Shown here: positions 1-64,000 of the stretch, piece by piece
How the letters are laid out: every line of letters begins with the position of its first letter
Numbering within the stretch: position 1 is the stretch's first letter
NCBI RefSeq assembly: GCF_041260155.1
Contig: NC_091947.1
Coordinates: 34,668,032-34,732,031 of the forward strand
DNA: 64,000 nucleotides
Direction: 5' to 3'
Source of the DNA: Ptychodera flava
Taxonomy: Eukaryota; Hemichordata; Enteropneusta; Ptychoderidae
The notes under the pieces: model-generated
Told to the model about the DNA's origin: nothing
The model's input: the letters and a program-made list of their open reading frames with translations, nothing else
The model's database searches: none
Translations under genes and position numbers: made by a program

Positions 1-1504
1 AAAAGAGATAAGGGAATTAATATACACAGCAGCTCAGGAATAGAAATGTCCCATCAACGAATGAAAATGGATATCAGGCGTCACCTGGGTGGGGGGCACT
101 GGGCAAAGACTATTTTAATCAGATGGTTGTACAGAACTGATCCTGAAATTTGGCTGCTTCTCCTGTGAAATTTTGAACTTATAATGACTGCATATGCATA
201 GAATATGAACATTCTTGTACATTAAAAAAATAAATAAACAAAAAAAAATAAATAAAAATAAAAATCAATAAACAATACTATGTGAAATTTTCTATTGATG
301 GCATTGTGTAAAGTCATAAACAATAGAATGATTAATAGATAAACAAACAAACAAACAAACAAACAAACAACAATAAAATCATGTTTATTTACATTTGTTC
401 AGAAAGGTTATACTGCAAAGCATAACGGCATATATTTAGATGGCCAGACGCAGTATGCATCTTGCATTCTGATACACTGCACTGCATCTTTAAAAACATA
501 TGTCTCGTTCTTTATGTTTTTCCTAAACCTTTTAACATGAAAGTAAAATGCTGACAACTGACAGACACAGAAAAGTACAGTGGCCATGCCATGGTCAGTC
601 ACAGCTGCAGTATAGTACACTGCACTGCCGGAGGTAGATACTGCAGGAATATTCCGTTGTCAAAACCTACTATGTCAGTAGCCTACCTGCCTAGCCTGCC
701 TTTGTACAGGCTAACTACTGACGTAAAACTTAGAAAATTAAAGTAGTTTTTACATGCTCATAGTCAAATTCCTACTCCTCCTGCATTCATGGGTGAATAT
801 GGGCGATCGGCATACCATTGCAAAGCTCTCGAGTTGCTTAACAAAAGTACGTTCTCCAAATTCATGACCATCACAGTTGATAAGAAAAAAGGCGCCAAAA
901 ATTAAGGAAATCGTTGCTTTTTTCTAAAATTCATATTTTTGACAGAAAAAATGGACAAAATCACGATAATCTCAACGTACCTTTTACCGTCGACTTCCAA
1001 GAAATGGCCTTGTACTCCTTTCGTCGGGGTAGGAGTGAAAATGTCAAAGAAGTAGGCTTAAAACAGCAAAATTTACAGCTTTTTGGTCAAAAATGTTCTG
1101 ATTAATTGCTAAACAATGGCTTCACTGAAAAGAAATCGGAAAAAACCATGAAAATCGGCAGAAATTGCACTTTATGAAAATTGTTCCTTGATCGAGGATG
1201 GTCTGGGTCATGCCTTACAGCTGTTGTAAACGCGGCAGTCTGAGATTTCCCAGATTCTTCACAGCGCCCTCTAGCGACCAAAATTCGTATATGCGTTGGT
1301 ACAAATCGAATGGGATTGTGGGAAAGCTAGCGTCCTGTGAAGTATCCGCTGACCTCCCTCCGAGCTCAGACATTATCTCCGTTCTGTGACGGAGAAGGTC
1401 GTACAATTTTCATAGTTCATTGCGCATGCTAAGTAGACATTGCCAATATAATCTACAAGATTTTTTCGCTTTACCTTGTAAAAGAACCTTGTTTTACGGG
1501 GTAC
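1..1504. other. AT-rich non-coding stretch
   Basis: No exon with convincing splice borders or family similarity is visible. It holds A/T-rich tracts near 220-260 and one tetranucleotide repeat. Short open frames here lack any recognisable motif. Confidence 0.5.
341..372. repeat. (AAAC)n microsatellite
   Basis: About eight tandem copies of AAAC, read directly. Confidence 0.95.
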
Positions 1505-2202
1505 CAGTCAACTCGCACTTTTTCCAACCCGCCCAGAACCAACTCGCCCGATTCCAACTCGCCCGATTCCAACTCGCCCGATACCAACTCGCCCGATATT
1601 ATTTTGCAATTTTATGAGTACCTGGTACGCTAGGTCTGCATGGCAGGGCTGTGTGTTTACCGGCGTTATACGGAGGCCGTATAACGCCGGTAAACACACA
1701 GCCCTGCCATGCAGAGCTACTGGTACGCTTGCTGCGAATCGGTAGCCTTTGCCACTCGGGTAGCTTGGTCATTGGAGTGGAAGAACATATCAAAGTGGCA
1801 GGGCTCGTTTTCGCAGCAACTGGTACGCATAAAACGTTTTATTTCTAACAACAAATATTTCTAACATAGAGAACCACAGGTGCGGCTTGAAATATGTGCC
1901 AACACGGAAAACTTTTTATTTGCGAATTTCACGTTTTGCAAATCTCTTGAAAGAACAAATTTCGTTCGGCTTCTTTACGTATAGGGATAGTTACTGCGTA
2001 CTGGCTCACTTCTTTAGGAACAGCAGGACCGTCTTTCACGAGTTACTGGCCTGGCATGACATGAAAATAGCTGGCCTCGGGCCATCGGGTTAGCGTACAT
2101 GGAATCTACAACACCCTATCTCAAAACAACGGGCGAGTTGGTATCGGGCGAGTTTGAATCGGGCGAGTTGGTTCTGGGCGTGGAAAAAGTGCGAGTTGAC
2201 TG
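1505..2202. mobile_element. TIR element with repeated subterminal motif, non-autonomous
   Basis: The left end starts CAGTCAACTCGCAC and the right end finishes GTGCGAGTTGACTG, its inverse. Both arms continue inward (1505-1596 and about 2132-2202) with short tandem copies of AACTCGCCCGAT, four on the left and three on the right in inverse orientation. TA dinucleotides lie just outside (1502-1503 with one extra C, and 2203-2204), so a TA target duplication is possible. No transposase is visible. Superfamily is not assigned. A smaller hairpin element is nested at 1631-1719. Confidence 0.8.
1631..1719. mobile_element. 89-bp hairpin MITE, hAT-like, nested
   Basis: The arms 1636-1673 and 1677-1714 are perfect 38-bp inverse copies around a 3-nt spacer. 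The 8-bp sequence CTGGTACG occurs on both sides (1622-1629 and 1720-1727), the duplication length typical of hAT elements. The termini, TAGGTCTGC and GCAGAGCTA, resemble those of the element at 60816-61129, suggesting one family. The perfect arms suggest a recent insertion. Confidence 0.75.
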
Positions 2203-2361
2203 TAATTCTGTTTTACTTTACCAACCCTGTCGCCAAATAGAAAACTTTCCCTTGAAAGGAATTTATTTATTTTCCTACAACCAAATACCTAATCAGTGAT
2301 ATTTTAAAAGTTGTACGTTACGTCAAAAAGCAGAGAGGAAATTCTTCCGTACTGATTTCCT

Positions 2362-2420
<59 letters not shown>

Positions 2421-2421
2421 T
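2362..2421. repeat. (TTA)n microsatellite
   Basis: About 20 uninterrupted copies of the trinucleotide, read directly. Confidence 0.95.
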
Positions 2422-2654
2422 TGTGGTTTCCAAAGCTTACATAAAACGAAAAAGACTAACATTTTGACAGGACAGGAAACGCCAGCTGAAAGCCATATTA
2501 GAGGTGTTGCTAAACACATATTTTCCGCTACAAAAAGTTTTAATATTTTACATGTATTTAAGCTCGGCAGACAGACACTTTATGAAGTTCACAAGCTTAA
2601 TTTTCAATTTTGATAAGGGGGTCAAAATTATCTCAATGGCAATTAAGCAAATAT

Positions 2655-2969
2655 TTACAACGAAAACATCACGAGATTTCTAAAAGTTAACAGTATTTGC
2701 GAATAGAGGTCACTTTCGCAATTTCCAAAGTTATTTTGTGAACACTTGTCAAGGAAGTGTTCGAAGATTAAAGAAAACTCCTCCACGGCTTTCATTTCAT
2801 TCTCTCCATTGTACAACATACATTGTGACGCAAATAGATACCAACTTTTCGATGCTGCTCGTCGAATTATGAGATAAAAAAGTTGACACAAGAATACCTT
2901 GAAAAGATACAGTAGCGTGTAGTTGTGACACGAAAATAGTTTGCAGCAATCTGTACTATCTGACCGCAC
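2655..2969 (-). CDS. candidate ORF of unknown function
   Basis: An open frame of about 104 codons on the minus strand. The last 65 residues are charged and of mixed composition (for example GENEMKAVEEFSLIFEHFLD), which looks more protein-like than most open frames in this part of the window. No domain, signal or homologue is recognised. A possible donor lies within it (TTCAAG|GTATTC), so only part may be coding. It could equally be a chance frame in AT-rich DNA. Confidence 0.2.
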   Translation of the reverse strand: MRSDSTDCCKLFSCHNYTLLYLFKVFLCQLFYLIIRRAASKSWYLFASQCMLYNGENEMKAVEEFSLIFEHFLDKCSQNNFGNCESDLYSQILLTFRNLVMFSL

Positions 2970-3001
2970 CAGCTATGCGTGTAACAAAATTATTTAATTA
3001 T

Positions 3002-3960
3002 CTCAGAACTGAGTAACCTGCACTATAGCGTTAAACTCCTATTTTGTTAAGAAACGACGAAATCATCTCAATTCCAAGCATTCTTCAATATGCTCACGGC
3101 TATCTATTGTCTTCAGTTTCACTTTGCTGCAATCTGCATAGCTGTGATATCGCAGCGGTACTTGTGGCGTGTATCGAACGCGCTCGGGTCATTGAGGTCA
3201 TCGCCACTGTGGCGATGACCTCAATGACCCGAGCGCGTTCGATACACGCCATACCGCTGCGATATCACAGCTATACAATCTGTAATATCCGACAATCTAT
3301 GACTCGGCTCCGAGTAACCTTCACTAACGTTAAAACTCCGTCTAGGCTAAAAAAATTACCAATCCGTCTCAGTCTGCAGCATCCTCCAATACACTCAGGA
3401 CTCTATGAAAGTCCACACATAAGAAAAGTCAATCACTTTGCAGCTATCTGCAAAGGTACAAAAATTATTAGTCTCAGCTCGGAGCAAACTGCACTGACGT
3501 TAAACTCCGTCAAGGATGAGAAATTACTGATCTATCTCAGGCCGTAGCATTCTCCAATACACTTAGGACTCTGGGATCAAAGTCCACAGATATGAAAAGT
3601 CAATCACTTTGCAGCCATCTGCAATATCTGACAAGCTTTGTATAGTACAAAATAAAATAATGTCTCAGCTCAGAGCAAACTGCACCAAGGTTAAAACTCC
3701 GACAATGAAAACAAATTTCAAATCGCAGTCTGTTGCATCTACAATAAACTCAAAACTGTATCTACAGTCCATACATACGAAAAGTCAATAGTTTGAAGCC
3801 ATCTGCAATATCTGACACGCTATGTATAGTACAGAAATTATAAAATGTCTCAGCTCGGAGCAAACCGAACCCAGGTAACAATCCCGACCATGTAAAGAAA
3901 TTTCAAATCTATGTCAGTCCGTTGCATCCACAATAAACTCAGAACTCTATCAGTGACGTC
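3002..3960. repeat. diverged tandem array, unit about 165-192 bp, five units
   Basis: A motif like CTCAGCTCGGAGCAAACTGC recurs near 3002, 3303, 3472, 3664 and 3849. Each copy is followed by similar blocks (AAACTCCG; TCAGTCCGTTGCATC; ACTCAGGACTCTAT; AAAAGTCAATCACTTTGCAG). The first unit is lengthened by the hairpin at 3138-3274; removing it gives a unit of about 164 bp. No coding role is inferred for the open frames across it. Confidence 0.8.
3138..3274. mobile_element. 137-bp near-perfect hairpin (foldback MITE) inside the tandem array
   Basis: The arms pair from 3138 to 3274 around a single-base centre at 3208, with one small bulge. CAATCTG flanks both sides (3130-3136 and 3276-3282), and the uninterrupted array units have the same motif once at this place, so it is a target duplication of about 7-9 bp. 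The ends begin TAGCTGTG. There is no coding capacity. Confidence 0.75.
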
Positions 3961-4484
3961 TGGCGGTTCGCCTGCAATGAGTCGAGAGCCTGTGGGCAAA
4001 ACCACTGGTTGCAACGCGGTTACTCCACCGAAAACAATCGGTTTTTTTCACCCAAAATTGTGATCGATCTCCTATTTTGAGCACGCTCAACTTGTCTAGA
4101 TGCACGATGAGCTAAGCTGTGCTTTTGAACTTACACAAAGCCCACTTTCATCTCTCTATGCGATGGGACCATATCCGTATCAGATGCGCCATATAGTAAA
4201 TCTCGGTCTTTCACGATAAGCCTCCCACGCACGGTGCACAATAGACAAAACTGCTGATTTTAACGCGCAGTTTCTTTTCCAAAAACAGCCAATTTTTAAT
4301 TTAAAATCGTGATCGATCCTAGTTTTCGAGCACGCTCATCTTGTTTAGATACACAATGTGCTAAGCTGCGTTTTTAGACTTGTGCAAAGTTCGCATTTCT
4401 CTCTCTGTGCGAGGGGACCATTTCGCGTCCGCCATTTTGAATCTTGTTCGATAGCCAGTAACACTGCCCCTGCTCCGCAGAGCT
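3961..4484. other. non-coding, weak internal duplication
   Basis: Two similar segments near 4062-4160 and 4300-4410 share GTGATCGATC, GAGCACGCTCA, CTTGT and a CTAAGCTG block, suggesting an old ~245-bp tandem duplication. No gene is seen. Confidence 0.45.
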
Positions 4485-4499
4485 AGCTTTAGAATGGGA

Positions 4500-4975
4500 T
4501 GTTGAATTGTGAAATAGGATTTGGAAGTGCATGATGTGTTGTCAAATGAAATTGGGAAGAGCATGTTGAGTTGTAAAATAGGATTTGGAAGTGCATGATG
4601 TGTTGTCAAATGAAATTGGGAAGAGCATGTTGAGTTGTAAATAGGATTTGGAAGTACATGATGTGTTGTCAAATGAAATTGGGAAGAGCATGTTGAGTTG
4701 TAAATAGGATTTGGAAGTGCATGATGTGTTGTCAAATGAAATTGGGAAGAGCATGTTGAGTTGTAAAATAGGATTTGGAAGTGCATGATGTGTTGTCAAA
4801 TGAAATTGGGAAGAGCATGTTGAGTTGTAAAATAGGATTTGGAATGGCATGTTGTGTTGTGAAATAGCATGTTGAATTGTAAAATAGAATTCGGAATGGC
4901 ATGTTGTGTTGTGAAATAGCATGTTGAATTGTAAAATAGAATTCGGAATGGCATGTTGTGTTGTAAAATCAAAGT
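4500..4975. repeat. 64-bp minisatellite made of two related 32-bp halves
   Basis: The unit contains GCATGATGTGTTGTCAAATG, then ATTGGGAAGAGCATGTTGAG, then TTGTAAAATAGGATTTGGAA, repeated about five times. The distal part changes to a shorter unit with AATAGCATGTTGAATTG. The two halves of the 64-bp unit are themselves similar, so the array grew from a ~32-bp ancestor. Long minus-strand open frames here are a by-product of the repeat period. Confidence 0.9.
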
Positions 4976-5945
4976 AGTAATTTTGGCATGGATTGGACAC
5001 CATAATTACCGGCATCCAACATCACTTTATTACAGAGAGTACAAAACTCTGCTGCACGTTTAAAGCGCAGTGGTCGTCGCGCTGCGCGTGCGTGATTTTT
5101 TTGTTGATAAACATAAATTTTTGTAAACATAAGTCTTCTCAACTTCAATAGGAGTGAGATGGGAGCAGTCCCCCACTTTGTTAAGGCCTTTGTAAGACTC
5201 AACATCATGCAATAGTAAACTATTAAGATCGGAAACGAACTTCAGTGGTGTATTTCTATCGATAAACTCGTGTAGAGCTACGAACATTGGGACACTACAC
5301 TCAGCACATTATGTCGCTGAGTTTACTGCACGCAGACACAGTGAACAAATGGGTTTGATCGCGCGCGTTCACACTGGTTGTACACAATGCTATGTACAGT
5401 ACAGTGAAAATACATAACTAAAATGATCAACAGTGCCTATATATGTAGACCAGCAACAAGCACAATGCCTAACACAAGGTTACACTCAAGACCATGATCG
5501 GCAAGCCAGAGCAGGACACGGGAGATGTTGTTGGGAGACGGTCACCGCGTTGACGTACACGGATATAGAGAATCCGGTCCCACACGTACCGGCCCGCGAC
5601 GACTTGGCCCACAACCAACTGTTGATGACCATGTCTTCTCCTAGTATTACGTGGTAAGAAATAGTAAAATGACAGGAAACAACAGACAAAACGAGCGGGT
5701 TTTCGCGGCATTTGGCAGGAAATTGCACGGCTACACCGTGCATAGACGTATCGAGAGATCCTGTGCCCCGGTCCTGTGCACGGTCATGGCAGTGATCCAA
5801 CCGCTAGCTGGTGTAGGCCTACCGGTGCTGGGCAAACTTCGTTGTTGTACCTCCTGATTGCCGGGTAGGTCTGAATCCTCTTTCAAGTGAGATAACCCCC
5901 ACATAACAAGAAGACCTATGAAAGGTCCTTCGCTTGACTTGATAC

Positions 5946-6110
5946 CTGTACTCGGAATTCTCGTTTGCACCCCCAAACGGGGTAAACTTTGTAGTTGAGT
6001 TGGATTCTCCACAGCCGAGCGTAGCGCGCCATATACCCGGTTTGACACGGACGTTCATACAGACCACGGAACGGAACAGATGCAGAGATGCTTCTTGCTG
6101 CAGCGGGCAT
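5946..6110 (-). CDS. candidate first coding exon, unknown protein, inside a TIR element
   Basis: From an ATG at 6110 the frame runs 55 codons to a plausible donor (GAGTACAG|GTATCA, exon end 5946); unspliced it stays open to 5916. The N-terminus MPAAARSISASVPFRGLYER is rich in Ala, Ser and Arg without acidic residues, as in mitochondrial presequences, though that is only composition. An upstream ATG in another frame would make a 35-codon ORF. The segment lies in a CpG-rich patch with a YY1-like motif upstream. No following exon was found, and it sits wholly inside the element at 5064-6573, so it may be passenger sequence or not coding at all. Confidence 0.28.
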
Positions 6111-6444
6111 TGCTCTGCGAGCTGTAGATTTCTGTAGTTTGGGTTGTTGTCTTTGTACTCATGTCGGGCCTCTTGAAATGAAAGCTCTCGTCCTTGCTAG
6201 CGATGTCGAAAACTAGCGCCCGGTCGTTGATAGTCTGTTGGCGTATACATGCGTACGTCTAGCTCTATGGCTCGAGCGATAACAGTAGCCGAGCCCCAAT
6301 CAACTGATTCAAGAAAATCATGAGCAAATGTGATCTCGATCCAGCGCGCAATTATTGTTCAATATTCAGCAGATATTTAACTTAGATTAATTGACCTTTT
6401 ATTGCGTGTTACATTTGGTTAGTTGGTATGCTTGTGACAGATCA

Positions 6445-6455
6445 GCCGCCATTTT
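6445..6455 (-). promoter_or_regulatory. YY1-like AAAATGGCGGC motif
   Basis: An exact match on the minus strand, about 335 bp upstream of the candidate ATG at 6110 and in the same orientation. Such motifs are common near TATA-less starts in animals; function here is inferred. Confidence 0.35.
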
Positions 6456-6952
6456 AACAAGCGGCAATATCGCAAACATTACAATCAACCCGTAACATGT
6501 GCGGCGTTCTTGGATTTGTTTACAACAGAGGGGGACCCCTCAGGAGGATGCGCAGCGCGACGACCACTGCGCTTTAATTGCACAGGTGAAGAAACTAGAA
6601 GTTCATTTATCTCCTATCGTGTGATAAAATTCTGCTGGCTGTCAGTCTTGTACAGAAGTAAAGTCATTAAGCGTATTTTAGTCCTCACCGACAAGGCTGT
6701 GGACGGTTCTACGACTCTAGGGCAAGCCATCGAACGCAGTAACCTTTCCAGATATCTCTCCGTTCAGGAGATGGATTATCTATCAAAATTCCACTGACAC
6801 AACTCAAGTCATATTATATTATGGTGAACCATTAGCTTTTCATTGCTGCATTTTCATAAGCTTTAGGAATGGGGGATTGGTCATATTCGTTCTGTATCAC
6901 GTACATGTACTGTAGTTTTCAAATCCAGATTCGAGAGAGCGTATATATGTGA

Positions 6953-7020
6953 TACTGTGTAAAGCGCCAGTGAATTTTTTGACGGATACCAGGTGCTATA
7001 TAAATTTATTGTATCGTATT
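6953..7020 (+). mobile_element. SINE-like 3' tail fragment
   Basis: GTAAAGCGCC followed by GTGCTATATAAATTTATT matches the tail of the fuller SINE at 51139-51475 (GTAAAGCGCCTTG then GCGCTATATAAG). The 5' part is not recognised, so this is a truncated or decayed copy. Confidence 0.4.
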
Positions 7021-9784
7021 AGCGTCTTTGGTTTTCCTCAGTTTTCGATCATCTACTGTAGTGGATCATTTATAAACAACTCATTTTTCACCCTTCAATC
7101 ATGGGAATGACATTCTTTATTCAATATGTTGATCTCAGACTATAAGAAAGCATTACTTTCACCGACTGTGAACTTCTCCCCTATCCTGATGTAAATAAAT
7201 GGCATCACCTGTGACCTATAGTACTGAATCCCACCTTTTATGAATCATAAACGTCCTCAATTTCCAAATGTCATCGACAACAACGTAAGGCAAGCTCAAC
7301 TATTTGGCAATTGTAAAGCATCTGCAAATCCTCACACCGTCTTTTTTTGCATGATTCAAGAGCGGTAGACCTTCAACCTTTTTTGAAGGCAGGGTTAAAC
7401 GGGAACGCTGGCTAATGGTCTCCTCGCTCGACAAGAGTCAAGTGCACGGTGCGACTTCTGTCAACACGAGGAAATCTTACGATTCACACTACATATTAGT
7501 GAGGAAAGCGAATATTTTTTCCAACTTTTACATGATATCAGATATTTACGGCTACTATAGTAAGACTGTGTATGTCATCGAAATTTTAGAAGGTTTGATT
7601 CTTATTCATTACGTTATTTAGAATCAGACAGAAATTCTTGAAGGGCCAGCTGTGGAAGGTGACGATACGTCCAATTAAACAAGGGCAAGAACATGCCACT
7701 TTATGCGTACAATAAAGTATACATTCGAAGTTAACTGTCCTTTGTCTTTTGAGGAAGTCACGATCACGGTTGAACAACTCTGTTATCTGCCTGCAATTTT
7801 CTAAGTCTTGTATCGCCTAAAATTCAAGTAAATGCCACACTGAGGAAGTCGTGTTGCATGGGCCGAATCTGTGAATTCGTGAAACCACCGATAGATTTCA
7901 AATATTTACCGGTGATTTCATGAGTCTAACAGTCATCCAGTATCGAAGTTTAGTATCGGATATAGGAATGCATGCTGCTCCAGAGATGACAGGTTTTGTA
8001 ATTTCCTGTACGGAAAAAATTACCCTCGACGTTTAGTATTTTCTGGTGTTATTATTGGAATTCGGTTATGTATCTGGTACACGTCGGGAATTCACCAGAC
8101 CCAGTAATTAGTGAACTCAACGTACAACTTGTGTTACGTTATTGTAGTATCATATTTTATCGATTTCATGATCCCTCAATTGCAAGTATAAATCGATTAG
8201 GCATTATTGTTTTCAAAGAACCAGCGCCTGCCGAGTTAAAGGTAGAAAACCTAGTATCAATGATATGTCTGCACATATATATCGGCGTTCGCAGACTTAA
8301 CGTTTTGGCTGCACTGATAAAACTCCATTACAAGAGATGACACAGTAAATATCGTTTATTAAATGTGCAAAGCCCCGCCTTCAAGATTGGTAGTACCACT
8401 ACGTGACGTCTGCATATAAAGAGGAATACCGTATCATAAAGTTCCTGAGATAACGCAATTGTTCTGTTGTAAAGCTAGTTCCAACGGAAAGCCTGCAAGT
8501 ACGGATTGGTGCATATTCCAGCACACTTTCGTTCTCGAAACGGGCACTTCAGCAGCGGCGACCGAACTTCCATAGCCGTCGAAATTCATCGTGAATGTCA
8601 TAAAATTTTTCCTGGTGTGAAAATTGGTGCTATTTGAGTCATGTATTTGACAAGGGAATATGGTCGTGTCGCTCATTCACGCTCTACATGGTACTAGTAC
8701 CAGGCTTGCACATACTTCTAGTCTCAGGTTAAACTATCATTGGTATGCAGATAATAGTTTCGGGCAAGCTGTACTCAGTGATTTTCAACGACGCGTTGCT
8801 ATCAACCTTCAAATAGTGATTGATGAGTGGTTGTCTGGAAAATATGAGTTATTGCGGCGCATGCCTCGTCTACAAAGTCAAAATGACCAAGCGAACTAGA
8901 GAACTGAATATTAAGTCTACCATTTCAACTACCGCCCGGTCGGAGAGAAGCGTACTCAAAATTCAAAATGTTATCATATTTTCTTTAGTTAAATGACGAA
9001 ATTAATCGAAATTATTTTGCACTTTGATGGAACGGTGAGAGTTGTGGACTTTCCAGCCCCGCGTCAAACCTGCTCTTGAGATACGCTATGCATGGTGCAG
9101 GTGTGATCGACGACAGCGCGTCTACGTCGACAGAGTCGGGTGTACGAATAGAGATGATTACGCCAGGCTTTCAATGGGTATATAGATTCTTGTCACTGGT
9201 CCCCAAGATCTCGCCAAATTTGGTGCGTCTAACAGATTTGATGCAAAATGCAACTTGAAATTAAGTTGAAATCGTAATATATTACGTATACATTAATACA
9301 AACCGAAACTCAAAGCCCTTTCACTCCGGCTTTCTCTAGTGATATACAGCGACCACATGTTCATGGTCGAGGTTAGGACGAACGTGGATACATGTAGACC
9401 ATGTCTTATACATTCACTTCCCCTAGAAGTATGAGTTACTAGTTGTAAATGGCGAGGGTTTTCTACTAAAACCAGTACTCCGAAACAAACACCAATGCAA
9501 CACAAACTTTTAGATAGCAAGGTGGAGAGTCTCTTTCACATTTTTATGCGACAGTCTGCTAAAGTCTGCTCTGTGGGTATATTCCCACAGACGTGGGGCA
9601 AGTTTTTTCAAACCTAAAATTGCTGTTTTTGTAATATTTCGTAGTTAACTTGCTGTAAGCATATGTTTCGGTTTTGAAGCAAGAAGCAATGCGGTTAAGG
9701 AAACCGGCTCTTAATGTGGTACAGTACTCTGGAGTGCACATTTCGGGCTACAAAGCAGACAATCTGTACTTTTGAATATTAGGT
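7021..9784. other. no supported gene
   Basis: Moderately AT-rich single-copy-looking DNA. Apart from the weak ORF at 8434-8676, nothing was recognised on either strand. Confidence 0.4.
8434..8676 (-). CDS. candidate 80-codon ORF, unknown
   Basis: A complete frame from ATG at 8676 to a stop at 8434. Its sequence is mixed and not low-complexity (starts MSDTTIFPCQIHDSNSTNFH; later FDGYGSSVAAAEVPVSRTKV). No domain, signal peptide or membrane segment is seen. An AG within the frame (ATCTCAG|GAAC) could instead be a splice acceptor. It may be a small gene or a chance frame. Confidence 0.22.
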   Translation of the reverse strand: MSDTTIFPCQIHDSNSTNFHTRKNFMTFTMNFDGYGSSVAAAEVPVSRTKVCWNMHQSVLAGFPLELALQQNNCVISGTL

Positions 9785-9800
9785 GGGGGGGGGGGGGGGG
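9785..9800. repeat. G16 homopolymer
   Basis: Sixteen consecutive G residues on the plus strand. Similar runs occur at 20800-20812, 20895-20908 and 63799-63814. Confidence 0.9.
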
Positions 9801-10774
9801 TAAAAGGTTATCTTTTTGCCAAAATCCCAAGGTGTCAAGGTTGGTTCAAAAAATCGTGCCATAGTCAGAAACAGGAAATGCGTCTACATAGTGGGACAGC
9901 ATAGTAACACATAAGCTGCAGGTACAAATCTATCATTTATACTACGCAATTTCTCTACTAAGATGAATTTGAGGCGACTAATGGAAAGTCTGACAATCTT
10001 TCGAATTACATTGCTGTGTACAGGATCGTGTTATGCAGTCTCTCCACTCTTGAGAGACTGCACTGACACGCAGATTACAGCCGTGTCTCGCCTTAAAAAA
10101 ATCAGGTCTCTATACAGAAAACAGCGAAACAATAATTATTTTAAAATGTACTCAAAATAAACTAAAACGCAAACAACCAAGATATGAACGATGTATGGGG
10201 TTGCTTTCCCTTTATTGCAAAACTGCATCAGTGTGTAATTCAAAGACCACTGTCTCCCTACTGGGAATCAAAGGCGCCCTTCTCAATCCCAGGTTCTCGC
10301 ATTAGCGAATGTGTCAACAGCCCATTAGCAGTTTGTCATTCTTTTGTTTTCCATTGAATATTTTATCAAGTAAATAATATTTATATTAGATAAATCTGAT
10401 AATTGAGTGGGGGCTTTTTAAACAGGCAGACGCATTAAACTTTAATCGTGTTTTTTGTTACGTTTTGTTTTGTTTAATATAGAAAATATAGACCCTCAAA
10501 AACAATCTCACAGTGATTTTTTTACCGATATTGTATTATTAGCGGGCGGGAAAATGTACTGCCGTAGTCTTTTTGTACGGGCTTCGCCTAGCAACGTGTC
10601 GATTCATTGCCGGGGCATGCGGCTGAGATGAGGTTTTCGCAGATAGTCTACACACCACGCCGTACACGCGGAATGTCAAGATTCTGAGCGGACAGTTTCG
10701 AAAACAGTCGGCGTACGTATGAAGACATAACAGCTAGGCCTACTTGTTGGCTGCAATTATTTTTGAACATCCAT
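9801..10774. other. no supported gene
   Basis: A short perfect 9-bp stem (GCAGTCTCT ... AGAGACTGC) lies near 10034-10060. Otherwise AT-rich DNA turning CpG-rich near 10550-10760, without a recognisable exon. Confidence 0.4.
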
Positions 10775-11078
10775 CATGCGCCAGCTAATATAACATTCAT
10801 GCACGAGCGTGGTATTCTGCCACTGTTCGTTCACGCCCATCGCCCACAGATACATTGGTCTGCCCGGCTACAATGCATGCTGCGATTCGGCTCTGCGTCT
10901 ACGCGGCCGAAAGACGTATTTGACATGTGTATAGTCTCGCGATCTCGTGTCTATGGACCGCAAAGTTGCAGAGCGAAATTGTAGCCGGGCAGACCAGTGT
11001 ACCTGTGGGCGATGGGCGTGAACGAACACGTGCCAGAATAGTACGCTCGTGCATGAATGTTATATTAGCTGGCGCATG
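10775..11078. mobile_element. 304-bp foldback MITE with ~100-bp arms
   Basis: The left arm 10775-10874 starts CATGCGCCAGCTAATATAAC and is matched in inverse by 10978-11078, with a few mismatches; both arms include the inverse pair GTCTGCCCGGCTACAAT / ATTGTAGCCGGGCAGAC. The central ~103 bp is unpaired. No target duplication was identified. Confidence 0.75.
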
Positions 11079-11091
11079 GCACGTCGCGTGC

Positions 11092-11250
11092 TAGCTAAGG
11101 GTCCATAGCTATGGCGTTTTCAGACGGAATGCTTTTACGGGCTGGTTTTGAATTATACGATTTTAACCCCGCCACCACACCAGCCCGTAGGCTAAAAGGC
11201 AGGAATCCCGTCTGAAAACACCACAGCTATGGACCCACAGCTACTAGTAG
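11092..11250. mobile_element. 159-bp hAT-like hairpin MITE
   Basis: The inverse arms contain GGGTCCATAGCTATGG on the left and CCACAGCTATGGACCC on the right, plus TTTTCAGACGG / CCGTCTGAAAA. The 8-bp TCGCGTGC flanks both sides (11084-11091 and 11251-11258), fitting a hAT-type duplication. The right terminus carries about 7 extra bases (CTAGTAG) beyond the pairing part. It lies 13 bp from the previous foldback element. Confidence 0.65.
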
Positions 11251-12737
11251 TCGCGTGCCAGTGGTGAAAAGTTAACCTGGAATGAACAACCTCATACACA
11301 ATATGCCCACAGCGATCGCGTTACCCAATCTTGTTCATTGAGGTACTGTGGTCACACCATCCTTCGAAATCCGGGCATAGTATCCATTAATCTTCCTCGT
11401 AGCAACATAACACCAGTGTTGGCGCTAGGAATTTTTTCATTGTAGCCACAGCCTGTTAGTGTGTCTTAAATGATCAAATTTCTTTTAGCCACGCAAGCAA
11501 TTTTTATTAGCCACACCCAACAAATCAATTTCACATACAAATTGCACAAACCGAATTTTCAATAATGTTTGTACTTTATTATCCACATGTTTGGCGAGGG
11601 CTGTTGTACATACACTTTAATTCCTTGACAGATAAACTGCTGAGCACATTTTCTGCCAATTTTATAGCTGCAGATAATAATGACCAGGAGCACAGTAAAA
11701 CTCCAGGTCATTTGTGAAAGTTGTATGTCCTTCAATTAAAAATATATGTATTATTAATGAATGCTGGTAAATAGACCCCTCTCTTTATAGACAGGGACAA
11801 ATAAACTTCTGTTTATTTTTCACTTTTATTATGACACAAACAACAAATAGAGTTCTTTGAACAAAACTTGCACAACATGTCATGAAAAAATCATCAAAGT
11901 CTAATTATTGGCCATAATTGTTCCTCTTTTTTATTTTTACATGATTTAAAAACTGCTCTACATGACCATTATCTGGTGATCTGGATAAAATTACAGTGAT
12001 TGCCTGACTATGCAAAGCATGGTCCATAAAGTATCAAAGAAAACTATTGGTATAAAAAAAATTGAATTCGCAAACTCAGCGAAAAATCGAAAGAACAGTT
12101 CGTCAATACGACAAATCTATGATCAACCGACTCATCTGTAGTCTCACATTTTATGCTTCCACGCACAGACAAAAACCTTGCCGTAATTTGTTCGACCATG
12201 GTCTAGACCGACCGTGGTTCGTCTGTCTTTGTTCTCTTCTCGGTGGTTTTCTTATTTCCTTTTTTTATAAATTAGAAGCTATTTTAAACCTAGTTTCTTT
12301 CCCAGCTGAGAACAATCAATGAACTATTTGTAGTTGGCAACTGCCCGCCAGCCGCATCGCATGTATCGTACCGTGCATTCGTAACACATTTGCCTTGTTT
12401 GGGTGTCCCGAAACTACCCAAACCGTACACGACCAGAGTATGCATCGTCGTACACCACGCCCTCTTCGGCGAGTCTTATCACCCAACGCCGAAAAGGTCA
12501 GCGGAGCGGAAATTATTGCTCTGGTCTGCGAGAATGAGAGTATGGGGATCTTGAAACTTTTTTGCGCATGCTCATTTTAGCTCTGGGCATAGTCAAACGC
12601 TTTAGTCTGTCAGTTGCATGCTCAGGAACTCTGCCGTCGATCTTCGGTCGACGTACGACGCGACAGAGCAACGAATTATTTTGTTCAAACGCTAGATATT
12701 TAAATGACTGAATATTTCGATCATCTGACCGATCTAA
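11251..12737. other. no supported gene
   Basis: AT-rich DNA. A block at 11416-11520 with GTGTTGGCGCTAGGAA and repeated TAGCCAC motifs resembles, in inverse, 17457-17535 (GCGAATGTTAGCGCGAAC), so both may be fragments of one unidentified repeat. Confidence 0.35.
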
Positions 12738-14598
12738 GGGATGGACCATTAGACCTTGGGAGAGGGGGGGTGGTCACAATGAAATTGTGAAAATTTTTTT
12801 TTTTACTATTGTAAATTTCTGAATTTTTTTTTTCCAATTGAGATTAGCTGTGCAAATTTTTTTTTTCAGAGTAAATTTTCAGATTTATAATTTTTTTTTA
12901 GTTCGTCGCTGTCTGAAGATAAAGAGGGCAAAGATGTGGTGCCAAGCACCACAAGCGGCCACGCAAGCGGTCACGGGGGGGGGGGAGGTCAGGAGAGGGG
13001 TGTCCCCCTGCTGCTGTTGGAGCTTTTGAAAAATAGAGATTAAAATGGTGTTATTTGGTGGCACTTTGGGAGTATTTTTGCGGGGGGAGGTCAGGAGGGG
13101 GGTGTCCCCCTCCTGCTGTTGGAGCTTTTGAAAAATAGAGATAAAAATGGTGTTATTTGGTGGCACTTGGGGAGTATTTTTGTGGGGGGAGGTAAGGAGG
13201 GGGTGTCCCCTCCTGCCGTTGGAGCTTTTGAAAAATAGAGATTAAAATGGTGTTATTTGGTGGCACTTGGGGAGTATTTTTGCGGGGGAGGTCAGGGGGG
13301 GGGTGTCCCCCTCCTGCTTTTGGAGCTTTTGAAAAATAGAGATAAAAATGGTGTTATTTGGTGGCACTTTGGGAGCATTTTTTTTGGATTACACATCTTC
13401 CTCTGAAACATGGTCTTCTTGCTCCTCAGTAGCTTCCTATAGTTTTGAAAATTGACTATTTTGGTTTCCTGGCTTCCCTTTCTACTGCGTGGTGAAATGC
13501 CTACATTCACCTCACCAAACATCATGCATATCTCATGATTTACAATTGATTTTGACAAGCTGAGAAGCTAAAATAAGCTAAATAATATAGTTAAATTTGC
13601 ATATTTGTGTTTTTAGAGCAATTGTTGCCCTTTTTTGATTTCTCTGTAGCAGCATGTCCAAATTGATTGGATGTGTATAGATGTGTTGAAATTTCAATAT
13701 TTGTCTTTTTAGGGCAATTTATGCCATTCATGGTCAAAAAATCTGTATTCTCTGAAAGGGGTTGTCCAATTTCTTTGAAATTTGCTACACAAAAACGATT
13801 ATTCATGCAGATTTATTCAGTATTTGCTATCGAGAAACTTTCAAAGTTCAACCTTTTGTGTATTTTTGTGTTGAGATTTGTTGGATAGATGGCATATTAT
13901 AATTACGTAGTGTACTGTTGAATGTTAAAAAATGTGTTGCTGTTGTTTTTTGAGGCTGTTTTTTGAGAAAAAAGAATTGAAAATGCCTTTTTAAAAGCAA
14001 AATAATACATAATGACTTGATATGTTGTTTTATCATTATTGACGTGTTTCTACTTGTTCACCCATTCTTGCATTCATCATTGCAATAAAATGCTGTGAAA
14101 AAATGAAACTGATGTGGCCTGCATCTGTTTACCTTGATCTTAAATTTAAAGGCAAATACAACTTTCTGTCTTGACAACCATACCATAGTTTCAATGTATT
14201 ACCTAGTGTACCTGCTTGGTTTGTACGCAGGAAACAAGTAGAAAACAGGCTCTATAATTTCATAATTTTCAAGTGATCAGAATACAAAAGTCCTGAAAAG
14301 ATAAGACAAGTACAACTTCCAGTATAAAGGATACAGTCACTCTAAATGTATAAATTAAAATTAAAATGTGCCAGGAGGATGTACTAAAAATACAGAAAGT
14401 TGCTTTCTGTCGGTAAAATCTAAAAAAAATTCAAAATTTTAAAGACTTTGCAGATTTTTTTTTTACGCCTTTGTCTTCTTATTTATTTTTTTTTATTTTG
14501 CAAACTAGTTTGAAAATTTTTTTTTCCTAACTTTCTGCTCTGAAAATTTTTTTTCTGTTTTTGACCACCCCCCCTCCCAAGATCTAATGGTCCGTCCC
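12738..14598. mobile_element. PIF/Harbinger-like TIR element, non-autonomous, 1.86 kb
   Basis: The left end GGGATGGACCATTAGACCTT is inversely matched by the right end AAGATCTAATGGTCCGTCCC, and both continue inward with G-rich/C-rich and T-rich stretches. TAA flanks both ends (12735-12737 and 14599-14601). A 3-bp TWA duplication with GGG...CCC termini is the usual signature of PIF/Harbinger. No DDE transposase or Myb-like protein was recognised; open frames inside are short. An internal four-fold tandem repeat occupies 12970-13385. Confidence 0.75.
12970..13385. repeat. four tandem copies of a ~100-105-bp unit inside the Harbinger-like element
   Basis: Each unit has a G-rich block, GGTGTCCCC, TGCTGTTGGAGCTTTTG, AAAAATAGAGAT and TTTGGTGGCACTT. 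Units begin near 12976, 13081, 13183 and 13282. Confidence 0.9.
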
Positions 14599-15007
14599 TA
14601 AGGGTTATTTTGATACGTTAAAAGTGACAGAACCGGCGTGATTAACGATTGTGAACGCTGTTTGGAATACATTGTGCTGCTACATGCTGGCCGGTGTTCT
14701 GCCATCTATACTCATTGCCATCTACACTCCGTTTGACCTTTGACACATACACTGGCACATCACTCAATTGTTATGCAAATAAAAATATCGCATTCAATCT
14801 ATACTCTGCCCTTGACACGGCTCAGGAAAATCGGAGGAAACATCTTTTACAAGTTGAATTTACGATGAACGGGCTGACTTGCCCAAGCAGAACCATGACA
14901 ACGACTCAACAAAGCGAGGGCTAGTATAGTCTATGGCCAGAAGAAATGGTTGCAGGGAGTAAAGATGGCAATGGGTGGAGTATAGATGGCAGGAGTATAG
15001 ATGGCAA

Positions 15008-15425
15008 ATGCACTTGCCATCCATACTCCATTGCCATCTATACTCCATTGCTGTTGATACTTTGTTGTCATCCATACTCCATCACTATCTATACTCCAAT
15101 GCTATCTATACTCCATCGCTATCTATACTTAATTGCTTTCTATACTTAATTGCTTTCTATACTCCATTGCCATCTATACTCCAATGCTGTTGATACTTTG
15201 TTGTCATCCATATTCCATCACTATCTATACTCCATTGCTATCTATACTTAATTGCTATCTATACTTAATTGCTTTCTATACTCAATTGCTTTCTATACTC
15301 CATTACCATCTATACTCCATTGCTGTTGATACTTTGTCATCCATACTCCATCGCTATCTATACTCCATTGCTATCTATTCTTAATTGCTTTCTATACTCA
15401 ATTGCTATCGATCTATACTCCATTT
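15008..15425 (+). repeat. ~17-bp minisatellite (CTATACTCCATTGCYAT)
   Basis: Roughly two dozen imperfect units. Oppositely oriented units precede it at 14963-15007 (GGAGTATAGATGGCA), making a local foldback. Shorter blocks recur at 15838-15915, 16225-16345 and 17050-17080. Confidence 0.85.
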
Positions 15426-15613
15426 CTATTTATATTTTTTAACCTTGACGAGAAAGAAGTTTTGAAAGGTACACAATGAATTTTGAACTGAATTCATTTG
15501 CTCTTAGGCCGATTGATTTTAATCATTCACTGTTTGATTCAGAACAATGAAAACTTCACTGAGGTTTATTTCTATAACAAGTAAAACAGATTTCTTTGTT
15601 TTAATTTTTATTT

Positions 15614-15720
15614 AGTCTATCATCCAACGGGCGCTAAGACATTTACAGGATGAGGTACCCACAACCCTCTACCCCAATGGAGCACTGAGGAGTAAAGTGC
15701 CTTGCTCAACGGCCTGAAGA
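15614..15720 (-). mobile_element. SINE-core-like fragment in reverse orientation
   Basis: AGTGCCTTGCTCAA near 15694 is the near-inverse of the conserved TTGGGCAAGGCACT of the SINE at 51139-51475, and GATGAGGTACCCA near 15650 resembles the inverse of its TGGGTACCT block. Only this core is present. Confidence 0.4.
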
Positions 15721-17089
15721 TTCAATTTATTTTGAACATTATGTTTGACAGTGACTCAACAAATCAAGGGCTAGTATAGTCTATGGCCAGTAGAAATGGT
15801 TGCAGGGAGTAAAGATGGCAATGGATGGAGTATAGATTGCAGGAGTATAGATGGCAAGTGCACTTGCCATCTATACTCCATTGCCATCTATACTCCATTG
15901 CCATCTTTACTCCGTTGCTATTTCTATTCATTGCCATGACAAGAGAGAGGTTTTTGAAAGGTACACAATGGATTCTGAACTGAATTCATTTGTAAAGGCC
16001 AATTGATTTAAATCATTTAGGCCTACTGTTTTGATTCAGAACAATGAAAACTTCACTGAGGGTGTTTTTTTATAATAAATAAAAAAACTGAGAAGAGACT
16101 TCTTGGGGCTGGTACATTATTTCTTTGTTCATTATATTTCACGAGGATTTATTTCGAAAATAAGTTTGACAATGACTCAACAAATCAAGGGCAAGTATAG
16201 TGTATGGCCGGTAGAAATGGTTGTACAGGAGTATAGATAGCAGGAGTATAGAGGGCATGTGTACATGCCATTTATACTCCACTGCTATCTATACTCTTTT
16301 GCTGTCTATACTTTGTTGTCATCTATACTCGATTGCTACCTATGTATGATAGGTTCTGAACTGAATTTCTGATACGGAGCTTCATTGTAAAAGCTGCACT
16401 GACATATTTTTAATATACCAGAGGGACAGTGAATAAAGACGATTACTGCCGTGAGTTAACGGAATCATTGACAAATTCTGCCAGTCAGCGACTTTGGTAA
16501 ATGGATGCTTGGAGTACAGCTTTCAATAATCAAGATTACAAACTAGAAACAATGCCTTTCACTTCGGGCGTTTTGCAAGAAAAAAATGTTAGAAATGGAT
16601 CTGAAATATATTAAAGTATTAGTACATTACAGAGACAAATAAAAAAAACCAAAAACAATGAACTGACAACACAAAAACTACTAAAATTCAGAATGTGAGT
16701 TCAAACAAAAATATCACGGATCAACCAATCGCCAGTATAGCTACGGGACCCGGGCCACTAGGCCTACCCATGCACTGTACACCCTGTGAAGTTCGTACAT
16801 TGAGATCCGATCTGGAAACTGGTAAGCTTAGGTGTGTGCAGTGGGTTCTGCAATGAAATCAAACATTTTATATCCTTTTGCAATTTCTTTAACATTGGGA
16901 AAACGATATTTTTTTCTGTTAATAAAAGTGGAGTATAGATGGCAAGAGAGCATAGATGGCACCTTACACTGCCATCAACACTCACACTGAGTGACAGTTA
17001 TTTGCATAATAATGGGTGACATGCCAGTGCATTTGTCAAAGGTCAAAAGGAGTGTAGATGGCAACGAGTACAGATGGCAGAGCACCGGC

Positions 17090-20000
17090 GTGAACTCAAA
17101 TTACATCCTGACGCGACGTACGTGGTCAAATGTTTCGTACGATGCAGCGTTAGGCCTAATGCTGGAAAATTTGGATTGCAGAAAATAACGTAGACGTTAT
17201 TGTTAAAAACGACTAGTTGTTAGAATAGTAGGCTACATAAATAATCCAGTACATATTTTGGATCGATCACAATGAACACCCGCATGTCGAAATTCTTGGT
17301 CCTTCGGGAAAACTAGTCGGTCTGGGATCGCAGGACTGACGTGACTTTCGTCGTTCGAAGACGTCTGGGGTCAATGATCCTAACCATGGAGGTAGTACCA
17401 TGATCCTAACAGTACATGTACACGGCACCCGGTCACGACCTTTCACCACGCGAAGGCGTAGCAATTTTTTATTCGCCACATCGGACTTTTATTCGCAATT
17501 TGCGACTGTGGCGAATGTTAGCGCGAACCCTGATAATTTACACTCTCCAGGGAAGGCAGTGCCTGGAACTTGTGTCTTGACCCAAAATCATGAGAACCGC
17601 TGGCCACACTACGTCTTCAACATTATAATACTTCCGCCCATATAGATAAAATGTGAATCCTGATTTTGGCCTTTAAAATGGTACAAATCATACGCAGCTT
17701 CGGCAGATAATCAAGAACGGATTTATTTTTTGTATTTATACTTTTACAGTCGCCAAGCAACTCGTTTACAAAGTAAAATGGATCATTATATAGTTCCAAC
17801 TTAGGCGGATTGATTTAGGCTCAAGTTGAAGTGACTGTAGACAGCTAAAAATAACCGCCAGCGCTCTAAGCTTATCAGACGATAACAAGTTAAACAGCAG
17901 ATGATACTATGGCGGTGCCGTGGAAGCTCGCAATTTCGGGCTGACAGCTTGTTGCTGCTGAACCCCGGGTGCTGAACGATCATTCTGCCCTTGCAACGCA
18001 TGAGACTTGCAGGCTAGGATGACCCAAAGACCATTCCTGTGACACCGCGCCTTAAATTTGAAGAAAACTTGCTTGGTGAAGCAGCGACTGTAGTCTGTCA
18101 AAGTGAAACTCCCGACCGGACTGCCTTGACTGTGTCCAGTCTACGTAGACATGCTCCTGTGACCTAGTTATGTGCCATTTTATATCGTGTGCCAGAAGAC
18201 TCGAGTGAAACCATGTGAAACTCCCAGTCATGCTGGTGTATACCTTACCAAAGCCATACCAAGAACTTCACAAAGCAACGTAACCGAGTGTTACTTCGTC
18301 TGAACTGTTCTCTACGACAGGTGCAGCTCAGTTTTTTAATTTTTACCTTCTCGTGTCTATTTATAGACAGAGAAGGTATTAGAGTTGAAAACCAGTATGC
18401 TGGTGTCAACTACTTCCGTCTGTCAATACTTCCGTCTGTCAAGATCCGTTGACGTTATGCCATTGTGATGGGTCATATCATAAACTGGTGGGGGTGTTCA
18501 TGGTTCAGGTTGAGGTGTAGGAGAACGATTTTGAGCTGTGACAAAAATCAAAAGGGACTTAGCGGCATAGCCACAGTGTTACATGTAAGCCTTTCTCCAA
18601 GGTTCTCAGTTGACTACGATCTATTACAGACTACTGAGCTGACGTTAGGGGTACTCACTTTGTGTTTGCTCACCCTCTGTGCGCTAGTGTTTGGTACTGA
18701 GTTGCGTGGATACCCCTCATGGCCTCACGTGATATGGGCCTGTTGCATAATCTGCAGATGATCATATGCCTCTGAGTCTGTAAACGGTCATTGTGTAAGC
18801 CTGTCGGCATTTTCCTTGCATTTTTTCTCATTTAATTTTGCAAAATATCGGCGAGTACCTCAATATTTCAAGATAACTCTTTCTTCCCAATCGTTTCCTT
18901 GAGTTTCAGAGTCATATGAACGAAAATGAGTGAAAGTTTTAGACAGGAAAATCGGACGTCGGCCATGTTCAATGTTTACAGTACAATCAGAAGTTTATGT
19001 GGAGGAAATAATTAACAAACACTATTCATGATGCCCGCCCTCTAGAGGCAGACCTTCCTATATGAAGTACAACATTTGATGCTTGTGGAAAGCTTGACCA
19101 CACAAAGGAGCATTTTAACTTTTAGAAAATGACAAATTGAATAAGAAGCTATTCTGAAAATGTCAAATACTGAGAAAAAATGCGCAAATATTCAAAATAA
19201 ACAGGTTAACTGACTGGTCAGCTATAAAAAACAATGAAAATGTTTATGATCAAAAGTTTTTGAGATGCGCACATTTTAACAAATACAGAAATTATTAACA
19301 TTATGAATATAAGACCAAACTATTTTTTCAGGGATGGGACAGGTTGGAAATGAGCGTTGAGAGACAAAGGCACTCCTATTGCTGCATGTGGATGCAGCCA
19401 CACCATTTCATTTACAGCATACTTATTCACTGTGTTGTGTTCAAGTTCCATATTGTACTGACTGTCATACAAGGATAACATAAGCAAATCAAATCAAATT
19501 AGAAAAGATCAATGCTGTTGTGTGGTTTTGCTGAACACGGCTGATTTTAATATTTCGCCCTACATATTTGGTATCCAGCAAAGGCATATTTTGATGTAAA
19601 GTCAAAATTAACACTACATTCCTGACAATATATGTTACCGTTTCTGCATGAACTTTTCTTTTTTAAATTATAGAAAGTACTTCGAACAGATTAACAATTA
19701 TCGTGATGTCAACCCATGATTTTACATCACAAAGACTGTAATTCTGCCAATTTTTTTATTTTTCAGTCATTTTATAAATTTTGCACTGCACAAGATGATT
19801 GAACAAATTGCAATGTTTGAATTTGTAAACTCAAAGAATAAAAATCCTTTGGTCACAGATTAAATTATTTTTGAAAAGAAATTTACTCTTAAACACTTTT
19901 AACATATATTCTTTACACGGTCATGTATTTCAAGGAAAATATGCCTATTAAAAACAGTAATTTCTTCACTTTCAATTTCTTTTGAATACTATGACAATTA

Positions 20001-22079
20001 TCAGCCATGAGGTTTTACAAACACAAGACCAGATAAGCGTTTTTCATCATTTCCACAGGACTCTTTGGAAAATCCTTAAAAACAGTTAAAAGTGACTTAA
20101 ATGATCACTTGGTATACATTTAATTTACAGATGCCAGGTTGTGTATTTCACATGCACTCAGGTCAGTAGGGAAGTGCGTCATTACTATTTTTGACTGTTA
20201 ATTCTTATTTCTGAATTATTTAACCTTTTTTTCCACACTGAACTATCTTTAGGCAGTTTATACTGTAGCTTAGAATTTTTTTTGATTGGTGTATTTAATC
20301 GTCTTTTGGGTTCTTTGGGTCCATATCTCACCTCATGCCCCTACATCATCAACTATTTACCAATAACTCCATGCCAACAACCAATTACCTGACCTGGCCA
20401 CACATTAGAGAAGGTACAGCGTCATTGACGGTATTTTTATCCCATGTCGACGACCCGGATCACTGTACTCTGGGCACCGTACTCCTCACGGGATCCGACT
20501 CAGTCGGATCAGTACGTTATCCGTTGGTCTTGCCTTTAAGGGATGACTAATAATTTAGTATTTCAATTCCTTCTTCGCATTCAATAATCGATGAAATTTT
20601 TAGCGCAAACAGTTATTTGGTAATGACATGGCGTCTCTATCACCAGTCTGGCGATGGCGCAGCTGACTTCTTTTGTCCGTATCCGCGTGAATGGCAAACA
20701 AAACCATTCACACTTGACTTGATATCGATACCCGGGGTCATTTTAAGGGACCGTCTCAGATTGTAGCATAAGTTCAAAAAGCGAAATTCATTCATTTATG
20801 GGGGGGGGGGGGTGTTGACCTCCATTCAAGTAGTGAACTTCACTTTTGCACTTTTATTTTGTGATTAGGGGTGGCCCATTTAATTTCTGAGGTTGGGGGG
20901 GGGGGGGGCAGAAGGAAATATGGGAATGGCGACAATTCTCTTTTTGTACCCACCACGGTAGAATTTCATTCCAGAGGTTGCTTCAAAGCAAAATTTTTTT
21001 GACTAGTCGAGTCAAAGCAATTTTTTTCAAAATACAAAGTCGGTCTTTAATTTTTGGTAAACAATAGAAACTCATTACCATAAAAATTATATTTGTTGTC
21101 ATGCAAATTGGCTGCCACTCTACCAGAGAATCCTGGGGAGAATACTGAAGCAGGCATACCTGCTTTTGATGTCATATTGAGATAATTGTTTGTGTATAGC
21201 ATAGTTTGAATTTTTTGTATGCTAGTTGTTTGTCGTTGTAAAGGTCAGTTTGTTGTTTCTTGCATGTTCTTGCAATATTTTGTTTTAACAGTTCGTTTAC
21301 TGAGTTGACTTTCATGTGTATCACTTGAGTTGAATTTGTTTTATTTTATCACACCTGGTTTTTTAGGTCGGCCACGTACCGGGCTAGGACAAGGGCCCAG
21401 TATTTTTTTAGCAATGTGAATGACATATTAGATAGACCTCTCATGTTTTGCTTACTTTTGAGCTGATATCTTCCTATGTCCATTTTTCCTTTATTTTTGT
21501 GGTCATTTTCTTTAGTTTTGTTTCAAAACAATCTCTGCAGTCGCTTGCCTAGTTACTGTGGAATTTGTTTAGAAGTAGACAGGGATGTTTTCTTTCAGTT
21601 TTAAATCATGGAAAAATTTGTCATTTTGGTCAAAGTAAAAAAAATTCAGAATCTGCTCATGCTTTTTCTCTGAAATCTGGTTTTATTGGGGTATTCTTAT
21701 TAAGCATTGTAAAAATTATTGTGAAGTTATCAGTATCATAAATTTTTGGCAATTTTTATCATTTTAGTTATTTTATTCTTAGACACTGTTTTAATTGGAA
21801 AACGAGTTTAAAGTTAAAATCTAACAGGTAGACATCAGTGGACTGTTAGAAGTGTTTCACAGAGATTTACATGCTTTGTTCACTTTTTCCTACTTTAAAA
21901 GTAGTTAAACATTTTCAGATAAAAAATAGTAAAATTGTTTGAGTATAACACAGTTAATTTTTCATTTATTCTTTGATACTTTTTACGAAGGATTTATCTA
22001 AATACAGTAAAATATATTGTTTATTTTGATCCTATCAGGAAGTTTACAAATCTTATCCTTAACATTTCCAGTCATTGTT
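17090..22079. other. five kb without a supported gene
   Basis: Mainly AT-rich, intron- or intergenic-like. Visible structure: an imperfect stem at 18344-18378 (TACCTTCTC ... GAGAAGGTA), a perfect 9-bp dyad around 20492-20510, and the G-runs at 20800 and 20895. A 31-nt exon-like block at 20131-20161 is too short to support alone. Confidence 0.4.
20800..20908. repeat. two G homopolymers (G13 and G14)
   Basis: G runs at 20800-20812 and 20895-20908, read directly. Confidence 0.9.
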
Positions 22080-22779
22080 AGTCCCCACGGACACCGTCTG
22101 GGGGACTTATAGGTTTGGTCATGTGCGTCCATGCATGCGTGCGTCTGTGCGTACGTCTGTCCGTTCACGCAGATATCTCAGAGATGCAAGGAGTGATTTC
22201 ATTCAAACTTGGTACAAGGATTACTTCATACGTGATACAGATGCACGTTGATTTGTTTTGTGATACGATCCAACATGGCTGCCAGGCGGCCATTTTATTA
22301 CGATTTTTTCATGTACAGAGCCATAACTCAGGCATATCTCAACTGATTTTTTTGAAAGTTGGTACAAGGACATTGACCAATGTCATAGATATGCACGCCA
22401 ATTTTTTTTGTGATACAATCCAATATGGCTGCCAGGCGGCCATTTTATTACGATTTTTTCATGTACAGAGCCATAACTCAGGCATATCTCAACCAATTTT
22501 TTTGAAAGTTGGTACAAGGACATTGACCAATGTCATAGATATGCACGCCAATTTTTTTTGTGATACGATCCAATATGGCCGCCAGGCGGTCATTTTGCGA
22601 CGATTTTTTTTTTGTACAGAGCCATAACTCAGACATATCTCAACCGATTTTATTCAAAGTTGGTACAAGGACATTAACCCATGCCATACATGTGTACGTC
22701 AATTTGTTTGATGATATGGTCCAATATGGCTGCATTGCAGCCATTTTGTTACAATTTTTTCACGTCCTTAGCCAAAACT

Positions 22780-23736
22780 ATTATTATTCGTTAGGGTGAT
22801 TGCATTTCATCTGGATTTACTGTTACTAATGGTGTAAGACAGGGCGGTGTCCTATCCCCAAAACTGTTTAATGTATATAATGATAACTTGAGTGCTTTGC
22901 TTGTAAAATCTCAAGTAGGCTGTAATATCGGTGGAACGTTTATAAACCATTTAATGTATGCCGACGACATTTGCTTGATATGTCCTTCTGTCAAAGGGAC
23001 GCAGAAATTGATAGATATTTGTAGTTCTTATGGTACCACTCATGACATTGTTTTCAATACAAAGAAAACCGAATACCTGTGGTGTCATCTCTAACAAATC
23101 TAGAGTTGTACATTTTCCTAAAGTTTACATAAATGGTATACAAATCGCATTTGTAGAAACTAAGAAGTATCTGGGCTGTCTTCTAACGTCTCACTTTCTA
23201 GACGATGCAGATATTGATCGTCAAAAGAGATCATTCTATGTTTCAGCTAATATGCTTCTGAGGAAATTTTCGCTATGTTCTTTAAGGGTAAAATGTATGA
23301 TTTTTAAAGCCTATTGTTACCAATTGTATGGATCTCACCTTTGGTTTAGATATTCCCTTGGGGCTATGATGAAACTGAGAGTTGCTTAAAATAATGCTGC
23401 CCGTACTTTTCTGGGATACAGAAAGTTCAGTAGTGCAAGTTCCATGTTTGTTTCAAACGATCTGTATAATTTTGACAGTTTACTCAGAAAACAAATGTAT
23501 GGCTTTATGGTACGAATATCTATATGTGATAATGTAATTATTCAGCAAGTGAATCAGTGCTTGAATTTCTCATCTGAATTACGCAAGTTTTGGATTGATT
23601 CACTTTTCTAGTGAGATAAGGTTGGCTGTCAGCACCCTCTCCGGTGCTTTATTCCAAGTGTCTTTAAGTTTATTCTTTCATTTCTGTAATAGTGTTTCTA
23701 TGGACAATTGATGTCCGATTTAAAGAGAAATAAATA
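22780..23736 (+). mobile_element. 5'-truncated LINE with reverse transcriptase C-terminal half
   Basis: Frame 22798-23094 encodes NGVRQGGVLSPKLFNVY (RT palm region) and NHLMYADDICLICPSVKG with the YADD catalytic box. One frameshift near 23080 leads into 23030-23389, with KKYLGCLLT and a thumb-like region; a stop at 23387 follows, then remnant coding sequence to about 23610. A short 3' UTR ends in AAATAAATAAAA. The direct repeat AAAACT (22774-22779 and 23737-23742) is the target duplication, and the host satellite unit resumes exactly after it. It is a Jockey/CR1-type non-LTR element by motif style; the clade is not certain. Confidence 0.85.
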
Positions 23737-24231
23737 AAAACTTGGGCATGTCTCATATGATTTTGTTCAAACTTGGTATAAGGGCATTGACCTGTGTCAT
23801 ACATATGCACATTGATTTGTTTTGTGATACAATCCAATATGGCCGCCTTGTGGCCATTTTGTTACGATTTTTTCATGTCCGGAACCATAACTCAGACATG
23901 TATCAAGCGAATTCATTCAAAGTTGGTACAAGGACATTTACTTATTTATACATATGTATGTCGATTGGTTTCACGAGATGGTCCGATATGGCCACATGGT
24001 GGCAATTTTGTTATGGTTGTTTCATGTCGAGAGCCACAACTCTGGCAAGTCTCAACTGATCTTATTCAAAGTTGGTACATGGACATTGACTTATGTCATA
24101 CATATACGTATTGATTTTTTAAACAGTAAGATCAAATATCGCTGCATGGCTGTGATTTTGTTACTTCTAATTTACAGAGCCATAACTCAGACATATTTCC
24201 ACCAGTACCGTTCAAAGTTGGTACAAGAACA

Positions 24232-27200
24232 CACAGTACGTGGTTTATCCTATGATGCAACTCGATTCGTACACACAGAGATCACCATTCTACCACCGAG
24301 GGCGCCATTATATATATGACTAAAGCTGTCCCAAAATAGCCCCCAGCTTGAAATTGAGGTCGAATGCGTACGCATGACTTTTATCCTCGTTCGCACTTAC
24401 GTCAATGTGATAGCCCGAAAGACGTACATTTTATATTTTTTTCCGGATCTTTATAGCATGTTTCTATCCAAAGATCCATATCATGAAAATTGTTAAGTTT
24501 TTATTTTTTTGCCTTTTTGGGGTTATTTTTAGCTATCTCTTCTCTGAGTTTTTTATCAATGATGCCTGAAAGAGTGCATACGCCATTGCCATGCTTGCTC
24601 CGAGTAAAAGTATGTTCTCAGATCTTGTTTGACTAATATTTGGAAATTTCAGCGCAATTATTCAGTGAAAAATGAGATTTTTTACGGAATTTTGGCTATT
24701 TCTCAATTACAAATGTGGATTTTGAAAAATGATCAATATTGGATTGTCGTGCAACTAAATACGATTCCAACGATATACCGCTTGCCTATGTTGACCCCAA
24801 AATCGAGGGAGGAGATAGAGTTTGAAAACGGACAGTCAGATCGGAATGAAATATGTACTTTGCCATGTTATAATTTTGCTTTATATGCACATGCACTGTA
24901 CTCAGGCTTACGCTCGCTTGTGCCGGGATTAAAATAGTACTAGGGATTTTAGGTCACGTGACATTTGTGTTGAACGTACGCGTTCGATGCAGGTCTAGTC
25001 CGAACTTTCGTGTTAATTCTTAAATAGACCAAATAATCAGAGAAAATGAAACTGTAGTGTTGAAGATTATTATTTTAACTTCATTTTGGGAAATTTTCAC
25101 TTTTGTACTACGATAAATGGCAAAGCAGCACGACTACAAACTCACGCGTACCGGCGATTTTGGCGTCCATTATGAGCGTTGTGCCGTGACCTCGAATGTC
25201 CCGCGAAGGAGATCGAACATATACCTCTTTGATAGGCTCTCCGCATGACTTATTCTGATCGCATCACTATTTTTGGGGGTTGGTACGAAAGTAGAGATCA
25301 TGGGCTTCATTTTGAGGGGGCAAACGTTAAAATCGGCCGAGAAAACTCAATCTGTGATCAAACTTTGTGTTTCGTTGTGTTTTTTTGAAAGAAATCTTGA
25401 TTTCCTTAAACGTTCGCCCAAAATTAATTTTATGATAAATATTAATTGTAATTCTGCAATAATTACGAGTCTGACGATGCGAAAAATGATGCTTAAGGCC
25501 CTTTTTAGCGAGTATGGTTTCACCCAACTTTACATCCGGGCACTCCCAGGAATCACATAAAAGTAATCGGCGCTTCACCGCATGTTCTGTGTCGGAGGTC
25601 TAAGCTGAGTTCCGACGTTCATGATTTTGCAGCTAGATTTGTCTTATTTATTATCTAACGCAAGGATCTAGAAAAACATACTTTACCCTTTCAAACGTTT
25701 TCTTGTTCGAAGTAGTTTGACTTCCGGGTGATATTTTTCGATAGACACTGGAAGTTGTCAAGCCAGCACTGCACTGCAGTGTAGGCATACGCACGAGCAC
25801 CACACTTTGCCGATACTATACTGAAATTTTAGTTTCTATCTTTAGTTCACGAGAAGGGGACTATTTTGGTTCTCTCTGAAGAACAAGGCCATAGATTATT
25901 AATTTGTTCTTTCCTCATTGATGGTGTCCCGGACTTTGAAAAAGTTGTATTTATACTGGTTTGTATTTCGGACCGCTGACTTCGACATGTTCGAGGGTCT
26001 ATGTTATTTCCGGGGCAGCTTAACTTTGCATCCAGTTTAATGCAGTTGTTCATCTATAAATGCGTGTTGCTGTTTTACGGCATTGACAAAGGGTTGAGAA
26101 CGAAGTTTTTTGACTTTTTGGAAAAGTTCTTTGTTTTAACTTTAAATCGACATTAATCAGACATATTTAATAATCATTTAATAAAAGTTGTAATCACACA
26201 TAAAACTTTAAAAAAAATTCGAAGTTCAAATTAAAAAAAATCTAAAAAAATATTTTGTTAAATTTAAATCAAGTTCTAAAATGTCACAGGTATCATTTGA
26301 TTGTTTACATGTATTGTTGTTTATTGTTTACCTTGTAAATATAAATCTAAATAACTTTTTCATATATGCAAAGTAAATATGATGGAATATGATTATCATA
26401 TTTCTGTAGATGTTCACAATACATAATGCATACAGCGATCAATGTCACAGGTATCATTTGATTTTTTACAGGTATTGTTTTTTTGTTTACCTTGTAAACA
26501 GCATTCTAAATAACCTTTTTCATTTATAAAAATTAAAAACCATTGAGCATTTCGTCAGCAATATCCACAAAAAATTTCATCAATTTTCAATAAGAAATGC
26601 TTGAGTTATTGCAAAAAGCACAAGAAATTGCAATTCTAGTTTCCTCAAACAATGTTCAAAATGGGGTCACCTGGTGGTTATGATAACTACAGGTGTCTAC
26701 CATGGCATAATTTCTAAATAGGAGAAAGTTTTTTTCAAATTCAACAGGACATATCTCTGCATGTACTGAACCGATTTTCATCAAACAAAATGCAATCAAT
26801 TGGTCTTGAAGAGAGCTTTCTTTTGATATATAATTTATTATTATTGTAGCTGTCTATCAATTTCATGTAAAATCCCTAATAGTACGAGACACGGCGCTTG
26901 AAACAAATACAAATGACATGGCTGTATCTGTGTATTGTGTACCGGTATGTAATTTCTCGATCGCGTGAAATATGAATCAATGTTCATTTTTGAACGGTCC
27001 TTGAACTGTAGAGACTAGAACAGATAGGAACGTGGCTTTGCATTGCCAACTGTTGACAAAACCTTTTTGTTAGGACGTGTTTATAGGGTTGCCGGTCTTC
27101 TGCCGGGGACCGGCTGATGTAAACAACACTGGCCGTACGTAAAACTACAAAGGCTACGCACTAGTACGCTATCAGTACATACATGTTACTGCACGCTCAC

Positions 27201-27711
27201 AGGATACTGAAGTGTCTACAGAACTTTCACGATCGCTTGTTGAAAATTGTGGTCTATTAAACGTTCACAACCAGCGTCAACAGCTTTTCTGGTTTGGAAG
27301 GGGTGTCGATTCAGTGCAGCTTGCGTTCGCGAAATGTGTTTCTGTCACCGCGTAGCCGCAGAGCTCACATTGACAAGTAACTCGGTAATGCATGCTATCA
27401 ATGTATCATACATCCCCGCATTTGTAATAAAAGTTGCATCCTTATATCTACTGAAACCACAAAAACCGTGTCGTACATATCTCTGGCTGATGATAAATAC
27501 ATATACGAGCATACAAGAAAAACTTTCCACTGTCAGTCTAAATATTTTCGAGGCGATCGCAATGCGCTGATGACTGTAGCTGCATTTACTCAACTAATGT
27601 ATCGTGTTTCTATGGGTGCATATGCGTAATGGGGATAACGCATGTGTAACGGGCAGGCCGATCTACCTGTGTACATATTGCATTGCATCATGGGTACTTT
27701 CACGTACCGTG
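24232..27711. mobile_element. 3.48-kb DNA transposon with imperfect ~50-bp TIRs
   Basis: The left end has CACAGTACGTG, ATGATGCAA and GTACACA in order; the right end carries the inverse, TGTACAT, TTGCATCAT and CACGTACCGTG. The satellite unit of the surrounding repeat is broken here: GTACAAGAACA precedes and GGACATTGACC follows, with GAACA/GGACA as a likely 5-bp duplication. The interior has a ~17-bp inverse pair (TAGTACTAGGGATTTTA at ~24935 and its inverse at ~26872) and a ~160-bp internal duplication, but no recognisable transposase. Confidence 0.65.
26282..26560 (+). repeat. two diverged ~160-bp tandem copies
   Basis: TGTCACAGGTATCATTTGAT, then TTGTTTACCTTGTAAA and CTAAATAAC..TTTTTCAT, occur at 26282-26365 and again at 26442-26525. 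Confidence 0.8.
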
Positions 27712-28640
27712 GGACATTGACCTATTTCATACATATGCTCGTCAATTTGTTTCACGTCATGTAGCAGTAACATGTCAATTATTGAAGTTTTGTAAGTAGG
27801 CTGATATGTCAAGAATAGTGCATCAAATTTCATGAAAGTTTGTACAGATGTTAAGCTCACATTGTTTTAACATTGAAAAAGACATTTATCAGTGTCATTT
27901 AATTTATTTGTAATTGCATATGTAATGAACTTTCCTGATTAGAGTGATATAGCCACAAATTAATACAATGTCAAATTTGATGAAACTTGATACAGGTGTT
28001 GGTCTCATAGTGTTGTAGATACTTCATCAAACTTTATGAAATATGGTACCAGTGATAATCTGTTAAGTGTTAGGATTGTATGCAAAAATGTTTTGCAACA
28101 TCCTCTTCAATTATTCCTAGTTGACTCATTTTATGAACTTTAGGATGGTGGCCTACATTGGTTTTATGTTTTCATCACCATGGAACTCATCCTTGGCCAT
28201 TGAGCGCCATCTTTATCGCAGTATTTTTATCACAGGCCTAATTAATGAAGAGGGCTCTATCCTCTCTGAGGACATGTAATCAAAGTACCCATTAACAAGT
28301 GGGGACTGTGTCATCAACGATGACTTCTTTAAAGTACACCACGAAGGCAATGTCAACAAATGCTACTGAAGACTTGAGTTAAAGTAATTACGACCAAACG
28401 AATATTACAAATCATACATATTTACTGAGATATGAATGGCAGATTAATATTCTTTTCTTCTGCATGAAATAACTGATCAAATGGCATACAACATGACATT
28501 GGCATTCACCAGTTTTTTCGTTTTTTTCTAAAATCTATGACAATATGTTAAACAAATATTTTAATAGACATATATCTATTAATGAAGAGTTACCACTTTA
28601 TGACATTTATTTGTTTATTGATTTCAATCTATTTTTGTAG

Positions 28641-28773
28641 ACTTGACAAACATGTTTATCCTGACACTGGCAGCATTGCATCTATAACACAGCCTTGCAG
28701 TTGGGGAGTGCAGCAGCAGAATAAAGTACACATGTACGGTCAGCTGTATGAACGGTCACTCCACACAGAGTGA
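28641..28773 (+). CDS. candidate terminal exon, unknown protein
   Basis: A T-rich tract ending TTTTTGTAG precedes the exon at 28641. Read with one leading base, it encodes 43 residues and a TGA at 28771-28773, starting LDKHVYPDTGSIASITQPCS and ending MYGQLYERSLHTE. The composition is mixed and the acceptor is strong. ATTAAA at 28858-28863 could serve as a polyadenylation signal. No family is recognised. Its relation to the plus-strand exons at 36.1-37.7 kb is unknown: a stop here argues for a separate gene or an alternative 3' end. Confidence 0.4.
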
Positions 28774-28859
28774 CTGTGCTTCATGCTACTGAGAAGAGGT
28801 TCTGTTTCTATAGGTATCCATTCAAAAATGCCGCTGCAGGGTGGCAGCTCCAAGACAAT

Positions 28860-29580
28860 ATTAAAGCTGCAAGCAGCCTTCTAGGGGCACAGCAGCGCTT
28901 GCATAGTTAATGAGACACATAATGGGTCACCTTGAGATGTCCTATTATAACAAACATGGAGGTTTCGTACAACTGTTACGCAGTTTTAGGTATGTATGTA
29001 TATTTTAGGTCAAAGGTCATTGAGGTCACATGTATTCAATACCTACGGTATGTCTATGAACCAAAATTCAGACCTCTATCTCTATTTATTAAACCAGCAT
29101 AAGATATGCACATAATTAAAAGGGTACAAAATGTGCCATCATAAGGTCTCCTATCATACAAAATATGAAGGGTTTAGGACTTGTGGCTACTGAGTTATGG
29201 ACATATACGTATACTTGAGATCAAAGTTCATTGATATCACGTGACATTTTGCCATAAATATTTGTTTCCATATTATACCTGCATACCAAAAAATTAGACA
29301 TCTATCTTTATTAGCTATCAAATAATAAGATATGCACATAATTAATGAGTCACATGATATTACACCACAAGGTCTACTATATCACCGCAAATATGCAGGC
29401 TCTATCCTGATTTTTAGACATATAAGTATATAAGGGGTCAAAGGTCATCAAGGTCACGTGACAATTTGTCATAAATCATAGACCATATATTATCACTGCA
29501 TACCAAAAATCAGACCAGCTTTATTGGCTTGCCCAAAATCAGATTTGTACATTATTAATTATCAGATCACTTCAGTGTCA
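28860..29580 (-). repeat. degenerate reverse copies of the 227-bp unit
   Basis: Three diverged units each carry TTAATGAG-like, CATAAGGTCTCCTATCAT, GGTTACTGAG-like and GGTCAAAGGTCATTGAGGTC blocks. These are the inverse of the array at 32043-33131. Confidence 0.7.
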
Positions 29581-30504
29581 GTTGTCATGACTATAATACT
29601 AGAAATTGTCAACTTCAAAACCTAAGTCCACATCATGCAATGACAAATTCGGCCAGTTTGCTGGGTTTTTACCTGGAGGAAGAGTTTGGAATGACATACC
29701 TTTTCATATAAAGTCCACAAACTCTTACATAACATTACGGGAAGGCTCCATTAACTTGGATGGTACCTGAAACCCGAGTTGCTGCCTGTCAACTTGGGTG
29801 ACAAACAGAAGACTTTAATCCCCAAAGGTGTTAATGTTCCATTGTTGCGATTATCTTATCCAGCTGGTGCTATGATAGGAACGTCAGGGCTGTAACGACT
29901 CACTCAATACCACGGGCACACACATATGCTTGCACATGGAACTATGTTGACAGGAAAAAGTGAACTACCCTCTTTGCAATGCAAGTAATCTAGTTTCTTC
30001 TTTAATTTAGGCTCTAAACTAAGTTTTAGAAATATGGTGAAACAAAATATCGTTCTTCGTTCATTTTCATTCAAGTGTCCTATTTTCGGACGCTTCACTT
30101 CAGTAACGCACATTGATCATATATGGAAATGTATAATCAGAACAGCATGGAACGTTCTTTCCACGTGTCAAGCTTTTTCATGCACATGCAAACAACGTAA
30201 CGTTGGAGGAAGGACTCCAAGAGCTGCTGCGTATCCTGTGACATGACATCTCCTATAGAGCGAAATCAATGAATTGCTAGCTGGATACGTTTGTAGACAG
30301 TATGGCCACTCTTACAGAAAGGAGAAATAGTAGAGGCAGTTGATGAGGCCGGTCGGTGGACGGTAGCTCGAGTAATTGATTGTTCATGTTTGATAAAATC
30401 CCAAATTGACGATACCCAACGCCAACCTGTATGACACCGTATGTGTACAACACACCTACAGTCGACTATAGTTGATTGTGACACAGTAAGCTTACACACA
30501 ATGC
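29581..30504. other. no supported gene
   Basis: No exon or known repeat was recognised on either strand. Confidence 0.35.
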
Positions 30505-30895
30505 AATATCGGTCGACCTGAAATTTGACACTGTGATCGACGTAGCGTTTCAAAAGTACGAAAAATGAGACCAAGTAATTGTTTGTTTATTTAGATTTGA
30601 TCTAAAACCTCCGGCAACCAACAAAGTCATACTCTTACGCAGAAAATCAAAGTTTTCAAGCATAGACTTTCCCTTCCGCTTATAACAACGGCCCCTCCAC
30701 AAAACGCGATGTCGATCGACTTGAATATTGACACTATGATCGACCATGGATGGATTGACATGGCGTTTCAAAAGTATGAAAAATGAGACTCAGTAACTTT
30801 TGGTCGCTTTACATTTGATCAAAAATCTACCAAACCCATCAGACAAGGCCCTACTCTTACGCAGAAAACCAAAGCTCTCAAGCGTCGACTTTCTC
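30505..30895. repeat. tandem duplication, ~205-219 bp offset
   Basis: CGACCTGAAATTTGACACTG at 30513 recurs as CGACTTGAATATTGACACTA at 30718; GCGTTTCAAAAGTA..GAAAAATGAGAC and CTCTTACGCAGAAAA also recur in order. The two copies are diverged. Confidence 0.75.
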
Positions 30896-31783
30896 TTCCG
30901 CGTTTGAGACTTTCTTCTCTTTCGCGTTTGAGAGAAACAAACGTCAGCTTTATTCGGAAATGGTCGGCTATTCGTGGGCGTAATGTCAGTCCAATGGTAA
31001 GCTACACCCGGTGTGAACGTCAGAATAATTGGGCTGTAGTCGGGAAAGCAAGGTTGACCTCGACTGCGATTTCCAGTATAGTACACGTTCGCAGATTTCG
31101 GTACTACAGGCTGATACTAGATAGCAACAAGTTCACCGCGTAAATTGCTAGACTACATATAGCCACATCGGCACTTCTGAAATGTTATCTCCGGCTTGCA
31201 AGACAACAAAAATATCAAAATATTATTATCAAAACCAAATTTGGGGCTAGAGAGTGAAACAAAATACTGTGAAAAGTAGCCAGCTAAAATACGGAAGTCG
31301 CTGGTCAATTTGGCCGGCATCCGGCTAAAAATGAACACGCTGCAAACAGAGGGGCTTGTTGCGATGGACAAGTAGCCTTTGGCTCTTTGACCAGAAAAAT
31401 AAGTCAGTGTTTGTTGATAATTCAAAGACTGGATCCGTTGACACCAAAGTTTGCTCGTGACTTTCCTGATTGAGAGGGCGCTGTTCATATAGCGACCTAC
31501 GACAGCGTTTCGTGTCTGATAAATCCTAGTTTTTAGTCCCCACGGACACCGTCCGGGGGGACTTATAGGTTTGGTCATGTCCGTGCGTGCGTCCGTGCGT
31601 GCGTGTGTGCGTCCGTCCGTGCGTCCGTCCGTTCACGCAGATATCTCAGAGATGCCCAGGTCAATTTCTTTCAAACTTTGCACAAGGATAGTACCCTACC
31701 CCATACAGATGCACGTCGATTTGTTTCACAATGCGATCAAATTTGGCCGTGTTAGAGGACTTTTTAGTTTTCACCTCCATAGA

Positions 31784-31931
31784 CTCCCATGTATAAGGCA
31801 GTGTCCATAGACTCCCATGTATAAGGCAGTCCATAGACTCCCATGTATAAGGCAGTCCATAGACTCCCATGTATAAGGCAGTCCATAGACTCCCATGTAT
31901 AAGGCAGTCCATAGACTCCCATGTATAAGGC
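31784..31931. repeat. 25-bp minisatellite, six units
   Basis: The unit TCCATAGACTCCCATGTATA + AGGCAG repeats almost perfectly. The inverse copy at 60195-60245 has only two units. Confidence 0.95.
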
Positions 31932-32042
31932 GAGAAAAATAAAAATTTAGTTTCTCATCGTATCATATTGGCTAATAGATTGGGTCATGTCCGTCCATGA
32001 GTCCATCCGTGAGTCCATCCTTTCACGCAGATATCTCAGATA

Positions 32043-33131
32043 TTTTGACAAAATGTCACGTGACCTCGGTGACCTTTGACCTCAAATATTACATATTTGT
32101 CCATAACTCAGGAACCACAAGTGGTACACCCTTCATATATGGTATGATGGCACAGCTTATGACGCCACATATTGTACCTCATTAATTATGCGCATATCTA
32201 ATTTTGAGCAAGCCAATAGAGCTAGAGGTCTGATTTTTGGTATATAGGGATAACTTAGCAATAAAAATTTTTTGACAAAATGTCACGTGACCTCGGTGAC
32301 CTTTGACCTCAAATATACATATTTGTCCATAACTCAGTAACCACAAGTGCTACACCCTTCATGTATGGTATGATGGGACACTTTATGATGCCACATATTG
32401 TACCTCATTAATTATGTGCATATCTAATTTTGAGCAAGCCAATAGAGCTAGAGGTCTGATTTTTGGTATATAGGGATAACTTAGCACTACAATTTTTTTG
32501 ACAAAATGTCATGTGACCTTGGTGACCTTTGACCTCAAATATACATATTTGTCCATAACTCAGTAACCACAAGTGCTACACCCTTCATATATGGTATGAT
32601 GGGACAGCTTATGACGCCACATATTGTACCTCATTAATTATGCGCATATCTAATTTTGAGCGAGCCAATAGAGCTAGAGGTCTGATTTTTGGTATATAGG
32701 GATAACTTAGCAATACAATGTTTTTGACAAAATGTCATGTGACCTCGGTGACCTTTGACCTCAAATATACATATTTGTCCATAACTCAGTAACCACAAGT
32801 GCTACACCCTTCATATATGGTATGATGGGACACCTTATGACGCCACATATTGTACCTCATTAGTTATGTGCATATCTAATTTTGAGCGAGTCAATAGAGC
32901 TAGAGGTCTGATTTTTTGTATATAGGGATAACTTAGCAATAACAATTATTTTGACAAAATGTCACATGACCTCGATGACCTTTGACCTCAAATATACATA
33001 TTTGTCCATAACTCAGTAACCACAAGTGGTACACCCTTCATATATGGTATGATGGGAGACCTTATGATGCTTCATACTGTACCTCATTAATTATGCATAT
33101 ATCTAATTCTGAGCAAACCCATAGAGCTGGA
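32043..33131 (+). repeat. five tandem ~227-bp units, each with a DR1-type TGACCTTTGACCT
   Basis: Units begin with TTTTGACAAAATGTCACGTG near 32043, 32270, 32497, 32725 and 32952. Every one contains TGACCTTTGACCT (32070, 32297, 32523, 32749, 32976), the inverse of AGGTCAAAGGTCA, with a third TGACCT 3 bp away in most and CACGTG or a variant next to it. Confidence 0.9.
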
Positions 33132-33364
33132 TGTCTGTCATACATATGCACATAGATTTGTTCTGTGATACGATCCAATAAGGCCGCCATGTGGCCATTT
33201 TATTACAATTCTTTCATGTCCTGAACTACAGCTCAGACATGTATCAAGCGAATTTATTCAAAAGTATTTTTATCACAGACCTAATGAAGAGGACTCTATC
33301 CTCTCTGAGGACCTGTAATCAAGTACCCATTAACAAGTGGGGACTGTGTCATCAACGATGACTT

Positions 33365-35937
33365 GTTATCGTTGTTTTCCTGTTCAGATGTGTGTATTGT
33401 TTGTAATCGTCTATAGCAATGTATGCAGATGTCGCTGGTCGTTTCCTGCTTCTGTTTTTACTGGCATTAGAGAGTTTCAGCTATTTTGCAGCTGGCCTGC
33501 ACCATCACAGTGGACAACAGTATCAACAAGATGGCCGTCTATGGTATAGCTGTGAGTTTCTCTGCAGTCTTCAAACTAACTCTGTTCAGACCCAAGTGAC
33601 TTTGTCCCCCCAACAATGTGGTCTCACAACTCTTCCAAAGTCGTGGATCTCAGGGTAGAAACAGTAATTTCAAACCAAAGAAACGAGGTAAGAGAGGAGG
33701 AGTACGTCTGCGGTGAAGAAACAGGGAATAAAGCGCATGCCGCTTCCGACCATTGTTCTCTCGAACGTACGACCTCTGAAAGGAAAGGTCGACGAACTCC
33801 AACGAACGTCGTTTCCAGCATGAGTACAGAAATGCTGGTATACTTGCCTTTACAGAAACGTGGCTGGACGACACTATTCTGATTCAGAGCTATTTCTTGA
33901 CGGGTTTTGACTATCCACTACGGCCCAAAAGTATGCCTCATTGTACGGTATTCCGCGAAGCTTATTCTATGGAACAGCGCTTTCAGCCGGTCGCTATTGA
34001 CAACGGCGAACATTGTATCAATTTATTTTCAATAGATTATCGATCGAAAATCTGTTTGGGTGCCGCTCGTGCCGGGCGCTCGTGTGTTGAGGTCACGTCA
34101 TAAACATTTCCACAATTACCCGTATATTGACTTATACACTTTAACATCAAGGTATCCGTTGGTTTCCTGTACTGAAAGTATATCGACGACACTTTTTTCA
34201 GTTTTGGTGATAGTTTTACGTACGTTTCAGCACATTTTGGCGCACTTCTGTGCAGTTTGGCGCCATTGTGAACGGGGAACTACACGCGAGTGAGTGAGAG
34301 ATCGATAACGTTCACTGCACGATTACAGTGGAGACTCTGTGCCGGTTCGTCTCTGTTCTCTGTTATTTTTGCAGTTTTCTGAATTTTCATAGTTGATATT
34401 CGCCAAAATTTGGTGTAAATTACAACAACCTGACAGGTATTGGTCTGTACAATTTAAGGGACGCTAACCGATTAAAATGCGTCAATATAAGACCCTGATT
34501 CTGCATATGCAAACGCCGTAAGATCGCCATTTTATTGAGGGCAAGAGCAAAAATTCAGCGATTGAAAAAATAAAATGCAACTAAAACATGTTTCGTCGAG
34601 AAATTCAAAAAACTAAAACGACAGGAATTTTGTATATAAATCAAAGAAACACTGTGCCATTTTTCACTATCATTGGTTCAGAATTGAGAAATTTGAACGA
34701 GCGAGAGTTGTACGGTCTGTTCAGTACATTAAACGCCATTGTTTTCTATGGGAAATCGAGCTGATTAGACATATCGTAAAATGAAAAATACATCTGAAAA
34801 AACAAGGTTTAACTTTTTCATTTCGCTGTTATTTTTTGTAATATTTTGTATGACACATATCATGAGGGGTAACTAAAACTCTATGGTTTTATTTTTTTGA
34901 GTTTCCCTCTTATTTTTATGAAATGACGAGTTGAAGATCGTTTTGCTGTTGACTGTGTTTTTACGTAATTTTGCATATGGCTGTTATCGCTTACGTATTT
35001 TGGAATTCCCATGTGAAATTCTTCCCAAAATATTATAATTGTAAGGGCAGCATATACGGGAAATAGGACCTGTTACTCTTTATTAATATTTAGCTGTGCA
35101 GCAAGGAAATACGGCAAAATTTTCAATATGACGCGGGAGGTGAAATTTACTCTGTGAACGCGCACTCCACGTATGTGTGGCGAAAATTCGGGACGCTAAT
35201 ACCGTACAAAATGGGGCGCCTTTGGGCCGTAGTGATCCGTCCAACCTTGACCGCTAACAAAGAAACAACAGGTAAAGTCTAGGAGGAGGAGGTGGTTATA
35301 TGTGAACCAGTGCTGGTGCAAGACTGTTGTTATCAGGGAAAAAGTATGTACCTGTGACATCGAGCTCTTGACAGTTCTCCCTCCGTCCTTTCTTCTTACC
35401 TCGTGAATTTCAACAACTGTTTGTTACTGTAGTTTATATCCACCCAAAAGCCAATGTAAACAAGGCTGCTGATACAATATTTAACGTATCCAGAAACTGC
35501 AGACAATTTCACCTGATGCGCCAAATTTCTTCCTTGGCGACTTTAACCAATGTTCTCTCAAAAAGACCTTACATTCTTTTCATCAGTATGTTACCTGTTC
35601 CACACGCCACAATAAGATCTTAGATCTGTGCTACAGATCAATCCCAGGAGCTTACAAATCTTATAGAAAGCCACCTCTCGGTTCTGCTGACCACAATACA
35701 GTGTACTTAGTACCAGTCTACAAATCTGTGCTCAAGAGAGAAAAGTTGCAGACACGACAAGTTCGTGTATGGTCTGAGGACAGCATACAATCTCTACAGA
35801 GCTGTTAATGCACAGACCGGGACTTGTTTAAGGATACTTGCCACGACATAAATGAACTTACTGATGTTGTTAGTAGTTACATCTCCTTTTGTGAGAGTAA
35901 CGTAGTACCACAGAAAGTTTGTAAAATTTACCCATTG
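33365..35937 (+). mobile_element. LINE endonuclease fragment, split by a CACTA element
   Basis: The pieces 33640-33915 and 35235-35937 together cover the apurinic-endonuclease-like N-terminal domain of a non-LTR retrotransposon. Visible blocks, in several frames: KKRGKRGGVRLR, ILAFTETWLDD, VVYIHPKANVN, then LGDFNQCSLKK, ILDLCYRSIPGAYKS, PPLGSADHNTVYLVPVYKS and YISFCESNVVPQK. GDFN and SADHN are the usual catalytic motifs of this domain. Several frameshifts and stops make it dead. It ends before any RT domain; the 5' border against the preceding repeat is not resolved. It belongs to the Jockey/CR1/L2 side by motif style. Confidence 0.8.
33916..35234. mobile_element. non-autonomous CACTA (EnSpm-like) element, 1.32 kb
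   Basis: The ends read CACTACGGCCCAAAA and TTTGGGCCGTAGTG, with imperfect inverse similarity continuing for about 40 bp (TTGTACGGTATT / AATACCGTACAA). ATC flanks both ends (33913-33915 and 35235-35237). CACTA termini with a 3-bp duplication define this superfamily. It interrupts the LINE endonuclease between GFDY and the following strand. No transposase is visible. Confidence 0.8.
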
Positions 35938-36138
35938 GAATCAGTATACTAATGTATAACTGGACAGATTTCATTTATCAACAGTAACAATAGTTATTAC
36001 ACTTGTGAAGGACATGTTTTCAAACAATGCACTGTACTTTTAAGGATTCTGTGGGGAGCAGAATATAAACATCAAATGGCATTATTACTAATCATAATGT
36101 CTTTATAATATTGTATTTCACTTTTTTTTTCTCAACAG

Positions 36139-36212
36139 AGTTTTGTTTCACAAAAGAAAACAACTACGAGCTGGATATCAAAGACTTACCCATAACCTCG
36201 AAACATTAAATG
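36139..36212 (+). CDS. internal coding exon, unknown protein
   Basis: A strong acceptor (ten T residues, then CTCAACAG) and donor (AATG|GTAAGT) bound a 74-nt exon that, with one leading base, encodes 24 residues beginning VLFHKRKQLRAGYQ and ending LTHNLETLN. It ends with one base of the next codon, which the exon at 37509 completes (AAT-G|CA-TAT), so the two join in phase. The peptide is basic and helical-looking. Upstream exons were not found; the preceding region is occupied by LINE and CACTA sequence, so they may lie in the far 5' direction. Confidence 0.65.
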
Positions 36213-36288
36213 GTAAGTAAAATTCAACCTTAAGATTCCTAAATGAATAGTACTCTCAGTGAGTCTCTGCAATTCGAGCTTGGCTTAA

Positions 36289-36840
36289 AGAGGAAGTTTG
36301 CCAAGGGTGATATTTACATATGTTCTAGCTTTAAGGTCAATTATTCCGGAAAAGCAATTTTCGCCATTTATAACTGGTGCCGTTTTTTACAAATAAGATA
36401 AAATCTGTGGCAAAAGTTGCATTATAGGGCTTCATCACGGGAAAAGGTGCCAAGATTGGTGCTTTCATCAGGTCATATGGCAGGGACCATCTTCCAATGG
36501 GTATGGCATTGTCATTCACATTTACACCAGGCTTTATGTATTTGCATAACTATTGTGTATGTTATGCAAATACTCACAGCCTAGCATGAATGTGAGAGAG
36601 TGGACAATGCCATACCAATCAGAAGATGTACCCTGCCATATCATGTGATGAAAGCGCCAAGCTTGGTCTATTTTTACCATCATTCAAAATAAATTTAGTT
36701 TATGAAGCCCAAAAATGCAACTTCTGCCACTATTTTTATCCATTTTTGTAAAAATTATCAAGTTATAAATGGCAAAAATGGCAATTCTTGAATAAGTGAC
36801 CAAAAACAAATGTTAAAAATCTTCTTTGGTGAACTCCCCT
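36289..36840. mobile_element. 552-bp foldback MITE flanked by TTAA, Kolobok/T2-like
   Basis: The whole element folds on itself: the left half from AGAGGAAGTTTGCCAA is the inverse of the right half ending GGTGAACTCCCCT, around a ~10-nt loop near 36549. TTAA flanks both sides (36285-36288 and 36841-36844). Reading outside-in from the right gives TTAAAGGGGAG, which fits the TTAAAGGRR end described for T2/Kolobok-type MITEs in frogs. It lies in the intron between the exons at 36139 and 37509. Confidence 0.75.
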
Positions 36841-37508
36841 TTAATACAAAGACCTACCTTTTTCCTATGCTGCATTCCAATTTGACTTGAGAATGTTCAT
36901 GTAGATATGCAATGAAGTGTACTCAAACCAAATGAGTGGACGTTACGTAGTAGACTCTGTACAATTTTAATTGAATTATACCAATAAACATTTACTTCAC
37001 TTGAACCTTTGCAAATCATACATAATTGACTGATGAAGTTTTAATTAAATAATAACATACTTGGATAAAATGTTTTGGCATATATACATTAAGATAAAGT
37101 ACAGATCAATTTTTGTGGCAACGTTTCTGTCTTATTCCGTACATGAATAATTTTAAAAATTCATTGACTTAATAAAGAGGGAATCAACATTTTTTCCTGC
37201 AGGATAAATCATCTGAAAAATATATTTTGTTTTATGCCATTGATTCCACTGTCTATGGATATACTAGTTTGAAGCTATTTGCAATATGAACAGATTGATA
37301 CTTGTACAACAAATCACATCGGGTCATTCGCAAATTGAGGGTACATTATTTTCTGATTACATGCGAATTTCATTCTTCAATGTTTGATGGCTGTGGAAAG
37401 AGTCAAAATTGTCAGCTTTTAGCAAGGATTCTAACACACTTGCTCTTAACATTACATATTTTTGTTATAAGCTTTATATCTAACTTGATGTTTTTTTATT
37501 TTTTCCAG

Positions 37509-37660
37509 CATATGCACAGGACAACCTCAAGATAACAGGTCAAGCAATAACTAAAACTGTAACAGACAATCACAGCTCTTTAAAAAGAGCTCATGGTCAT
37601 GACAATATCAAGTTCTGGACTTTATGGACACTTGAACATTTTTTCAACTTAACAGTTTAA
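37509..37660 (+). CDS. terminal coding exon, unknown protein
   Basis: A T-rich tract ending TTTTTTCCAG gives the acceptor. Two bases complete the codon opened at 36212, then 49 residues follow to TAA at 37658-37660, starting YAQDNLKITGQAITKTVTDN and continuing SSLKRAHG. The first ~35 residues look like an amphipathic helix with heptad-like spacing, loosely recalling a vesicle SNARE motif, but the match is too weak to claim. The last ~19 residues (ending LEHFFNLTV) are less conserved-looking, so the exon could end earlier. ATTAAA at 37697-37702 is a candidate polyadenylation signal. Confidence 0.6.
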
Positions 37661-38330
37661 TGTTGATTATGTTGATTGGCTTTAAAAATCTGGTGGATTA
37701 AATTTTATTCCTACCAAATTTTTTAGCTCTTGCATTATTTTTGTCTGCGCAGCAGAGTGTGTTGAAGTGGTAAGGTGATGGCAGTTTCTCAGCAGCACTG
37801 ATAAAAAAGTTTCAAGTTGTTGGGGTGACTATAATTCAGAGTGCAGAAGGTAGGTTGATTTTATAAAGCACAGCAGTAGGAAATCTACTAGCAGAGAGGC
37901 AGCTAATTGCCAGGTAGAGTGGCAGCTAACCTCCAGAAGAGATAGAGAAAATCTAATTCTGGGCTCTCCGGGAAAGATATTCCACGAGCTCTTGTACCCT
38001 TGAGAGGGACCTTCATGGAAGAGGATAGATTCTTGATTGCCAACATGTCAGAGGGGTGTTATGTCCATGTGACAAACATGTTTCATTGAGCAGCACAGAT
38101 TTCGGGTGCAGCTGCCTGGATTTCAAGCCATACATGTTTCCAACATGTATTGTCCATGTTGTCAATACATAACGAAAAGTTAAAATCAATATGGTCAGAC
38201 ACATGTTTTGAAACCTGTAGGTAACATGCATATGACACATGTTTGTTACCAGTAGGAAACACAATGTAAATGGGTATCATTTCGGTAAGGGATATTATCA
38301 CAAGGAAACAAATCAGTTGCCTATGCATCA
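37661..38330. other. 3' flank, no supported gene
   Basis: It contains a cluster of ACATGTTT-type half palindromes at 38075-38260 (for example AAACATGTTT and ACATGTTTCCAACATGT). Their meaning is unknown. Confidence 0.4.
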
Positions 38331-38379
38331 AGATTGATGACAGAGACTGCAGAAATATGACACCTCACTGAAATATACA

Positions 38380-40153
38380 CTTGGGAAGGAACTATTACCA
38401 GTTACCAGACATGTTATCGCAAGCATACATCCCTCGATGTGACAGTGATCATGACATGGATGAAGAACTATTAGCAGTTGTACAGCATGTGATGTCAGCA
38501 CTACCGGTATCAGACAACAAACTAGAGGAGATTAGAAAAGAGACAGCAAATGACCAAACCCTAACAGAACTGAAATCTGTGATATTGAAGGGATGGCCAA
38601 CAAGCAACAATCAAATACCAATCAGATTAAAGCCATACTGGAAGCACAGAGATGAACTATCGATAATGGATGAGATCATATTCAAAGGTGAGCGAATATT
38701 AATTCCGCACAAACTTAATGCTAAAGAACATCCACACAGGCCATAAAGGAATAGAGAAGTCCAAGAAACATGCAAGAGACGTTCTCTTCTGGCCAGGTAT
38801 GAATACACAAATAGAAAATATGGTATCACAGTGCAGCACTTGTCTGGAACACCGTAAATCAACCAGAAAGAGCCAATGATACCAAGCAAGTACCAAATGA
38901 CCCCTGGCAAGCAGTCGCTAAAGATCTCTTCACCATCAACAACGTCAACTACTTGGTTGCGATGGACTACTACTCCAAAAATTTTGAAGATGCAAAATTG
39001 GACAATACGAAAAACAACACTGGTAAGCTACACCAAATCCATTTCCCAAGACATGGAACACCAATCGAAGTAAGAAGTGACAACGGTCCACAATTCACAT
39101 CCAGTGAATATCGACGATTCTCCAAAGAATGGAACTTCAAACACACAACTATCAGTCAATCCGATGGTATGGCAGAGATAACCGTACAAAAATCAGACTT
39201 ACTACGAAAAGCTGCAAAGATGGAAAAGATCCCTATCTCAGCATCCTGGAGTACAGAAACACACCGGTTGATGACATTACTGATGAGTAGAAGATTGCGT
39301 TCTATCATACCAATTACTCAAAGTCACCTGAAACCAAAAGCCATCAACCAGGAAACCATCAATGGCAAGTTGAAAGAAAAGCAAGATCGTCAAAAGCAAT
39401 ACTACGACAGAAATGCCAAACCACTCCTGTCACTAAACACAGGACACACCATGAAAATTCAACAACAAGGTAAATGGGAAATAGCAAAGGTCAAAGGTCA
39501 TGCAGGGAAACCAAGATCGTACTACATTGAAACACCTGAAGGAAAAGCATACCGTCAAAACAGAAGACATCTGATGAAAACCAATGAAAAACCGCCAACT
39601 CAAAAATCAACCATCATTGACGACGAAGCAAATGTGACCAAAGAGCATCCATCTTCCACAAAACAACATCCATCGATTGCTATGGAAACAACACCAGCTG
39701 AGAAAGAGCGACCGGTCAACCAGAAAGTTACAACAACAAGAAGTGGAAGAGTTGTGGCAAAGCCTGAGAAGTATAAGGATTATGTCTGCAATTGAGGTCA
39801 ACAAACATAGAGTCAAAAGGGCAGAGTAATCCCTGACTCACTTTAGTTAGAATAGGCACCAGCGGGATAGTCCACCCCGTCTTGTTAGTTAGTTGAAATA
39901 TACAATCATTCATCATATATAAATTGGCTTGACATTAGAACAGATATAAGGAACTAGGACAAGTCTGCATGAAGATCATGAACACTATGAACACTGTGAA
40001 CTTGATGACTGAACTCTGAACTCAATAATGCTGCTGACAATTTTACATATCTCATTTGATCAAGAATCGTTACAATAATATTTCATAGTTGCCAATATAC
40101 AACAAACGAAATTCATAGAAATTTCATGAACATCTCAATCTCAAACGGGGAGT
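38380..40153 (+). mobile_element. Ty3/Gypsy-like LTR retrotransposon fossil, 3' pol part
   Basis: Pieces of the pol polyprotein occur in order: the end of the RNase H/linker region, the integrase zinc-binding region, part of the integrase core, and a basic integrase C-terminal region ending near 39795. A purine-rich AAACGGGGAG at 40143-40152 followed by TGTCATGATG looks like the polypurine tract and the start of a 3' LTR, whose far end and 5' partner were not found. Gag, protease and most of reverse transcriptase are absent. The copy is broken, with at least several breaks, and looks old. Confidence 0.75.
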
Positions 40154-42100
40154 TGTCATGATGTGATTACTCAGCACATCACACTATTCATAACACCCTT
40201 CTGTAATGAATGGCACCAAAAATGATTATCACTGTGAAAGGTCCAATTAGAGCGCTGATACCAAACACATCTGTAAATGAGGATTTCTGTGGTACACTGA
40301 ATTCCAACTTGATTGGACACAACGTTTTTAGTCTTCATTATCATTCTGTAAGATAAAATAGAGATAACAAATCCTCATAGCAACTTTTTCTGGGTTTTTT
40401 TTAGTGAAATATCCTGCTATTAATATAGACAAAATAGAACTTCCCCATCTCAGTTCAACATCCTGAATCTGTACTTGCCACCATGATAGTTCTAGAACCT
40501 GAATTTCCATTTTGCCAAGAAGACTGAAAGGATCTTTACTTTTTTGTTCATATTATAGCCTAAAGTGAAACCAGATAGCAGAGAAAGTCATGTACTGATA
40601 GGTGAAAGCTTACATTTCTGCTATCCAGAATGATTTCAAGTTGAAACTAACAGTTCACGATCTCTGAGATGGTCAAGTCAAATGTTTTCTGCACTAATTA
40701 GAAAAAAAAATATTCTGTAAAAATGCTGTGTTTTTGACCTGCAAAACCACATATTGATTGTGAAACAAACTTATTTTTGGAATGGAAGGTTGATGAGACA
40801 AGCTTGTAATAAACAGTTTGGTTATAGTCACAAGGACAATGTCAAATCTATTGCTTTTTGAGCCAAAAATTTTTTACCAACAATTTTTCGTTATTTTTCT
40901 CTAACAGTAAGACTTATATGGATGATGAAATTACAACAAAAAAATCAATATGTCACCAGATTAATTTGGCAGCTAGGATTTGAAATACACTCACTTTTTT
41001 CCCATTTTAATGACAGAAATAAAGTGGTTGCTCAACCCATATAATTACTTTCAGTTCCTTTCTTTAATTGCTGCACTTGTTTTGTTTACATATGTGAACC
41101 ACATTGAATAATAAATGAATTTCAAAGTTTTAGCTATTTGTCCTCTTAAAATGTGCATAAGAATTAATTATCACTTCTCAGGCCTTCCATAGCAACAGTT
41201 AAAGCTTTTGCAAACTTAAAAGTTATGACCTCGCCTTATCCATACTTTGTATAATATTTAGATTTCCAATCAAACAATTTTGTTTCACGTAAATAATTGT
41301 TCAGATATTGCACATTATATGCATCAAATAAAAATATGGGGTCATCAGCCTATTAACAATGCTACATTACTTACCATCACCCTCCCCCGTATGTGAAATG
41401 GGAAAAATCACAATTTGATGAGAAGTATGTCAGTTTCACATTATTTTGTTGAGATTTTTAAATACTTTGTAAATATATCAACATTCAAACATTTAAAACA
41501 TACAACTCGAAGATAATATAATGATCATTCAATCATCACTAACAATGTCCACTTTCATGCTACAAGCTCTGACTTACCGTTTATCAATCACTTTTTCTTG
41601 TTCTTTCAATTTTATCTTTGGCTGTCAAACATGAAAGATATAAAGGTTAGGACCAGGCTCTTGTACAGCAAATTAGCACAACAATGTTGATTGAGTAGTT
41701 TTAAATATTTGAACATGCAGGATACCTTTGATGAAATGCCTCAGGCATTTTTTATTCTATAAGGTCCTCCACTCAATCTGTCATTTTTCAAATACCCTGT
41801 TGCTGGCTAAGAGTTGAATAGTAAGCATGATTGGACCACTTTTTGCCTATATTAGCATTGATGTATGTCTGTGCATTCTGTGTATGACCTAGAAAGTCTG
41901 ATTTTTGATTGCAAAACAAACAAAATGTGTTTAAAGTCCTGATGTTAGTACTGTGTCTAGCAACATTACAGATATACATGTATTGCATATGCATGTCACT
42001 ATACTTGGGCTGGTCAACTTGTTTAGTTGCCCATAAAATTGCCTTTCTCAATCCTTAATGCGCTTGGGCCATTAGAATATCACAAGACGTATCTTAATCC
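40154..42100. other. possible LTR remnant, then gene-free DNA
   Basis: The first part may be LTR-derived but could not be bounded. The rest is AT-rich and without recognised exons up to the terminal exon at 42101. Confidence 0.4.
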
Positions 42101-42316
42101 TCATACATTTGACAATGTCTTCATCTTTTCATAATTCTTATATAATTTCCTTATCCTTTGTTCTTCCTCATCTGTCATTTTTCTTTTCTGTCTTCCGCAT
42201 TCATCACTCCATCGCTTGAAATCATTCAGCACCCATGATCTGAGTGATGGTTGAACAAAAGGTGTGCGCACCTCTGCAATATATGTCTGCCAGACAAATT
42301 TCTCCACATCAGTGAT
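42101..42316 (-). CDS. terminal coding exon of a minus-strand host gene, unknown protein
   Basis: The acceptor TTTATTTAATACAG precedes the exon, which starts in phase 0 and encodes 71 residues then TGA (42101-42103). The sequence starts ITDVEKFVWQTYIAEVRTPF, continues VQPSLRSWVLNDFKRW, and ends in a strongly charged, probably helical tail (GRQKRKMTDEEEQRIRKLY and NYEKMKTLSNV). The exon upstream at 46497-46652 ends in phase 0, so the two can join directly. No domain was recognised. Of all host coding pieces in the window this is among the most convincing by length and composition. Confidence 0.7.
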   Translation of the reverse strand: MTDVEKFVWQTYIAEVRTPFVQPSLRSWVLNDFKRWSDECGRQKRKMTDEEEQRIRKLYKNYEKMKTLSNV

Positions 42317-43244
42317 CTGTATTAAATAAAGCTTGAACAACATTAGTGGAAGTTAAGCAATGAAATTGTGGTATTATGTCTGATTACATTGACTGCATTG
42401 CAGCCTATAATGTTTAAAATAATTTCTTACTCCATGATATTTCAATATCTTCAACTATGTCCTGACTATCACATTATCATTGTGTCAGTTATTGATGACC
42501 ACATGATTTCTGTCTAGACTTGAATTCAATTTTAAACATAACAATGCTGACTGTCCACGTATGGCTGTGCTGGGCTTTTTCATAATTTTTCTGGGAGTAT
42601 ACAACAAGAAACTGCAGTGAATACACAAAACAAAACCACACCTAAAAATTAATCGATCATTATAGCTAAAAAGTGACACTATCTTCGATCATGACTCACT
42701 TACAGTGATACTGAGTGTATACCTCAAGATGCTTGTAGGAGTACAATAAGAAACTGTTGTTGGCATTAAAAAACAATAGCGTCTGAACTGACATTTGGTT
42801 ACATGTGGCAAGCCAGAATGAGTGTGTACACGATATTTACTAGCTTCTATGCACCTTAGCTTGTGATATTCATAGTCACGTGCATTTGAACAAATTTTGA
42901 TGCACTAGCTCTGTCCACTGAAGTATGAAATGGTTGGCAACTTGCAACTGTTGATCACATACACTTACACAACCATGCAACCTAGTACATCGTAACTAGT
43001 GATAAAATCAGCCATACAAAACTAAACGTGTCCCTTATAATATAAAATGCATAAAATTAATGTAGACAATATCTGGTCTCTCTACTGTCTATAGTTGCAC
43101 AATCGAAGACTAAGGTAGATTAATGGGCATCCTCACCTTCCACTGTTAATTAAGCTGCCACACCTACAATAATGCTATATATCCCAAACTGCTACCAAGT
43201 TACAGAAGCATTGCAGTGTCACAGATGAATGGGGACAATTCTGA
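42317..43244 (-). other. intron of the minus-strand gene, no feature recognised
   Basis: Part of the ~4.2-kb interval between the exons at 42316 and 46497. No exon-like block was found here. Confidence 0.4.
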
Positions 43245-43245
43245 A

Positions 43246-43284
43246 CACAAACACACACACATACACACACACACACACATAAAT

Positions 43285-43342
<58 letters not shown>

Positions 43343-43350
43343 TATATATA
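43246..43350. repeat. (CA)n followed by (TA)n microsatellite
   Basis: CA-rich repeats at 43246-43287 merge into AT repeats to about 43350. Confidence 0.95.
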
Positions 43351-43761
43351 GTCAAGTCAGGTGGTGCACACATATGTGCACGTTTATTGCTTTCAAGGCC
43401 TCCAGCCCATAAGCAAGGGGTACAACAGTACAGTAAATACACTAGTTTCTCGTGAAATAAGGAAAAAATAAGTCCGTTCATAGTACTGAAAAATCGTACT
43501 GAAAACTAAACTATGGCATTTCAGTATTTTCAAAACTTATTCTCTGAACTTGAAAGCTTTATATACAAAGTTACATAGTGATAAGATCATTGATGGATCC
43601 TTTTCACTCATAATTCTCAAAAACATTTGGAAGTGAGGATTATTAATATCTTCTCGTGGAAAATATTGCTTTCTCAAATTTGCATCTACAGGACACACAA
43701 GTAGAAAATGATACTCATCTTCTACATATTTGCCAGAGCATACCTTACAATGCATTGTAAG

Positions 43762-43768
<7 letters not shown>
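43331..43768 (-). mobile_element. LINE 3' end fragment with RT C-terminal Cys/His region
   Basis: On the minus strand the frame from about 43757 to a stop at 43537 encodes HCKVCSGKYVEDEYHFLLVC, followed by LRKQYFPRED and ICNFVYKAFKF-like residues. This CxxC...EDEYHFLL.CP pattern is typical of the tail of many LINE reverse transcriptases. A 3' UTR follows with GGGCTGGAGGCCTTGAAAGC and AATAAA (43383-43388), and the copy ends at the AT microsatellite. Everything upstream of the Cys motif is lost at the (TA)n tract beginning near 43769. Confidence 0.7.

Positions 43769-43847
<79 letters not shown>
43769..43847. repeat. (TA)n microsatellite
   Basis: About 79 bp of perfect TA repeats. Confidence 0.95.
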
Positions 43848-43850
<3 letters not shown>

Positions 43851-43993
43851 GGGTTATTACACGAAGTTTGGGCGATACCGCGTCGTATTCGAGTGTTGTG
43901 TCCGTATTTTGACGAGTTGCGCAGCAACGAGTCAAAATACGGACACATCACGAGAATACAACGCGGTATCGCCCTAACTTTGTGTAATAACCC
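43851..43993. mobile_element. 143-bp foldback MITE
   Basis: The arms GGGTTATTACACGAAGTTTG ... and ... AACTTTGTGTAATAACCC pair along nearly their whole length, meeting at TTGCGCAGCAA. TTTA precedes it and CTTTA follows, so a TTTA target duplication is possible. The arms are CpG-rich relative to the flanks. Confidence 0.75.
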
Positions 43994-43999
43994 CTTTAT

Positions 44000-45480
44000 C
44001 ACACATGCATGCTTTGGTTATGACTGTTTTCCTACAGACGCTCCGAAATTAGCAACGAAATCAACTTGAAATCGACCTTGCTTCCTCCAGGCTGTACTTA
44101 TAAAAAGTTGGTTGCTAAGAAGTGATGACAACCCTATCACTTCTTGATATTATTCCACTGCAAAGGAGGGTTTATGGAGCACTTTTAAAGCAAACAATTT
44201 AAATATTGCGATGTCGACACAGGTTTTCACAATTTGAAGAAGATTTATTTTTAGTTTAAAATGACGGTGGATGTAAAACATAGGCGGGAGTTTATACAAT
44301 GGGTGTGTTTTCGTGTTTTAATACATAACCTCATCCCTGCGTGAAAGTTATGAGGCCGCAAAAATTGGGTCAAAATACTCTCGCCACGCTCAAACTCTTA
44401 TTGAGTATGAACAGCTGAGAGCATAGAGCAAGCAGCTCTGCGACATCTATGAATGCACATACAGTGGATATAATACCCGTACCAGTCAGTTTATCTCGAA
44501 GAATTATACATGTTCCCAGATGTCAAATATGCCGAATTTACCATCTCAGTAAGTGGATTAGGGAATATATGAAGTGAGTACACTGTAAGCTGTAGTGTCG
44601 TAACTCGTTCGTGATTTTGTTGCTGTACCGTGTACGAATAAAAGTACATTTCAAAGGTATTTCCGTCATCTGCTCGTATATTTTCCTTCCTGGCTTGCCT
44701 AAATAGAACTAAACTTCCTTTAACAACCTAAGCGAAAGTTTGACTTTCCCTAGATGGTACATTGTATCAGAAACCCGCACCGCATCGGTGCCACCAGACA
44801 CGATCATGACCTGTGCACTGGCAGGTACATATTGGAAATATCATGTGCACCTTCAACCTTGTCTGTCGCGAGTATTTTCTGTGCGGTTGGATTTTTGTGG
44901 CTCATTTACGACTGTAAACGATGTAATTCACTGCCCAGATACTTTAAGCTCATCAGCGTACAGGAAACTTGTCATAAAGCGATTCTATGCTCTGTCAATT
45001 AACCCATATCTTTACGTGTAATCACGGTCCCTCCACAAAAAGGGACTGTGGTGTAATGATCCATGGTGTAATCTTCAGCAGCGTGGACGACACAAAAACA
45101 CTGCACCGTGCACCGCCACGGGACCGGCCGTGAATTGACAGGTGGGCAAATTATACAAATTTTCAATACGTTTGTTTGTATGTTTTTGGTACAACTGTAC
45201 TTGTGCCTAAGTGTAATGCCCATGAAGTGACTGCAAACAACAGAATTTTGACCGTAATCATGACGTTTCGGATTGTCATTTGTCTTATTCGCTCAGCTGT
45301 TTTATATGTACATATACCAATGAAGGTCATGCATACAGCGAAAGTCACGCGTACGCGTCGCTGTAAGTAATTCGGTTACAGTGAAAATATAATTCGTATT
45401 TTCACTAGTTAAAATATGGGCTCATATCAGTACCGTCTGAACAATAGAAGAATGGCAATACAGGCATAGCATGTATGATA
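44000..45480. other. intronic, no supported feature
   Basis: No exon or repeat was recognised apart from scattered short palindromes. Confidence 0.35.
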
Positions 45481-45481
45481 A

Positions 45482-45501
45482 ATATATATATATATATATA
45501 T

Positions 45502-45535
<34 letters not shown>
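45482..45535. repeat. (TA)n microsatellite
   Basis: Interrupted TA repeat, read directly. Confidence 0.95.
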
Positions 45536-45537
<2 letters not shown>

Positions 45538-45539
45538 AC

Positions 45540-46010
45540 TGAGGTCATCCTGAGGAACATGGATACCAACTTTCAACTGAGGTCATGCTGAGGAACATGG
45601 ATACCAACTTTCAAAGCAATTGGAGGAGCCGTTTCAGAGATTTTTTTACTGAAACTGAAAAAATTACCCAAAAAATACAAACACCCAAATTTCATCCAGA
45701 GTTGTAAACACCTAATTTAGATTACATAAAGGAACAAACCAAGTTTCAATTAAATCTGACCAATGATAACTGAGTTTTAGCAGTTTGCAGGATTTTTTCT
45801 TTTTTTCCCTAATTTGCATATTTTTGACACTGACATGTTCAATTGAATAACTTCACATGATCTCCACCCCTGGGTGCACCTATACACCAAATAAAATAGC
45901 TGCTGGGGTTTAGAAGTTTTTGATCTGAACGGACATACATACGTACATACATATATAGTTATGTACATACACACAGACATGTAATTGAGATGCAAATGAA
46001 ATGATACACC
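45540..46010. repeat. satellite-like block of the GAGGTCATCCTGAGGAACATG family
   Basis: It shares blocks with 54380-54625 and 56150-56340 (TACCAACTTTCAAAGCAA, TTTGCATATTTTTGACACTG, TGGGTGCAC..ACACCAAAT, GGACATACATAC). The first ~40 bp is duplicated at 45536-45616. Confidence 0.75.
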
Positions 46011-46070
46011 TTATACGATAAGCTCTCTGTGGTATGCCAAATGAAAGCTAATGATACTCAGGCCCCTTAA

Positions 46071-46255
46071 AGGTATACTGTCACCTGTTCCAATTTTGCC
46101 ACAGTTACCATGGAAAGAGAAAATCTAACCAATTACAGATTTTAAGTGGGTGGCCGCTTTTCAAAAACAGCACCCTAAAATGGACATCTTGAATACCAAG
46201 GAACGCCCCCTTGACCAGATATGGACATATTTAGATTACAGGTGATTGTATACCT
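46071..46255. mobile_element. 185-bp MITE flanked by TTAA, Kolobok/T2-like
   Basis: The left end AGGTATACTGTCACCTGT is inversely matched by ACAGGTGATTGTATACCT. TTAA flanks both sides (46067-46070 and 46256-46259), so the outer sequence reads TTAAAGGTA, close to the T2/Kolobok end. It lies in an intron of the minus-strand gene. Confidence 0.75.
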
Positions 46256-46496
46256 TTAAAAGCCTGTAAGGGTTATCCCTTAATAGGAGCCTGATCACAA
46301 ACTCCCACAACGGATTTGAAGCATCTGTACATCCTTTTACATCTCAAGCAATTCTGCACACAAAGATTATCATTGGCACCTAATTATTGAAAAGTGACAG
46401 TGTCTGTGGTTTTATTGCAGTTTGAGGTGATGGCACATTAAACCTATATGTTTCAGTCATTTCTTTCACTTTTAAAATCAATATCATTCCACTTAC

Positions 46497-46652
46497 TTTT
46501 CCTTTATCATAAAGGGTAGAGATGGTTTTAATAACTTCATCAACCATCATCCTTTTTAATTTTGGTTCGATCAATTTTGGTACACTCATTTAATTTGGTG
46601 TTGAATGCAAGAAGACATTTACATCTAGCCATTCACTGTCTGCCATCCAGTC
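46497..46652 (-). CDS. coding exon of the minus-strand gene with one in-frame stop
   Basis: The acceptor TGTACATCATAG and donor GGAAAA|GTAAGT bound exactly 156 nt in phase 0-0. The frame reads DWMADSEWLDVNVFLHSTPN, then TAA, then MSVPKLIEPKLKRMMVDEV and further charged residues to DKGK. Both sides of the stop look coding and lie in one frame, and the exon is a whole number of codons. The exon therefore carries a nonsense change, or the gene ends at the TAA, or a second product starts at the ATG directly after it (46589). It joins in phase to the exons at 47429-47666 and 42101-42316. Confidence 0.6.
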
Positions 46653-47428
46653 CTATGATGTACAAGTAACAAAGTTGCAATTAATGAGACATATAGCACT
46701 AACATGTAAGAAAACTCATTGTCAAATGTATTTTTAAAATCAACATATGTAGATTATTAATAACACAAATATACGATTAACAATTACTTTCTATAGCATG
46801 TTATACACAGTGAGTTGTAAGGGGTTTCGGAGTGGTATGATTGTATTTTCAGTAAAGGATGACATCTGTATCAATTGTACGTCTAAATGTATTGATTAAT
46901 TTTTGATATCATTCACAGAAGAAAATCAGAACTAATCATGCACAGATAATTTCCAGACTAATTCATTGATTAGTCACTTGGATTTGAGCTCACAATCTAT
47001 AACATGACTTTGTATTCATGTACAGCAATTTACATATTTCCCACCTTTAAAAACTGGTGTTCAATAACAATGGGACCTAGACTAATTAATGAAAAATGGG
47101 TCTCAGAGGACAGCTACAGAGGTTAAGAGTATCTAATATAATGGATATTATAGTTACCATTATTCTCATTTCACTCAGTAAGATGACAAATTCTTACACA
47201 CTCTGTAATATCACTTATATTCAAATCATATCCTATGCGTTTACACTTTAGGTATAAAATAAGTGCTGTGGTGTGGAAATGCTAGTTCTGAAAAAACATG
47301 AGTTTTTGTTTTTCAGCGAAACGCTTATAAACAACACATAAATACCGTCAAAAGACGGCAACTCACAGTTTCCCTTATAGCTCATACTGTGATGATAATA
47401 TCAATACAATAAGTACCGGTATAATTAC
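46653..47428 (-). other. intron, no feature recognised
   Basis: AT-rich sequence between two phase-compatible exons. Confidence 0.45.
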
Positions 47429-47666
47429 CTTATACTGGAGATGGACCATTGTACCCCTCTTTGAAAACCTGTAATGGTGTGGTCCAGAATGCTGACTGAT
47501 GTCATTGATGGAGTTCTCCAGTATCCTGTAATGTCTAGCATGTACTTGAGTTCAATAGCCTTAACTCAATTGTAGGCCGCCTGGATTGCCATTTTCAGCT
47601 GTCCCATAGTTCTCACTTCTGTTTTTTCTAATTTGTGGGAAATCTTTGCAAATAACTGATCTGCAT
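47429..47666 (-). CDS. coding exon of the minus-strand gene, apparently frameshifted
   Basis: The acceptor TCATATTACAG is followed, with two leading bases, by ADQLFAKISHKLEKTEVRTM, then GQLKMAIQAAYN and a TGA at 47566-47568. Further on, a different frame is open to the donor TATAAG|GTAATT and reads VHARHYRILENSINDISQHS, then GPHHYRFSKRGTMVHLQYK. Both halves look coding, so a single exon with a frameshift plus a stop fits best. An alternative is a terminal exon ending at the TGA, with the second half being chance. The second frame ends in phase 0, matching the next exon. The first part loosely recalls transposase tails, but the similarity is too weak to name. Confidence 0.5.
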
Positions 47667-48079
47667 CTGTAATATGAAGATAGTTTATCTGTGGTCAATG
47701 AACTGACAGCAAGGGTTGCATGGGTTAAGTTCACATTCTTGATAGAAAGACAAATTTACAGATGACCACAATATAACGCATGAAAGCGATGCCTTCTTTC
47801 ACTTGCTGTTTTTTTGTTCATGTAATGGCTCTGTTATAAGTATCTTTCCCAGATGTTATGGTCACCACTCTGAATTGGGTTTTGTGCACGACTCACTTGA
47901 CATTGACAAAATCTATTATCACATTATATGCCAAAACAATATCAGCAATAGACCACTAATTATTATTATTACTTATCATATATGCCTGGTAATAGTTCTC
48001 ATGGGTGTTACAATCATTTTTCACATGTAACTACATTTTGAGAGGTGTAACTACAACTTGAGCCAATCTGTATCAGTTA
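47667..48079. other. intron, no feature recognised
   Basis: Nothing was recognised between the exon at 47666 and the repeat starting at 48080. Confidence 0.4.
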
Positions 48080-49634
48080 TTAGCTACTATAGACTATAGT
48101 CTATAGAAGCTATTGGGATGGGTATCCGTCCGGCGTCAGTCTGTATGTATGTATGTATGTATGTATGTATGTATGTATGTATGTCCGTTTGTGAGGCGTC
48201 CGTCCACTCAAATATCTTGAGAACCGCAGTACTTACTGATTTGATATTTGTTGTGTAGATGAAAAATATGATTTTGAGAAACTGATTTTTTTTTTTAATT
48301 TTTTGATATAGTTGAAAATAGGCAAATTAATGCCAAAAAAGGTGTTTTTAGTAAAAAATCTTCTTCTTTATAACCGCTGTTCAGACAGCTTTGTTAATTG
48401 GTATACAGGTCCCTAGGGATAACCCAACTTTGATTTGTTCAAATTTTGATGAAATATGCAAATCTGTATTTTTAAGGAATTTTTTTGTCATTTTGGTCAA
48501 AATTTGACTTACATTGTATGTAATTATTGTACTGTATAAACCCTATCAATTCACCCAGAAAAAATAATTAATATGATTTTAAATAATTGAATTAATTAGG
48601 AAATCATCAAAGCCAAATAATTTTAGTGTGGAATTATCAGAAAGTTCAACTTTTTTTGACAGTTCATAGTGAAATGCTTACCATCTTGGAGGATTAAAAC
48701 ATGTAAAGGCAACTTTCCTGAATCCCAACTTTGATATATTCTGAACCACCATTTATGTTATCTAAAAGAAATTGCTCATAATAGTTTGTCATGATAGGGT
48801 GGTCAAATAAATAGAGATAGAGAAAGTTCTAATTTCCATTTATGGTTGACTTGGTAAGGATAAAACAAGATTACTTTTTGAGGAAAAAATAGAGTGGTCA
48901 ATAAAAGAGTGGTCAAAGTGATAGGGTTTTTTATGGTAAAGCTGGGCTGTAAGATTCCTCATGTGCTATTTATAGCAATTATGCAATCTGTGTAAACAGT
49001 GCAATGAAAGTGTAACATGATTCCTTATAATGCTTTTGATGACCTTGAACTTCTTAAGTTTCAAACATTTGTCTCTTCAGTGTGCTTTCTCTGAGTAGGT
49101 ACAGTCTCAACTTATTCAACAGAACTTACAATGTTAATTTGAAAGTTAAAATGTGCTTGGTTAATAGGATGAAAATACTGATATTAAAAGATAACCAGCT
49201 CAAGATTCTGACATATATGCTGTTTTTTTATGACGTAAATCTTGATTTAAGCAAGTCTTGTTTACTTTAATTAGAATGTAATTAACTGTCGTTTATTTGC
49301 TATTATTGACTAATATAGTCTGATGAAATAAGCAAATCTGTATTTTTTACGGAATTTTTCCCATTTTTGGTCAGGCCATCCTGAAATGAGCAATCAAAGA
49401 TATCCACCGTCTTCATCAATACATGTGTCACAAAAGGTTATTCTCTACATAACACAGCAGAGCTCTGTCAACTGTTGAGTCGCTTGTTTTTTCAAAAACG
49501 CTGGTCAGACAGCTTTAATATTTGGTTTACATGTCCCTAGGATGACTTTAGTGAGATAATTTCATACAGACAGGAAATACGTATTAATTTTGTATCCATG
49601 TCTATAGTAGCTTCAGGGACTTTGGCCCTATGTT
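48080..49634 (+). mobile_element. ~1.55-kb TIR repeat family, copy A
   Basis: It begins TTAGCTACTATAGACTATAG and ends near GTCTATAGTAGCTTCAGGGAC, whose inner part is the inverse of AGCTACTATAGAC. The start holds a 20-bp perfect palindrome, CTATAGACTATAGTCTATAG. A (TATG)n tract lies at 48147-48184. It is collinear with copy B at 54626-56151, with about 95% identity by eye and small indels. No protein is recognised. Confidence 0.75.
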
Positions 49635-50013
49635 ATTATATTTAATGTCGCAGGTCCCATATGATTCAATGGTAACTGTTTTCACAATGTGGCCAGAAGC
49701 TCACTCATTATTTTATTGAAAGTTATCTATAGTTTTTTTTTAACGGGAAAACTTTGGGATTTTACAATGGTCAAATTATATATTCTTCATAGGAAATCTA
49801 GATTTTAGAAAATTATGAACAAAAAGTCTTACACAACACACAGTAAGATGCACAAATTAAATGCACCTTCCAATGATGCAAATCATCCAATATTTTAAAA
49901 TAATTTTCAAGAACATATGTTGGTCACTTACATTAATCGCAATTATATTGAGTAAAATTTATGTAAGGCTTGTAATAAAACATGGCTCGAACAAGGTTTC
50001 TGTATCCCTTTAC
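49635..50013. other. intron, no feature recognised
   Basis: AT-rich sequence without identified structure. Confidence 0.35.
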
Positions 50014-50089
50014 AAGGCTGATAACCCTTTCACACCTTGTCCCTTGTTCATGTCTTAATTTGTAATTTTGCACTATGTTAATCTCTAAC
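50014..50089 (-). CDS. probable coding exon of the minus-strand gene
   Basis: The acceptor CCTGTACTCAG is good. With one leading base the frame reads LEINIVQNYKLRHEQGTRCE, then RVISL up to a weak donor (CTT|GTAAAG); another possible donor is ACAAG|GTGTGA. The leading base completes the codon left open by the exon at 57481-57605 (CA|G, Gln), which supports a direct join. The exit phase does not match the next recognised exon at 47666, so either the donor is wrong or an exon is missed. No domain is recognised. Confidence 0.45.
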
Positions 50090-50301
50090 CTGAGTACAGG
50101 ACTGTGCTTCAACCAATAGATGTAAGGTATATGAGTTGTCAGAGCCAATTGATCATTCACAGAGAATGAGCAATTGCGTCATGTTGGTTTGTTTACCACT
50201 CTGGTTATTTGCACATACAGATTGTATTTTCTAGCCTCAAAATTGTAATTGAGATGCTCAAAAGTAGGCTAAAGACAAAAAATGTGTTGTTTTGACTTAC
50301 T

Positions 50302-50356
50302 GATAATAAAGTGCTTTCTTTATCAAAACTAGCAAAGGCAACATTTAGGACTGTCA
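50302..50356 (-). CDS. weak exon candidate
   Basis: A block reading LNVAFASFDKESTLLS ends in a strong donor (TTATCA|GTAAGT). The acceptor (GAGTGACAG) lacks a good pyrimidine tract and its phase fits neither neighbour. It could be an alternative exon or a chance frame. Confidence 0.2.
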
Positions 50357-50654
50357 CTCAGTCACTATCTATTCAAAAAGTCATGTCAACAATACCCAGT
50401 GGTGAACCATAGCCACATTTTAGAGCAGATAGTGTAACGAATGTACTAAATGATTGACAGGTTTGCTTTTGCACACTGTTGAATTTCAAAATTGTACCTC
50501 ATACATTTCTTATATGATACAACAGCTGTGCACATGTTCATGAAGTTTGGAAGTCTATTTTACAAAAAGACATTATTCCTTACTAATGAATAGTTAAAAA
50601 ATTTAATTAAAAATTGTGGTGTATATACCTCATTACAAGCATGTTTACAATTTT

Positions 50655-51107
50655 TTGCCAGTTATGTTCCAACAGTGTACATAATACTCAGCCACCATCG
50701 TTTGACCAAAATTAATTGTTGTCAATGGTGATTGTGGACCTGTTTACAGGAAATTTGGGTTGATTTACTTCCTGATCATTTTCAGCATGTCAATGCTCAC
50801 CTCAGTTTCAGTTTGTAACAAGACAAGAAAACATGTTTTCAGTTCAATTACTATTTCGTGCAATTCAATACTATTACTTGTGATAGATTGTCACTGCATG
50901 AATCCAAAGTTCTTGTCAGTCGTTTGCTCTCATAGTCAGTAAAGTCAACACAGGCCAAGACCACTTCTGACACTAGAGGGCGTTTACGCTAGTCTCTTGG
51001 CCGGCCAGTAATTGCTGTCAAGAAAAGCCAAGTGATTTGGGGCCAGCCAAGTGACTACACCAGTCTAGGCCAATGGTAGAAACAAAGACTAACTACCGTA
51101 CTATATA
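50655..51107. mobile_element. probable ~453-bp insertion with a 21-bp target duplication
   Basis: TACAAGCATGTTTACAATTT(T) occurs at 50634-50654 and again at 51108-51128. A direct repeat of this length bracketing a short segment is what a retroposed insertion leaves. The inserted segment ends in TATATA and shows no recognised family. Confidence 0.4.
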
Positions 51108-51138
51108 TACAAGCATGTTTACAATTTTGTAGGAGGCA

Positions 51139-51473
51139 TCATGGGCCAGTGGCTAGAGCAGTGGACTCACGATCAAAGGATGGTGAGTTCGAGCCCCGGC
51201 ATGGCTGTGGTGTTGTGTCCTTGGGCAAGGCACTTTATTCCTCATTGCTTCTCCCCACCCAGGAGTGATGGGTACCTGGTAGGACAGAGGTTGTTATGTG
51301 TGCGTTTAGCTCTGCTGCGCTTATTGGCTGCACATGTGAGCTGTTGTCTGCTCCCCAGGGAGTTGAGTGGTATCATATTAGGTCCAGTGACCAGGGGTAA
51401 TAATAATTGTAAAGCGCCTTGATCACATCTACTTGTGGATATGTGCGCTATATAAGAACCAAATATTATATAT

Positions 51474-51475
<2 letters not shown>
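51139..51475 (+). mobile_element. tRNA-derived SINE
   Basis: The head holds A-box-like TGGCTAGAGCAGTGG and B-box-like GAGTTCGAGCC at tRNA spacing. The body has TCCTTGGGCAAGGCACTTTA, CACCCAGGAGTGATGGGTAC and later GTAAAGCGCCTTGATCAC, then GCGCTATATAAGAACCAAAT and an AT-rich tail. The TTGGGCAAGGC and GCGCTATATAA core is widespread in SINEs of marine invertebrates. The A and B boxes would serve RNA polymerase III. Confidence 0.85.

Positions 51476-51512
<37 letters not shown>
51470..51512. repeat. (TA)n tail microsatellite
   Basis: TA repeat directly behind the SINE tail. Confidence 0.9.
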
Positions 51513-51513
<1 letters not shown>

Positions 51514-52130
51514 CTATAAAGATAAGCTTGGGATGTGGTAACTATTGTTATTAGTTATACTTAAGTTAGGGAGACCCTTTTATTTTTTTGCTTCTCATCT
51601 CCAGAGGAATTACTCAGGCAGGGCTGGCGGTCGCAATAAAAAAGACAAGTACCCCAAAAAAACCTGTATTTGTTTCAGTTCAATGTTCTGTCCTTTCAGT
51701 CACTTCAATTTCTTGTCTTTCGACGGTTCAGTGTTCTGTGCTCTCTGACCTTCCAGCCTGAGTCACTGCAATCTCACAATTTGATGATGGTGGCGCTGTT
51801 GCAAGGATGATTGCCTCAGAGGCGGTGCAAATACACATTTTTTTACAGGTTTTTTATTTTCATGTCAACCTGAAATTTACGGTTGGTCGGGAAATGAGAA
51901 ACAAAATAAAAAATGTCACCCTTATAGAGGTTAAAGGTCCACCTTTGTGCCGAATAAACTAACGGCACACAAATTCGTTGGCCAATTTTGTGTACTTTTT
52001 CACAGAATTTTAAAACTATTTAAAAGTTATCTCACTGATAGATTAGGGTTTAGATAGTGATCAAGCACACAGTTAACACACTTTTTTTAATGAAAGTAAT
52101 GTTTATTATAAAAAAAACTAAAATATCAAA
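51513..52130. other. intron, no feature recognised
   Basis: No exon or repeat identified. Confidence 0.35.
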
Positions 52131-53950
52131 GCTGTCACACAAATGAATTACTGAGAAAAAATACCGTCAAGGACAGTGTGTTCAGATTCAGTTTGATTTG
52201 GTCCACAAAGAAATATTTAAACCAGAAAAACAAGAATGACAAAAGCAAATAAGGTCTGCAACTTAGGTACTGGAGGTCATCTTTAGCAACATGCATATCA
52301 ACTTCTATAGCAATGGGACAAGTAGATCCTACATACATTTATAAAGCAAATGTCAATAAAAAATTAGCCAGAGAAGCTTGACAAAAAAAAGGTGGGAGAG
52401 TGGAAAAAGGGCTGGTTGTTGATTATGTTTATATAAGGCTAGATATATATTTACAACTTTTGGGATATTTTACGGATAGTGAAATGCCTTCAACTGTGGG
52501 TGGTGATCCAGGATCCAAATTTCTCATCAGTTCTTGTGTGTCTTACATGGAAATATTGCAAAAATTGATCCGCAATGAAAAAAATTACCTCAGCTATGTT
52601 TTCTGGATCAAATTTTACTACAAATCGATATTAATTATGACAAAATTATGTTCACAGCCTTTGAAACTCTCTCATAACATATCCCGGGTTGGTGTAGGTC
52701 ATTTAAGGTCACAAACTGAGAAAATTACCAAAAATATACAAATTTGGGGCTTCCCAACACTTTGCACAGAAATTTATCTAATAACATCCCTCAGGACTTT
52801 TGTACCAAATTACAAAGCTTCTCTTACAAGTGACAAGTGTTTTGGGTACAAATTTTCTTGCAGTTGACCAAAAATGACAATATGGTCTTAAAAAATAAAA
52901 ATTTGTATATGTCAGACAACTTCCACATATCTAACTATTGTCATCCCTGGACATCTGTACACCCAGTATAAAAGATGTCTGTCCAGGCACTTTAAAAATC
53001 AAATATTTTTTACAATTTTTTGACCAAAAATGACAAAAATACTGTCAACGACACTGTACTCACATTCAGTTTAAATTGGTAAATTCAAGAAATATTTAAA
53101 CCAGAAAAACAAGAATGACAAAAGCAAATAAGGTCTGCAACTTAGGTACTGGAGGTCATCTTTAGTAACATGCATATCAACTTCTATAGCAATGGGACAA
53201 GCAGATCCTTTAATACATAAGCAAATGTCAACACAAAAATTAGCCAGAGAAGCTTGACAAAAGAAAAGGTGGGAGAGTGGGGAAAAAATAAAGAATTGGA
53301 AAAAATGTGCGAGGGATCTGGTAAAAAGTAATGCTACCTCATCAATCTCTATCCCCCACCCCCTCCTGAATACAAATGTTCCACCGCTTGATGGACCATG
53401 TTTACATAAGACCAGCTGGTAGGAAATGTATTTACAACTGTAGGGATTTTTTAATTAATGCTATGAGTGCTATCATTCGAATGTAAACAGCACTTAAATC
53501 AGTTACAGATAGTGAAATGCCTTCCACTGGGGGGATAACAACATCAGGAATTATCCCGGATTTCAAATTTCTCATCAATTCTTGTGTGTCTTACATAGAA
53601 AAATAGCAAAAATTGGTCCCCAATGAAAAAATTCACCTCAGCTTTGTTTTTACAGATCAAATTTTTACTACAAATATATACTAAATATGACAAAATTATG
53701 TTCACAGCCTTCAAAACTCTCTCACAACCTAACCTGGGTTGGTGTAGGTCATTTAAAGCCACATAAGAAAATTACCTAAAATATAAAAATTTTGGGGTTT
53801 CCCAACACTTTGAGCACAAAATTTATCTAGTAACATCCCTCGGGACGTTTGTTTTAGACAAGTAATTCTGAGAACAAGGTTTTTTGACCAAAAATGACAA
53901 AATTGTCTAAAAAACAATTTGTATATTTCAGGACAATTTCCAAATATCTA
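52131..53950. repeat. two tandem ~905-bp copies of a satellite-like repeat
   Basis: The segment from 52164 is repeated from about 53063. Shared blocks include AAATATTTAAACCAGAAAAA, GGTCTGCAACTTAGGTACTG, ATGCATATCAACTTCTATAG, TAGTGAAATGCCTTC and GTTGGTGTAGGTCATTTAA. The copies differ by small indels and substitutions. Confidence 0.85.
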
Positions 53951-54625
53951 ACTATTGTCATCTCTGGACATCTGTAAACCCAATACAAAGTCAGTCCAGG
54001 GGCTTTAAAAAGAATATATTTTTTAAGAATTTTTGACCAAAAATGACAAAAATTGCCCAATTTTGTCATAATTTCAACAATAAGAAGGGTAACACCCTTG
54101 CACACATCCAATCCCAAATTTGAGAGCAATTGGGCTGGCGGTTTCATAGAAGAAGAAATTTTCTTAAAATGAGAAATATAACCAAACAATTCAGCAAGAA
54201 TCCAAAATTCAAGATACCGTCGCAATATTCATTAAACTGATTTTGATCAACCTTAGAAACCTACATACCAAATATCAAAGCTATCAAATTAGTAATTTTT
54301 GAATAAAAAAATTTTGACCAAAAATTTGGAAAATTGCCCCAAATCACAAATATGAAAATTTCAATTCAATTTATATACACTTGACTGAGGTCATCCTGAG
54401 GAAAATGTATACATGTATACCAACTTTCAAAGCAAACAGACGAATGATTTCAGAGAAAAAACATTTTTTGCCTAAAAACTGAAAAAATTATCCTAAAAAT
54501 ACAAACAAGCAAATTTCATCCCAAATTTTAAAGACCTACTTTAGAATGCCTAAATGAACCTGCACACCAAGTTTCAACCCTATCTGACCTACAGTTACAG
54601 ATTTTCAGCAATTTGCAGGGTTTTT
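53951..54625. repeat. further diverged units of the same satellite family
   Basis: Repeated themes of short T-rich or AAAATTGCC stretches with GACCAAAAATGACAAAAAT and GGTCATCCTGAGGA link it to 52131-53950 and 45540-46010. Confidence 0.6.
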
Positions 54626-56151
54626 TAGCTACTACAGACTATAGTCTATAGAAGCTATTGGGATGGGTATCCGTCCGGCGTCCGTCGTCAGTCTGTATGT
54701 ATGTATGTATGTATAAAAGTATGTATGTATGTATGTCCGTTTGTGAGGCGTCCGTCCACTCAAATATCTTGAGAACCGCAGTACTCACTGATTTGATTTG
54801 TTGTGTAGATGAAAAATATGATTTTGAGAAACTTTTTTTTTAATATTTTGATATTGTTGAAAATAGGCAAATTAATGCCAAAAAAGGTGTTTTAGGTAAA
54901 AATCTTCTTCATAACCGCTGGTCAGGCAGCTTCGTTATTTGGTATACAGGTCCCTAGGGATAACCCAACTTAGATTTGTTCAAATTGTGATGAAATATGC
55001 AAATGTGTATTTTTAAGGAATTTTTTTGTCATTTTGGTCAAAATTTGACTTACATTGTATGTAATTCTTGTACTGTATAAACCCTATCAATTCACCCAGA
55101 AAAAAATAATTAATATGATTTTAAATAATTGAATTTTAGTGTGGAATTATCAGAACGTTCAACTTTTTTTGACAGTTCATAGTGAAATGCTTACCATCTT
55201 GGAGGATTAAAACATGTAAAGGCAACTTTCCTGAATCCCAACTTTGATATATTCTGAACCACCATTTATGTTATCTAAAAGAAATTGCTCATAATAGTTT
55301 GTCAGATAGGGTGGTCATATAAATAGAGATGGAGAAAGTTCTAATTTCCATTTATGGTTGACTTGGTAAGGATAAAATAAGATTACTTTTTGAGGAAAAA
55401 AACAGAGTGGTCAATTAAAAGAGTGGTCAAGTGATAGGGTTTTTATGGTAAAGCTGGGCTGTAAGATTCCTCATGTGCTATTTATAGCAATTATAGCAAT
55501 CTGTGTAAACAGTGCAATGAAAGTGTTACATGATTCCTTATAATGCTTTTGATGACCTTGAACTTCTTAAGTTTCAAACATTTGTCTCTTCAATGTGCTT
55601 TCTCTGAGTACGTACAGTCTCAACATTCAACAGAACTTACTTACAATGTTAATTTGAAAGTTAAAATGTGCTTGGTTAATAGGATAAAAATACAGATATA
55701 GATAACCAGCTGAAGATTCTTTATAATCTGACAGATATGCTGTTTTATTATGACGTAAATCTTGATTTAAGCAAGTCTTGTTTACTTTAATTAGAATGCA
55801 ATTAACTCTCGTTTATTTGCTATTATAGACTAATATAGTCTGATGAAATATGCAAATCTGTATTTTTACGGAATTTTTTTCCATTTTTGGTCAGGCCATC
55901 CTGAAATGAGCTATCAAAGATATCCACCTTCTTCATCAATACATGTGTCACAAAAGGTTATTCTCTACATAACACAGCAGAGCTCTGTCAACTGTTGAGT
56001 CACTTGTTTTTTCAAAACCGCTGGTCAGACAGCTTTAATATTTGGTTTACATGTCCTTAGGATGACCTTAGTGAGATAATTTCATACAGTCAGGAAATAC
56101 TTAATTTTGTATCCATGTCTATAGTAGCTTCAGGGACTTTGGCCCTATGTT
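54626..56151 (+). mobile_element. ~1.53-kb TIR repeat family, copy B
   Basis: It is collinear with copy A at 48080-49634, starting TTAGCTACTACAGACTATAG and ending TCTATAGTAGCTTCAGGGAC. It lacks about 30 bp present in copy A around 48590-48620 and has a longer (TATG)n tract near 54694. Confidence 0.75.
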
Positions 56152-57000
56152 TCCTTTTTCTCGTCATTTGCATATTTTTGACACTGACACGTTCATTTGA
56201 ACAAATTCACATCTCCAACCCTAGGTGCACCGGCACACCAAATACTGAGACAGTAAGTGCCGCTGTTTAGCTGTTTTTGAGATGGACGGACATACATACA
56301 CATACATACATACAGACATGCAAATGGCAGGCAAATAACTGATTCAGCTTATCGATTACCTCGCATTGGTATACCAAATGTGAACTACAATTGCCCCAAA
56401 CAGTAATTTTTCCAATTTGTCGTTAATTTCAACAAATTAGAAGGGTAACACCCTTACAAACATCCAACCCAAATTTGAGAGAAACTGGGCTGGCGGTTTC
56501 AGAGAAGAAGAATATTTACTTAAAATGAGGCAAATAACCAGAAAATTCAGCAAAAATACAAAATTCATGATATCTTCACGATATACATAAAACCGCATAA
56601 AGTCTACCTAAGGTACTTGCATACCAATTTTCAAAGCAATCAAACTAGCCGTTCTTCAGTTATTGATTTTTCACCATTTTCACATTTTTAAAGCTCATTT
56701 GCATAATTTGGGCCCTGCAAACATAATTTGAACATAATTCCATCTACAGCCTAGGATGCATCAACAGACCAAATACCTTGCTAAAAAGAGCAGCGGTTCG
56801 TGAGTTTTTGAAGTTGACGGACATATTGTACGTCTGTACATATTTACATCCATTCACACATACATACCGACATAGACGCCGCTGACTTGAGCTTATATGA
56901 TAATCTCACATTGGTATAACCAAATGTGAGCTAAAAATTCAAAATAACTGATTACATCACTATTGGATGATCTCTATCAAACTGTACACATCTTGTCTTC
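56152..57000. repeat. satellite-like block with GGACATACATAC ends, two units
   Basis: It continues the 45540-46010 type: TTTGCATATTTTTGACACTG, then ACACCAAATA and GGACATACATAC at 56285, followed by a second diverged unit ending near 56880. Confidence 0.65.
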
Positions 57001-57480
57001 AAGGGAAGTACCTTGTGCATCTGTTGAATAAAAGATAATATAGGAAATAATTATTCAATCATTATCTTCATTATTCTTACAACTATTTATAAGTTAACTT
57101 GAATTCAATTCCATTGTGGCAACATTAATCATCCCAGCCCATACTGTCACAGTGTGTGTAAAGGCAATACATGTATGTTTCTTGCTAATGCTAAACTAAG
57201 CATCAGATACAAGGCAAAGTCAGTGTGATTTGAAAATGTTTTAAAGTAGCATGATCAACACTTCCTTTTGTAAGTTAATTACTGTGAGGACGACTTCCTA
57301 AAATCCTGCACACCAAATTTCAAAGCTACTGGACACATCCTGTCCTGGAAATGACAACTTTATGATATGATTCCCTCAGAAAACTGAACAGTGTGATGTA
57401 AACATAGTCTAGTGCAGAAAAAGGGAATTACACTGAAAGATTAAATTGGTGGAGGCCCATACAGCTATTGTTCTACTTAC
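57001..57480 (-). other. intron, no feature recognised
   Basis: No repeat or exon seen immediately downstream of the donor at 57480. Confidence 0.4.
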
Positions 57481-57605
57481 TGAGAGTGCCTTGCAGGAAT
57501 AGCCCTGCCAGCAAAGTTACGGGCATTATACTCTAAATTTAGTAGAGAGTTGTGGAATTCTCTACACTCTTCCTCCTCAAGGTCATTTTTTAGAAAGTGT
57601 ACGTC
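57481..57605 (-). CDS. internal coding exon of the minus-strand host gene
   Basis: The acceptor TTTTGTATTTCAG and donor TCTCA|GTAAGT are both strong. The 125-nt exon starts in phase 0 and encodes 41 residues plus two bases: DVHFLKNDLEEEECREFHNS, LLNLEYNARNFAGRAIPARH, S. The exon before it (58982-59087) ends in phase 0, so they join cleanly. An acidic stretch is followed by a mixed helix-like part. No family is recognised. Confidence 0.75.
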
Positions 57606-57894
57606 CTGAAATACAAAATAAAATGTGTATTACATTTATGATGTGTTCTGTTTGGTGGCACAATTACTAGCAGGTTATGACTAAAATATTGAAACACTCT
57701 ATCTCTTTGTTATGCTTGCTTTTTTTTCAATGACACAGTGGGCAATAGAACTATTGATAAATCACCAAATAACTCTTGCAAGAAAACATGTTCATAGTGA
57801 CTTGTTATGTCACATTTCAGAATAAGCAGTTACATATATGAGTTTTTTTTGATAACGGTCGAGACATATACTCAAATTAAAATATGTCATCTGC

Positions 57895-57947
<53 letters not shown>

Positions 57948-58981
57948 CACACACACACACAATTGATTATAGAAGAAACAAATGCATCACCCGTTATTTT
58001 TCTGATCGAGTGTATGTCACATTACTATATAGGGTAATTATTGACCAATTTTTTGATGAGTTATGATTGAAGATTTTGGAAGTACACATAATTGAACAAT
58101 TTACTTTTTTATGCATTATTATACTAAATGATAAGCTACTGGTACACAATTTTGGAGTAGCTTGAGCTAAGGCAGAGATAGGAAATATTGCTTGGATATT
58201 TGATGTTGCTAAATTTTTGATCATGAAGTATTACTTTTGGATAAATTTGGCAAACTGCATCAAACCTTTAAAGCATTCATTCTGGATATGTCAGTATGAT
58301 GTAGGTGCACATGAATTTTCACAACCTATTTCTTTTGAACGAAACTCAAGAAATCATCTAATCTGTTATTTTACTGTTTACAAAGGCCAAAGACATAAAG
58401 AATGGCAAACTTTCCATCTTTGAATGTTCTCTGCTGTTCTTATTAGCTGAGAGTTGCCTCACTACAGCCATCTGACTGCCATAAAGGCTTTAGTTCAAAA
58501 ACCAATCATATCTCAGACAAAATTCAGATGTAACCATATTGCCTTACACAGGCAGACTGACATTTTTAACCCTTTCCCTGCCAGACAGTATTAAGACTAT
58601 TACTTCCCCATCAGCCAAGTCAGTAAAATGCGGTATTCAGCTCAAACATGACGTACTTTCACCCGCTTGGCTTGGTATGTTATAGCATCTTTAGTCCAAA
58701 GAAATGAAGTTAACAGTATTTATGTTTTCAACAGCCTTCAAATGTACAGTATTATTAGTTAAAATACACCATATGGAATATTTTGTGTTTCATTAATTTT
58801 AACCATATTGACCTGATGGTGAAATATGGACTTGGCAGGGAAAGGGTTAATAGCTTAAACTAAATAGTCTTAGCCAAAGAATTCCTTTGGGGTTACGTCT
58901 GGTCATACATGAGATCTTTTATGGAAGAGGGTGTGATCTAGTGAGACAGCTATTGAAAGAGTCAAAATTAAGCAAACTTAC
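57606..58981 (-). other. intron with AT and CA microsatellites
   Basis: (TA)n at 57897-57941 and (AC)n at 57946-57961. An inverse-looking pair, AACCCTTTCCCTGCCA near 58570 and TGGCAGGGAAAGGGTTAA near 58830, brackets about 280 bp and probably marks another small TIR element (see findings). Confidence 0.5.
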
Positions 58982-59087
58982 AGTTAGTTTGTCTTCTGTA
59001 AGTGCTGCCGCCAACAGCAAACAACCCTCGGCAATGGTGTGTGGCAAGTATTTTTGCCTGAGCTCTATATGCTTAAAAACGTCAAGT
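58982..59087 (-). CDS. internal coding exon of the minus-strand host gene
   Basis: The acceptor GTACCTCACAG and donor CTAACT|GTAAGT bound 106 nt. With one leading base the frame gives 35 residues: LDVFKHIELRQKYLPHTIAE then GCLLLAAALTEDKLT, ending in phase 0 and joining in phase to 57481-57605. The sequence alternates charged and hydrophobic residues as in helical repeat proteins. Upstream exons are not identified with certainty. The protein family is unknown. Confidence 0.75.
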
Positions 59088-59105
59088 CTGTGAGGTACTA
59101 AAACA

Positions 59106-59109
<4 letters not shown>

Positions 59110-59153
<44 letters not shown>
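59110..59153. repeat. (GA)n microsatellite
   Basis: About 22 perfect GA repeats, 22 bp upstream (in the sense of the minus-strand gene) of the acceptor of exon 58982-59087. Confidence 0.95.
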
Positions 59154-59154
<1 letters not shown>

Positions 59155-59156
<2 letters not shown>

Positions 59157-59559
59157 AATTATTGTAGCAAATGCTGTGAAGAAACAAAGTCTAATGTAAA
59201 TGTGTAACATAGTTTCCCTTCATTCAGTTGCAGTTATAAATAGTGCATGTATATAATAATAATAATAACAAGGCAGTATTGTTGAAGGCAATGAGTACTT
59301 GGGCCGTGATAGAGTAATTTTGAGGACAATATATACTACTATTCAAATATGGTCTTGAATTTCCTCCTGTCAATTAGGCATTTGATTAACTGGTTATTAA
59401 ACGAAGCAATGGCATGACAACGGCAAAATATGTCTAGCAACTTTTGTGGAGTTTGAGGCAGGGGTTCTTTATTTATAGTGGAAATTGCTTAAACTCCTTA
59501 AATATTCAAATTACAGCAAATTTCTTTTGTTCTCGATGGTAGATGTCTAATATTTAGAT
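59155..59559. other. no feature recognised
   Basis: AT-rich sequence between the exon at 59087 and the next repeat. Confidence 0.4.
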
Positions 59560-60453
59560 GGGCATATTTAGATTTCTACCCTATAGTTATCCCTATATAC
59601 CAAAAATTGGACATCCAGCTCTATTGGCTTGCTCAGAATTAGATATGCGCATAATTAATGAGGTACAATATGTGGTGTCATAAGGTGTCCCATCATACCA
59701 AATATGAAGGGTGTAGCACTTGTGGTTACTGAGTTGTGGACAAATATATATATTTGAGGTCAAAGGTCATTGAGGTCACGTGACATTTTGTCAAAATAAT
59801 TGTATTGCTAAGTTATTCCTATATACCAAAAATCAGACCTCTAGCTCTATTGGCTCGCTCAAAATTAGATATGCGCATAATTAATGAGGTACAATATGTG
59901 GTGTCATAAGGTGTCCCATCATACCAAATATGAAGGGTGTAGCACTTGTGGTTACTGAGTTGTGGACAAATATATATATTTGAGGTCAAAGGTCACCAAG
60001 GTCACATGATATTTTGTCAAAATGTCTGAGATATCTGCGTGAACCGATGGACTCACTGATGGACTCACGGACGGATATGACCCAATCTATAAGCCCCCTG
60101 GACTTTATCCGTGGGGACAAAAAACTGTGTCACTGCATCCTTTAGGCAATATGAATACGATGAGAAACTAAATTTTTATTTTTCTTGGCCTTATACATGG
60201 GAATCTATGGAGAACTGCCTTATACATGGGAGTCTATGGAGGTGTAAACTAAAAAGTCCTCTAACACGGCCAAATTCGATCGCATTGTGAAACAAATCGA
60301 CGTGCATCTGTATGGGGTTGGGTACTATTCTTGTGCAAAGTTTGAAAGAAATTGACCAGGGCATGTCTGAGATATCTGCGTGAACGGACGGACGGACGGA
60401 CGGACTGACATGACCAAACCTATAACTCCCCCAGGACTTCGTCCGTGGGCACT
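59560..60453 (-). mobile_element. reverse-oriented, shortened copy of the AGTCCCCACGGAC repeat family
   Basis: Two 227-bp units with AGGTCAAAGGTCA (59757 and 59983) are followed by an internal left end (TTATCCGTGGGGAC, ending 60112), two units of the 25-bp minisatellite, and the outer left end (CGTCCGTGGGCACT, ending 60453). The right-terminal hairpin seen in the other copies is missing. Confidence 0.75.
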
Positions 60454-60668
60454 AAAAACAACGCAACAGTTATTACAGCTACACCGGCGGTAGGTTCATA
60501 TCCAGAGCCCCGTACGGTCTGCCGCCGTCGCTTGAAAACAATCTCATAAACCTGGCCATATGGGCAACTGTGTATGGGCAGCTGGATACTTGACTTCCCG
60601 GAGAAGGCGAGCTGTCACGTTCAAGCTCAGGATTATTTGTCGATCAAATTTCAGTAAATTTACCTTAC
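60454..60668. other. no feature recognised
   Basis: Short segment between the reverse repeat copy and a candidate first exon. Confidence 0.4.
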
Positions 60669-60807
60669 CTAGATGAAATTTGTCTATAGGCTGAAATTTC
60701 GCCGAAGTTTGACAAAATTGCATCGATTTTTCAGGTTCATATCCGACATTTTTGAGTTTTGAGTGCAGACAGAAATAAGTTTTGAGGCAACATGGCTGCG
60801 ACCCCAT
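60669..60807 (-). CDS. candidate first exon, unknown
   Basis: From ATG at 60807 the frame runs 46 codons (MGSQPCCLKTYFCLHSKLKN ... IDKFHL) to a consensus donor (CATCTAG|GTAAGG). The exit phase does not fit the exon at 58982-59087, so another exon would be needed, or it belongs elsewhere. A hAT-like MITE was inserted 8 bp upstream of this ATG. Homology is unknown. Confidence 0.28.
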
Positions 60808-60815
60808 GTTGACCC

Positions 60816-61129
60816 CTAGCCCTGCGTACGATGCTATGTGCTACAGCTAACACACAGCATCGTACGCAGGGCTAGCGAGAGAGTTGCCGACATCGACGGT
60901 TATTTACGAGAAGTGAATAAAAGACTGTCATTTTTGGAAGCGATCGAGTAGCTGAGGTAGGCTGGGATACGACTTGGGCCCAAGAACGCTGAATTTCGGC
61001 AGTAATTTGCTTTTTACGTCAAGTCCAAAATGGATTTGAAGTCACCGACCCTACGTACGGGTCTTTGCAGGGCTGTGGTGAGCGGGGCGATTAGCTGTAG
61101 CGGAACACACAGCATCGTACGCAGGGCTA
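60816..61129. mobile_element. 314-bp hAT-like MITE with an extra inverted terminus inside
   Basis: The left end CTAGCCCTGCGTACGATGCT is inversely matched by AGCATCGTACGCAGGGCTAG at 61111-61130 and again, internally, at 60856-60875. GTTGACCC flanks the element (60808-60815 and 61130-61137), an 8-bp hAT-type duplication. The TAGCCCTGC start resembles the element at 1631-1719. Confidence 0.8.
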
Positions 61130-61137
61130 GTTGACCC

Positions 61138-61995
61138 AAGTGAAAATGTGTTTCGCGATCAAATCTTCCTGTATTTTTTTCAGAATTTTCGACAAAATCA
61201 TTGCTTCTTAAATCTTTTGTAAAATATAAAATACTTAAATAAAAATGCGATGTGCCATGTCTCCAGATTTCTAATATCGTTCGTTGACCGTTCGACGGAA
61301 TACTCATTTCGCAAACTTGTGACGCAGTTGAAATTCAATACTGACCGCCAAATAATCTTAATGAGACGAGATCATTCTAGACATCCTCCAAATTATCCAA
61401 CCATTCGCGTTAGAGTTCAGCTCGCTTAGAGTATCATAACATTCTTCGGCCTTTCGTTTAGATCGACCCTAATCTCTCCCATTTAGGAAATAAATCACAA
61501 GCTAACTTGACAAAACTTCGTGCATGCACCATCCAGGACCAAACGCACTACAAATCTGTCTTGACGTCATCATCTCCTTACATGGTAATCGGCATACCGT
61601 ATTTTTAGCAAAGGAGACACAGAATACGTCGGAGTATTCAGTTTCAAAACGTATTACATTGTGTGATGTTGTCAAAAAAACGTAATGTTACTGCAGTGGT
61701 ATAAATAAGAAAAACACAAAAGTTCAAATCAGTTTATTTTGGACTGGCTTTACCCAACATTTATATTGTTTCTTATGCCAGATTTGACCACGTGCTTACT
61801 GGCGACCCCTTTACATGCAAATTTTGTGTCAAATGGTGTGTTCTCCTGGAAAAACAAACGTACGATTTCTATATGAAGGAGGCGAAATTTGCCCTCAAAA
61901 CTCGAAACCACCCCTTTAGGGGTGTACCTAGCTATTTTGAACGAGCTTCTCGAATCTGCAGCTCTATTTCGAAATGATGGTCTGGTTTTCTCAGC
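61138..61995. other. no supported gene
   Basis: A moderately CpG-containing stretch that could hold a promoter for the candidate exon at 60807, but no motif decides it. Confidence 0.35.
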
Positions 61996-62207
61996 TCAAG
62001 GATAAGTGTTCTCCATCGCTGTGGGCATTACTATTCTCAACTGGGGGTACAGTTTCCAGTCGTAATGTTTTTCATTGTGTCCGGGATATAAAACCTCTCC
62101 TTTTACACTTTTACTTTGATTAACACTAGTCCACATCTTGTCAGCGATTAAACATGTTTCAAGTTTAAATGTTAAATTCTGGTCTCGAGCCCTCTTGTTC
62201 GACCAAA
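61996..62207 (-). CDS. candidate terminal exon, unknown protein
   Basis: The acceptor GGGGTAATTTCAG is followed, with two leading bases, by 69 residues and TGA (61996-61998). The frame starts WSNKRARDQNLTFKLETCLI, continues ADKMWTSVNQSKSVKGEVLY, and ends PQLRIVMPTAMENTYP. Composition and length favour real coding sequence. It is not joined to any recognised exon; upstream exons would lie beyond 62207. No family is recognised. Confidence 0.45.
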
Positions 62208-62775
62208 CTGAAATTACCCCTCCCACTTTGGCTCGTCCAGTGGGTGTAGCAAGGGTCGTGCCATCGCCCAGGAAACGGAGGGTGCATTAATTGTTGCATT
62301 TCGATGCACATTTTGATTATATTCAGAAGATTTTGTGGCAAAAACTCAGATAGAGAAGCATTAATATTCACATCTCACTTATTCAAGACTGGCTGAGAGC
62401 AGCACTTCCATTCAGTTAACATCATTACGCCATTTATTATGCCAAGAAAGATGAAGCCAAGACATTTTGCCCTCCCTGGTCTCAGCCAGAAATGGTTATA
62501 CCTACAGAGTTTTTTCCCACGGAATGAAAACAAATGTACTTGGGCTGAGGCAGCTGCCCCCCTGGAATTTTCGTGAAAAGTGAAATTTTCATGCCTTGAA
62601 TTGATGATTTACAAACGTCAAGTGTCTCCGTTATTCACTACTGACTCTTCGCTATTTCTATCTTTGCTGTAGTTTATTGTCTGCTGGATTAATTGAATCA
62701 AGTGTTACTTTTCCAGCGCTCTGAATAAAATGTAAGTCTTTTGCAGTTTAAAACAAAATAATAAAACATCTTTGT
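62208..62775. other. no supported gene
   Basis: Sequence between the candidate terminal exon and the promoter region of the plus-strand gene. No repeat or exon identified. Confidence 0.35.
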
Positions 62776-62784
62776 GCGGGAAAA
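62776..62784 (-). promoter_or_regulatory. E2F-like site
   Basis: GCGGGAAAA, whose inverse TTTTCCCGC contains the E2F consensus TTTSSCGC. It lies 103 bp upstream of the ATG at 62887. E2F sites mark S-phase promoters in animals; binding here is inferred. Confidence 0.4.
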
Positions 62785-62886
62785 TACAAAAAGAAGCGCG
62801 AACGCACATGCACTGTATTTAGTCAAGTAACACGGCAGTTCGACTAGTCGCCTTCACACACTGTCAGCTCTCGCAATTTGCCAAAA

Positions 62887-62963
62887 ATGACAGATAGTGA
62901 AAGTCCGAAGAAACGACGTCGTGTTCAGCAATCTATTTTGACATTTGTCAGGAAGCAGGCAGG
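62887..62963 (+). CDS. first coding exon: NLS plus PCNA-box-like motif
   Basis: An ATG in good context (GCCAAAAATGA) opens 25 codons and two bases before a donor (GCAGG|GTAAGC). The peptide is MTDSESPKKRRRVQQSILTF then VRKQA. PKKRRRV is almost the classical monopartite nuclear import signal. QQSILTFV follows the PCNA-interacting pattern Q-x-x-hydrophobic-x-x-aromatic, although the second aromatic is Val. The same NLS-plus-QxxIxxFF layout opens several replication proteins and also many hAT-type transposase-derived proteins, so either is possible. The rest of the gene would lie to the right; no further exon was recognised before 64000. Confidence 0.65.
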
Positions 62964-63109
62964 GTAAGCATACCATTTTGTAGTGGGCTAAAGGAGAAAG
63001 TCCGAGGCGTTCAACGTGACGTCAGGTCGCACGCATGCATCGCAGTGGCTACGAGCGCGTTCGTTCGCCTCTTTTTATGGCAGGCAGATCTCTTTTTGGA
63101 ATATTTGGT
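62964..63109 (+). other. intron of the plus-strand gene, start
   Basis: GC-richer sequence between the donor at 62964 and the stem-loop of the opposite-strand gene. A 24-codon plus-strand frame at 63078-63152 overlaps the stem-loop and is probably chance. Confidence 0.4.
63089..63101 (-). promoter_or_regulatory. histone-downstream-element-like purine tract
   Basis: On the minus strand, CCAAAAAGAGAT follows the stem-loop by about 10 nt. A purine-rich element at this spacing pairs with U7 snRNA in animal histone pre-mRNAs. Confidence 0.45.
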
Positions 63110-63125
63110 GGCCCTGAAAAGGGCC
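63110..63125 (-). terminator. histone mRNA 3' stem-loop
   Basis: The minus strand reads GGCCCTTTTCAGGGCC followed by ACCA: a 6-bp stem, UUUC loop and the ACCA cleavage flank, as in replication-dependent histone mRNAs bound by SLBP. It starts 26 nt after the stop of the ORF at 63152-63471, normal histone spacing. Confidence 0.8.
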
Positions 63126-63151
63126 GTTCGTTTTTTGAGCGATCAACATGA

Positions 63152-63471
63152 TCACTCTGAATCAGAGCTTGAAGCCTCTTCTAAGTGTTCAAGTTCGGTA
63201 CGGGCAAACTGAAACGTTTCTGCATTTTTGAAGTAGGCTTCTATTAATGCAGCAATAGTGCCCCAAACATCTTCAAATATCTCCCCAAACATGTGGTTTA
63301 ACTGGAGGTGATATAGCTGATCATGAAGCTCTTGCAGAATTCTGGTGTTCCTGAGTGTACAGTCATTCAGAACGCGTTCTAAGAAAGCGCACCTAACAAA
63401 TGCCGGTCGATGGGAAATGGAACGCAAAATATCCAAACGAAGGGCACATTAACGTTATCCCATAAACTCAT
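63152..63471 (-). CDS. small non-histone ORF ending in a histone-type 3' end
   Basis: An open frame of about 97 codons ends at TGA (63152-63154). It reads LDILRSISHRPAFVRCAFLE, RVLNDCTLRNTRILQELHDQ, LYHLQLNHMFGEIFEDVWGT, IAALIEAYFKNAETFQFART and ends in an acidic tail, EEASSSDSE. It looks helical and is not an H1, H2A, H2B, H3 or H4 sequence. The frame lacks its own early ATG. The ATG at 63471 (MSLWDNVNVPFVW) is one frame off, so there is either a single-base indel near 63440-63470 or an upstream exon joined at an internal acceptor (GCATTTGTTAG, exon from 63388). A CCAAT box precedes the ATG by about 80 bp. The downstream stem-loop suggests a non-polyadenylated, S-phase mRNA. Confidence 0.6.
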
Positions 63472-63542
63472 GTTGAAGTCGACGGTTTAGTGACTGAAGA
63501 GTAACTGTGACAATTCGCTCCACTATTAGCTGAAATAGTAAA

Positions 63543-63553
63543 TACGTCATTGG
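63543..63553 (-). promoter_or_regulatory. CCAAT box with adjoining TGACGTA
   Basis: The minus strand reads CCAATGACGTA, a CCAAT box fused to a CRE-like half site, 70-80 bp upstream of the ATG at 63471. CCAAT boxes are usual in histone and other cell-cycle promoters. Confidence 0.4.
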
Positions 63554-64000
63554 GCGCATCATCGAATTGTAATACTTTGTAACAGTCATGAATGCCGCCA
63601 CAGGGATTAATTCATAAGTATTGCGTCCTCAAACTTTCGAATGGTATGCAGTCATAAAATAACAGAAACATTAATTTTTCTAGTACATTATACAACATTC
63701 GTAACAAAAGACTTGCGAACAGGAGAGATTAGTGGACTGGTAAAGTCCTATTCAAAACACAGTATGTTTCCATGTCAAACTTCAAAAACACGCGCACCGG
63801 GGGGGGGGGGGGGGCAGATAATTTAATTACTTTGGCCTTAGTGAAATGTACTGGTTTGTAGACTGAATGCCAAACACACGTTATCAGTTCGGTACCAAAC
63901 AACATTTATAATGACATTTTCGATATTTCATATGGAATAAATTACCCCTACTTTCCGATTCTGGGTTTCGACTATACTATAGGCAAGTGAAAAATCACTC
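63554..64000. other. no supported gene
   Basis: Contains the G16 run at 63799-63814. No exon was recognised. Confidence 0.4.
63799..63814. repeat. G16 homopolymer
   Basis: Read directly on the plus strand. Confidence 0.9.

Follow-up and report, generated by a model that had tools for sequence, protein, structure and literature searches.

A consensus histone-type mRNA 3' end behind an acidic open frame without recognisable histone similarity in the hemichordate Ptychodera flava

Introduction

Can a gene that does not encode a histone carry the 3' end of a replication-dependent histone mRNA? This question is raised by the minus strand of a 64,000-nucleotide stretch of the Ptychodera flava genome (contig NC_091947.1, positions 34,668,032 to 34,732,031), which was analyzed as a whole and is called the window below. 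A preliminary description of this DNA, made from its letters alone, had noticed a stem-loop of histone type close behind an open frame that resembles no core or linker histone.

The available excerpts of two papers describe replication-dependent histone mRNAs as the sole known animal mRNAs that end in a stem-loop and not in poly(A) (PMC6303110; PMC1924863), and one of them places the main cut in the histone pre-mRNA 5 nt 3' of the stem (PMC6303110). In excerpts of a study of Hydractinia, a 16-base stem-loop and a purine-rich element are named as the hallmarks of replication-dependent histones, and the core histone genes are reported to be intronless with short UTRs (PMC5011920). Among the open-licence literature matches listed, as represented by their titles and the beginnings of their abstracts, there was no non-histone animal mRNA with a stem-loop 3' end. 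A re-analysis of SLBP eCLIP data, according to the excerpted account of one replicate, placed about 13% of 899 peaks in histone mRNAs, with many other peaks broad and possibly unspecific (PMC8212874). As far as that excerpt goes, the data leave room for other targets, and stem-loops elsewhere are neither shown nor excluded by those peaks.

Results

The 3' signal on the minus strand

The elements that make up the 3' signal are the following, in the direction of the minus strand.

63125-63110, minus strand: histone-type stem-loop GGCCCTTTTCAGGGCC (GGCCCT-TTTC-AGGGCC; 6 bp stem, 4 nt loop), from Rfam RF00032 and the sequence
63109-63106, minus strand: ACCA directly 3' of the stem, from the sequence; to judge by histone genes, cleavage would be expected about here
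63097-63090, minus strand: purine-rich downstream element, putatively of U7 type, AAAAAGAG, 12 nt 3' of the stem
63076-63069, minus strand: second copy of AAAAAGAG, 33 nt 3' of the stem

An Rfam scan of the 64-kb window matched RF00032 (Histone3) at 63130-63085 on the minus strand, with 39.4 bits against a gathering score of 34 and an E-value of 4.6e-08. At the gathering level this was the sole Rfam family matched in the window, with one match, and in the alignment the stem, the loop and the flank agree with the family consensus. The stem-loop sequence, folded alone, gives -9.9 kcal/mol. The pattern GGYYYTTTHHARRRCCACC, the general consensus of SLBP-binding stem-loops, was used to scan the window; it has a single occurrence there and none in 100 shuffles. 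A narrower core of 19 bases, GGCYCTTTTCAGRGCCACC, was matched exactly in 6 stretches of a prokaryote collection of 257 Gb, and at none of these six loci did any Rfam family match at the gathering level. Based on this count, the core is expected by chance about 1.5e-6 times per 64 kb, with the flanks and the purine element not yet counted. Within 1500 nt from the start of the stem there is no ATTAAA, and the first AATAAA lies only at 447 nt.

The last 7 bases of AAAAAGAG are complementary to CUCUUUU at the 5' end of human U7 snRNA, and the U7 of this host may differ. AAAAGAG occurs 12 times in the window when both strands are counted, which puts the chance of finding one in a given 10-nt stretch near 0.001. 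The energy of the duplex with the human U7 end was not significant, being as low in 464 of 1000 shuffles and in 817 of 2000 random stretches of the window. The signal on the minus strand is a genuine consensus histone-type 3' end, and the stem-loop, the ACCA and the purine-rich element named in the preliminary description are all present at this site.

The open frame and its start

Upstream of the stem, the same strand carries an open frame, a second and shorter frame, and two motifs that could belong to a promoter.

63448-63155, minus strand: open frame of 98 codons, acidic and predicted to be helical, from the sequence; its TGA lies at 63154-63152
63471-63379, minus strand: upstream ATG with its own frame of 30 codons, which ends in TAG and is not in register with the 98-codon frame
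63553-63549, minus strand: CCAAT, a 5-base match, weak alone
63544-63539, minus strand: TATTTA, TATA-like, weak alone

The ORF had originally been described as having about 97 codons and a stop 26 nt before the stem. Its extent and placement were confirmed, with 98 open codons, a TGA and a spacer of 26 nt between this stop and the stem, but its start was not, since the ATG at 63471 lies in a different frame, which stops after 30 codons. The 98-codon frame opens just after a TAA and has its earliest in-frame ATG at codon 53, so that no intact ATG-started frame was found to end shortly before the stem. The CCAAT box that had been reported upstream is there, though as a motif of five bases it carries little weight alone. 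Some 330 nt before the ATG at 63471, at 63799-63814, the minus strand has a run of 16 C.

The lack of register between the upstream ATG and the long frame implies that the copy is misread at one point, that the allele is broken, or that translation starts elsewhere. Between 64000 and 63100, a matrix-based splice-site scan found no donor above the cut-off; it listed six acceptor-like sites, one of which, at 63241, falls within the open frame. The lack of a donor is consistent with an intronless unit and makes an intron wholly in view an unlikely cause of the frame break, while an exon beyond 64000 may supply the start of the frame. The break itself may stem from a sequencing or assembly error, from a broken allele, from decay, or from a start at another codon.

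Evidence that the frame encodes a protein

A stop-free run of 98 codons arises by chance in about 5.6% of simulated single strands that have this composition and a length of 400 nt, and 47 of the 7051 stop-free runs in the window have at least 98 codons. An open frame of at least 90 codons that ends 10-60 nt upstream is found at only 2.3% of window sites. The codon-position asymmetry of the 98-codon frame was not significant (p = 0.10), being exceeded in 8 of the 60 ORFs of at least 90 codons and equalled by 7.5% of random 294-nt stretches.

The predicted product stands out in other respects. With a charge of -6.8 and a pI of 5.1, it is the most acidic among the 87 window ORFs with 80-130 codons. 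A helical moment as strong as that of the frame is reached by 43 of 2000 shuffles and by 4 of the same 87 ORFs, a set that includes the frame itself. AlphaFold2, run on the single sequence without an alignment, predicted five helices with a mean pLDDT of 62.1, compared with 48.3 for the one control, the ORF at 61017-61334, which is of a different, mixed structural type. Acidity, helical moment, fold confidence and the placement of the frame together lend moderate support to a protein. A scan of two collections, made up of viral and prokaryote contigs, yielded no relatives.

Similarity to histones

Sequence searches with the 98-codon frame against Pfam, NCBIfam, PHROGs and PDB returned nothing of weight, and no Pfam histone match. 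When five histones were tried, the frame reached a local score of 38 against helix 2 of H4, with 8 of 25 positions identical, a score reached by 4 of 1000 shuffles. Because 6 of the 725 ORF-histone pairs in the window, the pair of this frame included, score at least 38, the H4-like helix is at chance level; a BLASTP search with H4 produced no alignment, even with E-values up to 100 admitted. The earlier statement that the ORF is unlike core or linker histones therefore holds, in that profile searches gave no histone match and the similarity to H1, H2A, H2B, H3 and H4 is at the level of chance.

A tblastn search with five histone queries detected no histone remnant in the 64-kb window (best E 0.34). 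As regards a histone cluster, RF00032 was matched once in the 64 kb and histone fragments were not detected there; upstream of the stem, the window extends for a further 875 nt. The frame, having no recognisable histone similarity, lacks what defines a histone gene, but the 3' end, which matches RF00032, has the defining feature of that family.

Other sequence features of the window

An open frame at 38815-39792 on the plus strand, one of ten ORFs scanned, contains a retroviral-type integrase core (Pfam rve, E 7e-09) and looks like a fragment of an LTR retrotransposon. Around it, at 38001-40000, the AT skew of 0.295 reflects a strong excess of A on the plus strand. The integrase fragment, the repeats and the stem-loop itself all point to animal DNA. 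Tandem arrays at 32041-33137 and 59585-60023 both have a unit of 226 bp; within the parts of the consensus units that were compared, a stretch of one recurs in the other as its reverse complement, so that these arrays probably represent one satellite family in two orientations. Two further arrays, at 14977-15409 and 15827-15937, are built from 17-bp units, TTGCTATCTATACTCCA and one closely related to it; in front of each array lie two copies of a 15-bp unit similar to the reverse complement of the array's own unit. A weak snoR20a-like C/D box match at 62880-62960 on the plus strand (24.6 bits against a gathering score of 42, E 0.92) is probably due to chance.

Discussion

A histone-style unit for a non-histone protein

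The best explanation that we can offer, and one to which we give slightly less than even credence, is that the locus is built for expression in the manner of a histone gene and encodes a small non-histone protein, acidic and helical, the frame being broken in the present sequence. The compact unit on the minus strand would begin with a possible promoter, continue with some 100 codons of open frame and, after the 26 nt between stop and stem, end in the histone stem-loop and an element of U7 type. By analogy with histone genes, SLBP would bind the stem-loop of the pre-mRNA and the U7 snRNP would bind AAAAAGAG; the transcript would be cut a few nt 3' of the stem, would receive no poly(A) and would accumulate in S phase. 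The product would be a small acidic helical protein in which no histone is recognisable. For the promoter, the processing by SLBP and U7, the S-phase expression and the translation of the unit, we infer the putative course of events from that same analogy. The frame would belong either to an unusual gene whose expression keeps pace with DNA replication or to a gene that has been damaged or orphaned.

The preliminary description had gone further and proposed a different protein under the control of SLBP and U7. This proposal is sustained in part, in that the 3' end is of consensus type and the frame holds no recognisable histone, and it is weakened by a proposed start that is out of frame and by borderline coding statistics. 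A true non-histone member of the SLBP/U7 regulon, small, acidic and helical and produced solely during DNA copying in fixed proportion to the histones, is a possibility that we consider real though doubtful. Such a member would perhaps escort histones or regulate S phase, having borrowed the histone 3' end. If a non-histone protein were indeed under this control, the 3'-end system would be open to capture by other genes, and the locus would indicate a protein that has to be dosed in line with DNA synthesis.

Alternative explanations

A decaying or chimeric histone-style unit, whose 3' end is intact or was lately freed from selection while its coding part is broken and yields no functional product, would account for the frame break and the late first ATG, for the borderline coding statistics, and for surroundings rich in repeats, with many tandem arrays and an integrase fragment. 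We nevertheless consider it rather unlikely, because neutral decay should have struck the 3' signal too, whereas stem, loop and flank all conform to the Rfam consensus and no histone remnant is seen in the frame that precedes them. The repeat-rich surroundings would also suit a stem-loop left over from an ordinary histone gene, with the coding part displaced or lying beyond the end of the window through insertion of foreign DNA between stop and stem, and the short piece of strand visible upstream of the stem (875 nt) agrees with this. Yet the window yielded no histone fragment to the five histone queries (tblastn E no better than 0.34), a comparison of 62401-64000 with the rest of the window found only matching stretches of 14-20 bases, and the open frame stops at a histone-like distance from the stem, which together make a displaced histone gene quite improbable.

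That same distance, along with the position of the long frame as the most acidic of 87 ORFs and a helix pattern above that of most of them, argues against a gene for a short peptide or a non-coding RNA with a borrowed histone 3' end. We regard such a gene as unlikely, even though the ATG at 63471 yields just 30 codons and the long frame falls short of significance in its coding statistics. A histone-fold protein diverged past recognition could be read into the score of 38 against H4 helix 2 (8/25 identical, 4/1000 shuffles), but this is the chance level when five histones are tried and 6 of 725 window pairs score as high; moreover, neither BLASTP with H4 at E 100 or better nor Pfam gave a match, and the frame is acidic where histones are basic. 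This makes a diverged histone very improbable. Hardly credible is a chance match of the stem-loop, for which published look-alikes outside histone genes offer a precedent: excerpts of two papers report a Histone3 match of 14.7 bits in coding sequence of a coronavirus (PMC7786107) and a viroid element that has the identical loop sequence but lacks an extended stem (PMC6827988). As the excerpts present them, neither look-alike has a score of 39.4 bits and neither is a known 3' end. At the present locus, the core alone is expected about 1.5e-6 times per 64 kb, before the purine element is considered, and 0 of 100 shuffles reproduced the stem-loop pattern.

Comparison with known systems

The favored reading, a histone-style unit for a small acidic protein, can be set against the metazoan replication-dependent histone genes (H1, H2A, H2B, H3, H4). 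With these the locus shares a consensus stem-loop, ACCA, a purine-rich downstream element and a short spacer between stop and stem, as well as a length of about 100 codons, the lack of an AATAAA nearby and the lack of a good splice donor in view. Unlike them, it has an acidic predicted product with no recognisable histone, no ATG before codon 53, and a single stem-loop in 64 kb.

The excerpted Hydractinia study offers two closer points of reference. The histone pseudogene H1.3 keeps its coding sequence and has three mismatches in its stem-loop (PMC5011920). Like H1.3, the locus described here is possibly not expressed, but the arrangement is reversed, the stem being intact and the histone coding sequence not found in the window. 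The variants H2A.X.1 and H3.3.2 are drawn with a stem-loop (PMC5011920) and, as may also be the case at the present locus, have it outside the canonical histone cluster; unlike the open frame in Ptychodera flava, in which no histone is recognisable, these two variants encode histones.
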